64,000 bases of DNA from positions 54,947 through 118,946 of the IMG/VR virus record IMGVR_UViG_3300023174_000080, one strand, 5' to 3'. Positions within the stretch are counted from its first letter, which is position 1; each line of letters begins with the position of its first letter. A program made the position numbers and the translations under genes. Below are positions 1 through 64,000 of this stretch, one piece after another. Under the pieces are notes generated by a model. It ran no database searches, had not been told where the DNA came from, and saw nothing but the letters and a program-made list of their open reading frames with translations. Origin of the DNA: a virus.

Positions 1-2
1 GA

Positions 3-2036
3 ATTCCACAAGAGTTACGTAGCGACGATAAAAATATGTATTATTTAAATCCTTCTTATTATACATCAGATGTATTAACAGGAAGCGATTATAGTTTATT
101 ATCTTATCCAAGTTATAATATGGGTTCCGGCTCATTAAAGGCATTCATATTTCGTGATGCTAACTATAAATTAGCAATGCATAATTTCCTTGCGGAAATA
201 CCAAATTTCTTCCTTAATGGTAAATTAACAAATATAATTTCACTACCAGAAAATGAATTTACTACAGCTAAACGAGGTGTGACATATTATATGGATGTTG
301 TGTTAGAGCGCGATTCTAAATATAAAGAATTTATTGCCGATCCATATTATGAAGGTTTAAAAGCGCAAGCAAACAGCTTTTACGATGGTACTTTCTTATT
401 ACCATCACCTGATTCTCTATATGGTCCACCCACAAGGTATTGGAATAATGTAAATCCAAATCCATTTTTCTCACGTAGCCCATATAATTTTTATTCTAAA
501 TTATTAGATACACCTGCATATGCACCATATGTACCTCCATATTATTATGGTAAAGCAGTGGCTAGAATATCTTTCACTGCCGATGATACAAGACAATATT
601 CTTTATCCGAAATTCAATCTTCATGTTCAGTGGAATATATTAACACCGAAGCGGAAGCTTTATTTAATCAACGTTCTAATTTTATAAATGGTAATTTTAC
701 AGGATCATTTATTGATAATTATTCAACCTCCCCAGCTTATAAACAAATGATGCGTTTATCATCAAGTGTTAATTTATTCTTAGCAATTGATACAAAGCTT
801 ACTAAATTTGATCCAAAGACCGGTCAAACAACGGAAGTTGGAGATAGAGAAGGTAACAATAAATCTTGGGTTATTCAAACTAAATTTGAAACACCAAGTA
901 TTAATTTTATAAATGCTGATCTGTCTAATAATCTTGGTCTTAAATTTCTTGGTGGAACAAAAGAAAGTGGAAGTGTTAAAGGTATTTATTCTTACATGAT
1001 GAAGGGTCTTTGGACAACCTATGGAGAGCCAGTAGATAATGGCTCTGGGATTAAATTATATATTCAAGATTCATTTCAAAAAAGATTAACGAATCAAACA
1101 GGATCTTTGATAGAGCTTTGCGGTTTCCGAAATGCAGGAGATAAAAAAACAATAGGTTTATTATCAGAACGTAAAAAGGTTAGCGAATGTATCGTTATGA
1201 TTCCATATACATTTAATAAAAATCACGGTCCAAACATGAATACAGATTATGCTACTACAATAGATCCAATATTAGGAGAAAATGGTATTTATCTTTCTTC
1301 TCAAACAGGAAATGGACCATATTATTACGCCATAGATATAAACGTAATAACAGATTATCTTGGTGGATTGAAATTTAAAAACGCATCAGTAGAGCAAATT
1401 AAAACAGCCGCAGAGTCAAGTCCGTATCAAGAAAGTACAATTATTAAGTTAATTTTGGCAATGACTAAATATGTCATTCCTCCTCATCTTGATTGGATTA
1501 GAAATAAAAATATCAATCCATTCGTTATGTATTTAGCTGAATTCTCCACAGAATTTGACAAGCGAGATTTGTCTGATATTTGGCAGGGAGTTATGCCAAA
1601 ACAAAGTTATAAAGCAGAAATAGAGCAAATAGATATTAATCATAAGTTTACAAATAATGAATTCTTCCACGGTAAACGTCCACAAAACGATACTAAATTT
1701 AAAGTATTTAAAGTAAAACAACGAGCAAATATTAATTATTATAAACTAACTGATGATTCTAAGGATGATGATCGCTTTAAATTTACATTTAGTAATTCTC
1801 AACAAGCAACAATCCCAGAATATTCTTATAACTGGCCTTATGATTTCTTTTCTCTCGTAGAACTAGTTAATATTGAAACTTCTTTAGAATATAAGAAACC
1901 AGAAGAAAAAGAAATTATGATTAATCCAAATGAAATTTTATCTACTTTACAGGATCAAAACCCAATTTCTCAAAAAGATAAAATAGAAAAATTAAATAAA
2001 AAAGCAATTCCACCGAGAAAAAAACTTAAACGGTAA
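3..2036 (+). CDS. Virion structural protein of unknown function, 5' end outside the window
   Basis: The reading frame is open to the left edge of the window, and the first ATG in it (36) has no Shine-Dalgarno before it, so the gene most likely begins upstream; 677 residues are visible. The protein is rich in Tyr, Asn and Pro and soluble-looking, without signal peptide or membrane segment. The last 50 residues are charged and Lys-rich. I do not recognise a family. It stands 7 bases before the next gene in a run of large virion-type genes, so a structural role in the baseplate or fibre region is inferred from context only. Confidence 0.7.
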   Translation: MPQELRSDDKNMYYLNPSYYTSDVLTGSDYSLLSYPSYNMGSGSLKAFIFRDANYKLAMHNFLAEIPNFFLNGKLTNIISLPENEFTTAKRGVTYYMDVVLERDSKYKEFIADPYYEGLKAQANSFYDGTFLLPSPDSLYGPPTRYWNNVNPNPFFSRSPYNFYSKLLDTPAYAPYVPPYYYGKAVARISFTADDTRQYSLSEIQSSCSVEYINTEAEALFNQRSNFINGNFTGSFIDNYSTSPAYKQMMRLSSSVNLFLAIDTKLTKFDPKTGQTTEVGDREGNNKSWVIQTKFETPSINFINADLSNNLGLKFLGGTKESGSVKGIYSYMMKGLWTTYGEPVDNGSGIKLYIQDSFQKRLTNQTGSLIELCGFRNAGDKKTIGLLSERKKVSECIVMIPYTFNKNHGPNMNTDYATTIDPILGENGIYLSSQTGNGPYYYAIDINVITDYLGGLKFKNASVEQIKTAAESSPYQESTIIKLILAMTKYVIPPHLDWIRNKNINPFVMYLAEFSTEFDKRDLSDIWQGVMPKQSYKAEIEQIDINHKFTNNEFFHGKRPQNDTKFKVFKVKQRANINYYKLTDDSKDDDRFKFTFSNSQQATIPEYSYNWPYDFFSLVELVNIETSLEYKKPEEKEIMINPNEILSTLQDQNPISQKDKIEKLNKKAIPPRKKLKR

Positions 2037-2043
2037 TAAATAA

Positions 2044-2979
2044 ATGTCATATTTTGACGATAAACAAGAAATATTAAAATTAGAATTGACCACTTATGGT
2101 AGATATTTGCTTTCTAAAGGTAAATTAAAGCCAGTTTATTATGCTTTTTTTGATGATGATATAATATATGATGCTGAATATGCTCAGATATCAGAATCTC
2201 AAAATTCTACCCAAACAAGAATATTAGATGAAACTATATTTCTAAAACCACAAACTACGTTTACTGGTGTAGAAAATAGTGTTTCTAGAAATAAAACTTT
2301 AATTATTGATGAATTGCAGAAATTAAAACAAGAAGAATTACAAATTTCTTCTGATAAAAATTATGCTCTATCATTACCTCTAGGTAATTCTTCGCATGCC
2401 TCAGAATATGCTCCATCGTGGAAGTTAAACTTAATTAATGGACAAATAGATAATGTAGAGCAATATATCGACAATTCAACTGGTGATTCTGGTTCTTTAC
2501 AACCATATTTAAAAATTCCTCAAATATTTCTAAAAGATATTGTATCAAATATAAAAATTAAAAAAAATGATAGCAAAATAGATGAAAATTATATTTTCTT
2601 GTCTTCTAAAATAATTGGTTCAGATACTTATTATGCTTCTTATAAAGAAGAAAGCTGCACCTTAGATATTTTAGAATTAAATACATATGACGAAAAATTA
2701 AATTTTGATATTGAAATGTTTGTTGAAGAAAAAAATAATATGGATGAAACTACTTGGAGACAATTAAAATTTAATTCTTCTATAAAACAGATAGAAAATA
2801 ATCTTTTATTGGATGAACCAATTATTCCTAAAAGCATGGATAATACCAACTTCTCAGAATATTATTTTGATTCAACGGTAGATGCAGAAATAGAAGAAGT
2901 TAAAATACAAAGCATAGGTACCTCTACCTATCAATCAAATGTCAAGCCAGAAGACGGTCCATTTGGAGAAGATTGTTAA
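2044..2979 (+). CDS. Putative virion protein with LT-x2-GR-x2-L-x-KG N-terminal domain
   Basis: A 311-residue protein. The first 45 residues carry a pattern (LTTYGRYLLSKGK, then FFDDDIIYD) also found at the start of the product of 8170-9144 (LTDTGRMRLAKG, then ADDEIDYS), so the two share an N-terminal domain. I recall similar short proteins among virion genes of large T4-like phages, but the function is unknown to me. It begins 7 bases after the previous gene, and its TAA overlaps the next ATG by one base, so the three upstream genes are probably translated together. The rest is acidic with no recognisable motif. Confidence 0.75.
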   Translation: MSYFDDKQEILKLELTTYGRYLLSKGKLKPVYYAFFDDDIIYDAEYAQISESQNSTQTRILDETIFLKPQTTFTGVENSVSRNKTLIIDELQKLKQEELQISSDKNYALSLPLGNSSHASEYAPSWKLNLINGQIDNVEQYIDNSTGDSGSLQPYLKIPQIFLKDIVSNIKIKKNDSKIDENYIFLSSKIIGSDTYYASYKEESCTLDILELNTYDEKLNFDIEMFVEEKNNMDETTWRQLKFNSSIKQIENNLLLDEPIIPKSMDNTNFSEYYFDSTVDAEIEEVKIQSIGTSTYQSNVKPEDGPFGEDC

Positions 2980-5900
2980 TGTTTTTTAAATTATCTAACG
3001 AACAAATTAAGAATGCGAAAACCAATTCTTTCCCACAAAGTGTTGATTACGATGCGATTGTATCCTCTAAAGGCACAGACAATAATATAAAAATAATTAT
3101 TAATATAATAGATGGTATTAATAAAAAATACAAAGTTTTTAATAATATTACCGCTCAAAAATATATGAAGTTAAAAATTTTTGAAATTAATGGCGATAAT
3201 ATGAAAAGCGAATTAGAAACTGCGGCCACAAATGAAAATCCATCTTTAATAGAAGAAATAATTAAGAAATATGGTGTAATTTCAAGAACTTTAAGCGCTG
3301 CTTATGATTTTAAAGGAGATGTTTATAAATTACAAAATAGAAATAGTTATTCTGGTATAACACGTTTAAGATATGAAACAGATATACTTTTACCTAGAGA
3401 TATAATAAATTATTTAAGTATTGGTGTATATTTTTATTATGATCTACCATCATATTTAAAAGAAATAAATGTTGAAGAAAAATTTGTAAATAAAGCAGTA
3501 ACTTGGGACAAGCTTCATGTGTTTTCATTATATAAAAATGATAAAATTGTCATAGGAGCAGATGTAAAAGATTTAAGAAAAATAAAATCAATATTTAATC
3601 AAAGTTCTTTTTTAGATAATTTAAATGCTAATATAAATTTAGAAAATAGCTTTAATAAAAAACTAGAAGATTCTAGAAAAAATAAATCTATAAATCAATA
3701 TTTCTCTAAAGCTTATTTTTCAAGAACGCAAGATAAAAAAGCAGGTTTTGTTTTTAATTTTGATTATAAAAAAATTATAGAAAATAATTCTGCATATAAA
3801 AATATAGTAAAAGATTCCATAAAAGAATTGTCAGATATATATGCTAGTGCAAATAAAGTTTTAGATTTAAAAGTTTCTAGAAGGCAAGTATTAATAAAAA
3901 ATAAAAATAATAATGAAAAAGTAGAAATATTAAAGGACACAGAGCAAAAAATAATATCTACTAAATTTTCAAAAAATGATATTTTTTCTTCTGTAGAAAA
4001 CAAAGAAGGTAAAATTTTTGAATTATCAACTAATAATAGTTTCGGTAATTCAATTAAAACAATCTGTGTTACTGATAAAAAAGCTTTTCAGCATTCAAAC
4101 GCAATATATCAGTATGGTGTACAAATAACTATTAAAGATAGTTTAGCGTATTTATTTAATTACTTATCTAATGCACATATTTCTGATTCTATCAATATAT
4201 TAAAATATTATTTATCTTTATTAGATGATCCAAGAAATTATGATCCAACTGAAAATTCTATTACTAATGAATTTATTTTAAAAATAGATTTTGATAAGAA
4301 TTTACAACAAAAAATATCTAATGCTGTAGATAGTTTCATATTAGTTTTAAAAGTATTTGGTATTTATAAAAATGTTGATGATGATTTACAAGAAACTTTA
4401 ATATCTATTTTTAATCCTAAAAATGTTAATATAGAAAATATATCTTATTTTATTAAAATATATGAAAAAGTACAAGCACAAGTGACTAAGATATCTAAAA
4501 ATAAATATGAAAATGTTTATACAATAGAAAATTGGTTTAATGATTATTTGGATACTCAAGATAGCATTGAATATGGTTTTACTTACTTTGATAAATTACA
4601 AACAAATAGTTTGGCAATTATAGATAGCGATAAATATATTGATAAAATTACCAATGAAGTAAAAAAATATTCTACTGATACAACTATTACAAATCAGTTT
4701 GCACAAACAACTTTATATTCGTACATAACTCCTACAAGAATTATATTACCAAATAATAAAGTTATTAATTTAGAATCTTTAGCTTCAAAAGCAGATTCCA
4801 TACTTTTGGAAGAGTATGCAAGATCTTTTATAGAAATTAAAAAAATAAATTTTCTATCTAATTTAGCAAATCATGATGAAATCGTATCACAAGATTTTTC
4901 ATCAAAATCAAATCTTACTTTAAAAAATTCTATTTCCTACATGTCAGAAATTATAGGAAATAAAGCTTCTATAGTAACTAATTTATTGCAAAAACCTATT
5001 AAGCAAATAACTCTTAAAAATAAGAAAAAAATTGTTAAAAAAGAATCAGAAGTAGATACATCACTTTTTATGTTAGAAGTAATAAATCATTTTAATATTG
5101 ATGGTAGAACTTTTTATAGTATTGAAAAAGATGATAATGGCGTTCTCTTAGGATCTAATACAACGCCAGATATGCCAATACATCTACAAACACTTATACA
5201 AAATAAAAGTAGATTATTTACTTCAACCGATAAGTATCTACAAAACATACAATTATATATAAAATTTTTATTATTATATAATACTATACAACAAGTAGAA
5301 TATCTAACTTATGATAATGACTTATTAAGTTCTGATCCAGCGACCACAAGCTTGAACAAAGAAAATTGGCGTTTATTAGATAAAAATTCTTTAGAATCTT
5401 TTATCAATGGCTCTATCCATATTTGTAGATTAAAATCTTATGTAAATACAAAAAATTATATAAAAGGAATTAAAGAAGTAAATTTACCAATTTATGACAA
5501 ATATTTTTTGTTTATGGCAAAAAATACAAATACAAATATTGAAATACCTGCTCCTATTGTTACCGTTCCAGCGCCAACTACTTCTCGTATTTTAGAGCCA
5601 ATTGAAAGGCCGACGCCTTTGAAAGTTACGCCAACAAGACAAATAGAACCATTAATATCCTCTCAAATAACAGCAAAAATAGAAAAAATTAGACCTATTC
5701 CCGCTTTTAATCCAGCTAAAGATATTGCTACAACAGAAATAAATCCAGCTATTAATAAATTAAATAATCTATTAAATAATAGTAACATAAATATTGGATC
5801 AAAAATACAAAATAATTTAAATAATGTTCTAGAAACAGTTAAACTTCCATTAAAAGCTGAGTCATTAAAAATTACTAACACTGATAACCTAAAAGTTACA

Positions 5901-6182
5901 CCGACAATGCAAGTTCCTACTCCAAAAGCCCCACCGAGCGTTCCCGTCGTTGCAAAAACAACAGCCGCTAACGCACCGGAGCAGACGCAATCTTCAACAC
6001 CTAATTTAAAACCAGTTATTCCGGCTGTAGCTAAAGCTTTGTCTGAACAAATATCAAATCCAAAAACTAACGCAACACCAGCTACAAAATCAGTTTCATC
6101 AGCAAAAAAAGAAGATAAACCAAAGGCTATTAAAGAAGAAAAGAAGTCTATGCCTTCTTCTAAGAACTTTTCAAGAAGATAA
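2979..6182 (+). CDS. Large virion-type protein with Pro/Ala/Thr-rich C-terminal tail
   Basis: A 1067-residue protein starting at ATG 2979, which overlaps the preceding stop by one base and has GGAGAA about 10 bases upstream; an in-frame TTG two codons earlier is less likely. Residues 1 to about 840 are Lys/Asn/Ile-rich with no motif I recognise. The last ~200 residues are low complexity, rich in Pro, Ala, Thr and Lys (several PTP and PAP steps), like a flexible tether. Size and neighbours suggest a virion component such as a baseplate or fibre-attachment protein; this is inference. The antisense frame over the tail is a composition artefact. Confidence 0.75.
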   Translation: MFFKLSNEQIKNAKTNSFPQSVDYDAIVSSKGTDNNIKIIINIIDGINKKYKVFNNITAQKYMKLKIFEINGDNMKSELETAATNENPSLIEEIIKKYGVISRTLSAAYDFKGDVYKLQNRNSYSGITRLRYETDILLPRDIINYLSIGVYFYYDLPSYLKEINVEEKFVNKAVTWDKLHVFSLYKNDKIVIGADVKDLRKIKSIFNQSSFLDNLNANINLENSFNKKLEDSRKNKSINQYFSKAYFSRTQDKKAGFVFNFDYKKIIENNSAYKNIVKDSIKELSDIYASANKVLDLKVSRRQVLIKNKNNNEKVEILKDTEQKIISTKFSKNDIFSSVENKEGKIFELSTNNSFGNSIKTICVTDKKAFQHSNAIYQYGVQITIKDSLAYLFNYLSNAHISDSINILKYYLSLLDDPRNYDPTENSITNEFILKIDFDKNLQQKISNAVDSFILVLKVFGIYKNVDDDLQETLISIFNPKNVNIENISYFIKIYEKVQAQVTKISKNKYENVYTIENWFNDYLDTQDSIEYGFTYFDKLQTNSLAIIDSDKYIDKITNEVKKYSTDTTITNQFAQTTLYSYITPTRIILPNNKVINLESLASKADSILLEEYARSFIEIKKINFLSNLANHDEIVSQDFSSKSNLTLKNSISYMSEIIGNKASIVTNLLQKPIKQITLKNKKKIVKKESEVDTSLFMLEVINHFNIDGRTFYSIEKDDNGVLLGSNTTPDMPIHLQTLIQNKSRLFTSTDKYLQNIQLYIKFLLLYNTIQQVEYLTYDNDLLSSDPATTSLNKENWRLLDKNSLESFINGSIHICRLKSYVNTKNYIKGIKEVNLPIYDKYFLFMAKNTNTNIEIPAPIVTVPAPTTSRILEPIERPTPLKVTPTRQIEPLISSQITAKIEKIRPIPAFNPAKDIATTEINPAINKLNNLLNNSNINIGSKIQNNLNNVLETVKLPLKAESLKITNTDNLKVTPTMQVPTPKAPPSVPVVAKTTAANAPEQTQSSTPNLKPVIPAVAKALSEQISNPKTNATPATKSVSSAKKEDKPKAIKEEKKSMPSSKNFSRR

Positions 6183-6187
6183 TATTT

Positions 6188-8113
6188 ATGTCTAAAATAG
6201 GTAAAAAAGTAACAATATATCAAACCTCTAGTTTTTCTGCTGGTAATGCGGAGTTAATAAATTATAAAGAGAGTTATATTTCTAATTTAAATGCTTACGG
6301 CGGATCTTTTTTCTTAAATAAACAAAATCCTCTTATTTTTACAAATAATAATTTGGAAAGTTTTAATTATTCTGTTGATGTTCATTATGATGAATTAAAA
6401 GAAATAAAAAATATTGAAAATGGGCAAAATGAAGAAACAAGATTAGCTAATTTATCCAATTTAAATTTGCACACTTTTCGTTCAAAACTAGAATATAATT
6501 TTTTAATTAAAAATTTTGAAGAAAATATTAAGAAATTAGGAATAAATTCTTTAAGAGTACCTAATTTTTATGACGTTGTTGAAAGCCTATCTTCCACTGG
6601 ACAATATAAAAATTCAGATGGCACTTCCTACTTAGAAGATTCTGCTAATTTTCTATCTTTACAGGAATCAAATGAATTTAAAATAAATATTATACCTTCT
6701 AAAATATTAGTTGGAAAAAAGTATGTTCCTTTAAATAAGTATGTAAAAAATTTTAATCCTTTTAAAGAACAATTTCCATATTATGGTGACATAAGTTTTA
6801 CTACTCATAAAAAAGTAAAAAATAACATATCTGATTTATTTCATGAGCATGATCTGTATCAATATGTATTTGAAAAATTATCAAAGACTAACATTACGCA
6901 AACTGTTTTTGTTAATAACGAAAATACTTCTACTGTTGCAAAAGTGTTAATTTTTGATGAATCATTTGTTAATACTATCTTATCTCAAAGAGTGGATTTG
7001 CAAACAAATTTTATATTTGAAATAAATAAAAGTATTGATTCTAAAGCAAGAAATTTTGCTGATATAGTAAAAAACTATCAAGAATACTCGGAAGTAATTG
7101 GTTATCATTTAAAAAAATATGAAGGTTTAGCTAATCCTTCGTTAACGCAAAAGCCATTACCAATACAGGAATGGTATATACCAAATATATCTGAAGATAG
7201 ATTTGAGTTTGTAGATACGCAACTTATTTATGATAATCGCTATACATATACTTTAGACCCAATAGTGTTAACTTTTTCATCAATTTGTACAATTAATCAA
7301 GAACCACAAACAAATAATCTTATAAAGTATAATTTTACTAGAAAACCTATTATTAAAATATTTGATATTGATAGAATAGGGGTTTCTTATAGCAATTATT
7401 TAAAAGATAGCCCCCCAACAGAACCAGAAATAGAATTTATACCATATATCGGAGTTCCGAATAGAATAAAAATAAATTTAAATACTTCAATAGGAATAAA
7501 AACTGTTAAACCAGTTAATTTTTCCGCTAATGAAGAAAATAAAAATAAATTATTAATGGAAGCTCAAGATAAATTAATTACTGATAATTTATTAACTTAT
7601 CAATCTGATGAACCATCGGATTTTTTTGAAATATATAGATTAATAGATAAACCTAGCCAATATGAAGATTTTTCTAATAAATTATTAGCCTCTATTCCAA
7701 CAAATGGTGCCGCTGGAGCGTCTTTTGAAGATACAATAACGCAAAATAGAAAACATTATTACGTAGCTAGATCAGTAGACTATCACAAAAACATATCAAA
7801 CCCCACAGTTTTATATGAAGTAGAGATAATTAACGATAATGGATTAATAATACCAAATATTAATGTTGTTGATTTTAAAAGCAATGAAGATATTGGCTCT
7901 TATGAAAAAGAAATTAAAAGATTTTTCAAAATTAAACCATCTCTTAGGCACACTATCTTAGAAGATGCTAATTTTTTCCCTAGTTTAATCCAATTAGGAC
8001 AAAAAGAAGAAACTGTATGGAATAGTAGATTCAAGATTAGAGTCACTTCTAAATCTACTGGTAAAAAAATGGATATATTTGTAACTTTTAATTATAAAAA
8101 GCAAGATAGTTAA
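6188..8113 (+). CDS. Virion-type protein with a fibronectin-III-like C-terminal segment
   Basis: A 641-residue protein beginning 5 bases after the previous stop, without a strong Shine-Dalgarno and so perhaps translationally coupled. Residues ~470-560 have the rhythm of a fibronectin type III or related beta-sandwich domain (a YRL strand, then YYVARSVD and a following SNP-x-YEVE strand), as often seen in phage structural proteins that contact sugars or partner subunits. No catalytic motif is visible. It is the last gene before the ACTATTTAT element at 8131, so it probably ends a transcription unit. Function unknown. Confidence 0.72.
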   Translation: MSKIGKKVTIYQTSSFSAGNAELINYKESYISNLNAYGGSFFLNKQNPLIFTNNNLESFNYSVDVHYDELKEIKNIENGQNEETRLANLSNLNLHTFRSKLEYNFLIKNFEENIKKLGINSLRVPNFYDVVESLSSTGQYKNSDGTSYLEDSANFLSLQESNEFKINIIPSKILVGKKYVPLNKYVKNFNPFKEQFPYYGDISFTTHKKVKNNISDLFHEHDLYQYVFEKLSKTNITQTVFVNNENTSTVAKVLIFDESFVNTILSQRVDLQTNFIFEINKSIDSKARNFADIVKNYQEYSEVIGYHLKKYEGLANPSLTQKPLPIQEWYIPNISEDRFEFVDTQLIYDNRYTYTLDPIVLTFSSICTINQEPQTNNLIKYNFTRKPIIKIFDIDRIGVSYSNYLKDSPPTEPEIEFIPYIGVPNRIKINLNTSIGIKTVKPVNFSANEENKNKLLMEAQDKLITDNLLTYQSDEPSDFFEIYRLIDKPSQYEDFSNKLLASIPTNGAAGASFEDTITQNRKHYYVARSVDYHKNISNPTVLYEVEIINDNGLIIPNINVVDFKSNEDIGSYEKEIKRFFKIKPSLRHTILEDANFFPSLIQLGQKEETVWNSRFKIRVTSKSTGKKMDIFVTFNYKKQDS

Positions 8114-8130
8114 AATAATTAAATATTTCG

Positions 8131-8141
8131 TACTATTTATA
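8131..8141 (+). promoter_or_regulatory. Candidate late promoter element, ACTATTTATA type
   Basis: TACTATTTATA lies 28 bases before the ATG of the 8170 gene, with the Shine-Dalgarno AAAGGA in between. The same element recurs upstream of other virion genes (16747, 18443, 20361, 36124, 41453, 43339, 46824). Its -10-like position and its placement after terminators elsewhere suggest a phage late promoter. No -35 box is apparent. Confidence 0.5.
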
Positions 8142-8169
8142 GAAAAAGACACTATAAAGGATAAAAAAC

Positions 8170-9144
8170 ATGGCATTTTTAGATAATAGCGGTGATATAA
8201 TTTTGGATGCTGTATTAACAGATACAGGACGTATGCGTTTAGCCAAAGGAGATGGCTCATTTAGAATTACAAAATTCGCTCTTGCTGATGATGAAATAGA
8301 TTATTCCTTATTTAATGGAAACCACGTTAGCGGTACTGCTTATTATGATTTAGAAGTTTTACAAACCCCAGTTATGGAAGCATTTACTAACAACGGTTCT
8401 TCGATGAAAAGCAAGCTTATTTCTATTTCAAGAAATAATTTGTTATATTTACCAGTCGTTGTACTGGATACGGTTAATAGTCCAGTAGTTCAAGCAACCG
8501 CAATAGTAAATAACGGTTTCATACTTGCCGTAGATACAGCTACAGAGGATTTTTTAAATCAATCTAATTTACAATATAGTGGTCAAAGTTTCGGAACACA
8601 AAAAAGCGGCATTTTAAAAGGTATTAATCCGGACTCTAAGACTATTACTATAGCACAAGGATTAAATACTACTGCTTTGCCATACGCTAGAACAATCGAT
8701 CAAGATCTAAAAGAAGTACAATACCTTGTAGAAATCGATAATAGATTAGCTAGAGTAGTAAATCCATTAGATGCCACAAAAGAATTACCAGTTTCTTATA
8801 TTGATGATGATAATATTGCAACATATTATTTATCATATGGAACTGATGCAGAATATGTTAAAGATTTTCCTAATGCTACCACCAGCACTGATTTAAGAAT
8901 CTTAGCTGGACCGAGAGGAACAATACTAACATTTAGACTTGGATCTCAAAATGATGTCTCTACAAGCAGATATCTTTTTGATCAATTAGGTAAAAATATA
9001 ACATCATTATTTACTATTAGCGGTGGCTCACCCGGCGCAGGAGCCAGTGAAGTAAGAAGTATATTGACAAACATTAGAATTACAGGAGTTACAACTGGTA
9101 ATTCTATAGATGTACCACTATTATTAGTAAAAAAGATTTCTTAA
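8170..9144 (+). CDS. Virion structural protein, paralogous N-terminus to the 2044 gene
   Basis: A 324-residue protein with AAAGGA before the ATG. Residues ~15-50 (LTDTGRMRLAKG through DDEIDYSLF) match the N-terminal pattern of the 2044-2979 product. The remainder is a mixed Ser/Thr/Asn-rich beta-type sequence without membrane segments. I recall this start (FLDNSGDIILDAVLTDTGR-like) as a conserved element of virion proteins in large T4-like phages, where it has no assigned function. It is the first gene after the 8131 promoter element and is followed 16 bases later by another structural gene. Confidence 0.75.
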   Translation: MAFLDNSGDIILDAVLTDTGRMRLAKGDGSFRITKFALADDEIDYSLFNGNHVSGTAYYDLEVLQTPVMEAFTNNGSSMKSKLISISRNNLLYLPVVVLDTVNSPVVQATAIVNNGFILAVDTATEDFLNQSNLQYSGQSFGTQKSGILKGINPDSKTITIAQGLNTTALPYARTIDQDLKEVQYLVEIDNRLARVVNPLDATKELPVSYIDDDNIATYYLSYGTDAEYVKDFPNATTSTDLRILAGPRGTILTFRLGSQNDVSTSRYLFDQLGKNITSLFTISGGSPGAGASEVRSILTNIRITGVTTGNSIDVPLLLVKKIS

Positions 9145-9160
9145 TATAAGGAAGATATAA

Positions 9161-10297
9161 ATGGCTACAACATTTAAAACGTTTTTAGATGACGATATTG
9201 TTTCAACACGTACTTTATTGCATGAAAATATTCCAATAACAGGTACAATAGTTTCTGGTTCATCTTATGGAACATCAAGTCTAAAAACATATACACACGG
9301 AATGTTCCAGACTGTTTATGATTATCCTTATTTAAGTTCTTCCGCTAACCAGTTATTTGATTTAACCATTGGACAAACTATCGATTCACCAGCAAGCGCA
9401 AGTACATCAGTAGATCCATTTAATAAGAAAAAAGTTAATATATATAATCAAATGGCACAAGTACTAGCTGGTCATGATACTAGCGGCTCTATAGTACAAT
9501 TTGATAGAGATGGTGACCCTGCAACTGGTGGTGATAAATTTAATTCAATGTTTTTTATCAATTTCTCAAGATTGTTGGTAAAAGATGAAATAAAAAAGAG
9601 AAGCTTCCAAATAACACTTGGAGTTAATTCTTCAAGCGTTTCTCCTTTTAATGCCACATGTCTAGTAAGCGATGCAAGTGGTACAACTAATTATAAAATA
9701 AATTCACCAGCTGGTGAATATGGATTATTATACGCTACAACATTCTCTAGCGCTTCAGCTGGATGGACTGTAGCTGCTTCTCAATCAGTTGGTTTTGTTT
9801 TCTATCAAGCAGGCGTAGTTGCATTATCGACTGCTATATTTGCACAATCAAGTTCTAATAGCCCTTCTACTTCTCTTTCCGCTAGTACATATGGTCAAAT
9901 TAAAAATGGGTATGTTGTTAACTTTAGTGCTTCTTCAGGTACTCCTTATACAAATATAGAAACAATGTTTGAATCAGGTAGCATTAATGATTGTTGCAGT
10001 GCATTGCGTAATAGAATACAAAACATTACTTTCAATAATACAACAGAATTAAATTCAACAATACATTTCTGTCGCATAAATCATAACGATTTTAATTATA
10101 GTTCTAATCCTACTTATTTAAGCAGTAGCCAAATAAGAGTTAAGAATGGTGATATCGCAAAAGCACCTATTAGCTATATGACAACCGTTGGCCTTTATTC
10201 GCCAGACAATGAATTGTTAGCAGTAGCGAAATTATCTGAACCCTTAAAGAAAGATCCAACACAAGAAATGATATTGCGTGTAAGACTAGACTACTAA
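9161..10297 (+). CDS. Virion structural protein, paralogue of the 13725 gene
   Basis: A 378-residue Ser/Thr/Asn-rich protein; GGAAGATATAA precedes the ATG. The final ~90 residues (SSNPTYL, then VGLYSPDNELLAVAKLSEP and an R-x-RLDY end) are paralogous to the end of the 13725-14717 product (SNNPTYV, IGIFDDNKNLIAIAKFAKP, KLKLDI). The shared domain may be an attachment or oligomerisation module. No enzymatic motif is seen. The role is probably baseplate or fibre-associated, inferred from the flanking fibre-like genes. Confidence 0.72.
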   Translation: MATTFKTFLDDDIVSTRTLLHENIPITGTIVSGSSYGTSSLKTYTHGMFQTVYDYPYLSSSANQLFDLTIGQTIDSPASASTSVDPFNKKKVNIYNQMAQVLAGHDTSGSIVQFDRDGDPATGGDKFNSMFFINFSRLLVKDEIKKRSFQITLGVNSSSVSPFNATCLVSDASGTTNYKINSPAGEYGLLYATTFSSASAGWTVAASQSVGFVFYQAGVVALSTAIFAQSSSNSPSTSLSASTYGQIKNGYVVNFSASSGTPYTNIETMFESGSINDCCSALRNRIQNITFNNTTELNSTIHFCRINHNDFNYSSNPTYLSSSQIRVKNGDIAKAPISYMTTVGLYSPDNELLAVAKLSEPLKKDPTQEMILRVRLDY

Positions 10298-10298
10298 T

Positions 10299-10520
10299 AT
10301 GTCATTTAAAAAATTTGAAAAAGGAGATTTGTTATTTAATACAATCAAAACAAAACCTCGTTTTGAATTTAAAATATACAATGGAAATATTTATCTAAAT
10401 AATTCCACTGATGGATACGCGAAGTTGCATGATTTGGGCAACGGTGAACAACAATGCGGTGTTGAAAATATATTAGATTTTTCATGCCCAGAGACTTCTT
10501 ATAATATAGGATTAATATAA
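10299..10520 (+). CDS. Small conserved-looking protein in the fibre operon
   Basis: A 73-residue protein starting one base after the preceding stop, so probably translated by coupling. It begins MSFKKFEKGDLLFN and has alternating hydrophobic strands (FEFKIYNGNIYLNN) that look like a small beta domain. I recall similar openings as N-terminal modules of longer virion proteins, so this may be a stand-alone module or the remnant of a longer fibre subunit. It holds two Cys residues near the C-terminus (QQCGVENILDFSCP). Function not known. Confidence 0.6.
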   Translation: MSFKKFEKGDLLFNTIKTKPRFEFKIYNGNIYLNNSTDGYAKLHDLGNGEQQCGVENILDFSCPETSYNIGLI

Positions 10521-10532
10521 AGGATTAATTAA

Positions 10533-11408
10533 ATGGCTGAGAGTTTAAAAATTAAAGATGGTCTTGGAATATTAAAAAATTTAACAGTAGAAAGCGGAAG
10601 TTATGGTTTAATGCCAGTTCATTATGTAACTTCCTCTACTTCTGCCCCTGTATATATCACTGCTTCTTCTGCTAATCCTATTCCAGTAACAGGCACTATT
10701 GCAGTCGATGTAACGGTTGGAGATTTAATTACAGTTACTGCTTCTACAGCTAGTCCTGTTGCAGTTACAGGAACAGTAACTAATGTTTCAAGCTTACAAG
10801 CTGCTTATAATACTTCCACTTATACTGCTAATACTATTCCTATACAATTGGTAGGTACAAGTAGTTATAAGGCAGCAATTGATTCTGCTGGAAGATTATT
10901 TGTCACTGGCGCAGTAACTGTAAATACTGCTTCATCTATGACAGTTACAGCCAGTTTAGCTAACCCAACTGGTATTACTGGAACTGTTAATATTAACAAT
11001 TCGTCTTTGTCTGTTACATCATCGCTACTAAGCCCAGTTTACGCTTTGGTGGCTACCCCACCTGTTACTACAGTGACCACAAATGCAACTACATCTTTCG
11101 TTTGGAATACCATTGCTAGTGGTACATTTGCTATTGCTGCAAATAGTTTAACTAGAAAAGGTTTAACTATATTTAATCCCGGCCCACATAATTTATATGT
11201 TGTATTATCTACAATAGGCGGTGGAGGTGATTCAGGCAGACATGGTTTTACTATAGTTAATACGGCTTCTGCGCCATCTATATATTCCTTTATAGTATAT
11301 CCATCTGGAACTTATGTAGCTCCTCCAACTACAGTTGGCGTTTATCATGGCGGTTATTTTATTAGTGGATCGGCATCGGTCGGTGTGTTTGATTCAGAAA
11401 TAAGTTAG
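10533..11408 (+). CDS. Fibre-like protein with VTASxASPVxVTG repeats
   Basis: A 291-residue protein preceded by AAAGGATTAATTAA. Residues ~30-160 are built from degenerate repeats combining a Thr/Ser/Ala run with a VTGT turn, a pattern typical of phage tail fibres and beta-structured stalks. The C-terminal third (from about residue 190) is a Gly-rich beta domain. Low charge, no Cys clusters and high Ser/Thr/Val content support an extended trimeric fibre-type protein. It lies directly upstream of the larger fibre gene, with which it may form a tail appendage. The receptor is unknown. Confidence 0.68.
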   Translation: MAESLKIKDGLGILKNLTVESGSYGLMPVHYVTSSTSAPVYITASSANPIPVTGTIAVDVTVGDLITVTASTASPVAVTGTVTNVSSLQAAYNTSTYTANTIPIQLVGTSSYKAAIDSAGRLFVTGAVTVNTASSMTVTASLANPTGITGTVNINNSSLSVTSSLLSPVYALVATPPVTTVTTNATTSFVWNTIASGTFAIAANSLTRKGLTIFNPGPHNLYVVLSTIGGGGDSGRHGFTIVNTASAPSIYSFIVYPSGTYVAPPTTVGVYHGGYFISGSASVGVFDSEIS

Positions 11409-11417
11409 GAAAAATAA

Positions 11418-13418
11418 ATGTCTATTCAGTATCCTACATTTCAAAGTAATCCAAGTGTTAATAGTCTTACAGCTTCTGCTGGTATTTCCAGTTCATTAGG
11501 GTTATTTACATCTTTAACAGGTTCTAATACTTATGTATCTGGCAACATTGGCATTGGAACGACAAGTCCAATAAAAGCATTACATCTTTCTGCTTCTTCC
11601 GGCGATCCGATGATGGTAGAAAACAGCCTACAAAATAATTTTAATAGAATTATTTATAAAAAACCATCTAGAATGTGGTCTTTAGGGCAAGACAGTGGAG
11701 ATGGATTTGCCTTAGCAGATGAAACAGCGCCGGGATATAGATTATATATAAGTAGCTCGGGAGATATCGGCATAGGAACAACTATTCCTGCTGCCAAACT
11801 AGACGTTCAAGGTACCGGTCGTTTTACCTCTAACGTTGAAATAACCGGTACTTTAAAAGGGATAACTGAGCTAACCGCTTCTGTTATTAGCGCATCATCT
11901 TACCTAGGAATATCTGCTGGAGAAAATGCTATATATGTCGGAAATAAAATAATTAGCGGTAGTTTATTGGTTTCTTCTTCAATAAGCACACTACAATCCA
12001 TCACTTCTTCTGGACCAGTATTATTAGATGGATTATATTTTGGAACTGGTAAATATGATACAATAAACAGCATAGCTATTGGCTATTTTGCTTTAGGTTC
12101 AACTTCTACCGGTACTAATAATATTGGGATTGGCTATCTTTCTGCTTATAATACCACGCAGGGTTCTAGAAACACTGCAATAGGCGATTCAGCTTTAAAT
12201 GCTAATACTACTGGCAATAATAATACCGCCGTTGGTAGAGCGGCTTTCTTAGCTTTAGCAAGTGGTAATAACAATTTAGGTTTAGGTTTGTCGGCGGGAT
12301 CTTCTAGTACCTCTTTAGAAAATTGTGTCATAATTGGTAGCAATAACGGTTCCACTATTAATGGTACTACCGGTTCTATCATTATTAGTGATGGAGCAGG
12401 AAATATAAGAATTCAAGCAAACAACACTGGTCTTGTAACTATTCCCGGTGCTTTAACTGTATCAGGAAATGTAATATTAGGTGATGCATCATCTGATAGT
12501 GTCACTGCTACAGCACAACTAACTGCTTCAACGGGTATTTCTAGTTCATTAGGACTATTTGCTGCAATAACTGGTTCTCATTCTGGGACTCTTGGTTTAT
12601 TTACAAATCTAACCGCTTCTAATATAAGCGGAACTAATAATTTATTCATCGGAAATTCCATTGGTATTGGAACCACTTCTCCATCTTTACAAGGAAATGG
12701 TAGCGGTCTTGAAATTAATGGTAGTAGCTATACGCAATTAAAACTAAGAAGTACAGCTAATGGAACTGCCGGTTTACAGCTTAGTAGTAGTGTCCGTCAA
12801 TTTGAAATTCAAAGTTCCGACCAAGGTTATTTTTTAGTCTATGATAGAAACGCATTACAATATAGATTACTTATTGATTCAAACGGTAAAGTTGGCTTTG
12901 GAACAACTACTCCTGCTACCGAATTAGATGTACGTGGAACAGGAAGTTTTTATTCTGTTAAATTTCCTTCTGTTCAATCTTCATCTACCGACCCAAACAC
13001 TCTTGATGATTATGAAGAAGGAACATGGACACCGGCTTTATCTGCTAGCATAACAAATACAGGTTTTGCTTACAATGCAACAAACACATCTGGCAGTTAT
13101 ATAAAAATTGGTAAAATGGTTAGATTGACAGGTAGATTAACTTTAACTGCAACTGGCAGTGCGGCAGGAAACATTTTTATCACTGGGTTGCCATTAGTTA
13201 ATGTAGATACAGGACAAGGAAACTTTGGAACGATGAATACAGCATTTTATCAATTTTTTGCTGCTGGTGTGACAAATGTATTTGGTCGTTTAGTTCAAGG
13301 AGCTAACGTAGTGACATTGGCAAAAGCTGGCACTGGGGCAACTGTAGATATGTCTGTTACTGATTTAACTACTACATCAGATATAATATTTGTTGTTCAT
13401 TATAATCACACAACTTAA
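11418..13418 (+). CDS. Tail fibre-like protein with adhesin-type head repeats
   Basis: A 666-residue protein. Repeats of the form GIGTTSP (near residues 45, 115, 415 and 490) and a block of NTAIG/NNTAVG/NNLGLG repeats around residues 250-300 resemble the left-handed beta-roll heads of trimeric adhesins, which phage fibres share. A segment (GISSSLGLF) recurs near residues 22 and 375, showing internal duplication. Around residue 535 lies DYEEGTWTPAL, a motif common near the C-terminal end of phage fibres, followed by a compact Gly/Thr domain likely to form the tip. Role: host surface recognition, inferred. Confidence 0.78.
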   Translation: MSIQYPTFQSNPSVNSLTASAGISSSLGLFTSLTGSNTYVSGNIGIGTTSPIKALHLSASSGDPMMVENSLQNNFNRIIYKKPSRMWSLGQDSGDGFALADETAPGYRLYISSSGDIGIGTTIPAAKLDVQGTGRFTSNVEITGTLKGITELTASVISASSYLGISAGENAIYVGNKIISGSLLVSSSISTLQSITSSGPVLLDGLYFGTGKYDTINSIAIGYFALGSTSTGTNNIGIGYLSAYNTTQGSRNTAIGDSALNANTTGNNNTAVGRAAFLALASGNNNLGLGLSAGSSSTSLENCVIIGSNNGSTINGTTGSIIISDGAGNIRIQANNTGLVTIPGALTVSGNVILGDASSDSVTATAQLTASTGISSSLGLFAAITGSHSGTLGLFTNLTASNISGTNNLFIGNSIGIGTTSPSLQGNGSGLEINGSSYTQLKLRSTANGTAGLQLSSSVRQFEIQSSDQGYFLVYDRNALQYRLLIDSNGKVGFGTTTPATELDVRGTGSFYSVKFPSVQSSSTDPNTLDDYEEGTWTPALSASITNTGFAYNATNTSGSYIKIGKMVRLTGRLTLTATGSAAGNIFITGLPLVNVDTGQGNFGTMNTAFYQFFAAGVTNVFGRLVQGANVVTLAKAGTGATVDMSVTDLTTTSDIIFVVHYNHTT

Positions 13419-13432
13419 TCAGGAGAAGCAAA

Positions 13433-13687
13433 ATGGCTTTAACAGAACGTAGTATAATTGATAAAATTGAAGTATTAGAAAATGGTATCATACAAGTTCG
13501 TCGTGCAGATATTGTAGAACGTGATGGTATAGAGATTGCTAAAAGCTATCATCGTTGGAGTTTAACTCCCGGTCAAGATTTAACAGGCCAAGAGCAACGT
13601 GTTATAGATGTAGCAAACGCAGTTTGGACAGCAGAAATTGTTTCTGCCTATCAAACGCAATTAAATAATACATCTATAACAGAATAA
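13433..13687 (+). CDS. Small conserved protein beside tail fibre genes
   Basis: An 84-residue protein with AGGAGAAGCAAA before the ATG. It opens MALTERSIIDKIEVLE, followed by a strand-rich segment (IIQVRRADIVERDG) and an HRWSLTPG turn, then a helix. I recall proteins of this type next to tail fibre or host-specificity genes in many phages, without a proven function. It is the last gene before a promoter-like element at 13707. Confidence 0.65.
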   Translation: MALTERSIIDKIEVLENGIIQVRRADIVERDGIEIAKSYHRWSLTPGQDLTGQEQRVIDVANAVWTAEIVSAYQTQLNNTSITE

Positions 13688-13706
13688 TGAACGCTTTTTA
13701 AAGACA

Positions 13707-13715
13707 TGATATAAT
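13707..13715 (+). promoter_or_regulatory. Extended -10 promoter candidate (TGATATAAT)
   Basis: TGATATAAT fits an extended -10 box (TG-N-TATAAT). The ATG of the next gene is only 9 bases downstream and has no Shine-Dalgarno, so transcription from here would give a nearly leaderless message. The same TGATATAAT string sits 8 bases before the resolvase start at 21502. No good -35 is visible. Confidence 0.4.
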
Positions 13716-13724
13716 TAGTGTATT

Positions 13725-14717
13725 ATGTCTTTATCTAATACTTCTTCGTATTATTCTTTCTTACCAAAAGATAGCAGCAGAGATTCTTATAAAAGTGTCG
13801 GCAAGGCTGATTACGCTTATCTAGATTTTGGTGATATTCTAACATCATCATATCCATTAAAAACAACTATTGATTGTTATCGTTATTCTGCTACATCAGA
13901 ATATGTTTCCACTAGAAAAAGAATTTATGCTTTAAAAAATACATTAAATTTTTATTCTAGCTATAGCCCACATTATAATTACAGTTCAAGTTATGGTGAT
14001 AAATCTAAGCAAGAAATAATATTATTAAGTATACCATCGATATTTTATGGCTCTTCTATAGATAAAGGCACTGTAGAATTGAGTTTTTATATATCTGGTA
14101 CTTTAATAGCTAAATTACAAGACGTAAATAAAAATGGCGAACTTATACAAACAATAGGAACTTTAGGTTCCGGTAATGTTGCTGGTGTTGTTTTATATAA
14201 TGAAGGATTTGTTCTTCTAACAGGCTCTTGGAATCTTGATAATATCCATACAGAAGAATACATATATAACCCTGACAATAGCGTAAGCACAGATAATCCC
14301 AAATGGTTATATTGGGGCGCAGGATTTTCAGCGCCAATTAATTATACTGTTTCTTCAAGTTATGATATAAAGTTTGAAGGAATAAATTATATAAATACAT
14401 TAACTATGTTTGCACACGCTGAGAAGGGTGAATACAATCATTCAAACAATCCAACATATGTAAAACATAGCCAACCAATATTTGTTGAGCCAAATATTTC
14501 TACAAATACATATGAAGAATATTCAAAGTATGAAATAAAAAACACTGTAAAATATCCATATGAAAATTATACAGGAAGTTTAGAAAAACAAACTTATATA
14601 TCAAAAATAGGTATTTTTGATGATAATAAGAATCTTATTGCTATAGCTAAATTCGCAAAACCTATAAGAAAAAGTGAAAATCGTGATTTTACGTTCAAAC
14701 TTAAATTAGATATCTAA
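13725..14717 (+). CDS. Virion structural protein, paralogue of the 9161 gene
   Basis: A 330-residue Tyr/Ser-rich protein with no Shine-Dalgarno but a TGATATAAT element just upstream. The last ~90 residues share with the 9161 product a YNHSNNPTYV-type turn, a strand pair around IGIFDDNKNLIAIAKFAKP and a KL-rich final strand ending LDI. The N-terminal halves differ, so the shared C-terminus is probably a common docking domain. Its stop codon overlaps the next ATG (TAATGA). Likely part of the baseplate or fibre network; exact role unknown. Confidence 0.7.
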   Translation: MSLSNTSSYYSFLPKDSSRDSYKSVGKADYAYLDFGDILTSSYPLKTTIDCYRYSATSEYVSTRKRIYALKNTLNFYSSYSPHYNYSSSYGDKSKQEIILLSIPSIFYGSSIDKGTVELSFYISGTLIAKLQDVNKNGELIQTIGTLGSGNVAGVVLYNEGFVLLTGSWNLDNIHTEEYIYNPDNSVSTDNPKWLYWGAGFSAPINYTVSSSYDIKFEGINYINTLTMFAHAEKGEYNHSNNPTYVKHSQPIFVEPNISTNTYEEYSKYEIKNTVKYPYENYTGSLEKQTYISKIGIFDDNKNLIAIAKFAKPIRKSENRDFTFKLKLDI

Positions 14718-16711
14718 TGAGTAATACTACAGACACAGAATTGACAAAAAATATTGTTTTGTCTCAAGCAGCTATTGAAACAGTAGATTCTGCCATATTT
14801 AATTACGTACAAAAATTAGATATTTTCTGTACTACCAATGAGGGCTGGAATAAAATCCCAGTCATTTGGGCTTCTGCTGAAAGATCTTATCAGATAAAAA
14901 ATAATAAATCTTTACGTGATAAAGATGGAACTTTGATATCACCAATTATTTCCATAGAAAGAATTGGTATAACAAAAGATGTAAATAAAAAAGGTAATTT
15001 TCAAGCTAATTTATCGCCAAAAGACGATAGATATTATGTTAGTAGCATATTAAATCAAGATAAAACTTCTAATTTTGCTAACGCTGATTCTTTAAAACAA
15101 TCTGGTGGTCTGAACATTGTTACATCGAAGAAAAATAAAAAGAAAGTAGTACAACATTTAAAAGTACCAATTCCGATTTATGTAACAATACAGTATAAAA
15201 TTAATATATTTACAAATTATCAAACTCAAATGAATGATGCGATACAGCCTTTTATGGCACGTACCGCTCAAGGTTATTTTACAATTAAAGAAGATGACTA
15301 TAGATTTGAATGCTTTATAGATCCAAATTATGCACAAGAAAGTGTTGCTGATTTAGGAGAGGACGAGCGCAAATTTAAAAGTACTATAACTATAAATATA
15401 TTAGGACAATTATTAGGTGAAGGTGCTAACCAAGAAAAACCTAATGTATTAATAGATGAAAGTCCTGTTGAAATAAAAATACCAACAGAAAAAGTTATAA
15501 CCGATACAACCCCATTAAAAAAAAATAGAAAAGACACTTCTAGTGCGTTAAAACTAGATTCTGCAAAATCTTCTACTACTTTAAAAAGAAATTCCCTACA
15601 AGATAGTGTTTCAAAGCAAAAATCAACTAGTGGACAAGTAAACCCTAGCGAAAAAACAAAAAATAATATCCTATCAGCTAGTAATATTGAAACTATTGAT
15701 TCTGCTTTTTTGGATCATGTAGAACAATTAAATATTTTTTGTAATACTAATAATGGTTGGAATAAAGTACCAATTATCTGGGGGTCAGCCGAAAGAGCAT
15801 TTCAGGTAAAAAATAACAAATTGTTACGCGATGCTAATGGTTCTTTAATCACACCTGTTATATCTCTAGAAAGAGCAGCAGTAGTTAAAGATCCTAATAA
15901 AAAAGGCAACTTTCAAGCAAATTTATCTCCAAAAGATGATAGATATTATATAACTAAGATATTAAATCAAGATAAAACATCTAATTTTGCTAATGCTGAT
16001 TCTTTAAGACATAACGATCAAGTAAACTTCGTTACTTCTAAAAAAAATAAAAAAATAGTTTATCAAAATTTAGCTGTTAGAATACCAACATATATTTTAG
16101 TTGATTATAAAATTAATATTTTAACAAGTTATCAGTTACAAATGAATGAAATAGTACAAACATTCATGGCTAAAACAGCACAGAACTATTTTATCATTTC
16201 TAAAGATGATCATAGATATGAATGTTTTATGAATCCTGAATTCAATCAGGAAAGTATAGCTGATTTAGGTGAAGAAGAACGTAAATTTAAATTAACTATT
16301 ACTGTAAAAGTATTAGGCTACCTTGTCGGTGAAGGCGAAAATAATACTGATAGAAATATAGATATTAATGAAAATCCAGTAGAAATTAAATTTCCAAAAG
16401 AAAAAATAATAATTGATGGCCCTAAAAAGAAAAAGAAAAAAGAAATAGGCGATAGCTATGGCGATGAAACACCAGCGTCAACTACTACTGGGGCGATTAA
16501 AAAAACATTCATTATAGGGAACGGCTCAGATTCAGTGTATACAATAGTTCATGGTTTAAATACACGCGATGCATATGTATCAGTAAGAGAAGATTTTGGT
16601 AATTTTTACCAAGTTATCGCTCATGTTGAATTTCCTACTTTAAATTCAATAGAGGTGGATGTAGGCGATATTATTGATGAAAATAGCCATGTGGTTACAA
16701 TTATTGGCTAA
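14717..16711 (+). CDS. Structural protein with large internal tandem duplication and fibre-tip-like C-terminus
   Basis: A 664-residue protein made of two homologous halves. Residues ~12-260 and ~315-565 align almost end to end, sharing GNFQANLSPKDDRYY, ILNQDKTSNFANADSL, a DLGEEERKFK-type segment and a PVEIK strand before a charged Lys-rich linker. The last ~70 residues (from FIIGNGSDSVYTIVHG) resemble the small beta domain found at the tips of many phage fibre and stalk proteins (IGDGS...ITHNL type). The DNA repeats have diverged but remain recognisable, so the duplication is not recent. Function unknown; probably a virion protein. Confidence 0.72.
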   Translation: MSNTTDTELTKNIVLSQAAIETVDSAIFNYVQKLDIFCTTNEGWNKIPVIWASAERSYQIKNNKSLRDKDGTLISPIISIERIGITKDVNKKGNFQANLSPKDDRYYVSSILNQDKTSNFANADSLKQSGGLNIVTSKKNKKKVVQHLKVPIPIYVTIQYKINIFTNYQTQMNDAIQPFMARTAQGYFTIKEDDYRFECFIDPNYAQESVADLGEDERKFKSTITINILGQLLGEGANQEKPNVLIDESPVEIKIPTEKVITDTTPLKKNRKDTSSALKLDSAKSSTTLKRNSLQDSVSKQKSTSGQVNPSEKTKNNILSASNIETIDSAFLDHVEQLNIFCNTNNGWNKVPIIWGSAERAFQVKNNKLLRDANGSLITPVISLERAAVVKDPNKKGNFQANLSPKDDRYYITKILNQDKTSNFANADSLRHNDQVNFVTSKKNKKIVYQNLAVRIPTYILVDYKINILTSYQLQMNEIVQTFMAKTAQNYFIISKDDHRYECFMNPEFNQESIADLGEEERKFKLTITVKVLGYLVGEGENNTDRNIDINENPVEIKFPKEKIIIDGPKKKKKKEIGDSYGDETPASTTTGAIKKTFIIGNGSDSVYTIVHGLNTRDAYVSVREDFGNFYQVIAHVEFPTLNSIEVDVGDIIDENSHVVTIIG

Positions 16712-16746
16712 GTAAAATCCGAAATAATTCTTTTCCTAAAAATAAA

Positions 16747-16756
16747 ACTATTTATT
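16747..16756 (+). promoter_or_regulatory. Candidate late promoter element (ACTATTTATT)
   Basis: ACTATTTATT stands 77 bases before the highly expressed-looking fibre gene at 16834. The transcript would begin around the foot of the hairpin at 16759-16796. This is one of the recurring intergenic ACTATTTAT elements associated with virion genes. Confidence 0.5.
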
Positions 16757-16758
16757 AT

Positions 16759-16802
16759 ATAGCGATTTTAATCGGTTGTTAAGGTTAAGGCGCTATTTTT
16801 TT
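16759..16802 (+). terminator. Probable hairpin terminator after the 14717 gene
   Basis: ATAGCG (16759-16764) pairs with CGCTAT (16791-16796) and is followed by six T's. The loop is long (26 bases) with only weak inner pairing, so strength is uncertain. It lies between a structural operon and the next fibre gene. Confidence 0.45.
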
Positions 16803-16833
16803 ATCCGCCCATAGGGCAAGGAAAAGTATTACA

Positions 16834-18369
16834 ATGGCAAATCCATTAAAGATTTTAACAGTTTTGACAGCTTCTGAAGCTGCTCAATTCAAAAAAGCAG
16901 TTCAAGTTGAAACTGGCGGTTTAACAGTTTCTGCTGGCGACACAACCGTTCAAAATTTATATGCTGCAAATCTTAGCGGTTCAGGCACAGCACAAGTAGG
17001 TGGTGCATTAACTGTAGCAGGCAACGCAGTATTAACAACTGTAAGCGCTTCTAGCGTAAGCGCATCTGGTGATATGACCATGCGCGATGCAGTATTACGT
17101 AACGCCAATTTATCAGGCGATGCATATTTACAAAACGCTTATTTAACTAACGCATATCTAAGCGGCGCAGCAACATTTATTGATGGCGTATCTTTCAATT
17201 CCGTCACAAGCTCAATCAAAACATTGATCACTAACGAAGCTAGCGCACGTATCGCTGGTGATATTGCCGTTGCTGCAACTGCATCTGCTAACTTAAACAC
17301 CGTTTCTGGTGCTTTAAAAACATATGTTGATTCACGCGATACAGCAATTTCTGGTGCATTTAAAACTTACGTAGACGCACAAGACAGTGCTCTATCTAGC
17401 TCAATGAAGACCTACGTAGATGCACAAGACACAGCACTTTCTGGCGCATTAAAAACATACGTAGATGCAGCAGATGGCGTATTAGATGGCAGAATTTCTT
17501 CTGTTTCAGGTGCTATCAAGTCTTATGTAGATGCACAAGATACAGCACTTTCTGGCGCTGTTTCTTCTTCACTCGCAGCAGAAGCTTCAGCACGTATCGC
17601 TGAAGATTTGAAATTCTTATATCTAGATGGTACTCGCGCAATGACTGGCGATTTAAATATGGGTAGCAAAAACATCACCTCTGCAAAGAGTGGTTCATTC
17701 TCAGGTGACGTAACAGTTGGCGGTAACTTACAAGTTAATGGTCAATTAACCTACATCAACAGCGTAAACCTTGAAGTAACCGATAAATTAGTAACTATCG
17801 CAAAAGGTGCAGCTAATGGTGCAGCAGCAGATGGTGCAGGTATCGAAGTAGACGGTGCAGGCGTAAGCTTCAAATATGATAACGCAGCAGGTAAATGGGT
17901 ATCAGACATTGGCTTAAGCGTTGCTAACGAAGCAAGCTTTGGTGGTGCTATGAAGCTTTCTGGCTCTGCATTCTCCTATATCGCTACACCAATCGTAAGC
18001 AACAAATATGATGTAAACGCCGCTATTCGCGCATTAGACGTAGCAGTAAGCGGTGCAGTAAATGCTGGTTCTTCTGATTTAAACACCTTGAAGAGCAACT
18101 ATGATGCACTACGTCAAGTTGTAACTGGTACATTAAGCAGCGGTACAGCATTGTTAACCTTAGCTGGCGCACAATTCGCAGCAGGACAAATTGATAATCT
18201 AGCATTAGACGTAATGATTGATGCAGATAACACTGGCTATACAAACGACTTGGTAGCAATCAAAATGTTTGCAGACGGTGCAAATGTCAAAGTACAAATT
18301 GATGCTCCAGCAGCAGCAAGCGCTAAGTATCGCTTAATCGTTGTAAACGAAGCAGACGGCAAGCTCTAA
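16834..18369 (+). CDS. Abundant fibre-like virion protein with coiled-coil repeats
   Basis: A 511-residue protein. It starts MANPLKILTVLTASE, like its two paralogous neighbours. Residues ~155-250 contain repeats of about 20 residues (TYVDAQDTALSGALK) that should form a trimeric coiled coil. Residues ~300-370 hold VNLEVTDKLVTIAKGA and DGAGIEVDGAG, a module seen in phage fibres and spikes. The last ~90 residues are the domain shared with the 18917 and 20398 genes. Codon choice (GTA, AAC, GGC, GCA, CGT) is like that of the major capsid gene and unlike its A/T-ending neighbours, suggesting very high expression. Role: probably a major appendage or surface fibre. Confidence 0.75.
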   Translation: MANPLKILTVLTASEAAQFKKAVQVETGGLTVSAGDTTVQNLYAANLSGSGTAQVGGALTVAGNAVLTTVSASSVSASGDMTMRDAVLRNANLSGDAYLQNAYLTNAYLSGAATFIDGVSFNSVTSSIKTLITNEASARIAGDIAVAATASANLNTVSGALKTYVDSRDTAISGAFKTYVDAQDSALSSSMKTYVDAQDTALSGALKTYVDAADGVLDGRISSVSGAIKSYVDAQDTALSGAVSSSLAAEASARIAEDLKFLYLDGTRAMTGDLNMGSKNITSAKSGSFSGDVTVGGNLQVNGQLTYINSVNLEVTDKLVTIAKGAANGAAADGAGIEVDGAGVSFKYDNAAGKWVSDIGLSVANEASFGGAMKLSGSAFSYIATPIVSNKYDVNAAIRALDVAVSGAVNAGSSDLNTLKSNYDALRQVVTGTLSSGTALLTLAGAQFAAGQIDNLALDVMIDADNTGYTNDLVAIKMFADGANVKVQIDAPAAASAKYRLIVVNEADGKL

Positions 18370-18407
18370 TAATTAGAGATAACTTATTGTTAGAATAGGT
18401 TAAGGGG

Positions 18408-18437
18408 GGGAGGCAGAAATGCCTCCCTTTCTTTTTA
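18408..18437 (+). terminator. Strong rho-independent terminator
   Basis: GGGAGGCA (18408-18415) and TGCCTCCC (18420-18427) form an 8-bp stem closed by a GAAA tetraloop and followed by TTTCTTTTT. It ends the transcript of the abundant fibre gene and is followed directly by an ACTATTTATT element. Confidence 0.9.
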
Positions 18438-18442
18438 TTTTT

Positions 18443-18453
18443 AACTATTTATT
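18443..18453 (+). promoter_or_regulatory. Candidate late promoter element (AACTATTTATT)
   Basis: The element begins 6 bases after the T-tract of the preceding terminator and ends 3 bases before the ATG at 18457. If it acts as a -10 box, the 18457 message would be leaderless or start slightly inside that codon. Confidence 0.5.
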
Positions 18454-18456
18454 ACT

Positions 18457-18660
18457 ATGAAACGTAAAATAACTTATCTTATTAAAGACTTTGATAAAAT
18501 AATGCGCGAGATATTGCCACATACTGGAGATTTTCGCAAAGAAGTCATGTTGTTAAAACGTAAGGAAGAATTTATAGAAATAATAGATAACATGGCAGAA
18601 AAATACGATAAAATTATTGAGCTAATAGAAAACGAAAAGGATCTACCAGATGAAATATAA
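18457..18660 (+). CDS. Small helical protein, unknown function
   Basis: A 67-residue, strongly charged (Lys/Glu) and predominantly helical protein. The ATG at 18457 has no Shine-Dalgarno and lies three bases after a promoter-like element; an internal ATG (18499) is an alternative start if the transcript begins downstream. It overlaps the next small gene by 11 bases, so the two are coupled. No family recognised; it sits between two fibre genes and could be a fibre chaperone, but nothing in the sequence proves it. Confidence 0.55.
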   Translation: MKRKITYLIKDFDKIMREILPHTGDFRKEVMLLKRKEEFIEIIDNMAEKYDKIIELIENEKDLPDEI

Positions 18661-18904
18661 ATTTTCTTTTATTCAAGTAACTAATTGGTTAATGATTTGT
18701 CGTGATAATCTTAAAAAAATTCGTGAAGAAGCTAATGAAGGTTTCCAAGATAAGGAGAAAGTTATAGAAAAATTAAAAAAACAAAAGCGCGATCTTTTGT
18801 TGGTTAAAGATATTTTAAATAGAAAAATTAAGCTACATGGGATTAGCCCTGATTTCTTGAAAAATTTAAAAACCATCAAGAAAGAATACGGTATAGAAGA
18901 TTAA
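18650..18904 (+). CDS. Small helical protein, unknown function
   Basis: An 84-residue protein with a long charged helix (residues ~20-65, many Lys/Glu, coiled-coil-like spacing) after a hydrophobic start (FSFIQVTNWLMI). It overlaps the upstream small gene by 11 bases and is followed 12 bases later by a fibre gene. The pair looks like a co-translated small complex. No motif known to me. Confidence 0.55.
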   Translation: MKYKFSFIQVTNWLMICRDNLKKIREEANEGFQDKEKVIEKLKKQKRDLLLVKDILNRKIKLHGISPDFLKNLKTIKKEYGIED

Positions 18905-18916
18905 GGAAAATAAAAG

Positions 18917-20356
18917 ATGGCAGTTAAGCCAGCAAAAGCGATTGCGGATTTACTTGCGCGAAAGCAGATATTAAAAGTCGATAAAGAAAACAATATTCTT
19001 TTTAAAGTTTCTGGATCTTTAGGTTCTGGTGCTGTTAGTTCATCATTGCCGGTAACAGCATCTGGATATTTTTCTGCTTTTGATTCTTTTATTTCTGGAA
19101 CATTAACTACTAAAAACTTAGCAATCTCTGATGAAAAAAGTTATGTAAATATAAATCAATTAAGCAATGTTTCTGCTTCTGATGCTACGGAAGGAAAATT
19201 TCTTACATATGATGGTACTAATTGGATCCCTTCAGAAATACAAGTTAATGCAGGCATAGGAGCGCAAAGTTATTCAAGTTTAAGGTATCATTCAGATGGT
19301 TTATTTTATAATAATGATACGATAATATTAAATTTGCCTTTATCTTCTGCTTATGGTCCTAGCTTCCCAGTAGAATCAATAAATTATTTTACGTATAATT
19401 TGTTAGTCCAAGAAACATCAGAATCTAGCTGGAGAAATGATTTAGCATCTGTAGAATTCGTAGTTACTGGTACAGGGACTCCATATGTTGCAGCGGTAAT
19501 TAACGCTCCGTTTGTTCCTTATGCATATACATTTAATGCGACAAATGAAAATACAGCTGACTTAAGAACTTCTGTTGCATTTAACGGTTTTGGTGTTTCA
19601 GAAGAATCTTATAATCGTTTACGTTTTCATGATTTTGGTTTTTTTACTAGCGATGCGGCAGAAATACCCCTACCAGTTTCTTCTACTTTTGGCGTTTCTT
19701 TTCCTACAGGTTCATTAAAATATATAACCTATAATGTTCTTATAAAAGAAACTGAATTTTCAAATTGGAAAAATGATCTAGCATCAGTAGAATTTAAAAT
19801 TTCTGGTTCCCAAATATGGGCAGTTATTTCTGCTCCTGCTCAACCATACGCATACACCTTCAATGCTACTAATAATAATCCAATAGATGTTCCATCAGAC
19901 GTTTCTATTGCAAATTATACAAACATTTATGTTTCAAATAATGCTGAGATACTTGGAGATTTAACAGTTAAAGGTACGAATGAGCTATCTAATATAGGGT
20001 ATAATCTTCTTGTTGATGATTTATATAATGTAGCAGATGTATTTTCTGCCGTTGATACAAGATTTGCTCAATTAGTAACCAATTTTAATAATTTGCGTGA
20101 AGTTCAAATAGGAAATTTTGACATTTACGGAAACAAAACTATCGTACTTAATAATTTTACAGCTGATGATATTGATTATCTATCACTTGATGTAATGGTT
20201 AAATATAGTGGTAGTTCTCAATACGTTAATGATTTAATAAGTGTACGAATGTCGGGAACCTTATCTAACCAAATAAGTATCGAAATTGATGCTCCTAGCG
20301 TAACCTATGAAGATTTTTATAGAATTATTGCAGTAAAAGAGACAGGAAGCATTTAA
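18917..20356 (+). CDS. Fibre-like virion protein with three copies of a ~90-residue domain
   Basis: A 479-residue protein preceded by AAGGAAAATAAAAG. It begins MAVKPAKAIADLLARKQI, nearly the same as the 20398 product. Three copies of a domain are visible: residues ~115-215 (SYSSLRYHSDGLF to AYTFNATNEN), ~220-325 (SYNRLRFHDFGFF to AYTFNATNNN) and ~385-479 (NFNNLREVQIGNF to the end). Each pairs a YxxLR start, a DVMV/YNLLV strand, a W/YxNDL turn and an APxxxYxYR/F end. The same domain ends the two neighbouring proteins. Likely an appendage subunit with repeated binding domains. Confidence 0.72.
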   Translation: MAVKPAKAIADLLARKQILKVDKENNILFKVSGSLGSGAVSSSLPVTASGYFSAFDSFISGTLTTKNLAISDEKSYVNINQLSNVSASDATEGKFLTYDGTNWIPSEIQVNAGIGAQSYSSLRYHSDGLFYNNDTIILNLPLSSAYGPSFPVESINYFTYNLLVQETSESSWRNDLASVEFVVTGTGTPYVAAVINAPFVPYAYTFNATNENTADLRTSVAFNGFGVSEESYNRLRFHDFGFFTSDAAEIPLPVSSTFGVSFPTGSLKYITYNVLIKETEFSNWKNDLASVEFKISGSQIWAVISAPAQPYAYTFNATNNNPIDVPSDVSIANYTNIYVSNNAEILGDLTVKGTNELSNIGYNLLVDDLYNVADVFSAVDTRFAQLVTNFNNLREVQIGNFDIYGNKTIVLNNFTADDIDYLSLDVMVKYSGSSQYVNDLISVRMSGTLSNQISIEIDAPSVTYEDFYRIIAVKETGSI

Positions 20357-20360
20357 ACAA

Positions 20361-20370
20361 ACTATTTATT
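20361..20370 (+). promoter_or_regulatory. Candidate late promoter element (ACTATTTATT)
   Basis: ACTATTTATT lies 27 bases before the ATG at 20398, with the Shine-Dalgarno AAAAGGAGA between them. This is the cleanest case of the element in a normal -10 position relative to a ribosome binding site. Confidence 0.55.
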
Positions 20371-20397
20371 ACAAATTGTAAAAAGGAGATTAAATAA

Positions 20398-21492
20398 ATG
20401 GCTGTTAAACCAGTAAAAGTATTAACTGATCTGCAAACAAATAAGCAGATTACTAAAGTAGATAGAGCAGCAGGTAATGCAGTATTATTCAACGTTTCAG
20501 GTACAGTTGCTGGTGGCGGTCATGTAAGTTCTTCTCTTCCTTATACTGGTTCTGGCCTTTATATAGATGGCGATGCATTAATTAATGGTACATTAACTGT
20601 TAAAACATATCATTCAATAGATGTTACCGCATCAGTTTTATATGAAAGTGGTTCTTCAAAGTTTGGTAATAGTGCAGATGATACTCATCAATTTACTGGC
20701 AGTGTATCAATTAGCGGCTCTTTTGTTGCCGATTATCTAACAGCATCATATGGCCTTTATTCTGGTGGTCCTTCTAATTTATCAGGTGCTGTCACAGCAA
20801 GAAATGGTTTAACAGTTCTTGGAGCGCCATTAAATGCAATAGCCGTTCCAGTAAGTGCAAGTAGTTTGTTTGTAACAGATGGCGGCACTTTTGGCGGCAA
20901 AGTAACAGCAGTGGGTCTTACTTCTTCAGCTGGATTATCTGTAGTAGGCCAAGCAAATGTTATCGGCACCATTAGTGCAACAACTTCTGCTTATGCTCCA
21001 ACAGTTGCAGGTGTTAATGGTTTATTTGCCACTAGCTCTGTGGCCGCACAAAGTCCATTTAGTAATATAGCGGTCATTACTGGTTCTCAAGCTGTTGGCG
21101 GTGTAACGTATGACATGTATAGTATCGATCAGGCTTTCCATGCTATCGATTCTGTATTAGCCGATTCTAGCAAAACTTCTAATGCATATAAGCGTTTGCG
21201 CTATCAAACAAGTGGTACTTTTGATCCAAGTGGCATTCAATTAGTGGCCCTACCATTAACACAATTTAGCGGTTCAGCATTTTCAACTTCATCATTAGAT
21301 TTTATTACCGTTGATGTTATGGTTAAATTAGAAAGTGGCGATAATTGGATGAACGATGTAGTAGCAATTGAAACATATATTACTGGTTCTCCCGGTAGTG
21401 AATATGTGGAAGTAGCTATTCACAGTGCTGATGTACCTTATGCTTATCGTTTAATCGCATTAAATGAAGATCCAAGCAAATATGTGATATAA
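20398..21492 (+). CDS. Fibre-like virion protein, paralogue of the two upstream fibre genes
   Basis: A 364-residue protein with a strong ribosome site (AAAAGGAG). The N-terminus (MAVKPVKVLTDLQTNKQI, then HVSSSLPYTGSGLY) matches that of the 18917 product. The central part is Gly/Ser/Thr-rich stalk-like sequence. The C-terminal ~95 residues (AYKRLRYQTSGTF to YAYRLIALNE) are the shared terminal domain. It appears to be a shorter version carrying one copy instead of three. The stop codon lies inside the palindrome that overlaps the start of the resolvase gene. Role in receptor binding is inferred. Confidence 0.72.
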   Translation: MAVKPVKVLTDLQTNKQITKVDRAAGNAVLFNVSGTVAGGGHVSSSLPYTGSGLYIDGDALINGTLTVKTYHSIDVTASVLYESGSSKFGNSADDTHQFTGSVSISGSFVADYLTASYGLYSGGPSNLSGAVTARNGLTVLGAPLNAIAVPVSASSLFVTDGGTFGGKVTAVGLTSSAGLSVVGQANVIGTISATTSAYAPTVAGVNGLFATSSVAAQSPFSNIAVITGSQAVGGVTYDMYSIDQAFHAIDSVLADSSKTSNAYKRLRYQTSGTFDPSGIQLVALPLTQFSGSAFSTSSLDFITVDVMVKLESGDNWMNDVVAIETYITGSPGSEYVEVAIHSADVPYAYRLIALNEDPSKYVI

Positions 21493-21503
21493 TAATCACA
21501 TAT
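21480..21503 (+). promoter_or_regulatory. Palindrome with extended -10 box over the resolvase start
   Basis: ATATGTGAT (21480-21488) and ATCACATAT (21495-21503) form a perfect 9-bp inverted repeat around ATAATA. The repeat spans the stop of the fibre gene and the start codon of the resolvase gene, and contains TGATATAAT (21485-21493), an extended -10 box. It could be an operator, or an RNA hairpin hiding the ATG. No Shine-Dalgarno precedes that ATG. Confidence 0.5.
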
Positions 21504-22032
21504 GATTCTCGGTTTAGATATTTCAACTTCGATTACAGGAATAACCGTCCTTGATGATACAGGGACGGTTGTTCTTTTTGATGCTGTAGACATGCGTTCT
21601 AAGAAATTTACTACTTTCTTTATTAAAGCAGATGCTATAGAACGGCGGCTGGTACAGATAAAAAACCAATACAAAATTGATAAAATATTTATAGAACAAA
21701 GTTTACAAGCATTTAGACCGGGACTTTCATCTGCAAAAGTCATTTTGACATTAGGAAAATTTAATGGCATAGTTAGTTGGACTTGTTATAAAATTTTTGG
21801 CTTTGAACCAGAATATATCGGCGCTTCTACTGCTAGAAAAGCTTTAGGAATTAAAGTAGAACGTGGCGAAAATGCCAAAGAAATCGTTTTAAAGCGAGTT
21901 TTAGAACTTGAAAGCTCGTTTAACGTAGAGTATACTCCAAAAGGTAATCCAGTAGCAGGCACTTATGATAGAGCCGATAGCTATGTTATTGCTAGAGCGG
22001 GGTATTTGTCTTGTCAGACACCAAAAAAATAG
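21502..22032 (+). CDS. RuvC-like Holliday junction resolvase
   Basis: A 176-residue protein of the RuvC/RNase H fold, expected to cleave four-way DNA junctions during recombination-dependent replication and before packaging. The acidic residues expected for the metal site are visible: D5 in ILGLDISTS, E65 in IFIEQSL and D156/D159 in DRADSYVIA. Length is close to bacterial RuvC (~170). T4 uses the unrelated endonuclease VII (gp49) instead. The gene opens the DNA-processing block, has a promoter-like palindrome at its start and overlaps the primase gene by 22 bases. Confidence 0.82.
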   Translation: MILGLDISTSITGITVLDDTGTVVLFDAVDMRSKKFTTFFIKADAIERRLVQIKNQYKIDKIFIEQSLQAFRPGLSSAKVILTLGKFNGIVSWTCYKIFGFEPEYIGASTARKALGIKVERGENAKEIVLKRVLELESSFNVEYTPKGNPVAGTYDRADSYVIARAGYLSCQTPKK

Positions 22033-22952
22033 AAATTCTTAAACAAATTCTTGGTGATTATTATACTTCTGGTCATGAAAAGTTGTTTTTTTGTCCAAAG
22101 TGTAAACATCACAAAAAGAAATTATCCGTTAATCTTGATAAAGATGCCTTCAAGTGCTGGATTTGCGATTTCTCAGGCAAATCTATTCGTCGTTTAGTGT
22201 TAAGGTATGGTAATTATGTCCAACAAAAGTCTTGGAATGAACTTTCAGGTGTTGTCGAGATTACAGAATACGAAAAAATCTTCCTCACAGAAGAAAATAT
22301 CGAAGAAAAGACTGAACCAATCACACTTCCGTCTGAATTTCAGACGCTATGCAACAAAGATTTAAGTCTTACATCACTTCCAGCACGTAGATACCTGAAG
22401 GATCGTGGTGTAAATCGTGAAGATATCTTATTTTGGAAGATTGGTTATGCAGTTTCTGGTGAATACGCTGGTAGGATTATAATCCCATCATTTAATCTTG
22501 ATGGAAAAATAGATTATTTTATTGGTAGAACATATGAAGGTGATTGGAAGCGATATTTAAATCCTCCAATCCCAAAAGATATTATTTTTAATGAACTTTA
22601 TGTTGATTGGAATAGTGATATTACAATTGTTGAAGGAGTATTTGATGCCATTAAAGCAAAAAACGCCATTCCTATTCTTGGCTCTACTCTAAGAGAAGGT
22701 TCAAGATTATTTCGTGAATTAATACGTAACGACCCAGCAATTTATATTGCATTAGACCCAGATGCCGAGAGAAAGGCGGAAAAATTAATTGGTACTCTAT
22801 TAAGCTACGATGCTGAAGTATATAAGATAGAAATACCTTTTGGAAAAGACGTAGGTGATATGACTCACGAAGAATATTTAGAACGTAAGAAAGAGGCGAA
22901 ACTAATTAAAGATAGAGATTATTTTTTAATTAATAAAATCATGAGCCTATAA
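22011..22952 (+). CDS. DnaG-type DNA primase
   Basis: A 313-residue primase, smaller than bacterial DnaG and near T4 gp61 in size. An N-terminal zinc ribbon has C28-x2-C31 and C49-x2-C52. The Toprim domain shows the catalytic Glu (E208 in IVEGVFDAIK) and the DxD pair (D249, D251 in ALDPDAE). It should make RNA primers at the fork with a helicase that is not in this window. Translation appears to start at TTG 22011, inside the resolvase gene, with GAGCGGGG 9 bases upstream; no in-frame ATG exists before the zinc ribbon. Confidence 0.88.
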   Translation: MSDTKKIEILKQILGDYYTSGHEKLFFCPKCKHHKKKLSVNLDKDAFKCWICDFSGKSIRRLVLRYGNYVQQKSWNELSGVVEITEYEKIFLTEENIEEKTEPITLPSEFQTLCNKDLSLTSLPARRYLKDRGVNREDILFWKIGYAVSGEYAGRIIIPSFNLDGKIDYFIGRTYEGDWKRYLNPPIPKDIIFNELYVDWNSDITIVEGVFDAIKAKNAIPILGSTLREGSRLFRELIRNDPAIYIALDPDAERKAEKLIGTLLSYDAEVYKIEIPFGKDVGDMTHEEYLERKKEAKLIKDRDYFLINKIMSL

Positions 22953-22953
22953 C

Positions 22954-23148
22954 ATGTCGAGCAATTTTAAATATGATAAAAAAACATTAATGGAATTATT
23001 AAAGATTGTTCTTGCTACACATGATGATATTACGCCACAAGAAAAACAAGATATACTAAAAATAATGCAATTATTATTAAATCAATCGGATGAAAAACAT
23101 GAAGATAAACAAAATATTTTTAATACAGATTATAAAAGAAGAAATTAA
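22954..23148 (+). CDS. Small helical protein, unknown function
   Basis: A 64-residue, charged helical protein beginning one base after the primase stop. The sequence (KKTLMELLKIVLATHDD, then a second helix) suggests a small helical bundle. It overlaps the following gene by 59 bases in another frame. No family recognised. Confidence 0.5.
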   Translation: MSSNFKYDKKTLMELLKIVLATHDDITPQEKQDILKIMQLLLNQSDEKHEDKQNIFNTDYKRRN

Positions 23149-23584
23149 AAGGGCGCTATACGAATCCCACCAGCCTTGGGAAATTCCATTAGCACAATAT
23201 TTTGTTGTTATTCGTGATTTAGTTGATAAAGGAAAAGGTGAAGATAATAGAGAGAAGTTTATTAAACATATAAATAAATTAACTGGCGGTGATTATGTTA
23301 ATGCTATCAAATATATGGATGGAAAAGTAGATTATAATCTATATGGCACCGTTGCTTCTCTTTTAATAAATCAAAAGCCAAATGTTCCAGCAATGTTGCC
23401 AAATTCATATAAAACAACCAATCCAAGATATAAAGATATGAGCGATGTTCGTAGTCCATATGCTACAAATGCTCCCCCTACACATAATCGTAGACCGCAG
23501 CCTATATCACAAGAATATCAAGATGATCCAAGAAAAAATCCTGTAACTAGAAAAGAAAAAAAGAATTCAGTTCACGAGGAATAA
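23090..23584 (+). CDS. Protein with IIxEEI N-terminal helix, possibly head-targeted
   Basis: A 164-residue protein. Its first helix (IFLIQIIKEEIKRALYE) matches the starts of the head-region proteins at 34063 and 37363, which have the same L-x2-II-x-EE/EC pattern. The C-terminal half is Pro/Asn/Arg-rich and probably disordered. The repeated helix may be a prohead-targeting or protease-processed leader, an idea drawn from T4 internal proteins and not proven here. The start may be ATG 23090 or 23099; neither has a clear Shine-Dalgarno. It overlaps the upstream gene by 59 bases. Confidence 0.6.
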   Translation: MKNMKINKIFLIQIIKEEIKRALYESHQPWEIPLAQYFVVIRDLVDKGKGEDNREKFIKHINKLTGGDYVNAIKYMDGKVDYNLYGTVASLLINQKPNVPAMLPNSYKTTNPRYKDMSDVRSPYATNAPPTHNRRPQPISQEYQDDPRKNPVTRKEKKNSVHEE

Positions 23585-23588
23585 AGAA

Positions 23589-23783
23589 ATGTCTGAACGT
23601 CCACAAAGCGGCGGTAAAAGTGAAGGAAAAAGATGTGGTGGTGCTTGTAAACATAGCAGCACATATCACCAAGTAAAATGGTTTGATAAATATACAAACA
23701 TGTATTATTATGGATGCTCATATGTAGATTGCAAATGTATGAATTATGTAGCCACTGATATTGATAATACAGAAATAAGATAG
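23589..23783 (+). CDS. Small Cys-rich protein, possible zinc binder
   Basis: A 64-residue protein with five Cys residues in two groups (RCGGACKH and YGCSYVDCKCM), plus several His, a spacing compatible with one zinc site. ACGAGGAATAAAG precedes the start. It is the last gene before the terminator at 23811. No family recognised. Confidence 0.55.
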   Translation: MSERPQSGGKSEGKRCGGACKHSSTYHQVKWFDKYTNMYYYGCSYVDCKCMNYVATDIDNTEIR

Positions 23784-23812
23784 TTGACAGCAGGTAGATT
23801 AATAGATATAGT
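23784..23812 (+). promoter_or_regulatory. Sigma70-type promoter of the Mre11-Rad50 fusion gene
   Basis: TTGACA (23784-23789) and TATAGT (23807-23812) are separated by 17 bases, close to the sigma70 consensus. The -10 box overlaps the 5' arm of the terminator hairpin, so a transcript starting near 23819 lacks most of that arm and would escape termination. Confidence 0.75.
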
Positions 23813-23843
23813 GCCCGTTAGGTTTGTCTTAACGGGCATTTTT
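23811..23843 (+). terminator. Rho-independent terminator overlapping a promoter
   Basis: GTGCCCGTTA (23811-23820) pairs with TAACGGGCAT (23830-23839), allowing one G-T pair, and is followed by a T-tract. It ends the resolvase-primase operon, while the promoter at 23784 starts a new transcript within it. Confidence 0.85.
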
Positions 23844-23875
23844 GTATCATGTACAATTGCCACATTGGAGAACAA

Positions 23876-26800
23876 ATGAAAATTTTGCACTTGGCCGATA
23901 CGCATATTAAGAACTTGAAACACCATGATGAATATACGCAAATATTTAATGAAGTATACCGTATTGCCCGCGAACAGAGAGTTGATTTAATTATTCATTG
24001 CGGCGACATAGCTCATACTAAAACACAAATTAGTCCAGAGTTTGTTGATATGGCAAGTGAGTTCTTCAAAAATCTTGCCTCTATCGCTCCTACCCATGTA
24101 ATTCTTGGTAATCACGATGTGAATCTAAAAAATGATTCACGGCAAGATTCTATTACACCAATTATTAAAGCACTTAATTTATCAAATCTTTTTCTTCATA
24201 AGTATTCCGGCGAAATCTCAATTAATTCTCAATTTAGTTTGAATATATTGAGCATTATTGATGAGGACAAATGGGTTAAACCAAGCAACGCCGAAAAAAT
24301 TAATATTGGTCTTTTTCATGGTGCCATTTCAGGCATCACTACAGATACTGGGTATCAATTAGAGTCAGACGTTCATCTTGTAGATGTATACGATGGACAT
24401 GATTATGTATTTCTTGGCGATATTCATAAAACAAATCAAGCTGTAGATAAAGAAGGAAGAGTTCGTTATCCCGGCTCAACTGTTCAGCAAGGTTTTGCTG
24501 AAACGGTTGACAAAGGATTTTTAATTTGGGATATTCAGTCAAAAACTGATTATACGTGTACTCATTATGCTATCAAAAATCCAAAACCATATGTTAACAT
24601 TACTCTTGGAGATCAAGGTGAAGTTCCAATCGTTGATGTTGCTCCTAATGCTCGCATCCGTATTATTGCCGACAAAAGCATTTCATTGGATAAAATTAAA
24701 AAAGCAACTGATATTATCAAAACTAATTTTCAACCTGAAAGCGTAACGTTTATAAGTAAAGCGTCTGATAATAAAACTAGTCAGAGTGCTTCTGCCATAA
24801 CTCACGCAGATAATCTACGTGATTTAGGTTTTCAAGAAAAATTAATTCGTGAATATTTAAAAGAATATAAAGCCAATGAAGAGATTTTATTAAAAGTTCT
24901 TGAACTAAATAAAAAGTTCTCTTCTGCAATTGAAGAAGGAGAAGAAACATACCGCAATATTAATTGGAAATTAAAATCTCTTGAATGGGATAATCTTTTT
25001 AATTATGGCGAAGGTAATAAAATAGATTTCACTAATCTCAATGGCATTGTTGGTATATTTGGAAAAAACTATACCGGTAAATCATCAGTGATAGATGCGT
25101 TGCTTTATACAATTTTTAATACTACATCAAAAAATAATAGAAAAAACCTAAATGTCATAAATCAAAATGCAGAATCTGCTTTTGGTAAAGTCACAATTGA
25201 CATTGATGGTGAAGAATACCTTATTGATCGTAAAAGTGAAAAATATATTAAAAAAAGTAAAGGTGTAGAAGTAATTGAAGCCAAAACTGATGTTCAATTT
25301 ACGACTGATTCTGAATCTTTAAATGGCCTTGCGCGCAATGATACAGATAAAAACATTCGTCGTTTTTTTGGAACAGTAGATGATTTCTTTTTAACCTCTA
25401 TGGCTAGCCAATTTGGATATCTTTCTTTCATTACAGAAGGATCTACAAATCGCAAGCAGATATTGGCTAAATTTCTTGATTTAGAGACTTTTGAAAAGAA
25501 ATTTAAAATGGCTAAAGAAGAAAGTTCCGAACTTAAATCTCTTCTTAAAAAGTTAGAAGGGGTTAATTATGAAAAAGATATTTTCTTAGCTCAAGAAGAA
25601 ATTTCTAAAATAGAAATAGAAATTGAGATGAAAAAATCGTCTATTGATGATCTAAAGAATAATATTTCTCTAGCTAATCAATCTTTGGCTGAAATACAAG
25701 TAGCTATTAATAGCATGCCAACAGAAATAATTGATTATAAATCTCTAGAAATATCTTTGAAAAATTATATATTTAAACTTAATGAACTAACTGAGACAAA
25801 TAATAAATTACAAATTGATTGCGAAAAGAAAACCTTATTATTAAATGAGATCAATAATTTGTTGTCTAATATTGATGAAAAAGAATTAAGAAAAAAAGAT
25901 AGTGAACTTGCTTCTCTATCAAAAGAAGTTATTTCTTTAGAAAAAAAATATGATGTTCTAAGCAATGAACTCTCTAATAGAGATAATAAAATTAAACTTT
26001 TAAATGAAATTCCTTGCGGAGATTCGTATCCAAGTTGTAAATTTATTAAAGATGCTTTTGCTGCTAAGACAGGTTACAGCAGCATTTTTGATCAAAATAT
26101 TGAAATTAGTAATGATTTAAGTTCAAAAAGATCATCTGCGATAAGTTTAGAAGAAGAAGTAAAAGAACAGAATGATAGATTTAAGTCTTTAACGCAGAAA
26201 TGTTTTATTCTTAAGGATTCAATTGCTAAAAATGAACTTATGATTGAAAAAAATCGATCTTCTATACATATTACGGAAGGTAATATACAGACATTAAAGA
26301 AAAAGCTAGAAGAATACAATAAAAATAAACAAAAAATACAAAACTATCAAGATCTTTTATCTAAAAAAGATACTAAAAATAGTATTTTAACTAATTTTTC
26401 TAAAGAATTGAATTCTTTTGAGAAAGAATTATTGGAAATGTATAAAAATCATGGTTCTATAACTCAAAAATACGAAATTTTTGTTAAACAAAAAGAAGAA
26501 CTAGAAAAAATTCGTAAAGATTATGCTGCTTATGATTTATATCTATCCTGTATGCACCCTAATGGGCTTTCATATGAAATAATAAAGAGTAAACTACCAG
26601 AGATTAATCAAGAAATAGCTAAAATATTGTCTAATATTGTTGATTTCTCTATTTATTTAGAGAATGATGACGATAAACTAGATATTATGATTAAACATCC
26701 AAAATATGATGCCAGACCGCTTGAAATGGGAAGCGGAGCAGAAAAAACTCTTGCTTCAACGGCTATTAGATTAGCGCTTATAAGCGTTACGACTCTACCA

Positions 26801-27001
26801 AAACCAGACATTTTTGTAATGGATGAGCCGGGAACTGCTTTAGATGCAGAGAACTTAGATGGATTTACAAAAATATTAGATCTAGTTAAAAGCTATTTTA
26901 AAACTGTGATACTTATATCACATTTAGATAGCTTAAAAGATTGTGTTGATACGCAAATAATCATAGATCGTAAAGAAGGATATGCTTATATAAATCAATA
27001 G
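23876..27001 (+). CDS. Single-chain Mre11-Rad50 (SbcD-SbcC; T4 gp47-gp46) fusion
   Basis: A 1041-residue protein joining two enzymes that are separate in T4 and E. coli. The N-terminal ~310 residues are an Mre11/SbcD metallophosphoesterase (LADTH at 6-10, CGDIAH near 42, GNHD near 78, later GDIHK). A helical linker (~310-375) leads into a Rad50/SbcC ATPase: Walker A (FGKNYTGKSS, near 395), two long coiled coils flanking the hook pair C714 and C721 (CGDSYPSC), signature GSGAEKTLAS (near 950) and Walker B VMDEPGTALD (near 979). It should process DNA ends for recombination-dependent replication. Start 23876 has TTGGAG; an upstream in-frame ATG (23849) lacks one. Confidence 0.92.
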   Translation: MKILHLADTHIKNLKHHDEYTQIFNEVYRIAREQRVDLIIHCGDIAHTKTQISPEFVDMASEFFKNLASIAPTHVILGNHDVNLKNDSRQDSITPIIKALNLSNLFLHKYSGEISINSQFSLNILSIIDEDKWVKPSNAEKINIGLFHGAISGITTDTGYQLESDVHLVDVYDGHDYVFLGDIHKTNQAVDKEGRVRYPGSTVQQGFAETVDKGFLIWDIQSKTDYTCTHYAIKNPKPYVNITLGDQGEVPIVDVAPNARIRIIADKSISLDKIKKATDIIKTNFQPESVTFISKASDNKTSQSASAITHADNLRDLGFQEKLIREYLKEYKANEEILLKVLELNKKFSSAIEEGEETYRNINWKLKSLEWDNLFNYGEGNKIDFTNLNGIVGIFGKNYTGKSSVIDALLYTIFNTTSKNNRKNLNVINQNAESAFGKVTIDIDGEEYLIDRKSEKYIKKSKGVEVIEAKTDVQFTTDSESLNGLARNDTDKNIRRFFGTVDDFFLTSMASQFGYLSFITEGSTNRKQILAKFLDLETFEKKFKMAKEESSELKSLLKKLEGVNYEKDIFLAQEEISKIEIEIEMKKSSIDDLKNNISLANQSLAEIQVAINSMPTEIIDYKSLEISLKNYIFKLNELTETNNKLQIDCEKKTLLLNEINNLLSNIDEKELRKKDSELASLSKEVISLEKKYDVLSNELSNRDNKIKLLNEIPCGDSYPSCKFIKDAFAAKTGYSSIFDQNIEISNDLSSKRSSAISLEEEVKEQNDRFKSLTQKCFILKDSIAKNELMIEKNRSSIHITEGNIQTLKKKLEEYNKNKQKIQNYQDLLSKKDTKNSILTNFSKELNSFEKELLEMYKNHGSITQKYEIFVKQKEELEKIRKDYAAYDLYLSCMHPNGLSYEIIKSKLPEINQEIAKILSNIVDFSIYLENDDDKLDIMIKHPKYDARPLEMGSGAEKTLASTAIRLALISVTTLPKPDIFVMDEPGTALDAENLDGFTKILDLVKSYFKTVILISHLDSLKDCVDTQIIIDRKEGYAYINQ

Positions 27002-27010
27002 GAGGATTAA

Positions 27011-27298
27011 ATGTCTAATATGGGTATAAAAGATGAAGTTAAAGAAGAGTTAAGTGATTTGGATAAACGTATGGAAGCGGAACGTAAGAAATTAGATGGC
27101 TCTAGGCTTGGTATAATTGACTTAGTTACAGAAAAATTTGTCTCTCGTAAGCTTTTAGTATGGGGAATAGCAACATTATTGTTATGGACAGCAAAGATAA
27201 CGCCTGATGAATGGACTGCAATTTCTCTAGGATATGTAGGCATTGAAGGAATGGCCGATTTAGCAGTTAAATGGCGTACAGCTAGTAAAAAGGAATAA
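27011..27298 (+). CDS. Small membrane protein, holin candidate
   Basis: A 95-residue protein with a strong ribosome site (TAGGAGGATTAA). A charged N-terminal helix (residues 5-35) is followed by a membrane segment (KLLVWGIATLLLWTAKI) and a second, weaker hydrophobic stretch (AISLGYVGIEGMADLAV). This form resembles small phage proteins annotated as putative holins, which permeabilise the inner membrane at lysis. It begins a run of three membrane or coiled-coil genes. The holin call rests on topology and context only. Confidence 0.5.
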   Translation: MSNMGIKDEVKEELSDLDKRMEAERKKLDGSRLGIIDLVTEKFVSRKLLVWGIATLLLWTAKITPDEWTAISLGYVGIEGMADLAVKWRTASKKE

Positions 27299-27301
27299 TA
27301 T

Positions 27302-27700
27302 ATGATTAAATTAAAACAATTATGGAATAAATTTCGTGTTTGGATTGGATTATTAGTTGCAGGTATTGCTATAAGTTTCCTTGTTCTTAGGAAACACGTA
27401 GGAGATGGTTTAGAACAACAAAGAGAACAATATAAAAAAGAAAATGAAGCAAAAGAAGCGGCTGAAAAAAAGATTGTAGAAGAAAAACAAAAGATTGAAG
27501 AGAAAAAAATAGAAGAAGTAGCAAAAGTTGATGAAGAAAAAAAGAAAAAGTTAAAAGAAGCAGTAGAAAAAGCAAAAGAACAAAGAGACAATCTAAAAAA
27601 ATTAGAAAAACGTGATCAACAAGGTTTTGTTATGGCTGTTGAAGAAGAGTTAGGAGTCAAGCAAAAGAAAAAGAAAGGTAAACGTAAGAAAGATGAATAA
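27302..27700 (+). CDS. Membrane-anchored coiled-coil protein (i-spanin-like topology)
   Basis: A 132-residue protein with one N-terminal membrane segment (VWIGLLVAGIAISFLVL, residues ~13-29) followed by a long Lys/Glu-rich coiled coil to the C-terminus and a Lys-rich end. An anchored N-terminus with a long charged coil matches the layout of phage inner-membrane spanins, but other scaffolds look alike. It starts three bases after the holin candidate and overlaps the next gene by 8 bases. Composition is too simple for a firm family call. Confidence 0.5.
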   Translation: MIKLKQLWNKFRVWIGLLVAGIAISFLVLRKHVGDGLEQQREQYKKENEAKEAAEKKIVEEKQKIEEKKIEEVAKVDEEKKKKLKEAVEKAKEQRDNLKKLEKRDQQGFVMAVEEELGVKQKKKKGKRKKDE

Positions 27701-28184
27701 TTACAAGTCTTTTATATCTATTATTACGCTGCTAGCGTTCCTAGCGGTGCGGATTCCTATTGCCTATGCTTTGCCACCACAAAATGGTGGCATTGTAGAG
27801 GATGAATATGAAGATGGTGATTTTTCTATTGTCAAAACTGGTGAAGAAGTGCCTTATGATGGTTTTTTGTTTGATGCTGAAGGTTTGGCTAAAGTAATTG
27901 CTAATAAAAACTTTCAGTTAGATAAATTAAAAATAGAAAAAGATAATGAAATAGCAAAACTTAATATAGAAATAAAATATCTTAAAGAACAACATATATT
28001 AGAAATTAAAACTAAAGATGAACTGAATGATAATATAATTTCTATTAAAGATAAAAGAATAGAACAATTAGAAGATAGTAAAAAATGGGAAGATGTTAAA
28101 TTATTTAGTTCAATGTTATTAGGAATGGCTTTATCAGTAGTTATATTTTATGCAGCGGTGAAAATACAAAATGTCAATCAATAA
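27693..28184 (+). CDS. Secreted coiled-coil protein with C-terminal membrane anchor
   Basis: A 163-residue protein with a signal-peptide-like N-terminus (SFISIITLLAFLAVRIPIAYA, likely cleaved near residue 26), an acidic segment containing GEEVPYDGFLFDAEGLAK, a coiled coil (~residues 65-130) and a C-terminal membrane helix (SSMLLGMALSVVIFYAAV). The GxxxPYDGxLxDxxGLAK motif with coil and anchor is one I recall in proteins near phage lysis genes. Together with the two upstream genes it may form a spanin-like lysis set, though no endolysin is seen in the window. It overlaps both neighbours by 8 and 14 bases. Confidence 0.55.
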   Translation: MNNYKSFISIITLLAFLAVRIPIAYALPPQNGGIVEDEYEDGDFSIVKTGEEVPYDGFLFDAEGLAKVIANKNFQLDKLKIEKDNEIAKLNIEIKYLKEQHILEIKTKDELNDNIISIKDKRIEQLEDSKKWEDVKLFSSMLLGMALSVVIFYAAVKIQNVNQ

Positions 28185-28563
28185 AAAAGATCCTAATTAT
28201 ATTGTCGCTTTAGAAAAAGCAGTTAAAGAAAAATACGGTGAATTAGCAACCATGCATCCAAAATACTTCTGGAATCAAGAAAAAGAACGAGAATATATAT
28301 CTGACAGCAAAGAAGTAACAAAAAAGCTGCTAAACAATGAACAATCCAGAGAAAAAGTAGACTTAGGCGGGATTTTAATACCTAAGAAACTAATTAATAA
28401 AAATGAACATAAGACATGTTCTGCGTGTAAAGAGTATAGTTTTGATAAAAAAGATGATGTTTATTTAAACAAATATATTGCTTGTTATAAATGTTATGTA
28501 AAATTTATAGAAGGTAGAGAAGAAAGATGGTTGTCAGGTTGGAAACCAAACGGAGACAAATAA
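28171..28563 (+). CDS. Zinc-ribbon protein upstream of the terminase genes
   Basis: A 130-residue protein. The C-terminal half has two CxxC pairs (TCSACKEYSF and ACYKCYVKF) about 22 residues apart, a typical zinc ribbon. The N-terminal half is charged and helical, and a WNQEKEREY segment precedes it. It stands two genes upstream of the large terminase, overlaps the previous gene by 14 bases and abuts the next. A role in packaging (for instance DNA recognition) is possible but not shown. Confidence 0.6.
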   Translation: MSINKKDPNYIVALEKAVKEKYGELATMHPKYFWNQEKEREYISDSKEVTKKLLNNEQSREKVDLGGILIPKKLINKNEHKTCSACKEYSFDKKDDVYLNKYIACYKCYVKFIEGREERWLSGWKPNGDK

Positions 28564-29073
28564 ATGGCTAGTATTTTAGAAGTTATAAACGGTATCTCAG
28601 AAGTTTTAAAAGCCAAACACCATGGCGGTTCTGAAATTGGCTTAAAACGTGAAACTGAGGATTTAGTACAAGGTGTCTCCATATACGATCCAAGAGTTAT
28701 GGATGGTTTTGGTATCCAGTATCAAGGCAACAACATTATTGTTAAGTATCATAGTGAAATGCCATTAAAAAGCGTACATGATAAAAACTTTGAAACTGAC
28801 ATTCGCAGAACAGTAAAAGATATTACTAATTTTATTAAATCAGAATATAAAAAAGTTAATAAAAGTAGCCTAGACTTAACTGAAAAAGGTGATATTAATA
28901 TTCTTGTTCAAACTGCAAATCGTAGAACCGCTTATGTAAATGCTTCTCAGGTTTATGAAATTGGTAACGTAGAGGGTTTTTCAAAAGAAGAAAAACCAAT
29001 GCAGCAAACTTATGCAGATATAGCAAAGCGCTGGTTGATGAACGTCAAGCAACCAAAGACTTATATTAAATAG
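28564..29073 (+). CDS. Conserved-position protein before the large terminase
   Basis: A 169-residue protein starting directly after the previous stop, with GGAGACAAATA before the ATG. It looks like a mixed alpha/beta domain (GIQYQGNNIIVKYHSE strands, then a helical stretch with TDIRRTVKDITNFIK). The place just upstream of the terminase large subunit is where T4-like phages keep the small terminase, but I see neither the coiled-coil pattern nor a helix-turn-helix of that family. Function unresolved. Confidence 0.6.
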   Translation: MASILEVINGISEVLKAKHHGGSEIGLKRETEDLVQGVSIYDPRVMDGFGIQYQGNNIIVKYHSEMPLKSVHDKNFETDIRRTVKDITNFIKSEYKKVNKSSLDLTEKGDINILVQTANRRTAYVNASQVYEIGNVEGFSKEEKPMQQTYADIAKRWLMNVKQPKTYIK

Positions 29074-29088
29074 GTAAAAGGTAATGGC

Positions 29089-30669
29089 ATGGCGTATAAG
29101 TTATCTAAAGAAGAGATGACTAAAGAAATCTTGAAGTGTGGCAGAGAGCCTGCCTACTTTCTAGATAATTATGCCAAAATAGTACATCAAGAACGCGGTC
29201 TAATACCATTTAAGACATTTAAATTCCAGAAAAATCTATTAAACGATTTCCATGATCATAGATTTAATATTATATTGAAATCTCGTCAAATGGGTATTTC
29301 AACTATTGTATCTGGATATATCGCTTGGATGATGCTTTTCCACAAAGAAAAGAACGTTCTTGTAATGGCAACAAAATTAAATACCGCAATTGAAATAGTG
29401 GAAAAAGTTAAAGATATTATTGATTCAGTACCTTCGTGGCTAAAATTAGCACAAATTAGCGTCAACAATAAAACAAAACTTGAATTAGATAACGGTTCTA
29501 AAATTCAAGGTGTTCCTACTTCTAAAGATGCTGGTCGATCACAAGCTCTTTCCCTTCTTGTACTTGATGAAGCGGCGCACGTAGAAGAAATGGATGAATT
29601 ATGGACAGGCTTGTTACCAACACTTTCTACTGGTGGTCGTTGTATAGCTCTTTCGACTCCTAACGGCGTTGGTAATTGGTTTCATAAAACCTATGTAGAT
29701 TCCGAGAGTGCATCTAACAATTTCAAACCAACTAAATTACCTTGGACATTACATCCTGAATATACACAGGAATGGTTTGATAATATGACTCGTAACATGA
29801 GCAAACGACAAATCGCTCAAGAGTTTGAATGTAATTTCAATGCGTCTGGTGAAACGGTAGTTGTCGCAGAAGACATAGCCAGAATGAAAAAAACTATTCA
29901 AGAACCTAAAAGAAAAACTTGGATAGACAGAAATTATTATATCTGGAAAGAGTTTGATAATGGTGGTTCTTATTTATTAACTGCTGACGTTGCTCGCGGC
30001 GACGGAAGAGATTATTCCGTATTTCATGTTCTTGATGTAAAAAACATGGAACAGGTGGCAGAATATCAAGGAAAAATAGATCTTGATAGTTTTGCAAGAT
30101 TACTTTTTGATGTTGGAAGAGAATATGGAAATTGTATGATAGTAGTAGAAAATAATAATATTGGTTATTCTGTATTAACTAAATTAGTTGATATGCAATA
30201 TCCAAATATATTTTATTCTACTAAAGGATCTCATGAATTTGTAGACGGACTAAATTATAATCAATATTCTAGTAATACAGTACCGGGGTTCTCTACTTCG
30301 ATGAAAACAAGACCACTTATTGTTGCTAAATTAGATGAATATATAAGAAATAAAACTCTTATTATAAATTCAAAACGTACAATAAATGAATTAGATACTT
30401 TTGTGTGGATTAATGGCCGTCCAGAAGCTCAAAAAGGTTATAACGATGATTTAGTTATGTCTTTGGCTATTGGATGTTGGGTTAGAGATACAGCTGTTAT
30501 TAACAACGAAAGAAATTTAGAGTATTCTAAAGCGTTCTTAAATTCTATAGGTAAAACAAATACCATTCTACACACACAAATAAAAGATTTCAGAGAGCAA
30601 GATAAATATAGACAGCAAGAACAAGCTAAGAAAATGTATCAAGATTATATTTGGGTCATTAAAGGTTAA
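29089..30669 (+). CDS. Terminase large subunit (T4 gp17-like)
   Basis: A 526-residue packaging motor ATPase/nuclease. The ATPase domain has a Walker A-type loop SRQMGIST (near residue 65), a Walker B LLVLDEAAH (D160, E161) and a following LSTPNGVGNWF coupling segment. The nuclease domain has acidic residues in TADVARGDGRDYSV (D300 and following), VVENNNIGYSVL and YNDDLVMSLAI near 450. It cuts concatemeric DNA and pumps it through the portal, whose gene follows 5 bases downstream. Length is somewhat below T4 gp17 (610). Start at ATG 29089 follows AAAAGGTAATGGC. Confidence 0.95.
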   Translation: MAYKLSKEEMTKEILKCGREPAYFLDNYAKIVHQERGLIPFKTFKFQKNLLNDFHDHRFNIILKSRQMGISTIVSGYIAWMMLFHKEKNVLVMATKLNTAIEIVEKVKDIIDSVPSWLKLAQISVNNKTKLELDNGSKIQGVPTSKDAGRSQALSLLVLDEAAHVEEMDELWTGLLPTLSTGGRCIALSTPNGVGNWFHKTYVDSESASNNFKPTKLPWTLHPEYTQEWFDNMTRNMSKRQIAQEFECNFNASGETVVVAEDIARMKKTIQEPKRKTWIDRNYYIWKEFDNGGSYLLTADVARGDGRDYSVFHVLDVKNMEQVAEYQGKIDLDSFARLLFDVGREYGNCMIVVENNNIGYSVLTKLVDMQYPNIFYSTKGSHEFVDGLNYNQYSSNTVPGFSTSMKTRPLIVAKLDEYIRNKTLIINSKRTINELDTFVWINGRPEAQKGYNDDLVMSLAIGCWVRDTAVINNERNLEYSKAFLNSIGKTNTILHTQIKDFREQDKYRQQEQAKKMYQDYIWVIKG

Positions 30670-30674
30670 TAAAC

Positions 30675-32705
30675 ATGTCAGAAAATAATAAAGTTAGAGA
30701 TGCAAATGCAGCAAATTCTAAAGAAGAAAAAAAAGAAAATGAAAAAAATCCTAGAAATAGCTTATCGCCACTTTATATTGGCTTAACTAGATTATTTTCT
30801 GGCCCTTTAGCTACATTCCGTTCCCAATCCCCTATTAGACAAAAACGTAGGGACTTAGATAGATATAAATTTACAAGTACAAGCGGTCAAAGTTTTAAAA
30901 AGAAAAGCTATAATCCTTTTGAAGCCATTCAAAGTAACATAATGGCTAATCAAACACGGGCAGAACGTTATAGTGATTTTGATCAAATGGAATTCATGCC
31001 AGAACTTGCTTCAGCATTAGATATTTATGCTGATGAAATGACTACTAGTAATGCTTTTCGTGATGTTGTAATTGTAGATTGTAGAAATGAAGAAATAAAA
31101 AACATATTACATAATTTATATTTTAAAGTATTAAATCTTGAATCTAATTTATTTTCTTGGTGTAGAACAATGTGTAAGTTTGGTGATTTCTTTTTATATC
31201 TAGATATCGATGAAAAACTTGGTGTAAAAAATGTATTAGGGTTGCCATCGCCAGAATTAGAAAGACTAGAAGGAGAAGATGAATCAAATCCAAACTATGT
31301 TCAGTTTCAATGGAATAGTGCCGGTATGACATTTGAAAGCTGGCAAATAGCTCATTTTCGTATTCTTGGACAAGATAAATATTCTCCATATGGAACTTCC
31401 ATTTTAGAACCTGCTCGTCGTATATGGCGTCAATTACAACTAATGGAAGACGCCATGATGGCATATCGTATCGTAAGAGCGCCAGAACGCCGAGTGTTTT
31501 ATATTGATGTAGGTAACGTAGCCCCGCAAGAAGTAGAACAATATATTCAGAAGATCATTACTGGATTGAAAAGAAATCAGATCGTCGATCCAAGTACTGG
31601 TCGTGTAGATTTACGCTATAATCCAATGAGCGTAGATGAAGACTTTTATATTCCTGTTCGTGGTTCAACTAGTGCAACAAAAATTGAAAATTTACCGGGT
31701 GGACAGTTCCAAGGTGATATCGATGACGTACAATATTTACGTGATAAATTGTTTTCAGCAATAAAAATTCCACAATCTTATTTAACGAGTGCAAAAGATA
31801 AAGCAGCAGATGACAAAAGCACATTAGCGCAAAAAGATATACGTTTTGCGCGCACAATTCAACGTCTACAGAGAGTAATAATTTCAGAATTAGTTAAAAT
31901 TGGCATTATTCATTTGTACACAATAGGTTATCGTAATGAAGACTTGTTAAGTTTTAATTTGAGACTTAATAATCCATCAAAAATTAGTGAATTGCAAGAA
32001 TTAGAACATTTCTCTAAACAAGTGGCTGTTGCAAAAGATGCTAAAGAGCTTGGCTTTAGCTCAAGATGGATATACGAAAAGTTATTCCGTCTACAAGATT
32101 CAGAAATCTCAAGAATACAAAGAGATTTATATTTTGATAAATCTTTACAAGTATCTCTTGAAGCGGTTGGTTCTGGTGATGCAGCAGATTCTTCTAGCGG
32201 CGCTGGTGGAAGCGCTATCCCAGATACTTCTGGTGCAGACACTGGCGGCGCTGGAGAAACAGCTGGAGGCACAGAAACTCCTCCTGCTGGCGCTGAAGCC
32301 TCCGCTACTGGTGGTGAAGAAGAAGGAAATCTATTAGCCGCTCCAGCTAGAAGAGCAGATGGTTCTCTTGAGGCGGCATATACTAAAAAAGGCTGGAAAG
32401 GAAAGACCTATATACCAGTTGTAAATGATCAAAGAAAAGAAGTAGGTATGAAAAAAAGCTTAAACAGAATAGTAAAACCAGAACCCACCTCTGGAGAGAC
32501 TACAAGAAGCATCTTCCCAGATTTAAATGGCATGAAGAGTATTTCTAAAGGTTTATATGAGTCTGAAGAAACAGAATTACATCAAAAAGATGAAAAATTT
32601 CTTTTAGAAATCGAAAATAAGTTACAATCATTATCTAAAAAACTATTTAATAAAGAAAAAGACCTAATAACTGAAGAAAAACAAGATATTGAGGATTTAA
32701 AATAA
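30675..32705 (+). CDS. Portal protein (T4 gp20-like)
   Basis: A 676-residue portal vertex subunit; twelve copies should form the DNA channel at the head vertex. Typical gp20 segments are visible: a Lys/Arg-rich early part (QKRRDLDRYKF), PELASALDIYADEMTT, PSPELERLEGE, LQLMEDAMMAYRIVRAPERR, IPVRGSTSATKIENLPGG, and IPQSYLTS followed by FARTIQRLQRVI in the wing/stem. After residue ~500 the sequence is Gly/Ala/Ser-rich low complexity, then a Lys-rich helical tail ending in acidic residues; this extension is long compared with T4 (524 residues). Confidence 0.95.
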   Translation: MSENNKVRDANAANSKEEKKENEKNPRNSLSPLYIGLTRLFSGPLATFRSQSPIRQKRRDLDRYKFTSTSGQSFKKKSYNPFEAIQSNIMANQTRAERYSDFDQMEFMPELASALDIYADEMTTSNAFRDVVIVDCRNEEIKNILHNLYFKVLNLESNLFSWCRTMCKFGDFFLYLDIDEKLGVKNVLGLPSPELERLEGEDESNPNYVQFQWNSAGMTFESWQIAHFRILGQDKYSPYGTSILEPARRIWRQLQLMEDAMMAYRIVRAPERRVFYIDVGNVAPQEVEQYIQKIITGLKRNQIVDPSTGRVDLRYNPMSVDEDFYIPVRGSTSATKIENLPGGQFQGDIDDVQYLRDKLFSAIKIPQSYLTSAKDKAADDKSTLAQKDIRFARTIQRLQRVIISELVKIGIIHLYTIGYRNEDLLSFNLRLNNPSKISELQELEHFSKQVAVAKDAKELGFSSRWIYEKLFRLQDSEISRIQRDLYFDKSLQVSLEAVGSGDAADSSSGAGGSAIPDTSGADTGGAGETAGGTETPPAGAEASATGGEEEGNLLAAPARRADGSLEAAYTKKGWKGKTYIPVVNDQRKEVGMKKSLNRIVKPEPTSGETTRSIFPDLNGMKSISKGLYESEETELHQKDEKFLLEIENKLQSLSKKLFNKEKDLITEEKQDIEDLK

Positions 32706-32709
32706 TCAA

Positions 32710-33528
32710 ATGTTAACTTTTAAACACAATAAAAAAAGAAATACTGCTTTTCTATATGAAACATTGATGCGCGAAGGCACAAAAGCATCCTTAGAAAAGG
32801 ATTTCGATAGATTGAAGATTGTAAAAGACATAATTGTTGAATATTTTCACCCATCCAGTATATTAGGATATGAATTATCTTTATATAAGTCTCTTTTAAC
32901 TCCAGAAGTTGAACCAAGTATGGCAGACAAATATTTAACTGAAGTAAAAAATAGACACTATCAGTTAAATAAAGAATTTTTATTCAATGAACAGACAAAA
33001 TTAATTAATAAAATTAATAAAGCTTTAGGGGCTTCCGTTTATAGTAACTTTGTTCCATATTATAAAGATTTAGCCACTATTTCACAAATATTTAACGATA
33101 GTACTCCTGTAAAAGAAAAAATATTACTTGAACAAGCAATTGTTAGTCAATTTGTAACTAATAATACAGAAAGTAATACTTTAAAACATATTGATAATAT
33201 CGTTTATACAACTTTCGTTAAAAAATTTAATGAAAAATATTCTTCATTATTAAATGAACAAAAAGAATTGCTAACTAAATATGTAAGTTCTTTTGCTGAT
33301 GAAGGTTTAGAATTAAAAGTTTATTTAAATGAAGAAATAACAAGATTAAATACTAAAATTAATTCTGCTTTGCAATTAGAAGAAATTAAAAACGATGTAA
33401 GAATGTTTGAAAAAACAAATAAACTACTTAACGTATTAAATGAATTTAAAAAAACAAAAGAATTATCAGCACCAATGTTAGAAAATCTTTTAAAAATTCA
33501 ACAATTCGTTAAAGAGGTAGAATCATAA
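32710..33528 (+). CDS. Helical head-module protein, unknown function
   Basis: A 272-residue, largely helical protein beginning 4 bases after the portal stop. The start (LTFKHNKKRNTAFLYETLMRE) and the alternating hydrophobic heptads suggest a helical bundle; Lys/Glu/Leu/Asn dominate. The position between portal and prohead protease is where T4 has small prohead-core genes (67, 68), so a core or assembly role is a fair inference, although no sequence match is recognised. Confidence 0.65.
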   Translation: MLTFKHNKKRNTAFLYETLMREGTKASLEKDFDRLKIVKDIIVEYFHPSSILGYELSLYKSLLTPEVEPSMADKYLTEVKNRHYQLNKEFLFNEQTKLINKINKALGASVYSNFVPYYKDLATISQIFNDSTPVKEKILLEQAIVSQFVTNNTESNTLKHIDNIVYTTFVKKFNEKYSSLLNEQKELLTKYVSSFADEGLELKVYLNEEITRLNTKINSALQLEEIKNDVRMFEKTNKLLNVLNEFKKTKELSAPMLENLLKIQQFVKEVES

Positions 33529-33529
33529 A

Positions 33530-34051
33530 ATGATTACTTTAACAATAAAAACTACTGAAGGATTGGAAAAGAAAGTTAATATCCGTAAAACACTTTCCGG
33601 CGATTTTTTAATGCGCGAACACCCAGAAATAGATATTATTGTTATGCCAGAAAAAGCTAAAGTTTTAGTTTTAGCAAAAGATGAACAAACAGAAAACGTT
33701 TATAAACTTCAAGAACGTTTATTTAAATACATGGTTCAAAGAGGAGTTGTGTTACCGGAGAGTGTTAATTCCGGTAATGTATATGGCTCATTAGAAGGTA
33801 AATTCACTGCTCAACCTCCCGGTGGCGAGAATGCTTCGCAAGTGGTTATATATAATTTAGCTAATTTTATTGAAGAAGAAATGCCAAAATACAAATCTGA
33901 AAAGAACTTTGAAGACAAAATGGAAAAGAACTTACTCAAACCAGACGTGGAAGATTCTACAGAAATTGGAGAAGTTCCTCAAGAACCATTCAAAGGATCT
34001 ATTCCAAAGTATGGTTTCCCAACTCGCGGCATTTATCGCTACAATTATTAG
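33530..34051 (+). CDS. Head-module protein, unknown function
   Basis: A 173-residue protein starting one base after the previous stop. The N-terminal ~80 residues form a beta-rich domain (MITLTIKTTEGLEKKVNIRK through IIVMPEKAKVLVLAKDEQ). Residues 80-115 include a VYGSLEGKFTAQPPGG loop. The C-terminal part is acidic and then Pro/Gly/Tyr-rich (KYGFPTRGIYRYNY). No family recognised; co-translation with portal and core genes implies a role in head assembly. Confidence 0.62.
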   Translation: MITLTIKTTEGLEKKVNIRKTLSGDFLMREHPEIDIIVMPEKAKVLVLAKDEQTENVYKLQERLFKYMVQRGVVLPESVNSGNVYGSLEGKFTAQPPGGENASQVVIYNLANFIEEEMPKYKSEKNFEDKMEKNLLKPDVEDSTEIGEVPQEPFKGSIPKYGFPTRGIYRYNY

Positions 34052-34062
34052 GATTATATCAA

Positions 34063-35853
34063 ATGTTATTTACAGAATCGGAAATTAAAAAAATGATTCA
34101 AGAAGAAATTTTAAAAGAAAATATATTAAAAAATGTTTTCAACAAGCTTTTTAATAGACCTGAAAAAATTTCCGCAAAAGATATAATTGTCAAAGATGAT
34201 TCTGGATATATTGATCCAGATGTCACTTCCGAAACAAGAAAAGCTTTTGAAACAATAAATTTATTAGTTTCTCAAGGAATGCCTAGAGAAGAAGCTTTTC
34301 GACAAATAATTTCTAAAGAATTAAAAGACATTAAAAAACTAGCTGGTTTAGAAATATCTCCAATAGATGCAGAAAAAACATCTAAACAAATACGAGATTA
34401 TCAAGCCACTGGGAGGAAAAGTGAAATTTCAAAAGCTCGTAGAAATGCTAGAAACGAAAAAGATAAAAAAAGAAAAGCTAACTTTTTAGCTTCTAAAATA
34501 GCACAAAGAGCAATGGAAGAAATTCCAACGGAAATAACACCAAAAGATTTTATTAAGGAAACCTTCAAGATGAAACTTACAAATGATATTTTAAGAGAAA
34601 TTATATTAGAAGAAATAAATAAACAAAAAAAATTAGATGAAGGAGCCTTAGATGCTATAAAAGGATTTGCCGGTCATTATGCTAGTAAAGCTTCTAAAGT
34701 AGTATCTGGTGGTGTTAACGCCGCTAAATTATCTAGTATTAAAGGTGATGTATCAAAAAAACTTCAATCTTTTGAACCACAATTAACTTCAATAGCAAAT
34801 ACAATTAGAGATTTTAATAAGAGAGCGCAAGAAAATGGCTTCAGCTTATCTCCAGAATTAAATAATGTTCGTAAATTTGCTTTAACTGCTAATCAAGCAA
34901 TTAATAACGTTTCTGAATCTCCAGATGGTGGAATTATAGCTAGCAAACAATCTTCTCAGCAAAGCGCCGAGCAACCAAATCAAGATGTTAAAAAAGAGGA
35001 AGAACCAAATAAAGGTGATAAAGCAAGCGAATCAGAACCCGGTGGAACAACTGCCGTTGGTGGAGAAACACCCGTTGGCGGAACACCATCAGGCCCAGTA
35101 AAGGCTCCTGAATCTGTGGCATCAATAAATCCCAGCGCTGATAAAGGTAAAGAAGAAAAAACTGCTCCACAACAAGCTACCAGAAAATCATTTGGTCAAG
35201 AAATTAGCGGAGAAGGACCAAAGCCTGCTTCTGCTGCTGGAGAAACTCCTGCCTCTGCACAGCCTGCTGCCTCTACTGCTCCTGCCGCTGCACAGCCTGC
35301 TGCCTCTGCTGCTGGAGAAACTACTGCCGCTGCACAGCCTGCTGCCGCTGAAGCACCAAAACCTCCAAACATGTCAGCAGCACAGCTAATAGATAGTTCA
35401 TTTAATAGTAATGATCCTGATCTAAAAGTGAAAGGATTAAGTAAGCCATTAGCTTTAAAAATTATTAATGTATTAAATAATTCAATGGAAGCAAACATAC
35501 AAGAAGTAAAAGGTAAGTCAACACCGCAGCAATTAATTCAAACAGTTGCTGACCAAAGTAATTCTAAACCTTATCAAGTAAGAAGATTGTTAATGTTTTT
35601 AGCCAAACATGGAAAATTATCTTCTGATCAAGCAAAAAGATTTGGTATAGAATTACCCTCTACAGCCGCTCAACAAACCCCCGATTCAGGACAGGGAAAA
35701 TTATCTGTTGGTGCAGAATATGCAGATCCTAAAAAGCATAAAATGTATGAAGAAGAAAGCTTAAATGAAAATTTAATTTCACGTAATAAGTCTTCTAAAT
35801 TATCTGATGAACAAGCAAGAAGAATGAAGGTATTAGCAGGTATTATAAAATAA
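34063..35853 (+). CDS. Prohead-core-like protein with repeated targeting helices and Ala/Pro tail
   Basis: A 596-residue protein. Two copies of a short helix are seen: residues 5-18 (ESEIKKMIQEEILK) and ~172-190 (DILREIILEEINKQ), the pattern also found at the starts of the 23090 and 37363 products. Residues ~310-440 are low complexity, with Ala/Pro/Thr repeats (positions 35220-35352). The C-terminus ends LSDEQARRMKVLAGIIK, matching the scaffold's end (MQAHRMKLLAGI). It likely packs inside the prohead, where the IxE/LxE sites would suit cleavage by a gp21-type protease; this is inference. Confidence 0.62.
   Translation: MLFTESEIKKMIQEEILKENILKNVFNKLFNRPEKISAKDIIVKDDSGYIDPDVTSETRKAFETINLLVSQGMPREEAFRQIISKELKDIKKLAGLEISPIDAEKTSKQIRDYQATGRKSEISKARRNARNEKDKKRKANFLASKIAQRAMEEIPTEITPKDFIKETFKMKLTNDILREIILEEINKQKKLDEGALDAIKGFAGHYASKASKVVSGGVNAAKLSSIKGDVSKKLQSFEPQLTSIANTIRDFNKRAQENGFSLSPELNNVRKFALTANQAINNVSESPDGGIIASKQSSQQSAEQPNQDVKKEEEPNKGDKASESEPGGTTAVGGETPVGGTPSGPVKAPESVASINPSADKGKEEKTAPQQATRKSFGQEISGEGPKPASAAGETPASAQPAASTAPAAAQPAASAAGETTAAAQPAAAEAPKPPNMSAAQLIDSSFNSNDPDLKVKGLSKPLALKIINVLNNSMEANIQEVKGKSTPQQLIQTVADQSNSKPYQVRRLLMFLAKHGKLSSDQAKRFGIELPSTAAQQTPDSGQGKLSVGAEYADPKKHKMYEEESLNENLISRNKSSKLSDEQARRMKVLAGIIK
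35220..35352 (+). repeat. Imperfect tandem repeat coding Ala/Pro-rich sequence
   Basis: Repeated units of GCACAGCCTGCTGCC and GCTGCTGGAGAAACT alternate through this stretch of the 34063 gene and encode AQPAAS/AAGET-type sequence. It likely grew by slippage or unequal recombination, and its length should vary between related phages. Confidence 0.75.
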
Positions 35854-35854
35854 T

Positions 35855-36121
35855 ATGGATTTGTTAGCTTTTATACTAGCTTGTTATGGAATGACAATGA
35901 TTTTGGTCTATGGCAAAATTTTTGATACTGTTAGACCAAAGTATCATTTTTTTAAATGCCCAATGTGTATGGGATGGTGGGTTGGATTATTTAATTGGTT
36001 TATCATGCCAATCACTTTTAATTGGTTTGCAGCAGCCTGTATAAGTTCAGGAACTTCATATTTTATAAGTCGTCTTGTTGATGACGATGGAATATTAATA
36101 AAAATGAAGAAAAGCCAATAA
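35855..36121 (+). CDS. Small membrane protein with CPMCMGWWVG motif
   Basis: An 88-residue protein with two or three hydrophobic segments (LLAFILACYGMTMILVYG and FNWFIMPITFNWFAAACIS). A CPMCMGWWVG motif lies in the first loop, reminiscent of the DUF1360-type membrane family with its CPxCxGxW signature. It starts one base after the previous stop. Its place in the head module is unusual for an inner-membrane protein; function unknown. Confidence 0.65.
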   Translation: MDLLAFILACYGMTMILVYGKIFDTVRPKYHFFKCPMCMGWWVGLFNWFIMPITFNWFAAACISSGTSYFISRLVDDDGILIKMKKSQ

Positions 36122-36123
36122 AT

Positions 36124-36134
36124 AGACTATTTAT
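36124..36134 (+). promoter_or_regulatory. Candidate late promoter element (GACTATTTATA)
   Basis: The element overlaps the end of the membrane protein gene region and stands 21 bases before the ATG of a 23-codon gene, with TTGGAGG between them. Confidence 0.5.
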
Positions 36135-36155
36135 AAATGATTGGAGGTGTATAAT

Positions 36156-36227
36156 ATGCAAGAACAAATCACCTATACTAGACGCTATCTTCTCCAACCT
36201 GTTCGTAGATGTTGCAGTGGTAGCTGA
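36156..36227 (+). CDS. 23-residue Cys-containing peptide with its own promoter motif and terminator
   Basis: A short gene of 23 codons ending in TGA. It begins MQEQITYTRRYLL and ends VRRCCSGS, so it is basic with a Cys pair. The ribosome site is the strongest in the vicinity (TTGGAGG, 6 bases before ATG 36156). It is preceded by an ACTATTTAT element and followed within 5 bases by a hairpin terminator, so the unit is monocistronic and seems designed to express this peptide. It lies just before the prohead protease gene. No homologue recognised. Confidence 0.55.
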   Translation: MQEQITYTRRYLLQPVRRCCSGS

Positions 36228-36231
36228 ATTT

Positions 36232-36257
36232 AGCCCCGATGAAATATTCGGGGCTTT
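36232..36257 (+). terminator. Hairpin terminator after the 23-codon gene
   Basis: AGCCCCGA (36232-36239) pairs with TCGGGGCT (36248-36255), an 8-bp GC-rich stem with an 8-base loop. The T-tract is short (TTTAACCTT), so termination may be partial. Confidence 0.7.
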
Positions 36258-36274
36258 AACCTTAAAAAACTATT

Positions 36275-36886
36275 ATGTCAAAAGTATTACTTAGAGAATT
36301 TTACGAATTATGCGACGGCGGAACATGCCAAGACCTTTTAACAGAGCAAGAAAAAGCTCTTGTTAAAAGCGGCGTTCTATTTTTGACAGGTGTTATGCAA
36401 AAAGCCGATCAAGAAAATGGCAACGGGCGCGTGTATGGTAAAAAAATATTAGAACGCGAAGTACAAAATTATCAAAAAATGATTGATGACCGCAGAGCGC
36501 TTGGAGAATTAGACCATCCAGAAGATTCTGTAGTCAATCTAAAAAATGCATCTCATATAGTAACAAAAATGTGGTGGGATAATAACAATGTGATGGGAAA
36601 AGTAAAAGTATTGGATACACCATCAGGAAAAATACTTAAATCTCTTGTTGAAAGTGGAGTTAAATTAGGTATTTCAAGTCGTGGTCTAGGTAGCACACGT
36701 AAAGAAAGCGGCAAAACAATAGTTGAAGATGATTTTCAATTAATATGTTTTGACTTTGTTCAAGAGCCAAGTACACCCGGAGCTTTCATGATGAATGAAG
36801 GTAAAAATCGCGTTTATGATCCAAATAAGATTTGGACAAAAGCAGACCGCTTGAATAGATTATTAAATGAAATTGTAAAAGGATAA
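36275..36886 (+). CDS. Prohead core protease (T4 gp21-like)
   Basis: A 203-residue serine protease of the herpesvirus-like fold that should cleave scaffold, capsid and internal proteins during head maturation. The catalytic His is H81 in GELDHPE, and the nucleophile lies in GISSRG (S134 or S135), at spacings close to T4 gp21 (H85, S140); an acidic third residue probably lies in VEDDFQL. VMQKADQENGNGRVYGK near the start is also typical of the family. No Shine-Dalgarno precedes the ATG, which follows AAACTATT. The scaffold and capsid genes lie downstream, as in T4. Confidence 0.92.
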   Translation: MSKVLLREFYELCDGGTCQDLLTEQEKALVKSGVLFLTGVMQKADQENGNGRVYGKKILEREVQNYQKMIDDRRALGELDHPEDSVVNLKNASHIVTKMWWDNNNVMGKVKVLDTPSGKILKSLVESGVKLGISSRGLGSTRKESGKTIVEDDFQLICFDFVQEPSTPGAFMMNEGKNRVYDPNKIWTKADRLNRLLNEIVKG

Positions 36887-36890
36887 AGAA

Positions 36891-37310
36891 ATGTCAGAAT
36901 TTCAATATAAAGCAGGAATAAACAATGTAGGAAGTTATCAAGTAAGTGGTATACCATATGTAACTGCCTCTTTAACTGCTCCTGCTAATACTAATACACC
37001 ATTAGAAATAGTTTTTCCGTCTATAACACAAAAAATATTTATTCATAATAATCAATCTAGCGATAAACCTATTAGGATTGGTTTTAGTGCTAATGGCGTT
37101 AAGTCAAAAAATTATTATTTAATTGAAGCACATCAAACAAATGGTAAAAGCAATGATAGGATAGAATTACGAGTAAAAACTGATAGAATTTATATTCTAA
37201 GTGATGATACTTCAAATGTAACAGATATTTTTGTAGCTGCTGAATTAACAGGCATAAAATTAGATTATAATCTTGCCGCTGTTTATTCTGGCTCTGCTGG
37301 TATTGGATAA
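36891..37310 (+). CDS. Small virion-type beta protein, unknown function
   Basis: A 139-residue protein with GGATAAAGAA before the ATG. It begins MSEFQYKAGINNVGSYQVSG and is made of alternating strands with Asn/Ser/Gly turns, without Cys. It looks like a compact beta-sandwich such as a head decoration or fibre-head protein. The position between protease and scaffold supports a head role. I do not recognise a characterised family. Confidence 0.6.
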   Translation: MSEFQYKAGINNVGSYQVSGIPYVTASLTAPANTNTPLEIVFPSITQKIFIHNNQSSDKPIRIGFSANGVKSKNYYLIEAHQTNGKSNDRIELRVKTDRIYILSDDTSNVTDIFVAAELTGIKLDYNLAAVYSGSAGIG

Positions 37311-37312
37311 AA

Positions 37313-37341
37313 TTAACATTTACTTTTTTATATCTTATAAT
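37313..37341 (+). promoter_or_regulatory. Sigma70-type promoter candidate in the head module
   Basis: TTAACA (37313-37318) and TATAAT (37336-37341) are 17 bases apart. The predicted start (~37348) lies just before the Shine-Dalgarno GAGGAT of the 37363 gene. The AT-rich sequence makes chance matches likely, so confidence is moderate. Confidence 0.45.
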
Positions 37342-37362
37342 TAAACCTCTAAGCGAGGATAT

Positions 37363-37758
37363 ATGAAAAAAGAACAATTGAAGCAAATTATAAAACCTTT
37401 AATTAAAGAATGCCTTAAGGAAGTTCTCATCGAAGAGGGTTTCACAAAAATGTTGAGTGAAAGTGTAAAACCTTCAATGAAAGTTATAACTTCTAATAAT
37501 ATATCTCCAAAATTAAAAAATAATTTCGAAGAAATTTCTCGCCAAAAACAAAATCAATTACAAGAAAACAAAAAAATTATATTAGATAGAATTGGTAATA
37601 CGGGTTTTGATCCTTTTGCCGGAAGCGAGCCATTAAGAGAAGATAAAGAAGTTCTAACATCAAATCCCGGTATTGATATTAGTGGTTTAATCGGAGAAAA
37701 TAAAACAGTTTGGAGACAAACTTTAAATGCCCTTAACGGCAAGAAAGAAAAAGAATAG
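37363..37758 (+). CDS. Head-module protein with IIxPLIKECL N-terminal helix
   Basis: A 131-residue protein beginning KKEQLKQIIKPLIKECLKEVL, the helix type also seen in the 23090 and 34063 products. The centre is Lys/Asn/Gln-rich; a conserved-looking GFDPFAGSEPL segment occurs near residue 85, and ISGLIGENKTVWRQTLNAL near the end. GAGGAT 5 bases before the ATG gives a good start. It is probably an internal head or core protein processed by the protease, on context only. Confidence 0.6.
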   Translation: MKKEQLKQIIKPLIKECLKEVLIEEGFTKMLSESVKPSMKVITSNNISPKLKNNFEEISRQKQNQLQENKKIILDRIGNTGFDPFAGSEPLREDKEVLTSNPGIDISGLIGENKTVWRQTLNALNGKKEKE

Positions 37759-37761
37759 AAC

Positions 37762-38064
37762 ATGAGTAAGCGTCCAATTAATTTAGAAACAAAATTACCA
37801 AAAGGTTTACAGCCGTCATTAGAAAATAATGAATTATTGATTAATCGTTTTTTAAAAGCATGCAGTAAAGAATCCCTTGTACAATATTTATATGACTACT
37901 CAGCCTATACAAGAAGATTTGATAAACCAAGCGTATTAGAACGCCAACGTCAATTGAAATATAAACGTAATGCTAAAATAGCAAATTTGCAATCTTCTAA
38001 AGATCCAGAAGATAACTTAAAAAAGAAAAAACCCAAAGTTAAAAAGCAAATTAAGAAAGATTAA
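37762..38064 (+). CDS. Small basic protein resembling ribosomal protein bS21
   Basis: A 100-residue, highly basic protein. Residues ~25-70 (LLINRFLKACSKESL, then YTRRFDKPSVLERQRQLK and KRNAKI) follow the bS21 pattern: an RF-x2-x-C/K helix, a basic segment with F/Y-x-KPS, then an Arg/Lys-rich helix. The tail (residues 75-100) is mostly Lys. Phage-encoded bS21 homologues are known, where they may enter host ribosomes. Here it sits between head genes, so a basic head-internal protein is the alternative. It begins 3 bases after the preceding stop. Confidence 0.5.
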   Translation: MSKRPINLETKLPKGLQPSLENNELLINRFLKACSKESLVQYLYDYSAYTRRFDKPSVLERQRQLKYKRNAKIANLQSSKDPEDNLKKKKPKVKKQIKKD

Positions 38065-38149
38065 TGTGTATAATATGTTGTCATTTCACATACATACATA
38101 CTAATTAAGTAAAAGTATTGGGTTAATCCTGCTTACAGGAGAATTTTTA

Positions 38150-39592
38150 ATGTCAGATTTGTTACAACAAGCGATTATAGACGCTACTGCTTTAAAAGAA
38201 GCAGCAATAAAAAATGCAGAAAATACTCTTATTGAAAAATACTCACATGAATTCAAGAGTACAGTTCAAAGATTATTAGAACAAGAAGAATTAGCTTCCA
38301 CAGCTGGTACGCCTGAAGCAGTTCCTCCACAAGTTGCTGCGCCAGTTCAAGCAGATGCAAATGCCGCTCTTCCACAAGCAGATGTTGGCGCTCAACCTGT
38401 AGCAGATGCTATGCAAGCAGCACCAACAGCAGAAGTTGAGGCACAAGATCCATTATCAAAGATACCACCATCTTTTGCTGACGCAGATGATGAAGAATTG
38501 ATAACTATTAATTTCTCTGATCTTAAAAAGACACTTCAAGAAATGATGGGTGTATCAGAACAAGAAACAATCAATGAATCATATGCAGTTGGTAATAATG
38601 ATACACCTCCCGGTGCAAGCGGTGGCTCACAAGCTGTAGCGCCAGCAGCAGTTATTGCAGAAGACGAATCGGAAAGTGCTTCTGAGGGCGACATGGAAGA
38701 ATCGTTAGAATTAGATGAAGAATTTGCACTTGAAGAATTGCAATTAGATGAACAAGACGTAATACAAAATGATAATTCACTAGATGGCTTAAAGGCACAA
38801 TTAACATCTTTACAACAAAAGAAAGATGGAATGATGAAAAGTAAACAAGGAGAAGTAGCTTCTTTGGATACGCAAATAAAAGAATTACAAAATAGAATAA
38901 AACAATTAGAACAAAACGCCTCTAAACAACCCACCCCAGCTGAATCTGCAACCACATCAGCAGAATCTAGCACAGAAGCTTCTTCAATGGGAGAAGATCT
39001 TCAAATTACAGAAGAAGAATTGATGGAATTAGCAGAACAATTAAAAGTTGATATTAATGTTGAAGGTCAAGCAAGAGGTTATATGGGTTCAACCACAAAT
39101 GAAAGACGCATGCAACGTGATGCAGAATTAGCTGCTTCGCGTGATGATACGGCAACAGAAAAGCGTGAAGAAGAAAAAGAAAAGATGGAAGACCTTATCA
39201 AAGAAAACCTCCAATTAAAAGCAGTTAATGAAGAAATGATGAATTTGATGGAAGCATTAAAGGTTCAAATTGAAAAAATGAACCTTTCTAATGCAAAATT
39301 ATTGTACACGAACAAAGCATTGGTAAATATCTCCTTGAATGAGCGACAAAAGAATCACATTGTCGAATCAATTTCCAAAGCAGGTAGTGTATTAGAGGCG
39401 AAAACAGTTTTTGAAACACTTCAAAGCACAGTGGAGAGCGTAAAGAAGGAAGAAAAAGCTCCAAAATCACTAAGCGAAGCGTTAAACAGAGCACAATCGC
39501 CATTTGTAGCAAAGAAGTCAACCGCAAATAGTATTAATGACATGCAAGCGCATCGAATGAAGCTATTAGCTGGTATTAAAACTAATAAATAA
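38150..39592 (+). CDS. Prohead scaffold / core protein (T4 gp22-like)
   Basis: A 480-residue, acidic, coiled-coil-rich protein directly before the major capsid gene, the place of T4 gene 22. Residues 1-45 are helical; 50-190 are Ala/Gln/Glu-rich low complexity; 205-250 and 330-400 are strong coiled coils (Gln/Lys/Glu heptads). The C-terminus has a SLNERQKNHIVESI helix and ends MQAHRMKLLAGIKTNK, echoing the end of the 34063 product. The scaffold would template the capsid and then be cleaved by the protease. ACAGGAGAAT precedes the start after an 85-base gap containing a TATAAT (38069-38074). Confidence 0.82.
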   Translation: MSDLLQQAIIDATALKEAAIKNAENTLIEKYSHEFKSTVQRLLEQEELASTAGTPEAVPPQVAAPVQADANAALPQADVGAQPVADAMQAAPTAEVEAQDPLSKIPPSFADADDEELITINFSDLKKTLQEMMGVSEQETINESYAVGNNDTPPGASGGSQAVAPAAVIAEDESESASEGDMEESLELDEEFALEELQLDEQDVIQNDNSLDGLKAQLTSLQQKKDGMMKSKQGEVASLDTQIKELQNRIKQLEQNASKQPTPAESATTSAESSTEASSMGEDLQITEEELMELAEQLKVDINVEGQARGYMGSTTNERRMQRDAELAASRDDTATEKREEEKEKMEDLIKENLQLKAVNEEMMNLMEALKVQIEKMNLSNAKLLYTNKALVNISLNERQKNHIVESISKAGSVLEAKTVFETLQSTVESVKKEEKAPKSLSEALNRAQSPFVAKKSTANSINDMQAHRMKLLAGIKTNK

Positions 39593-39600
39593 CTATCTTA
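39591..39600 (+). promoter_or_regulatory. Variant late promoter element before the capsid gene
   Basis: AACTATCTTA differs from the recurrent ACTATTTAT element by one or two bases and lies 13 bases before the capsid ATG, next to the Shine-Dalgarno AAGGAG. The close spacing weakens the assignment. Confidence 0.3.
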
Positions 39601-39613
39601 AGGAGATAAATAA

Positions 39614-41374
39614 ATGAGTAACGTATTAGAGCGCCTCACAGAAGGCGTAGTTGAACGCAACATGTTGAATGAAACAAAGGCTGTAGTAGGTAAGTGGGAA
39701 GCTTCTGGTTTATTAGAAGGTTTAAAGACAGAACGTGAACGCAGCACAATGGCAGTATTGCTTGAAAACCAAGCAAAAGAATTACTCCGCGAAGCTAACA
39801 CAATGGCTTCTGGTGACGTACAAGGTTTCGCAGCAGTTGCATTCCCTATCGTTCGTCGCGTATTCGCTGGCTTAATTGCTAACGACCTTGTATCTGTACA
39901 ACCAATGAGCTTACCATCCGGTCTTGTATTCTTCATGGATTTCAAGCGTGGTACAGCAGTAGGTAACACAGGTGACCGCGTATTCCAAACTGGTTCTTCA
40001 TTCTTCGGTGATCGTTTAGGCGTAGAAATCACTGGTGGAGTTCGTTTAGATGGCGCATACACAGAAAAGGGTTTTTATAACTTAGCAAATGGTTATAACA
40101 AAAACCGTTATAATACCTTTGTACCAACTGGCAGCGTATCCGAAACAGCAGCATTTGCTCTTTCTGGCGCAAGCGACACCAACAAGGCATTAATTCGTTG
40201 GGATCCAGACCTTTTGGATGGCGTAACATATACTTCTGCTTCAGTATTACGCATTCCATTAACTGCTGTATCACAAAGTGCATTACTTGCTGAAAAAGAT
40301 GTATTTTCTCTTTCAGTAGCACAAGCAGCTGGCTATACTGCTGGCACCACTGGTGACGTAACAGCTTCTACCTTAACTGGTACAGGTACCACAGTAGTTC
40401 GCCGCTTAACAACCGTTGTAGAAGTTGCTGGCACCAAGTATTTGCAATTCGTTGTAGCAAGCAACAGCGCAGCTGCATTAGCAAGTGTTGTAACTGGTTC
40501 TCACGTAGCTCTTTCTTACCCAATCAAAGATAATTTGATTGGCGTAGGCGATCATGCTCTTGGCGCTATCAAGGGTGCAACACCATGGGGTTTTGAAGAT
40601 TCTTCCGCAATTCCAGAAGTTGAATTAAAGGTAGACAGCTTCTCTATCACTGCTGGTACCCGTAAGCTCAAGGCAGCTTGGACCCCAGAATTAGGTCAAG
40701 ACTTGAACGCTTATCACAATCTCGATGCAGAAGTAGAATTAACTTCTATCCTTTCTGAACAAATCGGTCTTGAAATCGACCAAGAAATCTTGAACGATCT
40801 TGTCAAGGGTGCTACAGCTGGCACCAAGTATTGGAGCCGTCGTCCCGGTAAGTTCGTAAACCGTGCAACTGGTGCAGATATCGGCGCAGGCGCTTATACC
40901 GCTCCACCAGACTTCACTGGTAACGTAAGCATGTGGTACGAAACACTCGTTGAAACAATCAATGATGTATCCGCAGCAATTCACCGTAAGACATTACGCG
41001 GCGGTGCAAACTTCCTCGTATGCTCACCAGAAGTTGCTAATATCTTGGAATTCACCAGCGGTTTCCGCGCTTCAGTAACAAACGATGCTGAAAAGGGTAC
41101 TGTAGGCGCAGTTAAAGTTGGCGATATGAACAAGAAGTGGGATGTTATCGTACACCCATACTTCCTCCGCAACGTAATTCTCGTTGGTCGTAAGGGTGGA
41201 AGCTTCTTAGAAAGCGGTTACGTCTATGCACCATACGTACCACTACAATCTACACCAACCATCTTCGATCCAAACACCTTCTCACCACGTAAGGCAGTTT
41301 TGACCCGTTATGGTAAGGCAATGGTTCGTCCAGACATGTACGGCCTCGTAGTTGTAGAAGATTTGGAAGGCTAG
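39614..41374 (+). CDS. Major capsid protein (T4 gp23-like)
   Basis: A 586-residue HK97-fold capsid protein. The N-terminal helical segment (to about residue 60) resembles the gp23 propeptide region, with L-x-E-type sites. Then come VQGFAAVAFPIVRRVFAGLIAND and VQPMSLPSGLVFFMDFKRG, which are hallmark gp23 segments; further on TRKLKAAWTPELGQDL and GGANFLVCSPEVANIL, and near the end PYVPLQSTP and RYGKAMVRPDMYG. Codon use is shifted to GTA, AAC, CGT, ACC and TTC, as expected for the most abundant protein. The ribosome site AAGGAG is strong and a strong terminator follows. Confidence 0.96.
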   Translation: MSNVLERLTEGVVERNMLNETKAVVGKWEASGLLEGLKTERERSTMAVLLENQAKELLREANTMASGDVQGFAAVAFPIVRRVFAGLIANDLVSVQPMSLPSGLVFFMDFKRGTAVGNTGDRVFQTGSSFFGDRLGVEITGGVRLDGAYTEKGFYNLANGYNKNRYNTFVPTGSVSETAAFALSGASDTNKALIRWDPDLLDGVTYTSASVLRIPLTAVSQSALLAEKDVFSLSVAQAAGYTAGTTGDVTASTLTGTGTTVVRRLTTVVEVAGTKYLQFVVASNSAAALASVVTGSHVALSYPIKDNLIGVGDHALGAIKGATPWGFEDSSAIPEVELKVDSFSITAGTRKLKAAWTPELGQDLNAYHNLDAEVELTSILSEQIGLEIDQEILNDLVKGATAGTKYWSRRPGKFVNRATGADIGAGAYTAPPDFTGNVSMWYETLVETINDVSAAIHRKTLRGGANFLVCSPEVANILEFTSGFRASVTNDAEKGTVGAVKVGDMNKKWDVIVHPYFLRNVILVGRKGGSFLESGYVYAPYVPLQSTPTIFDPNTFSPRKAVLTRYGKAMVRPDMYGLVVVEDLEG

Positions 41375-41398
41375 TAATTAAAAGAGAATAAAATCTCT

Positions 41399-41430
41399 AC
41401 CCCGCTACTGAAAGGTGGCGGGGTTTTTTA
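41399..41430 (+). terminator. Strong terminator after the capsid gene
   Basis: CCCCGCTACT (41400-41409) and GGTGGCGGGG (41414-41423) form a 10-bp stem with a GAAA tetraloop, followed by TTTTTT. Two G-T pairs are included. An ACTATTTATT element follows 23 bases later. Confidence 0.92.
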
Positions 41431-41452
41431 TTTGTAAAAAGCCAATAAATAA

Positions 41453-41463
41453 AACTATTTATT
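41453..41463 (+). promoter_or_regulatory. Candidate late promoter element (AACTATTTATT)
   Basis: The element lies just after the capsid terminator and 22 bases before the ATG at 41486, with AGAGGG as ribosome site. It would restart transcription for the neck and tail genes. Confidence 0.55.
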
Positions 41464-41485
41464 GTATACTTTAGAGGGATAATAA

Positions 41486-42781
41486 ATGGCACTTCCAGAT
41501 TTTTCACCTATTTCAAAAATGAGTAAGGTAATTTTGCCTGTCACTGGCAATACAGCAAATGTAAATACCTCTAGTTTACCATTTGGAGTTTATGTATCTA
41601 CAGATTATTGGAATGCCGAACAAATTGCAGCATATAAAACTGGCTCCGCTGAACAAGTGGCATTTGTTTATAAAAGATTAGGTGGTGACGTAATAGACAT
41701 AGAATTAGTTGAAACTCAAGTTCATGCTGCATATGAAGAAGCATTGTTAGAATATTCTTATTTAATTAATTTACACCAATCAAAAAATGCTCTTCCGTTT
41801 GCTTTAGGACAAGAAACCGGATCATTTAATAGTGATGGTCAGTTAACAGGTAGTAATAGTGGAAGTTTGTTGAATGCTAATTTAGCATTTCCAAAAATGC
41901 AATTTAGTTATGCAAAAAATTTGTCGATGGGGGTTAATACTCAAGTTGGATTAAACAGCAATGAACCAATTTATTCTGCATCATTTGACATCATAGCTGG
42001 TCAGCAGGATTATGATTTACAATCAATAGTTTCTTCTTCTGCTAACACAAACGGATGGCCTGTAGAAAATAAAAGAATAAATATTCAAAAAGTCTATTAT
42101 AAAACTGCTGGTGCATCTTGGAATTTCTATGGTTATTTCGGCGGTCTTAACGTAGTTGGCAATTTATCAACATACGGTCAATATGCAGACGATAGCACAT
42201 TTGAAATCATCCCAGCATGGCAAAATAAACTACAAGCTATGGCTTATGAAGATGCAATCAAAACTCGCGTAAGCGATTGGTCATTCCAAATACGCAATAA
42301 TATCCTACGTATATTCCCAGTTCCAAACGCCTCTTCTCCATTAAAATTTTGGTTTGATTTTACTGTTTCAAGTAATGCTTGGACGCAAACACCACAATTG
42401 TCTGGCTCTACTAGCACTATAGAAAGTGGAATAAATGGTGTAAATAATATGAATTCTTTACCATTTCAAAATATACCATATGATAAAATAAACAGTATTG
42501 GTAAACAATGGATTCGTCGTTTTGCTTTAGCAATTTGTAAAGAAATGTTGGGTCAAATACGTGGTAAGATAGATAAAATACCTATTCCCGGCGATTCTGT
42601 TACATTAAATGCTGATAAGTTATTATCGGAAGCTAAAGAAGAAATGGAAAAACTTCGTGAAGAATTGAAGTCTCAATTAGCTGACATGACATATGTTAAA
42701 ATTGGCGAAGATAGTTCAAAGATGATGGACGATGCTAGCAAAATTAACTCTTATGTACCAAATCTAATATTTGTGGGTTAA
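41486..42781 (+). CDS. Putative neck / head-completion protein
   Basis: A 431-residue protein directly after the capsid gene. A helical N-terminal region includes VYKRLGGDVIDIELVETQVHAAY, followed by segments typical of connector proteins (QIRNNILRIFPVP, PYDKINSIGKQWIRRFALA), and a Glu/Lys-rich C-terminal helix. Placement between capsid and sheath genes fits the neck proteins gp13/gp14 of T4, which close the filled head and accept the tail. No strict motif proves the match, so the specific equivalent is left open. Confidence 0.65.
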   Translation: MALPDFSPISKMSKVILPVTGNTANVNTSSLPFGVYVSTDYWNAEQIAAYKTGSAEQVAFVYKRLGGDVIDIELVETQVHAAYEEALLEYSYLINLHQSKNALPFALGQETGSFNSDGQLTGSNSGSLLNANLAFPKMQFSYAKNLSMGVNTQVGLNSNEPIYSASFDIIAGQQDYDLQSIVSSSANTNGWPVENKRINIQKVYYKTAGASWNFYGYFGGLNVVGNLSTYGQYADDSTFEIIPAWQNKLQAMAYEDAIKTRVSDWSFQIRNNILRIFPVPNASSPLKFWFDFTVSSNAWTQTPQLSGSTSTIESGINGVNNMNSLPFQNIPYDKINSIGKQWIRRFALAICKEMLGQIRGKIDKIPIPGDSVTLNADKLLSEAKEEMEKLREELKSQLADMTYVKIGEDSSKMMDDASKINSYVPNLIFVG

Positions 42782-42786
42782 AATAA

Positions 42787-43305
42787 ATGGCTAGAAAGAA
42801 AAAAACTAAAGCTTCAATAGCTGAAAATATCGCTAACCAACCAGAAGCACCCCCTGCTCCACTTTTTCTTGGACAAAAAGAAAAAGATTTTGTTAAACAA
42901 ATTAATGATGAAGTATCTGAAAGAATAGTTGGTCAAACAGTCACCTATTATCCTATTAGCAGAGAACATACGCACTATCATCCTGTTTATGGCGAAGCAG
43001 TACAAAAAACATTCTTAAGCCCAATAAAAGTAATGGCTCTTGTAGAATGGGAAGGCAGCAATACAACAACACAAATTTTTGGTATAGATCGTAGAACGAG
43101 CGTTACTATACATTTTCATCGTAGACGTTTAACTGAAGATCAAGATTTATATGTTCGTGAAGGAGATTTCGTATTATACGGTGAGACATTTTATGAAATT
43201 ATTACTCTAGCAGAAACAAAAAATTTATTTGGTCAAGTAGATAGCAAGTTTGAAATTGTAACAAAATGTGTTAAAGCACGCGAAAGTTTATTTAATGCTA
43301 AATAA
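42787..43305 (+). CDS. Putative neck / head-tail connector protein
   Basis: A 172-residue protein 5 bases after the preceding gene. A Lys-rich, Pro/Ala N-terminal tail (1-35) leads into a beta-rich domain (VGQTVTYYPISREHTHYHPVYGE, then VMALVEWEGS, VTIHFHRRRL, REGDFVLYGETFYEI). The VYGE...FLYGETFYEI type of barrel resembles head-closure or connector proteins that sit under the portal. Together with the 41486 product it probably forms the neck. The T4 counterpart would be gp13 or gp14, but the assignment is by position. Confidence 0.6.
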   Translation: MARKKKTKASIAENIANQPEAPPAPLFLGQKEKDFVKQINDEVSERIVGQTVTYYPISREHTHYHPVYGEAVQKTFLSPIKVMALVEWEGSNTTTQIFGIDRRTSVTIHFHRRRLTEDQDLYVREGDFVLYGETFYEIITLAETKNLFGQVDSKFEIVTKCVKARESLFNAK

Positions 43306-43338
43306 AAGTAATAATTATAGTATTTTCAAAACTACAAC

Positions 43339-43349
43339 AACTATTTATA
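43339..43349 (+). promoter_or_regulatory. Candidate late promoter element (AACTATTTATA)
   Basis: This element precedes the sheath gene by 50 bases. The predicted transcript begins shortly before a small hairpin in the leader (43363-43378). Confidence 0.55.
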
Positions 43350-43362
43350 ATAAGTTATTAGG

Positions 43363-43378
43363 CTACAATATTTTGTAG
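43363..43378 (+). promoter_or_regulatory. Leader hairpin of the sheath gene
   Basis: CTACAA and TTGTAG form a 6-bp stem with a TATT loop between the promoter element and the Shine-Dalgarno AAAGGAG. It may protect the 5' end of an abundant message; it is too weak and lacks T's for a terminator. Confidence 0.4.
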
Positions 43379-43399
43379 ACTCCCAAAGGAGAAATCAGA

Positions 43400-46171
43400 A
43401 TGTCAGTATCAAAATTTAGATTTGTATCACCCGGCGTATTTGTTAATGAAATAGATAATTCTCAATTACCAAGAGAAGCAGAAGAAATGGGTCCAGTAAT
43501 TATTGGACGCTCCTTGCGCGGTCCTATGATGCGCCCTGTACGAGTACAAAGTTTTTCTGATTTCGTAGATGTATTCGGTAATCCAATCCCCGGTGGTGCC
43601 GGTGGCGATGTGTGGAGAGAAGGCAATAAGTTAACACCAACTTACGCCCCATACGCTGCACAAACTTATTTAGCAAATTCTTCACCAGTTACTTTTATAC
43701 GTTTAGGCGGTTATCAATATCTTGGCGATAGCGCAACAACTGGTTTAGCAGGTTGGGAAACGCCAAAAGCATATGGTTTATTTGTTGCTCCTACAAGTGG
43801 TTCTGGAGTATCAACAACTGTTAACGGTCTAGCACCTTTAGCAGCAATAATTTATGCAACCGGTTCTATCGGCCTTTCCGGTAAAGGATTAGCTAGTTTA
43901 TCAGATAACGTAACTAATCAAAGCAAGACATGGGTTAAGCTTGATAATAATAATCTTGAATTAAGAATTGTTGCTGGCGGTTTAACTTCAAGCGTTAATT
44001 TTGATGATCAATCAAAAAAATATATTCGTAGCGTTTTGAATACAACCCCATCATTATACTCAGAAAAAAATTATTTTTTGGGTGAAACATTCTTAACTTT
44101 CGTTAAAGAAAAATTAGGTAATAGCATAACATCAACAGAAAATTATGCAGCGATCTTGCTAGAATTAGTAGACCATTCTAACTTTAGAAAAAATGCTGGC
44201 GATGCAAATTCTGACCCATCTGGTAATTCAACATTAGATAACTATGCAGGTTGGGTTGTATCACAGCACACCTCAGTATCTTCAAGTATGACCGCATCAG
44301 CAGATGGTACTTACGCTAGCTTGCAAAATTTATTTAAAGTAGTCGGCTTATCAGAAGGTGAATGGAATAGCCAAAATCTTAAAGTATCTATTGAAGATAT
44401 TAAATTGCCACCAAATCAATTCATTAAGTATGGTACATTTACATTGTCTATTAGAAAGATGGATGACACAGACACTAATCCAGTATTCTTAGAAAGATTT
44501 ACTGGTTTGAACTTAGATCCTTCGTCAGAAAATTATATTGCTAAGAAGATTGGTGATAAATATAGTGAATGGGATTATGATAAATCTGCATTTATAGAAT
44601 ATGGAATGTACGATAATCAATCCAAGTATATTAGAGTTCAAATGAATCAAGATGTAGATAATGCTTTGCTCGATCCAGCATTATTGCCATTTGGTTATTA
44701 TGGTCCTGTAGTATTAACTACTGGTTCAGTAAGTGGCACAAACGGCTATTCTATTACAAATGGTTTCTTAGCTGGTAACGTTGTAACAGCTAGTAATGAA
44801 TTTACTGCTAGCTTTAAATTACCAACAATTCCAAACTACACTGATAATTCTTATAGTCCTGTTTCTAGCAAAGCAGCTATGTATTGGGGCTTAAAGACAA
44901 ATGTTTCTGCTTCTAAGAAACACAATCAAGATATTTTAGATCTTGTTAGAGCAAAACCAGTAGACTATGCCACATTAGGTGGAACTGCAAAAGTATCTTA
45001 TCTATTCTCTCTTGATGATGTAAGCGGATCTGTTGTTAATGGAGTATTGGATAAATCCGCACCAGTATCTTGGACAGAAGGTAATAGAGCGGTTGGTGCA
45101 TCTTTAACTACTGATACAAGTTCATTTGATGGCGTTACTGGTTTATTACAAACTTTCAATAAATTTACATTGCCATTAGTTGGTGGTTTTGATGGTTTAA
45201 ATATATTAAAAGCAGATCCATTTGCTAATAGTTTATTATCTGTAGCTAATGGCGATCACACTGCAAACTATGCATTTAACAGCGTTAAAGTAGCTATCGA
45301 AAGTATTGCAGATGCAGAAGTAGTAGAAATGAATCTTGCATCAGTCCCCGGTATCTATGAAGAAAGATTAACAAATCTTTTGATTGAAAAGTGCGAAACC
45401 CGTGGTGATGCTTTGGCAGTTATTGACTTAGAGGGTGATTATGACCCAGAAGCTACCACAAATGCCGATAAATTGCCAGTAGTACAAGATACTGTTGATG
45501 CTTTGAAGAACCGTACATTGAACAGCAGCTATGGTTGTGCATTCTTCCCATGGGTATTGGTAAGAGATACTATCAGCAATAAGAAAGTATGGATGCCGCC
45601 TTCTGTAATTGCATTAGGTACCTTCTCTAGTTCACAAAAGAAGACCGAATTATGGTTTGCACCAGCAGGTTTTAACCGTGGTGGTTTGACAGATGGTTCA
45701 GCAGGTTTACCAGTTCTCCAAACATCATTACGTTTAAGTTCCAAGGACCGCGATGCTTTGTATGAAGCAAACATTAATCCAATTGCTACATTCCCAGCAG
45801 AAGGAATCGTAATCTTTGGTCAAAAGACCTTACAAGTAACACCAAGTGCGTTAGATCGTATTAACGTTCGTCGTTTAATGATATACTTGAAGAAAGAAAT
45901 TAGCAGAATGGCATCAACAGTATTGTTCGATCCAAATGTTGAAGTCACATGGAATAGATTCTTGAATCAAGCACAACCTTTCTTGGCTAGCGTACAATCA
46001 AGATTCGGTTTGTCAGAGTATAGAATTATTCTAGACAACACAACAACAACGCCAGACTTAGTAGATAGAAATATCGTATACGCTAAGATTCTTTTGAAGC
46101 CAACACGCGCTATCGAATTTATCGCTCTTGACTTCGTTATCAGCAATACAGGTGCTTCTTTCGCTGATTAG
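43400..46171 (+). CDS. Contractile tail sheath protein (T4 gp18-like)
   Basis: A 923-residue sheath subunit, larger than T4 gp18 (659). The start (KFRFVSPGVFVNEIDNSQLP) and PVIIGRSLRGPM are the conserved N-terminal handshake region. The C-terminal domain is also typical: SALDRINVRRLMIYLKKEI, FDPNVEVTWNRF and a final strand KPTRAIEFIALDFVIS. Residues ~130-600 hold Ser/Thr-rich insertion domains that would decorate the sheath exterior and explain the extra length. Codon use becomes more capsid-like toward the 3' end. It is followed by the tube gene, as in T4. Confidence 0.95.
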   Translation: MSVSKFRFVSPGVFVNEIDNSQLPREAEEMGPVIIGRSLRGPMMRPVRVQSFSDFVDVFGNPIPGGAGGDVWREGNKLTPTYAPYAAQTYLANSSPVTFIRLGGYQYLGDSATTGLAGWETPKAYGLFVAPTSGSGVSTTVNGLAPLAAIIYATGSIGLSGKGLASLSDNVTNQSKTWVKLDNNNLELRIVAGGLTSSVNFDDQSKKYIRSVLNTTPSLYSEKNYFLGETFLTFVKEKLGNSITSTENYAAILLELVDHSNFRKNAGDANSDPSGNSTLDNYAGWVVSQHTSVSSSMTASADGTYASLQNLFKVVGLSEGEWNSQNLKVSIEDIKLPPNQFIKYGTFTLSIRKMDDTDTNPVFLERFTGLNLDPSSENYIAKKIGDKYSEWDYDKSAFIEYGMYDNQSKYIRVQMNQDVDNALLDPALLPFGYYGPVVLTTGSVSGTNGYSITNGFLAGNVVTASNEFTASFKLPTIPNYTDNSYSPVSSKAAMYWGLKTNVSASKKHNQDILDLVRAKPVDYATLGGTAKVSYLFSLDDVSGSVVNGVLDKSAPVSWTEGNRAVGASLTTDTSSFDGVTGLLQTFNKFTLPLVGGFDGLNILKADPFANSLLSVANGDHTANYAFNSVKVAIESIADAEVVEMNLASVPGIYEERLTNLLIEKCETRGDALAVIDLEGDYDPEATTNADKLPVVQDTVDALKNRTLNSSYGCAFFPWVLVRDTISNKKVWMPPSVIALGTFSSSQKKTELWFAPAGFNRGGLTDGSAGLPVLQTSLRLSSKDRDALYEANINPIATFPAEGIVIFGQKTLQVTPSALDRINVRRLMIYLKKEISRMASTVLFDPNVEVTWNRFLNQAQPFLASVQSRFGLSEYRIILDNTTTTPDLVDRNIVYAKILLKPTRAIEFIALDFVISNTGASFAD

Positions 46172-46189
46172 TAAAAAAGTAATTTAGTG

Positions 46190-46200
46190 ACTATATAATA
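46190..46200 (+). promoter_or_regulatory. Variant late promoter element before the tube gene
   Basis: ACTATATAATA lies 15 bases before the tube ATG and immediately before its Shine-Dalgarno TAGGAG. It resembles both ACTATTTAT and a TATAAT box. Its close spacing makes it less certain. Confidence 0.35.
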
Positions 46201-46215
46201 TAGGAGAACAAAAAA

Positions 46216-46809
46216 ATGTCATTTTGGAGTACAGCGACAGCAGAACCAAAAAGAAAGTTTAGATGGAAAATAGTATTTTCCGGTGCAGGTGGTATTTCAA
46301 ACTTATCCTATGCTCTTAAAAAAGCAGATAAACCAAAAGGTAAAGTAAATCCAACTACCCACAAATATTTAAATCACAACTTTAATTATCCGGGTCGTTT
46401 TGAATGGGAAGATATCAATTTAACCTTTGCTTCAGTTTCACAACCTGATGCAACGTTTTTAATTAATCAAGTATTAATTAATGCTGGTTATGGTGTACCG
46501 AAAACAGCCGGTAACACAACCACAAATAAAAGAGATTTAGCTACAATCAGCAAACGTAAATTCAATGGCGCTTTAGGTAGCTTCTTTAACATTCAACAAT
46601 TAAACCCAGATGGTGAAGTAATTGAAAATTGGAAAGTGTGGAATCCATTTTTTACTAGCGTTAATTATGGCGATCTAGATTACAGCAGCGAAGATATCGT
46701 AGATATCCAAGTTGGTGTTAAATACGATTATGCACAATTAATGGATATAAACTCAAACAACCCAGTTGATAAAAATACTCCATTTAATCCCGGTTTCCCA
46801 AGTCCATAA
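46216..46809 (+). CDS. Tail tube protein (T4 gp19-like)
   Basis: A 197-residue tube subunit that would stack as hexameric rings inside the sheath. It begins MSFWSTATAEPKRKFRWKIV and has LNHNFNYPGRFEWEDINLTF, IENWKVWNPFFTSVNYGDLDY and DIQVGVKYDYA, all typical of the gp19 fold. Length is near T4 gp19 (163). It is followed by a longer paralogue. TAGGAGAAC precedes the ATG. Confidence 0.93.
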   Translation: MSFWSTATAEPKRKFRWKIVFSGAGGISNLSYALKKADKPKGKVNPTTHKYLNHNFNYPGRFEWEDINLTFASVSQPDATFLINQVLINAGYGVPKTAGNTTTNKRDLATISKRKFNGALGSFFNIQQLNPDGEVIENWKVWNPFFTSVNYGDLDYSSEDIVDIQVGVKYDYAQLMDINSNNPVDKNTPFNPGFPSP

Positions 46810-46823
46810 TATTTTATATAACG

Positions 46824-46834
46824 TACTATTTATT
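46824..46834 (+). promoter_or_regulatory. Candidate late promoter element (TACTATTTATT)
   Basis: The element ends 5 bases before the ATG at 46840, where no Shine-Dalgarno exists. If the last eight bases act as a -10, transcription would start at or near the ATG, giving a leaderless message. Confidence 0.5.
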
Positions 46835-46839
46835 TTATT

Positions 46840-47622
46840 ATGCCATTTTGGTCAGATAAAGAAACAAGTGAGCCATTAAGACAAAATAGATGGTATATAG
46901 AATTTGGTAGTTTAGAAAATTTTAAATATGCTTTAAAATCATGCTCCAAACCCGAATATGATATCGGTGTTTCGGAGCATGTTCTTTTGAATCATACTTT
47001 TAGATATCCGAAAAATCTTGTCTGGAAGCCGGTAACAGTTAAAATGATATCTGTTACCACCAACGCTATTGAATACGATCCAGCATCAGGAAAAACAAGC
47101 TTGTCTGAAAAATTATATCAAATGCTGTATTATGGCGGATATAGACCACCAAGTGAAGAAACAACACCTTCTGCTCCTGTGCCATCTGATAATCGTGCGC
47201 CGGTTATTCCTAAACCTCCCGGCCCAGAATATAATAAATCAAATATTTCTAAAAAAAATTTAACTGCTGGTCTTCTTATGCAACCGCAAGAATTAATAAA
47301 AAAAGTAACACCAGAGGGAGGTTTGATTCGATTAATTCAAATTGATTCTAATGGAAATGGAATAGAATTTTGGGATTTGTATAATCCTTTTATTAATAAC
47401 GTTAAATTTGGTAGTTTATCATATGATAATGATGGATTTGTTGATATTGATTTAACTATTCAATATGATTATGCTAAAGTTTATTCTAAGCCCTCTGATG
47501 ATAAAGGTTTAGATAGACAAACATTTACTATATTTGGTTTAGATACTAATATTCAAAATCCATTTGCTTCACTATCACCTAGTGATAAAAAAATTAATCC
47601 GGGTTTCCCTAGCTCGAATTAG
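46840..47622 (+). CDS. Second tail tube-type protein (gp19 paralogue)
   Basis: A 260-residue paralogue of the tube protein: MPFWSDKETSEPLRQNRWYIEF, LNHTFRYPKNLVWKPVTVKM and a final DIDLTIQYDYA align with the 46216 product. An insertion of about 50 residues (Pro-rich, ~95-145) and a longer C-terminal tail distinguish it. Contractile tails use tube-like paralogues at the baseplate end (tube initiator) or the terminator end, so a capping or initiating ring is likely. No Shine-Dalgarno; a late promoter element ends 5 bases upstream. Confidence 0.82.
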   Translation: MPFWSDKETSEPLRQNRWYIEFGSLENFKYALKSCSKPEYDIGVSEHVLLNHTFRYPKNLVWKPVTVKMISVTTNAIEYDPASGKTSLSEKLYQMLYYGGYRPPSEETTPSAPVPSDNRAPVIPKPPGPEYNKSNISKKNLTAGLLMQPQELIKKVTPEGGLIRLIQIDSNGNGIEFWDLYNPFINNVKFGSLSYDNDGFVDIDLTIQYDYAKVYSKPSDDKGLDRQTFTIFGLDTNIQNPFASLSPSDKKINPGFPSSN

Positions 47623-47685
47623 TAGTAGTATAACACGAAAGCGTAGGTTTATATGCGTAACAATGAAGAACGTCTTGGAGCAAAT

Positions 47686-48504
47686 ATGGCTCGCCAAGAC
47701 CCATTTGTACCACAAGCTCCACAAGCAGCAGATGCGTCAGCGGCACCATTAAGTTTTATTGTTCCTACCGAGCATGTAATGTTGCCATCTGGAGGTAAAT
47801 TTTATCCAGAACATCATCCATTGCACGGCAAGGATTCAATAGAAATTAAACAAATGACTGCGAAGGAAGAAGATATTCTTACTTCTAAAAATCTATTAAA
47901 AAAGGGGGTGGCCTTAGATAAATTAATTCAATCTCTTGTTGTAGATAAGAATATCAATACAGATACTCTTACTATTGAAGATCGGAATGCAATTATAGTT
48001 GCAGCAAGAATTTCTGCTTACGGAGAAGAATACGCTACACAAGTAGCATGTCCAGAATGCGAAACAAAAGTCAAGCATACCTTTAATTTGTTGGAAAAAT
48101 TAGAGAATCAAAAAATTCCAGAATCAATTACTATAGCCGGTGATGGAACTTTTGATTTATTACTCCCTTCAACTAAATGGAAAATAAAATGTCGCGCACT
48201 TAATGGATATGATGAAAAAGCAATTTTAAAATTATCAGAAGCAAAAAAGAATGGCAAAGAAAGCGATTCTTTACTTCTTGAACAATTAAAGATGACAATC
48301 GTAGAAATACAAGGCGTTTCTGATAAAGAAATGATCAATAGAGCCATAGATGCAATGCCAGCAAAAGATTCTAAATATATTAGAGGCATGTACGAACGAA
48401 TAGTTATTCCTCTTGATATGACAAAAACATTTAAATGTGAAAATTGTGAATATGAATCAACGCTGGAGGTACCGCTGACAGCAGACTTTTTTTGGTTTAA
48501 GTAG
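47686..48504 (+). CDS. Baseplate hub assembly protein (T4 gp26/gp51 family), short product
   Basis: A 272-residue protein from ATG 47686 (TTGGAG 5 bases upstream); an in-frame ATG at 47653 has no such site. Residues ~25-80 (LPSGGKFYPEHHPLHGKDSI, then EIKQMTAKEEDILTS) are the T4 baseplate family signature, followed by CPECETKVKH near 125 and a CENCEYE pair near the end, which may bind zinc. It precedes the tape measure gene, where other tailed phages place frameshifted tail chaperones. A T7 run 12 bases before the stop appears to allow such an extension (see next entry). Confidence 0.8.
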   Translation: MARQDPFVPQAPQAADASAAPLSFIVPTEHVMLPSGGKFYPEHHPLHGKDSIEIKQMTAKEEDILTSKNLLKKGVALDKLIQSLVVDKNINTDTLTIEDRNAIIVAARISAYGEEYATQVACPECETKVKHTFNLLEKLENQKIPESITIAGDGTFDLLLPSTKWKIKCRALNGYDEKAILKLSEAKKNGKESDSLLLEQLKMTIVEIQGVSDKEMINRAIDAMPAKDSKYIRGMYERIVIPLDMTKTFKCENCEYESTLEVPLTADFFWFK

Positions 48505-48676
48505 CGATTATCAAGAGAACACATATAGCAATTTTTTCTATTTAAAATACTATGGTGGTTTCTCTTTATTTGAAAGCTATAATTTACCAGTTGGTCTTAG
48601 AAACTGGTTTGCTAAAAAATTGTCAGAGCAATTAAAAGAAGAATCAGATGCTATAAAACACGCATCTAAGAAATAG
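48494..48676 (+). CDS. Frameshift extension of the hub/chaperone gene (60 codons)
   Basis: An open frame of 60 codons after the T-run, ending at TAG 48674. It encodes GLSSDYQENTYSNFF, then YYGGFSLFESYNLPVGLRNW and a charged helix (AKKLSEQLKEE). The frame has no ATG, GTG or suitable TTG start near its beginning, and a stop lies just upstream (TGA 48477). It is therefore reachable only by a +1 or -2 shift at TTTTTTT (48487-48493), giving a ~329-residue fused protein. The layout parallels lambda G/GT before the tape measure. A sequencing error in the T-run would produce the same picture. Confidence 0.6.
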   Translation, partial: GLSSDYQENTYSNFFYLKYYGGFSLFESYNLPVGLRNWFAKKLSEQLKEESDAIKHASKK

Positions 48677-48679
48677 AAA

Positions 48680-48708
48680 GTGAGCGGATTATCCGCTCAC
48701 TTTTTTTT
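48680..48708 (+). terminator. Strong rho-independent terminator
   Basis: GTGAGCGGA (48680-48688) and TCCGCTCAC (48692-48700) form a perfect 9-bp stem with a TTA loop, followed by eight or more T's. It separates the hub/chaperone gene from the tape measure gene. A CACTATTTAAT element begins four bases after the T-tract. Confidence 0.93.
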
Positions 48709-48711
48709 TAT

Positions 48712-48722
48712 ATCACTATTTA
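48712..48722 (+). promoter_or_regulatory. Variant late promoter element before the tape measure gene
   Basis: CACTATTTAAT differs from the common element in its last bases but occupies the same place, directly after a terminator. The tape measure ATG follows about 32 bases later and has no clear Shine-Dalgarno. Confidence 0.4.
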
Positions 48723-48754
48723 ATATGTCGTTCTATATCTATCGGTAAAATATT

Positions 48755-51604
48755 ATGGCTGAAAAAAGCGCTGAAGAATTAGAGAGAGAAGTAAAACTTC
48801 TAGAGCAAGCTAAAGCTCTCAGAGAAGAAAATATTTCTTTAATTGAAAAAGAATCTAAATCTTTAAAAGACTTATCAAATTTACAAGGTGATTCAAATAA
48901 GGAATTACAAAGAGAAGAAGCTGCAAGGAAACTTAATAAAGAATTATTAACCTCTGAATCTAAACTTTTAAAAGAACAAATAGATTTAGAGTTAAAGCGT
49001 AGCGATTTAACAGACGAAGAACAAAAAAAATTAGCCGATAAAGTCGTTAGATATAGAGAAATTCAAGATCAAATAAAAGAAGAAATAAATTTACTAGATA
49101 AGGTAAAATCAGGATTAAGTAAATCTATAGATTTTGCTAGCAATTTAGCTAAGGGGTTTGAAAACGGATTAAATAAAATTCAAGGCATGGTAGGACAAAT
49201 CTCAGGACTTCAAGGAAGTCTTAGCGGCTTATTAAACAGCATAAATGATATTGATGGCGGCTTGGGAAACGCTGGATTAACATTATTAGATTTTAATAAA
49301 ACGATGGGATTATTAAAAGAACGTTCTTTGGAGGTCATTAAAGCCAATCAAGATGTTGCTACAAATACAGGTGTTGTTTTAACAACTCAGAAAGCTTTAT
49401 TAAGTCAAGGATTAGGACAATTCGGTATTTCAAATAAAGAATTAGGAGAATCATTTACTAGTCTTTATAATAATATGAATACTTTTTCACATTTAAATCT
49501 AAATGTGCAAAAAGATTTAGTCGCATCAGCTGCTAAGATGAAAAATCTTGGGGTTGATACTAACACATACGCTAAAGATTTACAACTTTTAAATACTACA
49601 TTGGGTATGTCGGCAACAAAATCCAATGAAATGATGGGGAAGCTTGCTCAAACCGCTAGAGAAGCAGGAATAGCGCCAAAGAAAATGTTAGAAGAATTTG
49701 GGCCTGCCATGAGTTCCCTAGCAGTATATGGTCAAAAAGGTGTTCAAATCTTTGTTGATTTGGAAAAGCAATCTAAATCATTAGGCATTGAAGTTGGTCG
49801 TTTGAATTCTATATTCGGTGAAGCATTTGATACATTTGAAGGCGCTGCTCAAAAAGCTGGTGGTTTAAATGCAATATTGGGTGGTGATTTCCTTAATGCC
49901 ACTGAAATGATGAATGCTAATGAATCAGAAAGAATTATTTTGTTGAAAGAAGCAATGGAAGCCTCTGGCAAAAGTTTTGGTTCTATGGATAAGTTTGAAA
50001 AGAAGGCCATCGCAGCCCAATTGGGCATTAAAGATATGGCTGAAGCTGAAAATCTTTTTGGTAAAAGTTCCAAAGAGATGGAAAGCGATATGAATAAAAA
50101 AATTAATACTCAAGAATCCCTAACTAAAGCACAATTAGCTGGTGCCGACGCACAAAGAAAAGCACAATTAGCTCAACAAGCAGCAGCAGAAGAAATGAGA
50201 AAATACATAGAAGAAGTTAGAAAAGCTTTAGCTCCAATATTTGAATTTATTGATAAAAATAAAGCTTTAGTAGCCGGAATTACTGCTTTTATCGGTGTTG
50301 CTGGTCTAGTCATACCAGTAATAATTGGCGTGATTGGTGTAATCAAAACACTATGGGGTATGTCTACCGGATTGATTAATTTTTTTAGATCTTTCGGTTC
50401 TGGAGTGAAAGCTGCTGGAGAAAGCTCAAAAAAATCTATGGGTGCTATGTCGGAAGGGCTTAAGAAAATGTCCGCTCCACAAATACTCATAGCGTTATTA
50501 TTAATTTCTGTTGCCATAGTCGCAATTGGTTATGCCATTAAAATAGCCTCAGAGGGTTTAGCAACGCTTGTTAAAGCATTCCAAGGGTTAACCGGTCCTC
50601 AAGCTGCTGCTGCCGTAGCAGCGATTGTAGTTGTTATGGCGGGCTTTGTGGCTATTATCGCTGTATTAGGTGCTATAATGTTGGCCGGTCCCGGTGCCGC
50701 TGCTGTTGCTGGTATGTTAGCACTCGGCGTTGCTGCAGTATTATTAGCTGTTGCTTTAAATTTGGCGACTGATTCATTGGTTATTTTGATGCCATATATG
50801 GAGCCAATAGCAAAGCTAATTATAGACGGATTAGTAGTGGCATTCAAATATTTAGTAGATGCATTAAAATCAGTTGCATATATAATTGGTGATGTTTTAA
50901 TAGTAGCATTTAAAGGTATAGTGGAAATAGCTAAAGAAGTTGGGAATGTATTAAAAGCTGCGTTTTCTGCCGTAGTTGATATATTTAAAATATTAGCCGA
51001 CGTAGTTAAATCAGCTTTTGGAACCGTAGTAACTATATTTGATAAAATCATCCAATTAGCAGGAATGGATGGAATAACAATGAAACTAATGGGAATCGCT
51101 GGAGGACTAACGGCAATAGCATTCGCTTTAGTGGCATTAGGAACTGGTTCTGCTCTTGGAGCTTTGGGTAATTTAATTGGCGGTGCGTTTACTGGTATTA
51201 GCAATGTATTCACAGGTGGTGACACAAAATCTGGAATAGACGGCGTTACCGATTCTGTAACTAAATTAGCAGCTGCAATGAATGCCTTGCCAACTGATTC
51301 AGAAGTTAGAGTGAAGGGTATAGTACAGATGAATCAAGTTGTAAATACCGCTGGTGTAGCTAACTATGAAGCAGCAAGCAATTTCATGATAAGAGCTAAA
51401 GAATATCACGATGCACAAAAATTATCAAAAGATGCCGATAAAGATGCTTTATTGGGAGCACTTAAAGTATTATTCGGCACCGGAGAAGAAAAGAAAGAAG
51501 GCGAAGAACAAGGTGGCATGAAAATGATATTGCAAGTTGATGGCGATGAACTAAATGCTGTGTTATTTGGTAGAGGTGCTGGAATGTTTAAAACCAGAAG
51601 GTAG
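48755..51604 (+). CDS. Tail tape measure protein
   Basis: A 949-residue protein with the usual composition of tape measures. Residues 1-120 are a Lys/Glu-rich coiled coil. Residues ~200-500 are helical with many Gln/Asn and repeated LGIxV-type turns. Three hydrophobic regions follow: ~505-532 (LVIPVIIGVIGVIKTLW), ~575-595 (LIALLLISVAIVAIGYAI) and ~615-670 (AIVVVMAGFVAIIAVLGAIM), then amphipathic segments. It sets tail length and may enter the host membrane on infection. It is larger than T4 gp29 (590), predicting a longer tail. The antisense open frames over the Ala-rich part are artefacts. Confidence 0.9.
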   Translation: MAEKSAEELEREVKLLEQAKALREENISLIEKESKSLKDLSNLQGDSNKELQREEAARKLNKELLTSESKLLKEQIDLELKRSDLTDEEQKKLADKVVRYREIQDQIKEEINLLDKVKSGLSKSIDFASNLAKGFENGLNKIQGMVGQISGLQGSLSGLLNSINDIDGGLGNAGLTLLDFNKTMGLLKERSLEVIKANQDVATNTGVVLTTQKALLSQGLGQFGISNKELGESFTSLYNNMNTFSHLNLNVQKDLVASAAKMKNLGVDTNTYAKDLQLLNTTLGMSATKSNEMMGKLAQTAREAGIAPKKMLEEFGPAMSSLAVYGQKGVQIFVDLEKQSKSLGIEVGRLNSIFGEAFDTFEGAAQKAGGLNAILGGDFLNATEMMNANESERIILLKEAMEASGKSFGSMDKFEKKAIAAQLGIKDMAEAENLFGKSSKEMESDMNKKINTQESLTKAQLAGADAQRKAQLAQQAAAEEMRKYIEEVRKALAPIFEFIDKNKALVAGITAFIGVAGLVIPVIIGVIGVIKTLWGMSTGLINFFRSFGSGVKAAGESSKKSMGAMSEGLKKMSAPQILIALLLISVAIVAIGYAIKIASEGLATLVKAFQGLTGPQAAAAVAAIVVVMAGFVAIIAVLGAIMLAGPGAAAVAGMLALGVAAVLLAVALNLATDSLVILMPYMEPIAKLIIDGLVVAFKYLVDALKSVAYIIGDVLIVAFKGIVEIAKEVGNVLKAAFSAVVDIFKILADVVKSAFGTVVTIFDKIIQLAGMDGITMKLMGIAGGLTAIAFALVALGTGSALGALGNLIGGAFTGISNVFTGGDTKSGIDGVTDSVTKLAAAMNALPTDSEVRVKGIVQMNQVVNTAGVANYEAASNFMIRAKEYHDAQKLSKDADKDALLGALKVLFGTGEEKKEGEEQGGMKMILQVDGDELNAVLFGRGAGMFKTRR

Positions 51605-51615
51605 GAAAAAAATAA

Positions 51616-52374
51616 ATGTTAGGATTTGATAACTTAAAAAAAGACAGCGTTTATAATATTTATATTTACAGTTATTCTGTAAATACGCGAGTTCAATTTC
51701 CAGTTTTCTTAACTTCATATAGTGATGATTTTAAATCTAGTTGGACTCCTGTAACAGTTTTAGGAAAAATGGATCCTATATCAACATATAAAAATACTAG
51801 CAGAACCATATCAGTTGGGTTCGATGTACCCAATGAATCAATTCAACAAGCTATGGAAAACATGCAAAAAATTGATGCCTTGATTAAAGGCATGTATCCT
51901 GTATATTCATCCGATGGCGGTATTGGAGGTACATATGTTATCGGCTCACCCCCAATATTTAGAGTGAAATTTGCTAATTTTATCTCTAACGTATCACAAA
52001 CTGATGAAATACCAGCTGCTAATAATTCTTTAAATAGTGGTTTGTTATGTCACATACCAGATTTTAAATTTAGTCCTGATGTATCAAGTGGATTTTTTAT
52101 AAGTGAAAATAAAATATATCCTAAATTAATCAAAGTTTCGCTTATCTTAAATATTATTCATGAAAATCCTTTAGGAAATGAAAGTGTTAGTATAAATGGA
52201 AATAATAAACCAGTTCCAAGAATACAAAAAGACGACTTAAACCGTACTTATGACTTTCCTCACAAATTTGATACAAGGGCGCAAACAATAGACTCACCAG
52301 AACAAAAAAGAGCCTATGCCGCAGTTGAAGATGCGAGGAAAAAAGCTGGCGAATATGATGTTTTATCAGCATAG
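51616..52374 (+). CDS. Baseplate or tail-tube-associated structural protein
   Basis: A 252-residue protein following the tape measure. Segments such as SSWTPVTVLGKMDPISTYKNT and IGSPPIFRVKFANFIS are of a type I recall from baseplate or tube-end proteins of myophages. It has a beta-rich core and a charged C-terminal tail. The position before a LysM-like gene and a 1000-residue hub candidate suggests it joins the tube to the baseplate, as T4 gp48/gp54 do. Equivalence is inferred, not shown. Confidence 0.65.
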   Translation: MLGFDNLKKDSVYNIYIYSYSVNTRVQFPVFLTSYSDDFKSSWTPVTVLGKMDPISTYKNTSRTISVGFDVPNESIQQAMENMQKIDALIKGMYPVYSSDGGIGGTYVIGSPPIFRVKFANFISNVSQTDEIPAANNSLNSGLLCHIPDFKFSPDVSSGFFISENKIYPKLIKVSLILNIIHENPLGNESVSINGNNKPVPRIQKDDLNRTYDFPHKFDTRAQTIDSPEQKRAYAAVEDARKKAGEYDVLSA

Positions 52375-52386
52375 AGAAAAAATTTT

Positions 52387-52725
52387 ATGATTAATCGTTA
52401 TGCAGACAGAGAAATTTTTAAGAATGATTTGGAGCAATATAAAGACACACTTAAAGATAGAAACGTAAAATTTATTAGACATTATTCAACTGCTAAATTT
52501 ACTTATCCAAAAAGTGAACAATTAAAATATTTTCAAACAATACAGTATACTTGGAAATTAGGAGATAAGTTTTCTAAATTAGCCGACATACATTACGGCG
52601 ATGCAAAAGATTGGTGGATAATTGCAAAATATAATCAAAAACCAACTGAATCTCATGTACAAGTTGGAGATATAATCGAAATTCCTTATCCTCTTTCATC
52701 AGTTATTAAATATTTGTTAGGATAA
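52387..52725 (+). CDS. LysM-like baseplate protein (gp53-type candidate)
   Basis: A 112-residue protein. The C-terminal half (YTWKLGDKFSKLADIHYGD, then WWIIAKYNQKP and VGDIIEIPYPL) follows the LysM fold: a W/T-x-GD start, an IA-type helix with Y/W, and a final strand VGDxIxIP. T4 gp53 and P2-type baseplates contain such LysM modules, used there for protein contacts. The gene is short, begins 12 bases after the previous stop and is followed 4 bases later by the large hub candidate. Confidence 0.75.
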   Translation: MINRYADREIFKNDLEQYKDTLKDRNVKFIRHYSTAKFTYPKSEQLKYFQTIQYTWKLGDKFSKLADIHYGDAKDWWIIAKYNQKPTESHVQVGDIIEIPYPLSSVIKYLLG

Positions 52726-52729
52726 TAAA

Positions 52730-55700
52730 ATGAGTGAACAAAATGCTGCAAATGCTAACACTAATGTTAGTAATCAACCAACATCAGATGGTTCAAGACA
52801 ACTGTATGAAAATCAACAAACTAATACTAGTGAAGTTGTAGCGTATGCATCACCTGAACAATTAAGACAACTAGAATCTGATCAACAAAGAAAACAGGAA
52901 ATAGATGAAATAATATATAAAGAATCTATTAAAGCTAGTGATGAAGCATATATAAAAAAAGAAAAAGAATTAAGAGCAAAATCCACTTCTTCATCACCTG
53001 AAGAAGAAAAAAAAATTAAAGATGCAGCGACTAAAGCTGCTGATGAAGCATATAAAAAAAAGACATCAGAGTTACAAAAAAAATATAAAAAATACTATCC
53101 TGAACAAAAATCTTCTGGTGTTTCAGGGGCAGCGAAGGGACAAGCTTCTAAATCTAACAAGGTTGATCCTATTAGAACACGCCTAAATGAACAAGCTGCT
53201 TTGATGCTTAATATTGATAAAATAATTAATGCAAAAGCTGTTAAACCAACAAAAAAACAAGAGAAAAAAAGAACAGAAATAGAATATAAAAATTTTTATG
53301 TTACTAGGCTTAAAGAATCTGGGCATACAACTATTACATCATTATTAACCAAGCATAATTCAATGAATGCTTTTTTTAATAAACTACCATCTCAAGTATT
53401 AAGTTTGCTTGTTCCATCTATAAAATTATATAAAGTGTTTTATCCAAAATTAATAAATGCTAAAAATGAATCTTCGCCAGATAAAAATGATAAAACTAAA
53501 GAAAAGCCAATTAGTTGGAGAATTCCATTTGATGACATTCCAATACAATATAGAAAACAAACTAGTAATGTACCACCTCAAAGTGTAGATGAAATATTAA
53601 ATGGAAATGGTTTTCTACATACTGTTGGTATAAAATCATTTAGTTATTCTTATCAAGGAAACAATCCCGCTACAGCAAACACACTTGTATCGGCTGAATT
53701 AAAATTATTTTTTCAAAGCCCAGAAGAATTAATGAAAGAATTTAATATTGTGCATGAAGGTATTAATGGTAAATATACTTTTGCCTATACAGATCTTATA
53801 AATTCAGCCACTAGAACAGAAAGGCAAGAAGGTAAGTTGGATGATACTCCAAATGAAAATTATTATAGAATTAAAATAATTTGCGGCTATTCAGATAGTA
53901 ATAATGATTTAATAAGAAATATATTACTTAATGAAAATTACAATAATGATAAAATTACAGAAGTGCTTGCTGCCTTATCATTATCTAGAGCAACTTTTTA
54001 TTTATCACCATATTCATATGATATATCTTTTAATGAAAGCGGAGCAGTTGATTTATCTATTAAATGTAATGCTTCTGTAGATAAAATGTTATTATCAGAA
54101 GAAGCTGATATATTTTACACGACCGAAGAGCTTAAACAAGCAAGGCATTATATTAAAGCTTTAAATACATTTGTAAAAAATAAAGATAGAAAACCAACCG
54201 AAATAAAAACAAATGGAGAAGCGTGTGTAGCAGATGCTAATGAAAAATCTATTTTAAAAGAGTTTTTTCAAAAATATCCAGAAGCAAAAAAAGATGAAAA
54301 ATATTTAAAACAAAGATTGTATAATTTTAGAAAAAATTCCTATAATTCTATTTTTAAAAAATTAATTGGTGCCGGTAAGGAAAAACAAACTCATGATAAT
54401 GTCGGTATCTACAGTGCTTATGTTAATAATAAAATTCTTTCAATACTTTCAGACGAAAATAATATAGATTCCAGAGAAAATGATTTAAGAAATCAAAATA
54501 GTTTTAAAGGAGTATATGCAGAAAATATAAATGACCCTTTGACTATAAAAAGAAATTTATTAAAAGGCGAGCATAAAGACGAAGATGCTAAAGGAAAAGC
54601 TAATTCACAAAGCATGGATGAACAGGCTATGAAAGAATTAGATAAACAAACAAACTCACAAGCTTCTAAATCCAGATATAATGGCTTTTCTCAAATTAAA
54701 TTTATGTTTTTGGGAGATCTTATAGACGCAGCATTAGATTGTTTAGATAATTTAGATAACGATCATGATAGACCAAGAATAGTATTAGGTGAGATAACAA
54801 TGGAAATACCGACCATTAATAATATTGGAGAAGAAGAAAGCAAGCATCTTCTTACGGTAAATCTTGCCGATGTACCAATAAGCATGAAATTGTTTGAACA
54901 ATTTTTTATTAAAAAAGTTGTTAAACAAATGAGAGATAAATATCCGGCAATGGAATTTATTAAAGATGCAATATCTGAATTAATATTTCCCGCTCTAAAT
55001 CCATCAGTGTTTGGTAAATCTTATACTTTTAATTCAAAAATAAAATATTCTATTTTATCGCTAAATGTCGGTATGTCTAATGGTAGAACCGACCCGGTTA
55101 CTGGATTAGATGTTAATAGTAAAGATTTTGGTAATGGTGAGCACATCATTGATGATAAAAAAATAGAGCAATTACAGAAACAAGTAACAGATAATCTAGC
55201 GTCTATAAAAGAAAGCTTAGACAACTTAAATTATATTTTTATTTATTGTTCTAGTGGTATGCCTAGAATTGCAAATCCATCGGAAGAAGACGATATAAAA
55301 AGAGGTATTTATCATGTAAGAATGGGCCGTGACTCTGGTCTTATAAAAAAAATTGATTTTACAAAATCCGAGATACCTTTCCAGAGAGAATTCATGGCTA
55401 GAAGAGAAGGTAATAAACGTGGAACTTCCATAAAACAATTATACAATGCAAATATAAGTATGTTTGGAAATAATATATATGTTCCCGGTGATTATATTTA
55501 TATTGAACCTTATTTTCTATTAACTACAAATAAAACTCTTGATTTACAAGATTCGCTTGGATTAGGTGGATATTATATGGTTCTTAAAGTAAATAGCTCT
55601 ATAGCAGAAGCCAGTTTTGATACTAAACTAGAGTGTATTTTCCAAGGACAATTATATAAAGATGGTGATAAGAAAAAGCTTGCAACTCCTAATACAGATA

Positions 55701-55732
55701 AATGTTTAAAAGGTGAATATAGAGTAGGATAA
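52730..55732 (+). CDS. Large baseplate protein, hub candidate
   Basis: A 1000-residue protein. Residues 1-130 are Gln/Lys/Glu-rich and coiled; the central part (~260-460) is beta-rich and contains TVGIKSFSYSYQGNNP and LKLFFQSPEEL; residues ~650-780 include SQIKFMFLGDLIDAALD; the C-terminal ~120 residues have NANISMFGNNIYVPGDYIYI followed by GLGGYYMVLKVNSSI, typical of virion domains that bind tube or spike. Placed after tape measure and LysM genes, it may be the central hub (T4 gp27-like) or a wedge protein. I cannot decide between them. Confidence 0.65.
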   Translation: MSEQNAANANTNVSNQPTSDGSRQLYENQQTNTSEVVAYASPEQLRQLESDQQRKQEIDEIIYKESIKASDEAYIKKEKELRAKSTSSSPEEEKKIKDAATKAADEAYKKKTSELQKKYKKYYPEQKSSGVSGAAKGQASKSNKVDPIRTRLNEQAALMLNIDKIINAKAVKPTKKQEKKRTEIEYKNFYVTRLKESGHTTITSLLTKHNSMNAFFNKLPSQVLSLLVPSIKLYKVFYPKLINAKNESSPDKNDKTKEKPISWRIPFDDIPIQYRKQTSNVPPQSVDEILNGNGFLHTVGIKSFSYSYQGNNPATANTLVSAELKLFFQSPEELMKEFNIVHEGINGKYTFAYTDLINSATRTERQEGKLDDTPNENYYRIKIICGYSDSNNDLIRNILLNENYNNDKITEVLAALSLSRATFYLSPYSYDISFNESGAVDLSIKCNASVDKMLLSEEADIFYTTEELKQARHYIKALNTFVKNKDRKPTEIKTNGEACVADANEKSILKEFFQKYPEAKKDEKYLKQRLYNFRKNSYNSIFKKLIGAGKEKQTHDNVGIYSAYVNNKILSILSDENNIDSRENDLRNQNSFKGVYAENINDPLTIKRNLLKGEHKDEDAKGKANSQSMDEQAMKELDKQTNSQASKSRYNGFSQIKFMFLGDLIDAALDCLDNLDNDHDRPRIVLGEITMEIPTINNIGEEESKHLLTVNLADVPISMKLFEQFFIKKVVKQMRDKYPAMEFIKDAISELIFPALNPSVFGKSYTFNSKIKYSILSLNVGMSNGRTDPVTGLDVNSKDFGNGEHIIDDKKIEQLQKQVTDNLASIKESLDNLNYIFIYCSSGMPRIANPSEEDDIKRGIYHVRMGRDSGLIKKIDFTKSEIPFQREFMARREGNKRGTSIKQLYNANISMFGNNIYVPGDYIYIEPYFLLTTNKTLDLQDSLGLGGYYMVLKVNSSIAEASFDTKLECIFQGQLYKDGDKKKLATPNTDKCLKGEYRVG

Positions 55733-55747
55733 TAGTAGGAAATAATA

Positions 55748-57028
55748 ATGACAGAAAAATATGATAGTCCTTTAGGCAATAATAGCGTTTCATCATTAAA
55801 AGTATTATTTGATGATAAAAGATATTATTATAATTTTATTTTACCAATAATATATTTGACAAATAATAAAATATTTTTTAGTGATTTATATAAAAACAAT
55901 GCTCTTTATGGCTTAGTAGATAGAGAATATAATGTTATAGTTCCTAAACAAGAATATATTGTTAATTTATCTATTGTAGATAACAAACAACAATATTTAT
56001 TAGATTTTGCGGCTGAAGCTTATACAGGATTAAAGAATTACTTAGAAAATGCTTGTATTTTAGGAAAGGTTAGCAGAACTGGAGTATTCGGTAATATTAG
56101 ACCATATAAATCTTATAATGATCCAAGCATTTTAGTTGACTCCATACAATCACTCGCAGCTATAGAATTTAAAAACGCGATGACGGCTGAAGTGGAATTA
56201 AACTATAGAGTTAGAGATCACATAACATTTAATAAAGAATTTCTTATTTTTTTAAAAAAACGAATAGGGCTTAATATGGCAGTTAGTAAATCAGAAATTC
56301 TTCTGTCAAACTTTTTTATCTCTTATAGCAATGGCATAATGCTTGACTATGCTAATGAAAAAAATTGCGATGATGATAAAATAAAATATGAAAAATATTT
56401 AAGCGATAAAGATTTAATTGGATTTAAAGATTCCTGTAAAAGATTCGGTTTTTCTATAGACGCGAATATTCCTTGGAGAATAAGTCTAGATTTGAACTCC
56501 CCAGCTATGCAAAAAACGGGAAATCATAATGGCTATTTATATAAAAGACAAATAGGTAACTTAGATGATCTATTTGACAAGAGATATAATCGCGTATACA
56601 ATGATGAAATAGAACATTTAAAAAATTTCTTTTATAATTCCTATATTAAGTTTTTAGAAAATAACTTGTATTACGAAGAAGATTACAGTAAGATCGCTGG
56701 TAATAAAATCAAAAATAGAAAATTATATAAAAGAGATGTATATAAAAAAGAAGAATACCTATCAAAATTTGATGATTTATATTGGTTAAGAATGTTTGGC
56801 TATATTAGAAATCTAGAAACAAGCAGGGGTCTAACTCAGCAACAGTTTGAAAATGTAATCAGAGAAGGATCTAGATTTATAAAAGGTGCTAGAACTAGTG
56901 AAGGATTGAAATACGTTAATAACTTCTTTAAGAATTTTAATAATGTTGATTTCGTAATGTCTTCACAGCAGAATAAAGACATGGTAAAAGTACCTTCACC
57001 GGCAAGTATACCGCAGATTATTTTTTAG
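55748..57028 (+). CDS. Putative structural protein, last gene of the tail module
   Basis: A 426-residue, Tyr/Asn/Lys-rich protein beginning 15 bases after the baseplate gene (TAGGAAATAATA before ATG). A recognisable but unassigned segment is FSIDANIPWRISLDLNSPAM near residue 235. There is no signal peptide, membrane helix or known catalytic motif. It stands between tail and replication genes; a virion role is more likely because of composition and placement, yet it remains unproven. Confidence 0.6.
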   Translation: MTEKYDSPLGNNSVSSLKVLFDDKRYYYNFILPIIYLTNNKIFFSDLYKNNALYGLVDREYNVIVPKQEYIVNLSIVDNKQQYLLDFAAEAYTGLKNYLENACILGKVSRTGVFGNIRPYKSYNDPSILVDSIQSLAAIEFKNAMTAEVELNYRVRDHITFNKEFLIFLKKRIGLNMAVSKSEILLSNFFISYSNGIMLDYANEKNCDDDKIKYEKYLSDKDLIGFKDSCKRFGFSIDANIPWRISLDLNSPAMQKTGNHNGYLYKRQIGNLDDLFDKRYNRVYNDEIEHLKNFFYNSYIKFLENNLYYEEDYSKIAGNKIKNRKLYKRDVYKKEEYLSKFDDLYWLRMFGYIRNLETSRGLTQQQFENVIREGSRFIKGARTSEGLKYVNNFFKNFNNVDFVMSSQQNKDMVKVPSPASIPQIIF

Positions 57029-57036
57029 AGGATTAT

Positions 57037-58248
57037 GTGATATTTCAAACACTAGACGATAAAAAAAATTGTGTAGCGCTTTACCAAAACAAAGAATTAA
57101 AATATAATTTTTCTCCTGATGAGAGCATGAGTAAAACTTGGTCTTACTCAGCCTTTTTAAAAGGTGCTGATGTGCAGTATGCTTCCTTATATACAGAAGG
57201 AAAGTCGTTAGACGAATGCTGCCCAGAAGCTTTAAAAGACGAATGGTTGGCTATAAATAATCGTCTTAAATCATTTATTAATTCTTTCATTGAATCAAAA
57301 GTATCGCTAAAAGAAAATTGTTTTTTTGATTTAACTCCAAAGAAATTTTTGATTGATTATTGTGAATTAAAAAATAAAATTTGTGAATCAGTTTTTTCTA
57401 ATGTTTCTAAACCATTAGAATATAATTTCTATAGAAGATTTAATGAATTATTACACGATATAAAATATCGTGATCTTAATATAGATGTAGAAAATATTCA
57501 TAATAAACTTTATAAAAAAGAGGCAATGACATTCTATAAAAAAGTAATAAATGGTAAAAATAACATAAACTATAATATGTTTGGATCAATAACTGGTAGG
57601 TTAACAGTTAAAAAAGATAGTTTTCCTATTTTAACTTTTCCTAAGCAATATCGTAGCATTCTTAAACCAGTAAATGACTGGTTTGTTTGTTTGGACATGA
57701 ATGCCGCTGAATTAAGAACAGCACTGGCTTTAATGGGTAAAGAACAACCTGTCGGTGATCTACACCAATGGTGTGCAGAAAACCTTTTTAAAGGCGATTT
57801 AAGCCGCTCACAGGCAAAAGAAACAGCAACATCTTGGTTATATAATTCTAGTTCAGAGCTAGCTAAGAAATATAATGATGTACTTTCTAGTTTTTATGAC
57901 AAAGACGGATTAAAGAAAAAATACTGGATTAATGGTTATATTAATACACCATATAACAGAATAATACAAAGCGATGATCATCATGCTATTTCCTATTTAA
58001 ATCAATCAACATTTATAGATCTATTTCATAGACAAATAATTAAAGTTGATGATTTTTTAAAAAATAAAAAATCATTTGTTTCATTTATGATACATGATGA
58101 ATTTGTTATTGATATGAGCGATGATGAAAAAGATGAAATATTAAATATTATTAATATTTTACAAGATACGCCATATGGTAAATTTACTGTTAATGTAAAA
58201 GCAGGTAAAAATTTTGGTGAAATGAAAAAATTAAATTTAAAGGCATAA
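57037..58248 (+). CDS. Family A DNA polymerase domain lacking the exonuclease
   Basis: A 403-residue protein from GTG 57037 (GAGGATTA upstream). The polymerase core is clear: FGSITGRLTV near 185, motif A DMNAAELRTALALMG (D220, E/LR), a short motif B helix RSQAKETATSWLYN (K near 261) and motif C MIHDEFVID (H353-D354-E355). Usual family A enzymes have a 3'-5' exonuclease N-terminal to this and are 600-900 residues; here only about 180 residues precede the palm, too few for exonuclease plus thumb. Exonuclease may be encoded elsewhere. T4 uses a family B polymerase, so this replisome differs. Confidence 0.85.
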   Translation: MIFQTLDDKKNCVALYQNKELKYNFSPDESMSKTWSYSAFLKGADVQYASLYTEGKSLDECCPEALKDEWLAINNRLKSFINSFIESKVSLKENCFFDLTPKKFLIDYCELKNKICESVFSNVSKPLEYNFYRRFNELLHDIKYRDLNIDVENIHNKLYKKEAMTFYKKVINGKNNINYNMFGSITGRLTVKKDSFPILTFPKQYRSILKPVNDWFVCLDMNAAELRTALALMGKEQPVGDLHQWCAENLFKGDLSRSQAKETATSWLYNSSSELAKKYNDVLSSFYDKDGLKKKYWINGYINTPYNRIIQSDDHHAISYLNQSTFIDLFHRQIIKVDDFLKNKKSFVSFMIHDEFVIDMSDDEKDEILNIINILQDTPYGKFTVNVKAGKNFGEMKKLNLKA

Positions 58249-58249
58249 T

Positions 58250-59077
58250 ATGATTACTGTAATTTGCTTAGGATCCAAAGCTTGTGACCTTGGAGAAATA
58301 TTTGAAAATTCAAAAGAGTATATTGTTAAATTAATAGATAAAGAAATTGAAGGAGATAATTGTTTCTCTATAAAACAACAAAACACACCAGAAGACTACG
58401 AGTTAAAGACCCCTGATATGAGAGAATATTTTTCTGATATTTCAGATGACGTATTATTTATTACTAGTGGCGACTCGGAAGTTTTAAGTTGTTCTTTAAA
58501 AATTTTACAACAAATAAAACATAAAAAAATATCGATTGCTTATCTAAGACCAACGTTAGATTTTTTAACTATTAAAGGTCAAATGCAAGATAAACTAGCT
58601 TTTAATGTTCTTCAGGAGTATACTAGATCTGGATTATTTGATAATATTTATTTATTCGGAGACTCATCAATAGAAGTATTGATGTCCGATACATCTATAA
58701 ATGAATATGATAAAAAATACTATAATCTTATTTATAATTCACTAACTAACTATCTAAAATTAGATAATGTTGATTGTTTAATAAACAACGCCAATCGACC
58801 AAGTAATATTAGTAAAATAATAACTTTTGGTTATTATGACGTAAGCTCAGATATTGAGAGTTTATTTTATCCAATAAAATATTGCGATAGTAAAATTTAT
58901 AATTTTTATATCAATGAAGAGTCTTTAAACACTGATAAAATTTTACATAAAAAAATAAAAGAAAAAATTAAAAATAAAAATGTTGACACTACAAAATGCT
59001 CTTATACAATAAGAGCTACAACGGCTGAACAAAACTTTTGTTATGTTGTAGCATATAGTAAACTTATTCAAGAATAG
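58250..59077 (+). CDS. Protein with FtsZ/tubulin-like fold features
   Basis: A 275-residue protein one base after the polymerase gene. The order of elements recalls the FtsZ/tubulin nucleotide domain: ICLGSKACDLGEIFENS (T1-like loop), KLIDKEIEG (T2/strand), DDVLFITSGDSEVLSCSLKIL (position of the GGGTGTG loop), then ISIAYLRPTLDFLTIKGQMQ and a long helix before NIYLFGDSSIEVLM. The tubulin signature Gly run is absent, so GTP binding is doubtful. PhuZ of phiKZ-type phages is the only well-known phage tubulin; this is not clearly that. Confidence in the fold is moderate at best. Confidence 0.45.
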   Translation: MITVICLGSKACDLGEIFENSKEYIVKLIDKEIEGDNCFSIKQQNTPEDYELKTPDMREYFSDISDDVLFITSGDSEVLSCSLKILQQIKHKKISIAYLRPTLDFLTIKGQMQDKLAFNVLQEYTRSGLFDNIYLFGDSSIEVLMSDTSINEYDKKYYNLIYNSLTNYLKLDNVDCLINNANRPSNISKIITFGYYDVSSDIESLFYPIKYCDSKIYNFYINEESLNTDKILHKKIKEKIKNKNVDTTKCSYTIRATTAEQNFCYVVAYSKLIQE

Positions 59078-59084
59078 AGGGAAT

Positions 59085-59324
59085 ATGATTACATATAAAG
59101 CACTATATAGAAAAAAGAATGGACAATTTCGTAGCATGCATTTTTCTAAGTTAAAGAACTTGCCACCAGAGTTTGTATCAGCTAAGATACGTAAGTCAAA
59201 GAATACTAAGCTTGCTGAAGGAATGGAAGTAGTGTGGGATTTAGACGCACAAGATTTCCGTATTTTTAATTGGAATACGGTTGTAGGTGAAGTAAAGAAA
59301 CAAGAAGAAATGTTTGTGTTGTAA
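59085..59324 (+). CDS. Small protein with SH3-like strands
   Basis: A 79-residue basic protein with AGAGGGAAT before the ATG. It has strand-rich sequence with MEVVWDLDAQDFRIFNWNTVVGEV, which I recall as a conserved motif in small phage proteins. No function is known to me. It is the last gene before the SSB promoter and hairpin leader. Confidence 0.6.
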   Translation: MITYKALYRKKNGQFRSMHFSKLKNLPPEFVSAKIRKSKNTKLAEGMEVVWDLDAQDFRIFNWNTVVGEVKKQEEMFVL

Positions 59325-59348
59325 CTCTAGCTCAAGACGTGTTAGAGT
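59319..59348 (+). promoter_or_regulatory. Sigma70-type promoter of the SSB gene, within a hairpin
   Basis: TTGTAA (59319-59324) and TAGAGT (59343-59348) are 18 bases apart. ACTCTA (59324-59329) pairs with the TAGAGT that forms the -10, giving a 6-bp inverted repeat across the promoter. Transcription would start near 59355, at the foot of the next hairpin. Confidence 0.45.
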
Positions 59349-59354
59349 CTAACC

Positions 59355-59381
59355 ATCAGCCGGGAGATTTACCGTGCTGAT
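59355..59381 (+). promoter_or_regulatory. 5'-terminal stem-loop of the SSB message
   Basis: ATCAGC-CGG (59355-59363) pairs with CCG-GCTGAT (59372-59381), with one bulged T (59375) and a loop GAGATTTA. It lies 7 bases before AAGGAG. T4 gene 32 also has a structured leader that serves autoregulation and stability; a comparable role here is inferred. Confidence 0.55.
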
Positions 59382-59402
59382 ATATAAAGGAGAAGTAAAA
59401 AT

Positions 59403-60170
59403 ATGGGTATTGATCTAAAGAAGATGAAGGCAAAGCTTAACGCACTAAACAATAAGGGTGGTAATAAGACCAATTTCTGGAGTCCAAAGGAAGGACAATC
59501 TTATTCTCTCCGCATCGTTCCAACGCCAGATGGCGATCCATTCAAGGAGTCTTGGTTCCACTATGAACTAGGTACTACAGGCGGTTTCCTTTGTCCAAAG
59601 AAAAACTATGGAGACTCCTGCCCAGCTTGTGATTTTGCTAGCAAGCTCTATAAGGAAAAGAACGAAGAAAGTGCAAAGATGGCTAAAAAGCTATTGCCAC
59701 GTCAACGATTCTTCTCACCAGTAGTGGTTCGTGGAGAGGAAAAGGAAGGCATTAAGATTTGGGGCTATGGCAAGCTAGTATATCAAGATCTTATTAATCT
59801 TGTTCTAAATCCAGACTATGGTGATATTACAGATCCAGAAGCTGGTACAGATTTGACTATCGCAGCGAGCAAGGCTCCGGGTCAGTCTTTCCCAACTACA
59901 AAGGTAACTCCTGCCCGTAAGACAAGTAAGCTTTGTCAAGGTACAGATGTTGAATGTAAGGAACTTCTGGAAACTCTTCCAGAATTTGAAACATTGCACC
60001 AACGCAAGACAACAGAAGAAGTGTCAGCTATTCTAGATGCTTATCTTGCTGGTAATACAGATGAAGAGGCAGAGGAATCTTCATCAGAAACTAAGAAGTT
60101 TGCCGCAGCCGTACCAGTTAAGGCTAAGTCAGCAGTTGACGAAGCGTTTTCTGAATTAATGGGTAACTAA
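59403..60170 (+). CDS. Single-stranded DNA binding protein (T4 gp32-like)
   Basis: A 255-residue SSB coating single-stranded DNA in replication and recombination. A basic N-terminal arm (KKMKAKLNALNNKGG) is followed by the OB-fold core with a zinc site of the gp32 order His-Cys-Cys-Cys: H53, C64, C73 and C76 (in LCPKKNYGDSCPAC). The C-terminal 50 residues are acidic then mixed (EEAEESSSE...AFSELMGN), as expected for partner binding. Codon use (AAG, CTT, GAA) is enriched relative to other genes, suggesting strong expression. A structured leader and AAGGAG precede it. Confidence 0.93.
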   Translation: MGIDLKKMKAKLNALNNKGGNKTNFWSPKEGQSYSLRIVPTPDGDPFKESWFHYELGTTGGFLCPKKNYGDSCPACDFASKLYKEKNEESAKMAKKLLPRQRFFSPVVVRGEEKEGIKIWGYGKLVYQDLINLVLNPDYGDITDPEAGTDLTIAASKAPGQSFPTTKVTPARKTSKLCQGTDVECKELLETLPEFETLHQRKTTEEVSAILDAYLAGNTDEEAEESSSETKKFAAAVPVKAKSAVDEAFSELMGN

Positions 60171-60198
60171 ACAAACAAGTTGTTGTGAGTTAAACTGA

Positions 60199-60230
60199 GG
60201 GCACAGAAGAAATTCTGTGCCTTCTTTTCT
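60199..60230 (+). terminator. Rho-independent terminator after the SSB gene
   Basis: GGGCACAGAA and TTCTGTGCCT form a stem with a GAAA tetraloop, followed by TTCTTTTCT. It separates SSB from the recombinase gene; weaker read-through could still supply the recombinase. Confidence 0.88.
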
Positions 60231-60243
60231 ATCTGGAGATAAA

Positions 60244-61401
60244 ATGGCAATGGCTAAAAAAACTGAAAAAAGCGAAGCGGGAAAAGTTTCTATTAATGAT
60301 TTGCGTACTCTATTAAATAAAAAGAGTGGTAGAGAAGTTGCTTATGATTTAGCAGAGGATAATCCAACAGATGTTACCGATTGGATTCCAACAGGAAGTC
60401 GCTGGTTAGATTCTATTATTTGCCGTGGAAAGCTAGCTGGTATTCCTGTGGGCAAATTAACAGAACTTGCTGGCTTGGAAGGCTCTGGTAAATCTTATAT
60501 GGCAGCACAGGTTGCTGCAAACGCACAAAAGATGGGAATTGATGTTGTATACTTTGACAGCGAATCCGCTATCGATTCAGAATTCCTTGTAAAAGCGGGA
60601 TGCGATATTGAAAAGCTTCTTTATGTTCAAGCGGAGAGCGTTGAATTCGTTCTTGAAAGTATTGAAGAGCTATTAAAAAATAATAAAAATAGAATGTTGT
60701 TTATTTGGGATTCTATGGCATTGACTCCAAGCAAGACTGATATTGAAGGCGATTTTGACCCACAATCTTCAATGGCAGTCAAGCCACGTATTCTTGCCAA
60801 GGGTTTATCAAAGCTAGTTCAACCTATTGCTAATAGCCATTCAACCCTATTGGTCCTAAACCAGCTTAAAACCAACCTAAACGTCCAGAATATCAAATAT
60901 GCAACTGATAGTGAGAGATACACCACCCCCGGTGGAAAAGCGCTCAGTTACGCTTATAGCTTGCGTATATGGCTAACTGGACGTAAATCAAAGGATAGTT
61001 ATGTTCTTGATAGCCGTGGATATAAGATTGGTAGCGAAGTCAAGGCAAGATTAGAAAAATCTCGCTTTGGTACAGCAGGACGCGAATGCCTGTTTAAAAT
61101 CATGTGGGGTGGCAGCGTTGGAGTATTGGACAATGAAAGCATATTTGAAGCTGTGAAACCATTTATTAAACAAATGGGTGCATGGTATGAACTAGAAGTT
61201 GCCGGTACACCAAAGAAATTTCAGCAAAGCGGTTGGGAAGACTTAATGAATAAAGATGAAGCTTTTAGAAAAGCTGTTCTTGATATTATGGACAGTGAAG
61301 TTATAGTAAAATTTGATACCCGTGAAGGCGATGCAAAGAATTTCTATAATATTGAAGGTGAAGAAAATATTGATCCAACAACTGGTGAAGTGTTAAATTA
61401 A
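60244..61401 (+). CDS. UvsX/RecA-like recombinase
   Basis: A 385-residue strand-exchange ATPase. Motifs: Walker A GLEGSGKS (near residue 80), VVYFDSESAID (near 100), Walker B MLFIWDSMAL (near 155), and VLNQLKTN followed by TPGGKALSYAYSLRIWL (loop and multimer contact region). Length fits T4 UvsX (391) more than RecA. It should load on SSB-coated DNA for recombination-dependent replication with the Mre11-Rad50 fusion and resolvase. ATG 60244 has CTGGAGAT; a GTG start at 60217 lies inside the terminator and is rejected. Confidence 0.93.
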   Translation: MAMAKKTEKSEAGKVSINDLRTLLNKKSGREVAYDLAEDNPTDVTDWIPTGSRWLDSIICRGKLAGIPVGKLTELAGLEGSGKSYMAAQVAANAQKMGIDVVYFDSESAIDSEFLVKAGCDIEKLLYVQAESVEFVLESIEELLKNNKNRMLFIWDSMALTPSKTDIEGDFDPQSSMAVKPRILAKGLSKLVQPIANSHSTLLVLNQLKTNLNVQNIKYATDSERYTTPGGKALSYAYSLRIWLTGRKSKDSYVLDSRGYKIGSEVKARLEKSRFGTAGRECLFKIMWGGSVGVLDNESIFEAVKPFIKQMGAWYELEVAGTPKKFQQSGWEDLMNKDEAFRKAVLDIMDSEVIVKFDTREGDAKNFYNIEGEENIDPTTGEVLN

Positions 61402-61412
61402 TATTTAAGCAC

Positions 61413-61441
61413 TTGTAAACGAAACCGCTCTAGTGTAGAAT
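61413..61441 (+). promoter_or_regulatory. Sigma70-type promoter inside a terminator loop
   Basis: TTGTAA (61413-61418) and TAGAAT (61436-61441) are 17 bases apart. The -10 box occupies the loop of the terminator at 61422-61461, so transcripts begun here lack its 5' arm. Confidence 0.6.
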
Positions 61442-61461
61442 ACTAGAGCGGTTTTCTTTTT
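61422..61461 (+). terminator. Strong terminator after the recombinase gene
   Basis: AAACCGCTCTAGT (61422-61434) and ACTAGAGCGGTTT (61442-61454) make a perfect 13-bp stem with a 7-base loop, followed by TTCTTTTT. Confidence 0.93.
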
Positions 61462-61470
61462 GGAGGATAC

Positions 61471-62400
61471 ATGTCATTATCTGTTTGCTGCCAGTGGCTT
61501 TCTTCTCGTACAAAACGTGATGGTTCTATAGTTTATGAAAATGTTCTTGACGAAAAAAACCTCCAGCTTGGAGCGTTTAAAAACGGCAAATATTCAGAAC
61601 AAAAAATTATTGAAACTTATCACAATAATGTCGATGAACACATTAAGATTTTTCCTAAATTTCTAGAAAATAATATTAAGTCTTTCCGGCTTAGTAGTTC
61701 TCTTTTTCCGTTATTTGAGTTTTGCTCTCATCTTGCAAAAGAAGATATTTCTCTAAAGAATAAGCTTGCTTATCTTGGTGGTTTGTTTTATTCTCACGGC
61801 ATCCGTGTAACAACACATCCCGGCCAATTTACTGTTATCTCTAGTGATAGCGATAAGGTAATCGAAAATTCTATTCGTGAACTTGAATATCATGCGTGGA
61901 TTTTTGATACTATGGGTTTTGAACAAACGCCATATTATGCAATTAATATTCATGGCGGCAAAAAAGATAGAACTAACAAAATTATAGAAGTATTTAAATC
62001 ACTACCAACAAATATTAAGAATCGGTTAACTCTTGAGAATGATGAAAAGTGTTATAATGTGAAACAGTTATTGGAGATACATGAGCAAACAAATATTCCT
62101 ATCGTCCTTGATTCTCATCACTATACTTTTGGAAGTAATGATCTATCTTTCATAGATGCTTTTTTGGAAACCTCTAAAACATGGAAAAAAATTAAACCAT
62201 TACAGCATCTTTCCAATACAGAACCGGGAATGGAAAATGGCTCATACGCCCAACGTAGAAGCCATTCCAACTTTATTCACCATGTTCCAGACATACAATT
62301 AGCAGCAATTCGTGATAATTTGATTGATGTCGATGTAGAAGCTAAGATGAAAAATCTTGCGGTATTACAGATGCGTAAAAAATTTGATATCAATGTTTAA
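61471..62400 (+). CDS. UV damage endonuclease (UvsE/UVDE family)
   Basis: A 309-residue TIM-barrel endonuclease that nicks DNA 5' to UV photoproducts. Family segments seen: VCCQWLSSRTKRDGS (start), LGAFKNGKYSEQKI, FRLSSSLFPLF, RVTTHPGQFTVISS, YYAINIHGGKKDR, LTLENDEK and IPIVLDSHHY, which supply the metal-binding His, Glu and Asp residues. Length matches bacterial UvsE. It is unlike the T4 DenV glycosylase. The start has TTGGAGGATAC. Its end overlaps the next ATG by 8 bases. Confidence 0.9.
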   Translation: MSLSVCCQWLSSRTKRDGSIVYENVLDEKNLQLGAFKNGKYSEQKIIETYHNNVDEHIKIFPKFLENNIKSFRLSSSLFPLFEFCSHLAKEDISLKNKLAYLGGLFYSHGIRVTTHPGQFTVISSDSDKVIENSIRELEYHAWIFDTMGFEQTPYYAINIHGGKKDRTNKIIEVFKSLPTNIKNRLTLENDEKCYNVKQLLEIHEQTNIPIVLDSHHYTFGSNDLSFIDAFLETSKTWKKIKPLQHLSNTEPGMENGSYAQRRSHSNFIHHVPDIQLAAIRDNLIDVDVEAKMKNLAVLQMRKKFDINV

Positions 62401-62578
62401 ACCAAAACTTGGTCAGCTAGTTATATATACTCATCCTTATTTAAATCAGGGACAGTCTTATTATGCTATAGTGACAGACATACAAGACGATGATATAATA
62501 CAAATAGCGTTCTGTGACCAAGATTGGATTTTATACGTAAGCATTAAGTTTCTAGAACTAGCATCAGATGTTGACTAA
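62393..62578 (+). CDS. Small acidic beta protein, unknown function
   Basis: A 61-residue protein starting at ATG 62393, inside the end of the UV endonuclease gene; an earlier in-frame ATG (62357) would overlap much more. Sequence: MFKPKLGQLVIYTHPYL, then VTDIQDDDIIQIAFCDQD, i.e. an SH3-like small barrel. It is probably a co-translated small regulatory or unknown protein. No family recognised. Confidence 0.55.
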   Translation: MFKPKLGQLVIYTHPYLNQGQSYYAIVTDIQDDDIIQIAFCDQDWILYVSIKFLELASDVD

Positions 62579-62599
62579 AGGCTGATTTGTTGTTAGTAT
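62571..62599 (+). promoter_or_regulatory. Sigma70-type promoter of the deaminase gene
   Basis: TTGACT (62571-62576) and TAGTAT (62594-62599) are 17 bases apart. The predicted start (~62606) is 7 bases before AAAGGAGA. The in-frame TTG at 62587 would be upstream of the transcript, which supports ATG 62625 as the start codon. Confidence 0.6.
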
Positions 62600-62624
62600 G
62601 CTTTTACTTTCAAAGGAGAAAGAC

Positions 62625-63096
62625 ATGGATACCGATTCGACGACGACGAGCTATACGAAGAAGCACAGCGAGATTACTGATACTCATATTGCAAGAGGGG
62701 AGGTATCAAAAAAGATTCGGAGGTATCTTCCAGCTGGCTAAAAAGCTTGCTAATGCATCTACTTATGGTAATTTTAGACATGGTGCGGTTCTTATTCGCG
62801 GTGGTGCCATTGTTGGCATGGGAATCAATTCAGAGCGGTATTGTTCAGTTGGAAAAGATTATCGTCCTGAAGAAAAGGGAAACGCCACATACCACGCGGA
62901 AATCAAGGCGCTACTCAACATTCCGCGACATGTGACTAAGGGTTCTATTATGTATGTTGCTCGCTGTTCAAAGAACGGTAACGATGATAGAATGAGTAAG
63001 CCGTGCGCTATGTGCCATGCAGTTATGGAAGAACGTGGTATTAAGAAGGTTTATTATACTGTAGATAATGAGGTTGTTGGAACTTATAAATTTTAA
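62625..63096 (+). CDS. Deoxycytidylate-type deaminase, needs a +1 frameshift at 62729
   Basis: The catalytic part (frame from 62731) is a cytidine/dCMP deaminase: zinc motif YHAEIKALL (His and Glu) and SKPCAMCHAVM (two Cys), plus RHGAVLIRGG. It should make dUMP for thymidylate synthesis. The only start with a ribosome site (AAAGGAGAAAGAC) is ATG 62625, which is in another frame and stops at TAA 62739. The frames join at CGGAGG-UAU-CUU-C (62718-62730), resembling the RF2 +1 signal. Reading CUU then CAG gives KKIRRYL-QLAKKLANA, a natural first helix, and a 156-residue protein. A one-base insertion is the alternative. Confidence 0.75.
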
Positions 63097-63098
63097 TT

Positions 63099-63410
63099 AT
63101 GAATAATACAGAAAATGAATTGCTTTTTGTTAAAGAACAAATAGAGACATTAACTGATGATATGTCTAAATTGCGTTTACAAATCATATCTTTGATAGAC
63201 CAAAATGGTGAACTGTATAAGGCTTTAGAAAAAACAACTTATTGGCTTTTGAATGTTGCAATTAAAAACAATATTGATTTTGAATGTCTAAAAACAAACA
63301 AAGAGATTCTAGGAGAAAAAAGATATTTAGAAATAGCAGAGGCGGCTGAACATCATATAAAGCAAATTAAGGATTTCCAAGATGGATGGAAAAAAAATTC
63401 TCATAATTGA
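63099..63410 (+). CDS. Small coiled-coil protein, unknown function
   Basis: A 103-residue helical protein with a coiled-coil N-terminal half (VKEQIETLTDDMSKLRLQII) and a second helix with TYWLLNVAIKNN. It begins 2 bases after the deaminase stop, without a strong Shine-Dalgarno, and overlaps the exonuclease gene by 29 bases, so all three are probably co-translated. It ends in TGA. No family recognised. Confidence 0.6.
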   Translation: MNNTENELLFVKEQIETLTDDMSKLRLQIISLIDQNGELYKALEKTTYWLLNVAIKNNIDFECLKTNKEILGEKRYLEIAEAAEHHIKQIKDFQDGWKKNSHN

Positions 63411-64000
63411 TGCAAATAATTTATACATAAGAAATTATGTTATGAATCCAGCCGTATCTACTAACGGAAGCCCTATTGGTGGCATATTTGGTTTTCTTAA
63501 ATCTCTCCAAAAATTATGCAGAGAGATTAAGCCAAATCGTATTGTAATTTGTTGGGATGGAAAAGGCGGTTCTAATAAACGGCGTCTTGTAAATAAAAAT
63601 TATAAAGATGGCAGAAAACCTCTTCGCTTAAATAGAAATATTCAAGTTCTTGAAGGTGAAGAAGAATTGAAAAATAAAATTTGGCAGATGACTAGACTGG
63701 CTGAATATCTAAATATGATGCCAATAATCCAGCTATTACTTGATTCTGTAGAGGCTGATGATTTAATTTCTGCTATTACTAATCATCCTTCTTTAAGTGA
63801 ATATTTTAAAGTCATCGTATCAAATGATAAAGATTTTATTCAGTTGTGTGATAATAAAACAATCCTATACCGGCCAGTAAAAGACGAATATTTAAATACA
63901 AAAAGAATTGTAGAGCAATATGGTATTCATCCCAATAATTTTTGCTTGGCAAGAGCCATTTCTGGTGATAAAAGCGATAATCTTGATGGCGTTTCAGGTG
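63382..64000 (+). CDS. 5'-3' exonuclease / RNase H (T4 Rnh-like), 3' end outside window
   Basis: The first 206 residues of a FLAP/5'-3' exonuclease that would remove RNA primers. ATG 63382 lies inside the previous gene. Visible motifs: ILIIDANNLYIRN (first Asp), VICWDGKGGSNKRRLV with a following K/R region, LDSVEADDLISAI (acidic pair) and VIVSNDKDFIQL, then ISGDKSDNLDGVSG (helix-hairpin-helix start with acidic residues). These are the standard PIN-like nuclease motifs. It matches T4 Rnh or the 5' nuclease domain of PolA; the family A polymerase here lacks that domain, so this may supply it. Confidence 0.88.
   Translation, partial: MDGKKILIIDANNLYIRNYVMNPAVSTNGSPIGGIFGFLKSLQKLCREIKPNRIVICWDGKGGSNKRRLVNKNYKDGRKPLRLNRNIQVLEGEEELKNKIWQMTRLAEYLNMMPIIQLLLDSVEADDLISAITNHPSLSEYFKVIVSNDKDFIQLCDNKTILYRPVKDEYLNTKRIVEQYGIHPNNFCLARAISGDKSDNLDGVSG

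Follow-up and report, generated by a model that had tools for sequence, protein, structure and literature searches.

A probable +1 frameshift in the T4-like tail assembly chaperone gene of an uncultured myovirus and its relatives

In a stretch of viral DNA of 64,000 nucleotides (the window), one locus very probably encodes two forms of a tail assembly chaperone (TAC), as judged from sequence comparison: a short form, TAC-N, and a long form, TAC-NC, which would be reached by a +1 slip of the ribosome. A dual-frame architecture conserved among relatives, constraint on the extension at the protein level, constraint on the shift site, homology of the short form to PF12322 and a profile chain to T4 gp51 were observed. 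A previous sequence-only reading had proposed a frameshift signal of the G/GT type in the gene that precedes the tape measure, and the conserved +1 extension lends support to this proposal. The positions it gave for the T-run, the GGAGGT motif, the stop codon and the terminator were all correct.

TAC-N is encoded in frame 0 at 47653-48504 (plus strand, 283 aa, TAG stop at 48502-48504) and is of the T4 gp26/gp51 type. It matched PF12322 (T4_baseplate) over profile positions 9-219 of 219 with an E-value of 5.1e-19 and 69.3 bits, above the curated cut-off of 24.5 and thus within the T4-like TAC-N family. A match to phrog_150 (baseplate hub) was obtained with an E-value of 1e-19. AF2 models were made separately for TAC-N and for the extension. 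The TAC-N model matched gp26-type baseplate hub subunits in BFVD, for example that of SP-15 (E 1.6e-16). No significant structural neighbours were found in the PDB, where the solved TAC 2ob9 (HK97-type TAC fold) stood at rank 7 with a weak match (E 1.8, prob 0.35).

The source IMG/VR virus record of 118,946 bases belongs to a myovirus by gene content, with terminase, major head protein, sheath and two tube-like genes. Along the window the sheath gene at 43400 is followed by tube-like genes at 46216 and 46840, the TAC at 47653 and a large gene at 48755. The TAC pair lies after the tube and directly upstream of the tape measure position; gene order and protein family together lead us to infer that its product is a tail assembly chaperone. 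The gene in the tape measure position (48755-51604, plus strand, 949 aa) had no matches in PHROG and Pfam searches at E<=0.001. Its counterpart is annotated as tape measure in immuto and in SP-15 relatives; by position and by these annotated relatives, it is probably the tape measure gene. The neighbouring tube-like genes (46216-46809 and 46840-47622) are likely a duplication, and the sheath (43400-46171) is large with 923 aa. tRNA genes were not found in the window, and a nucleotide search of isolate phages gave zero matches.

The frame at +1 (equivalently -2) to TAC-N is open from 48479 to 48673 and ends with TAG at 48674-48676. Past the T-run it encodes 60 residues (GLSSDYQ...HASKK), the TAC-C part of the long form (48494-48676 with its stop, plus strand). 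The continuing 60-codon frame without start codon that ends at a strong terminator, as described in the sequence-only reading, was confirmed; the terminator-like stem overlaps its stop.

Homologues were collected from separate contigs in a first round (45-66% identity). All 79 with a readable site carried GA(C/G/A) TT(T/C) TTT TGG, after which the +1 frame encodes one and the same protein. With seven further scans of viral contigs, and with isolate phages, the collection came to 421 loci with a readable 3' end, which were grouped by seed: the window (A, freshwater-like), a marine relative (B), Microcystis phage Mel-JY01 (C), Flavobacterium phage immuto (D), the huge phage LR756508 (E) and P-SSM2 (G). 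Among the 323 loci of the +1 groups A-E, the extension stood in the +1 frame in 321, had a separate start in two (L356 and L360) and was fused in frame in none; these sequences are related, and the counts are hence not independent events. Frame 0 closed 3-6 codons past the shift site in the 322 loci with a recognised site. Homologues with six or eight T giving one continuous frame, which would have spoken against a frameshift, were not encountered among the 323 loci. One might suspect a decayed fusion gene, or a mistake in sequencing or assembly, since errors are frequent in homopolymers and the window derives from a metagenome. The same frame break, however, occurs in more than 300 separate loci, in variants without a homopolymer and in isolates, among them Mel-JY01 and immuto, the closest isolates encountered, and the probability of such an artefact is next to negligible.

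The extension could also be a separate small gene with its own start, translated by reinitiation after the TAC-N stop. In L356 and L360 it does have a frame of its own, opened by an ATG shortly past this stop, and Mel-JY01 is annotated accordingly, with a TTG start. In the window, however, no ATG, GTG or TTG was found in the extension frame before the TTG at 48620 (residue 43), which is downstream of the conserved core. Of 52 distinct freshwater relatives, 20 have no start codon up to residue 12 of the extension; a common start position with a ribosome site is lacking, and the slip site is under synonymous constraint. A separate gene is thus very improbable. The independent start that the sequence-only reading had weighed against a frameshift is absent from the window; among the 323 loci, a separate start was seen in L356 and L360.

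Within a core of 45 codons, 60-66% of the substitutions in groups A and B fell on third positions of the +1 frame. The pN/pS of the core in this frame was 0.16 for the freshwater and 0.12 for the marine set. Stop codons were absent from the +1 frame, whereas each of the other two frames gave over 1000 codon comparisons with a stop. The relatives therefore share a conserved C-terminal extension in another frame without an own start. PHROG and Pfam searches with the extension alone gave no matches. Its AF2 model is a helical domain (mean pLDDT 85), for which no significant structural neighbour was detected in BFVD. Strong matches link the extension to its counterparts in groups B, C and D. In profile comparisons the pooled +1 extensions matched the -1 extensions of T4-like TACs (P-SSM2 group) with an E-value of 6.6e-6, and the latter matched the C-terminus of T4 gp51 with 3e-6 (chain probabilities 85-88%). 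The direct match between the +1 extensions and gp51 was not significant, so the link runs solely through the -1 group. Both gp26 and gp51 of T4 belong to PF12322, and gp51 consists of the PF12322 domain plus 48 residues. Because this chain leads from the extension to the gp51 C-terminus, the extension probably belongs to the long chaperone form.

The shift site GAC TTT TTT TGG (48484-48495, plus strand) includes a run of seven T at 48487-48493. A +1 slip would move the tRNA from UUU 48490-48492 to UUU 48491-48493 and replace UGG by GGU in the A site. In 148 de-duplicated sequences of groups A-C, the second phenylalanine codon was always TTT and never TTC, with TTC making up 14-21% of the phenylalanine codons in the genes of these groups. 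The conserved core before UGG is UUU_U; about half of group D has CUU_U, rarely CUA_U. Over all sites, the slip codon was UUU, save for CUU/CUA in the immuto-type group and one relative, and the next base was always U. For the bacterial release-factor-2 genes (prfB), two shift sites have been reported, UUU_U and CUU_U (PMC5009743). The CUA_U variants of the immuto type count against this +1 rule, as the slip would there need the preceding UUU_C instead of CUA.

Natural variants of the site are TTC TTT TGG and TTT CTT TGG. The former was found in seventeen distinct sequences, namely 7 of 51 distinct freshwater sequences and 10 of 12 in the LR756508-type group. The +1 extension persists in relatives with TTCTTTTGG or TTTCTTTGG, whose runs do not exceed four or three bases. 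These variants bear on transcriptional slippage, which would produce mRNAs with six or eight U. Most members do have the seven-T homopolymer, but TTC TTT TGG leaves the polymerase only four T, and the persistence of the extension with the short runs makes this explanation scarcely credible.

A ribosomal frameshift of -2 at the same T-run, as known from phage Mu (PMC5009743), would lead into the identical downstream frame and add one extra phenylalanine to the product. The seven T of the window permit re-pairing from UUU to UUU two bases back, and the upstream GGAGGT lies on the long-spacing side, as for backward shifts. In the TTC TTT TGG variants, however, tRNA-Phe would have to re-pair on UCU with a mismatch in the middle, and the conserved sites UUU_U and CUU_U are +1 sites. 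A -2 shift is improbable on these grounds. The sequence-only reading had left the shift as +1/-2: the frame was confirmed, while the natural variants favour +1 and speak against -2.

The bases upstream of the slip codon are informative about -1 as well. A T before TTTTTT, which would create the -1 heptamer U_UUU_UUU, was absent in all 189 distinct sites, with T making up 35-39% of the third positions in these genes. In the LR756508-type group, T precedes TTCTTT in 5 of 10 sites, where no -1 heptamer could form. The -1 frame closes one codon past the slip in the window and in its freshwater and marine relatives; the extension is thus not in the -1 frame after T TTT TTC/T, which is the arrangement of the -1 frameshifting T4-like TACs. 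Together, the absent T, the TTC TTT TGG variants and the constant slip codon favour +1 as the direction of the shift and point to selection against -1 leakage at this site. For the window, sequencing error, transcriptional slippage and an independent start were rejected by means of homologues, variants and a start-codon scan.

Translation of the locus would then proceed as follows. Most ribosomes would read the 283 aa of TAC-N and stop at 48502-48504. In a minority, peptidyl-tRNA-Phe would stand on UUU 48490-48492 while a slow UGG occupies the A site; these ribosomes would move ahead by one base to UUU 48491-48493 and read on from GGU. Addition of the 60 residues of TAC-C would lengthen the product to about 340 aa (TAC-NC). 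If the lambda G/GT model (PMC5009743) holds here, TAC-N would coat the tape measure protein and a few copies of TAC-NC would recruit tube subunits. Shift efficiency and chaperone function are here presumed.

A Shine-Dalgarno-like GGAGGT at 48465-48470 (plus strand), 16 nt before the T-run and 19 nt before the slipping codon, is a possible stimulator. It was kept in 48 of 51 distinct freshwater (A) and in 54 of 54 distinct marine (B) sequences. Its glutamate codon was GAG in 47/47 and 42/42 cases, although GAA is preferred in these genes. For stimulators of this kind, spacings of 3 nt for +1 and 9-14 nt for -1 shifts were published (PMC5009743); the 16-19 nt found here match neither rule. The internal motif noted in the sequence-only reading was hence correctly placed and is conserved, but its spacing is unlike that of published +1 or -1 stimulators. 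Marine relatives have a mini-hairpin of 4 bp (CCGC/GCGG) between GGAGGT and the slip site, with all four pairs in 52 of 53 marine and 24 of 51 freshwater sequences; the CCG and GCG codons were under synonymous constraint in the marine set. In the window its place is taken by CCGCTGACAGCAG (48472-48484, plus strand), which forms only 3 of the 4 pairs. A search for a stimulatory RNA structure on the 3' side gave unconvincing mean z-scores of 0.02 to -0.95. UGG and GGAGGT may take part in shifting. It is conceivable, though rather unlikely, that GGAGGT at 16 nt and the hairpin form a +1 stimulator of new geometry, in which the hairpin shortens the effective spacing towards the 3 nt of prfB, and that the direction was also swapped in evolution at one Phe-Phe pair through the neighbouring bases.

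Downstream, a stem resembling a Rho-independent terminator (48675-48705, plus strand, 14 pairs followed by a T-run) overlaps the stop of the extension and precedes the tape measure gene. Three terminator-like sites were counted in 1.5 kb, compared with 0.7 +/- 1.0 in shuffled sequences. A simple scan picked up a comparable element behind the extension in 33 of 50 relatives from freshwater and in 28 of 59 marine ones.

T4-like tail assembly chaperones, including frameshifted TAC-N/TAC-NC, are the subject of a published study (Vladimirov, Gautam, Davidson, Virology 2022, 566:9-15). Hence, the view of the sequence-only reading that a frameshift here would first extend the pattern to the T4 family is outdated. 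The locus shares with these TACs the PF12322 TAC-N family and the Phe-Phe junction, and its TAC-C is tied to T4 gp51 through the -1 group. In P-SSM2, S-PM2, HTVC008M, phiM12 and KVP40 the frameshifted extension starts at the same Phe-Phe, but by -1 at T TTT TTC. HTVC008M and phiM12 shift by -1 at T-runs, whereas the group of the window would shift by +1 at UUU_U. In 35 of 53 distinct P-SSM2-like sites, GGAGG precedes T TTT TTC by 10 nt, which fits the -1 rule, in contrast to the 16 nt between GGAGGT and the T-run in the window. T4 itself has no extension after gp26 and instead a separate long gene 51.

Other systems are comparable in part. In lambda, too, a single gene directly ahead of the tape measure yields a short product, gpG, and a frameshift-extended one, gpGT (PMC5009743). 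Lambda shifts by -1 and the group of the window probably by +1; the likeness concerns the arrangement and implies no homology. The TAC of HSTV-2, a phage of a different lineage, has a forward shift in the same kind of gene that was described as 'very likely +1' (PMC5009743). Part of the SEA-PHAGES set consists of TACs shifting by +1, and the PRFect training set holds 350 forward cases, again from other lineages. The +1 shift of prfB takes place at CUU_U, in a minority at UUU_U, with an A-site codon starting with U, as here. The A-site codon of prfB is UGA and its SD-like stimulator is 3 nt away, whereas UGG and 16-19 nt are found here.

Frameshifts in T4-like chaperones and +1 shifts in the chaperones of other phages are thus already known; the +1 direction within the T4-like TAC family looks new, as against the -1 at T TTT TTC in cyanophages, KVP40 and some jumbo phages. 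A description of this version, of its site rules or of the odd SD spacing was not found in the searchable literature, which excludes the full text of Vladimirov et al. (2022). In annotating a large set of uncultured freshwater and marine phages, the terminal chaperone domain can easily go unnoticed or be taken for a hypothetical gene of its own.

A -1 shift at the same Phe-Phe was found in P-SSM2, S-PM2, HTVC008M, phiM12, KVP40, PA5oct, RaK2 and Atu_ph07 (L098, L099, L101, L102, L103, L090, L091 and L092), with T TTT TTC or T TTT TTT as sites. Groups A-E, like the SP-15 relatives, have the extension in +1. A quick tree required two direction changes, which its long branches make unsure. In L356 and L360, TAC-C is a separate ORF with an ATG just past the TAC-N stop, without an overlap that would permit a frameshift; judged by sequence, this small clade lies within the +1 clade and has naturally lost the shift in favour of a separate ATG. 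At one Phe-Phe junction, the family thus combines several solutions: cyanophages and KVP40 shift by -1, the relatives treated here by +1, T4 relies on separate genes, and L356/L360 have given the extension its own start. This variety amounts to a natural experiment on the evolution of shift direction.

In Mel-JY01 (L081, 5157-6237) the locus is annotated as two overlapping hypothetical proteins, WWT39325.1 and WWT39326.1, of which the latter begins at a TTG. They resemble the TAC-N and the +1 TAC-C parts of a single frameshifted gene. SP-15, GXN1 and LIS04 (L087, L088 and L089) carry xCC CGA TT a few codons past the Phe-Phe, with the extension in +1; the slip could occur there at UUU or at the slow CGA codon.
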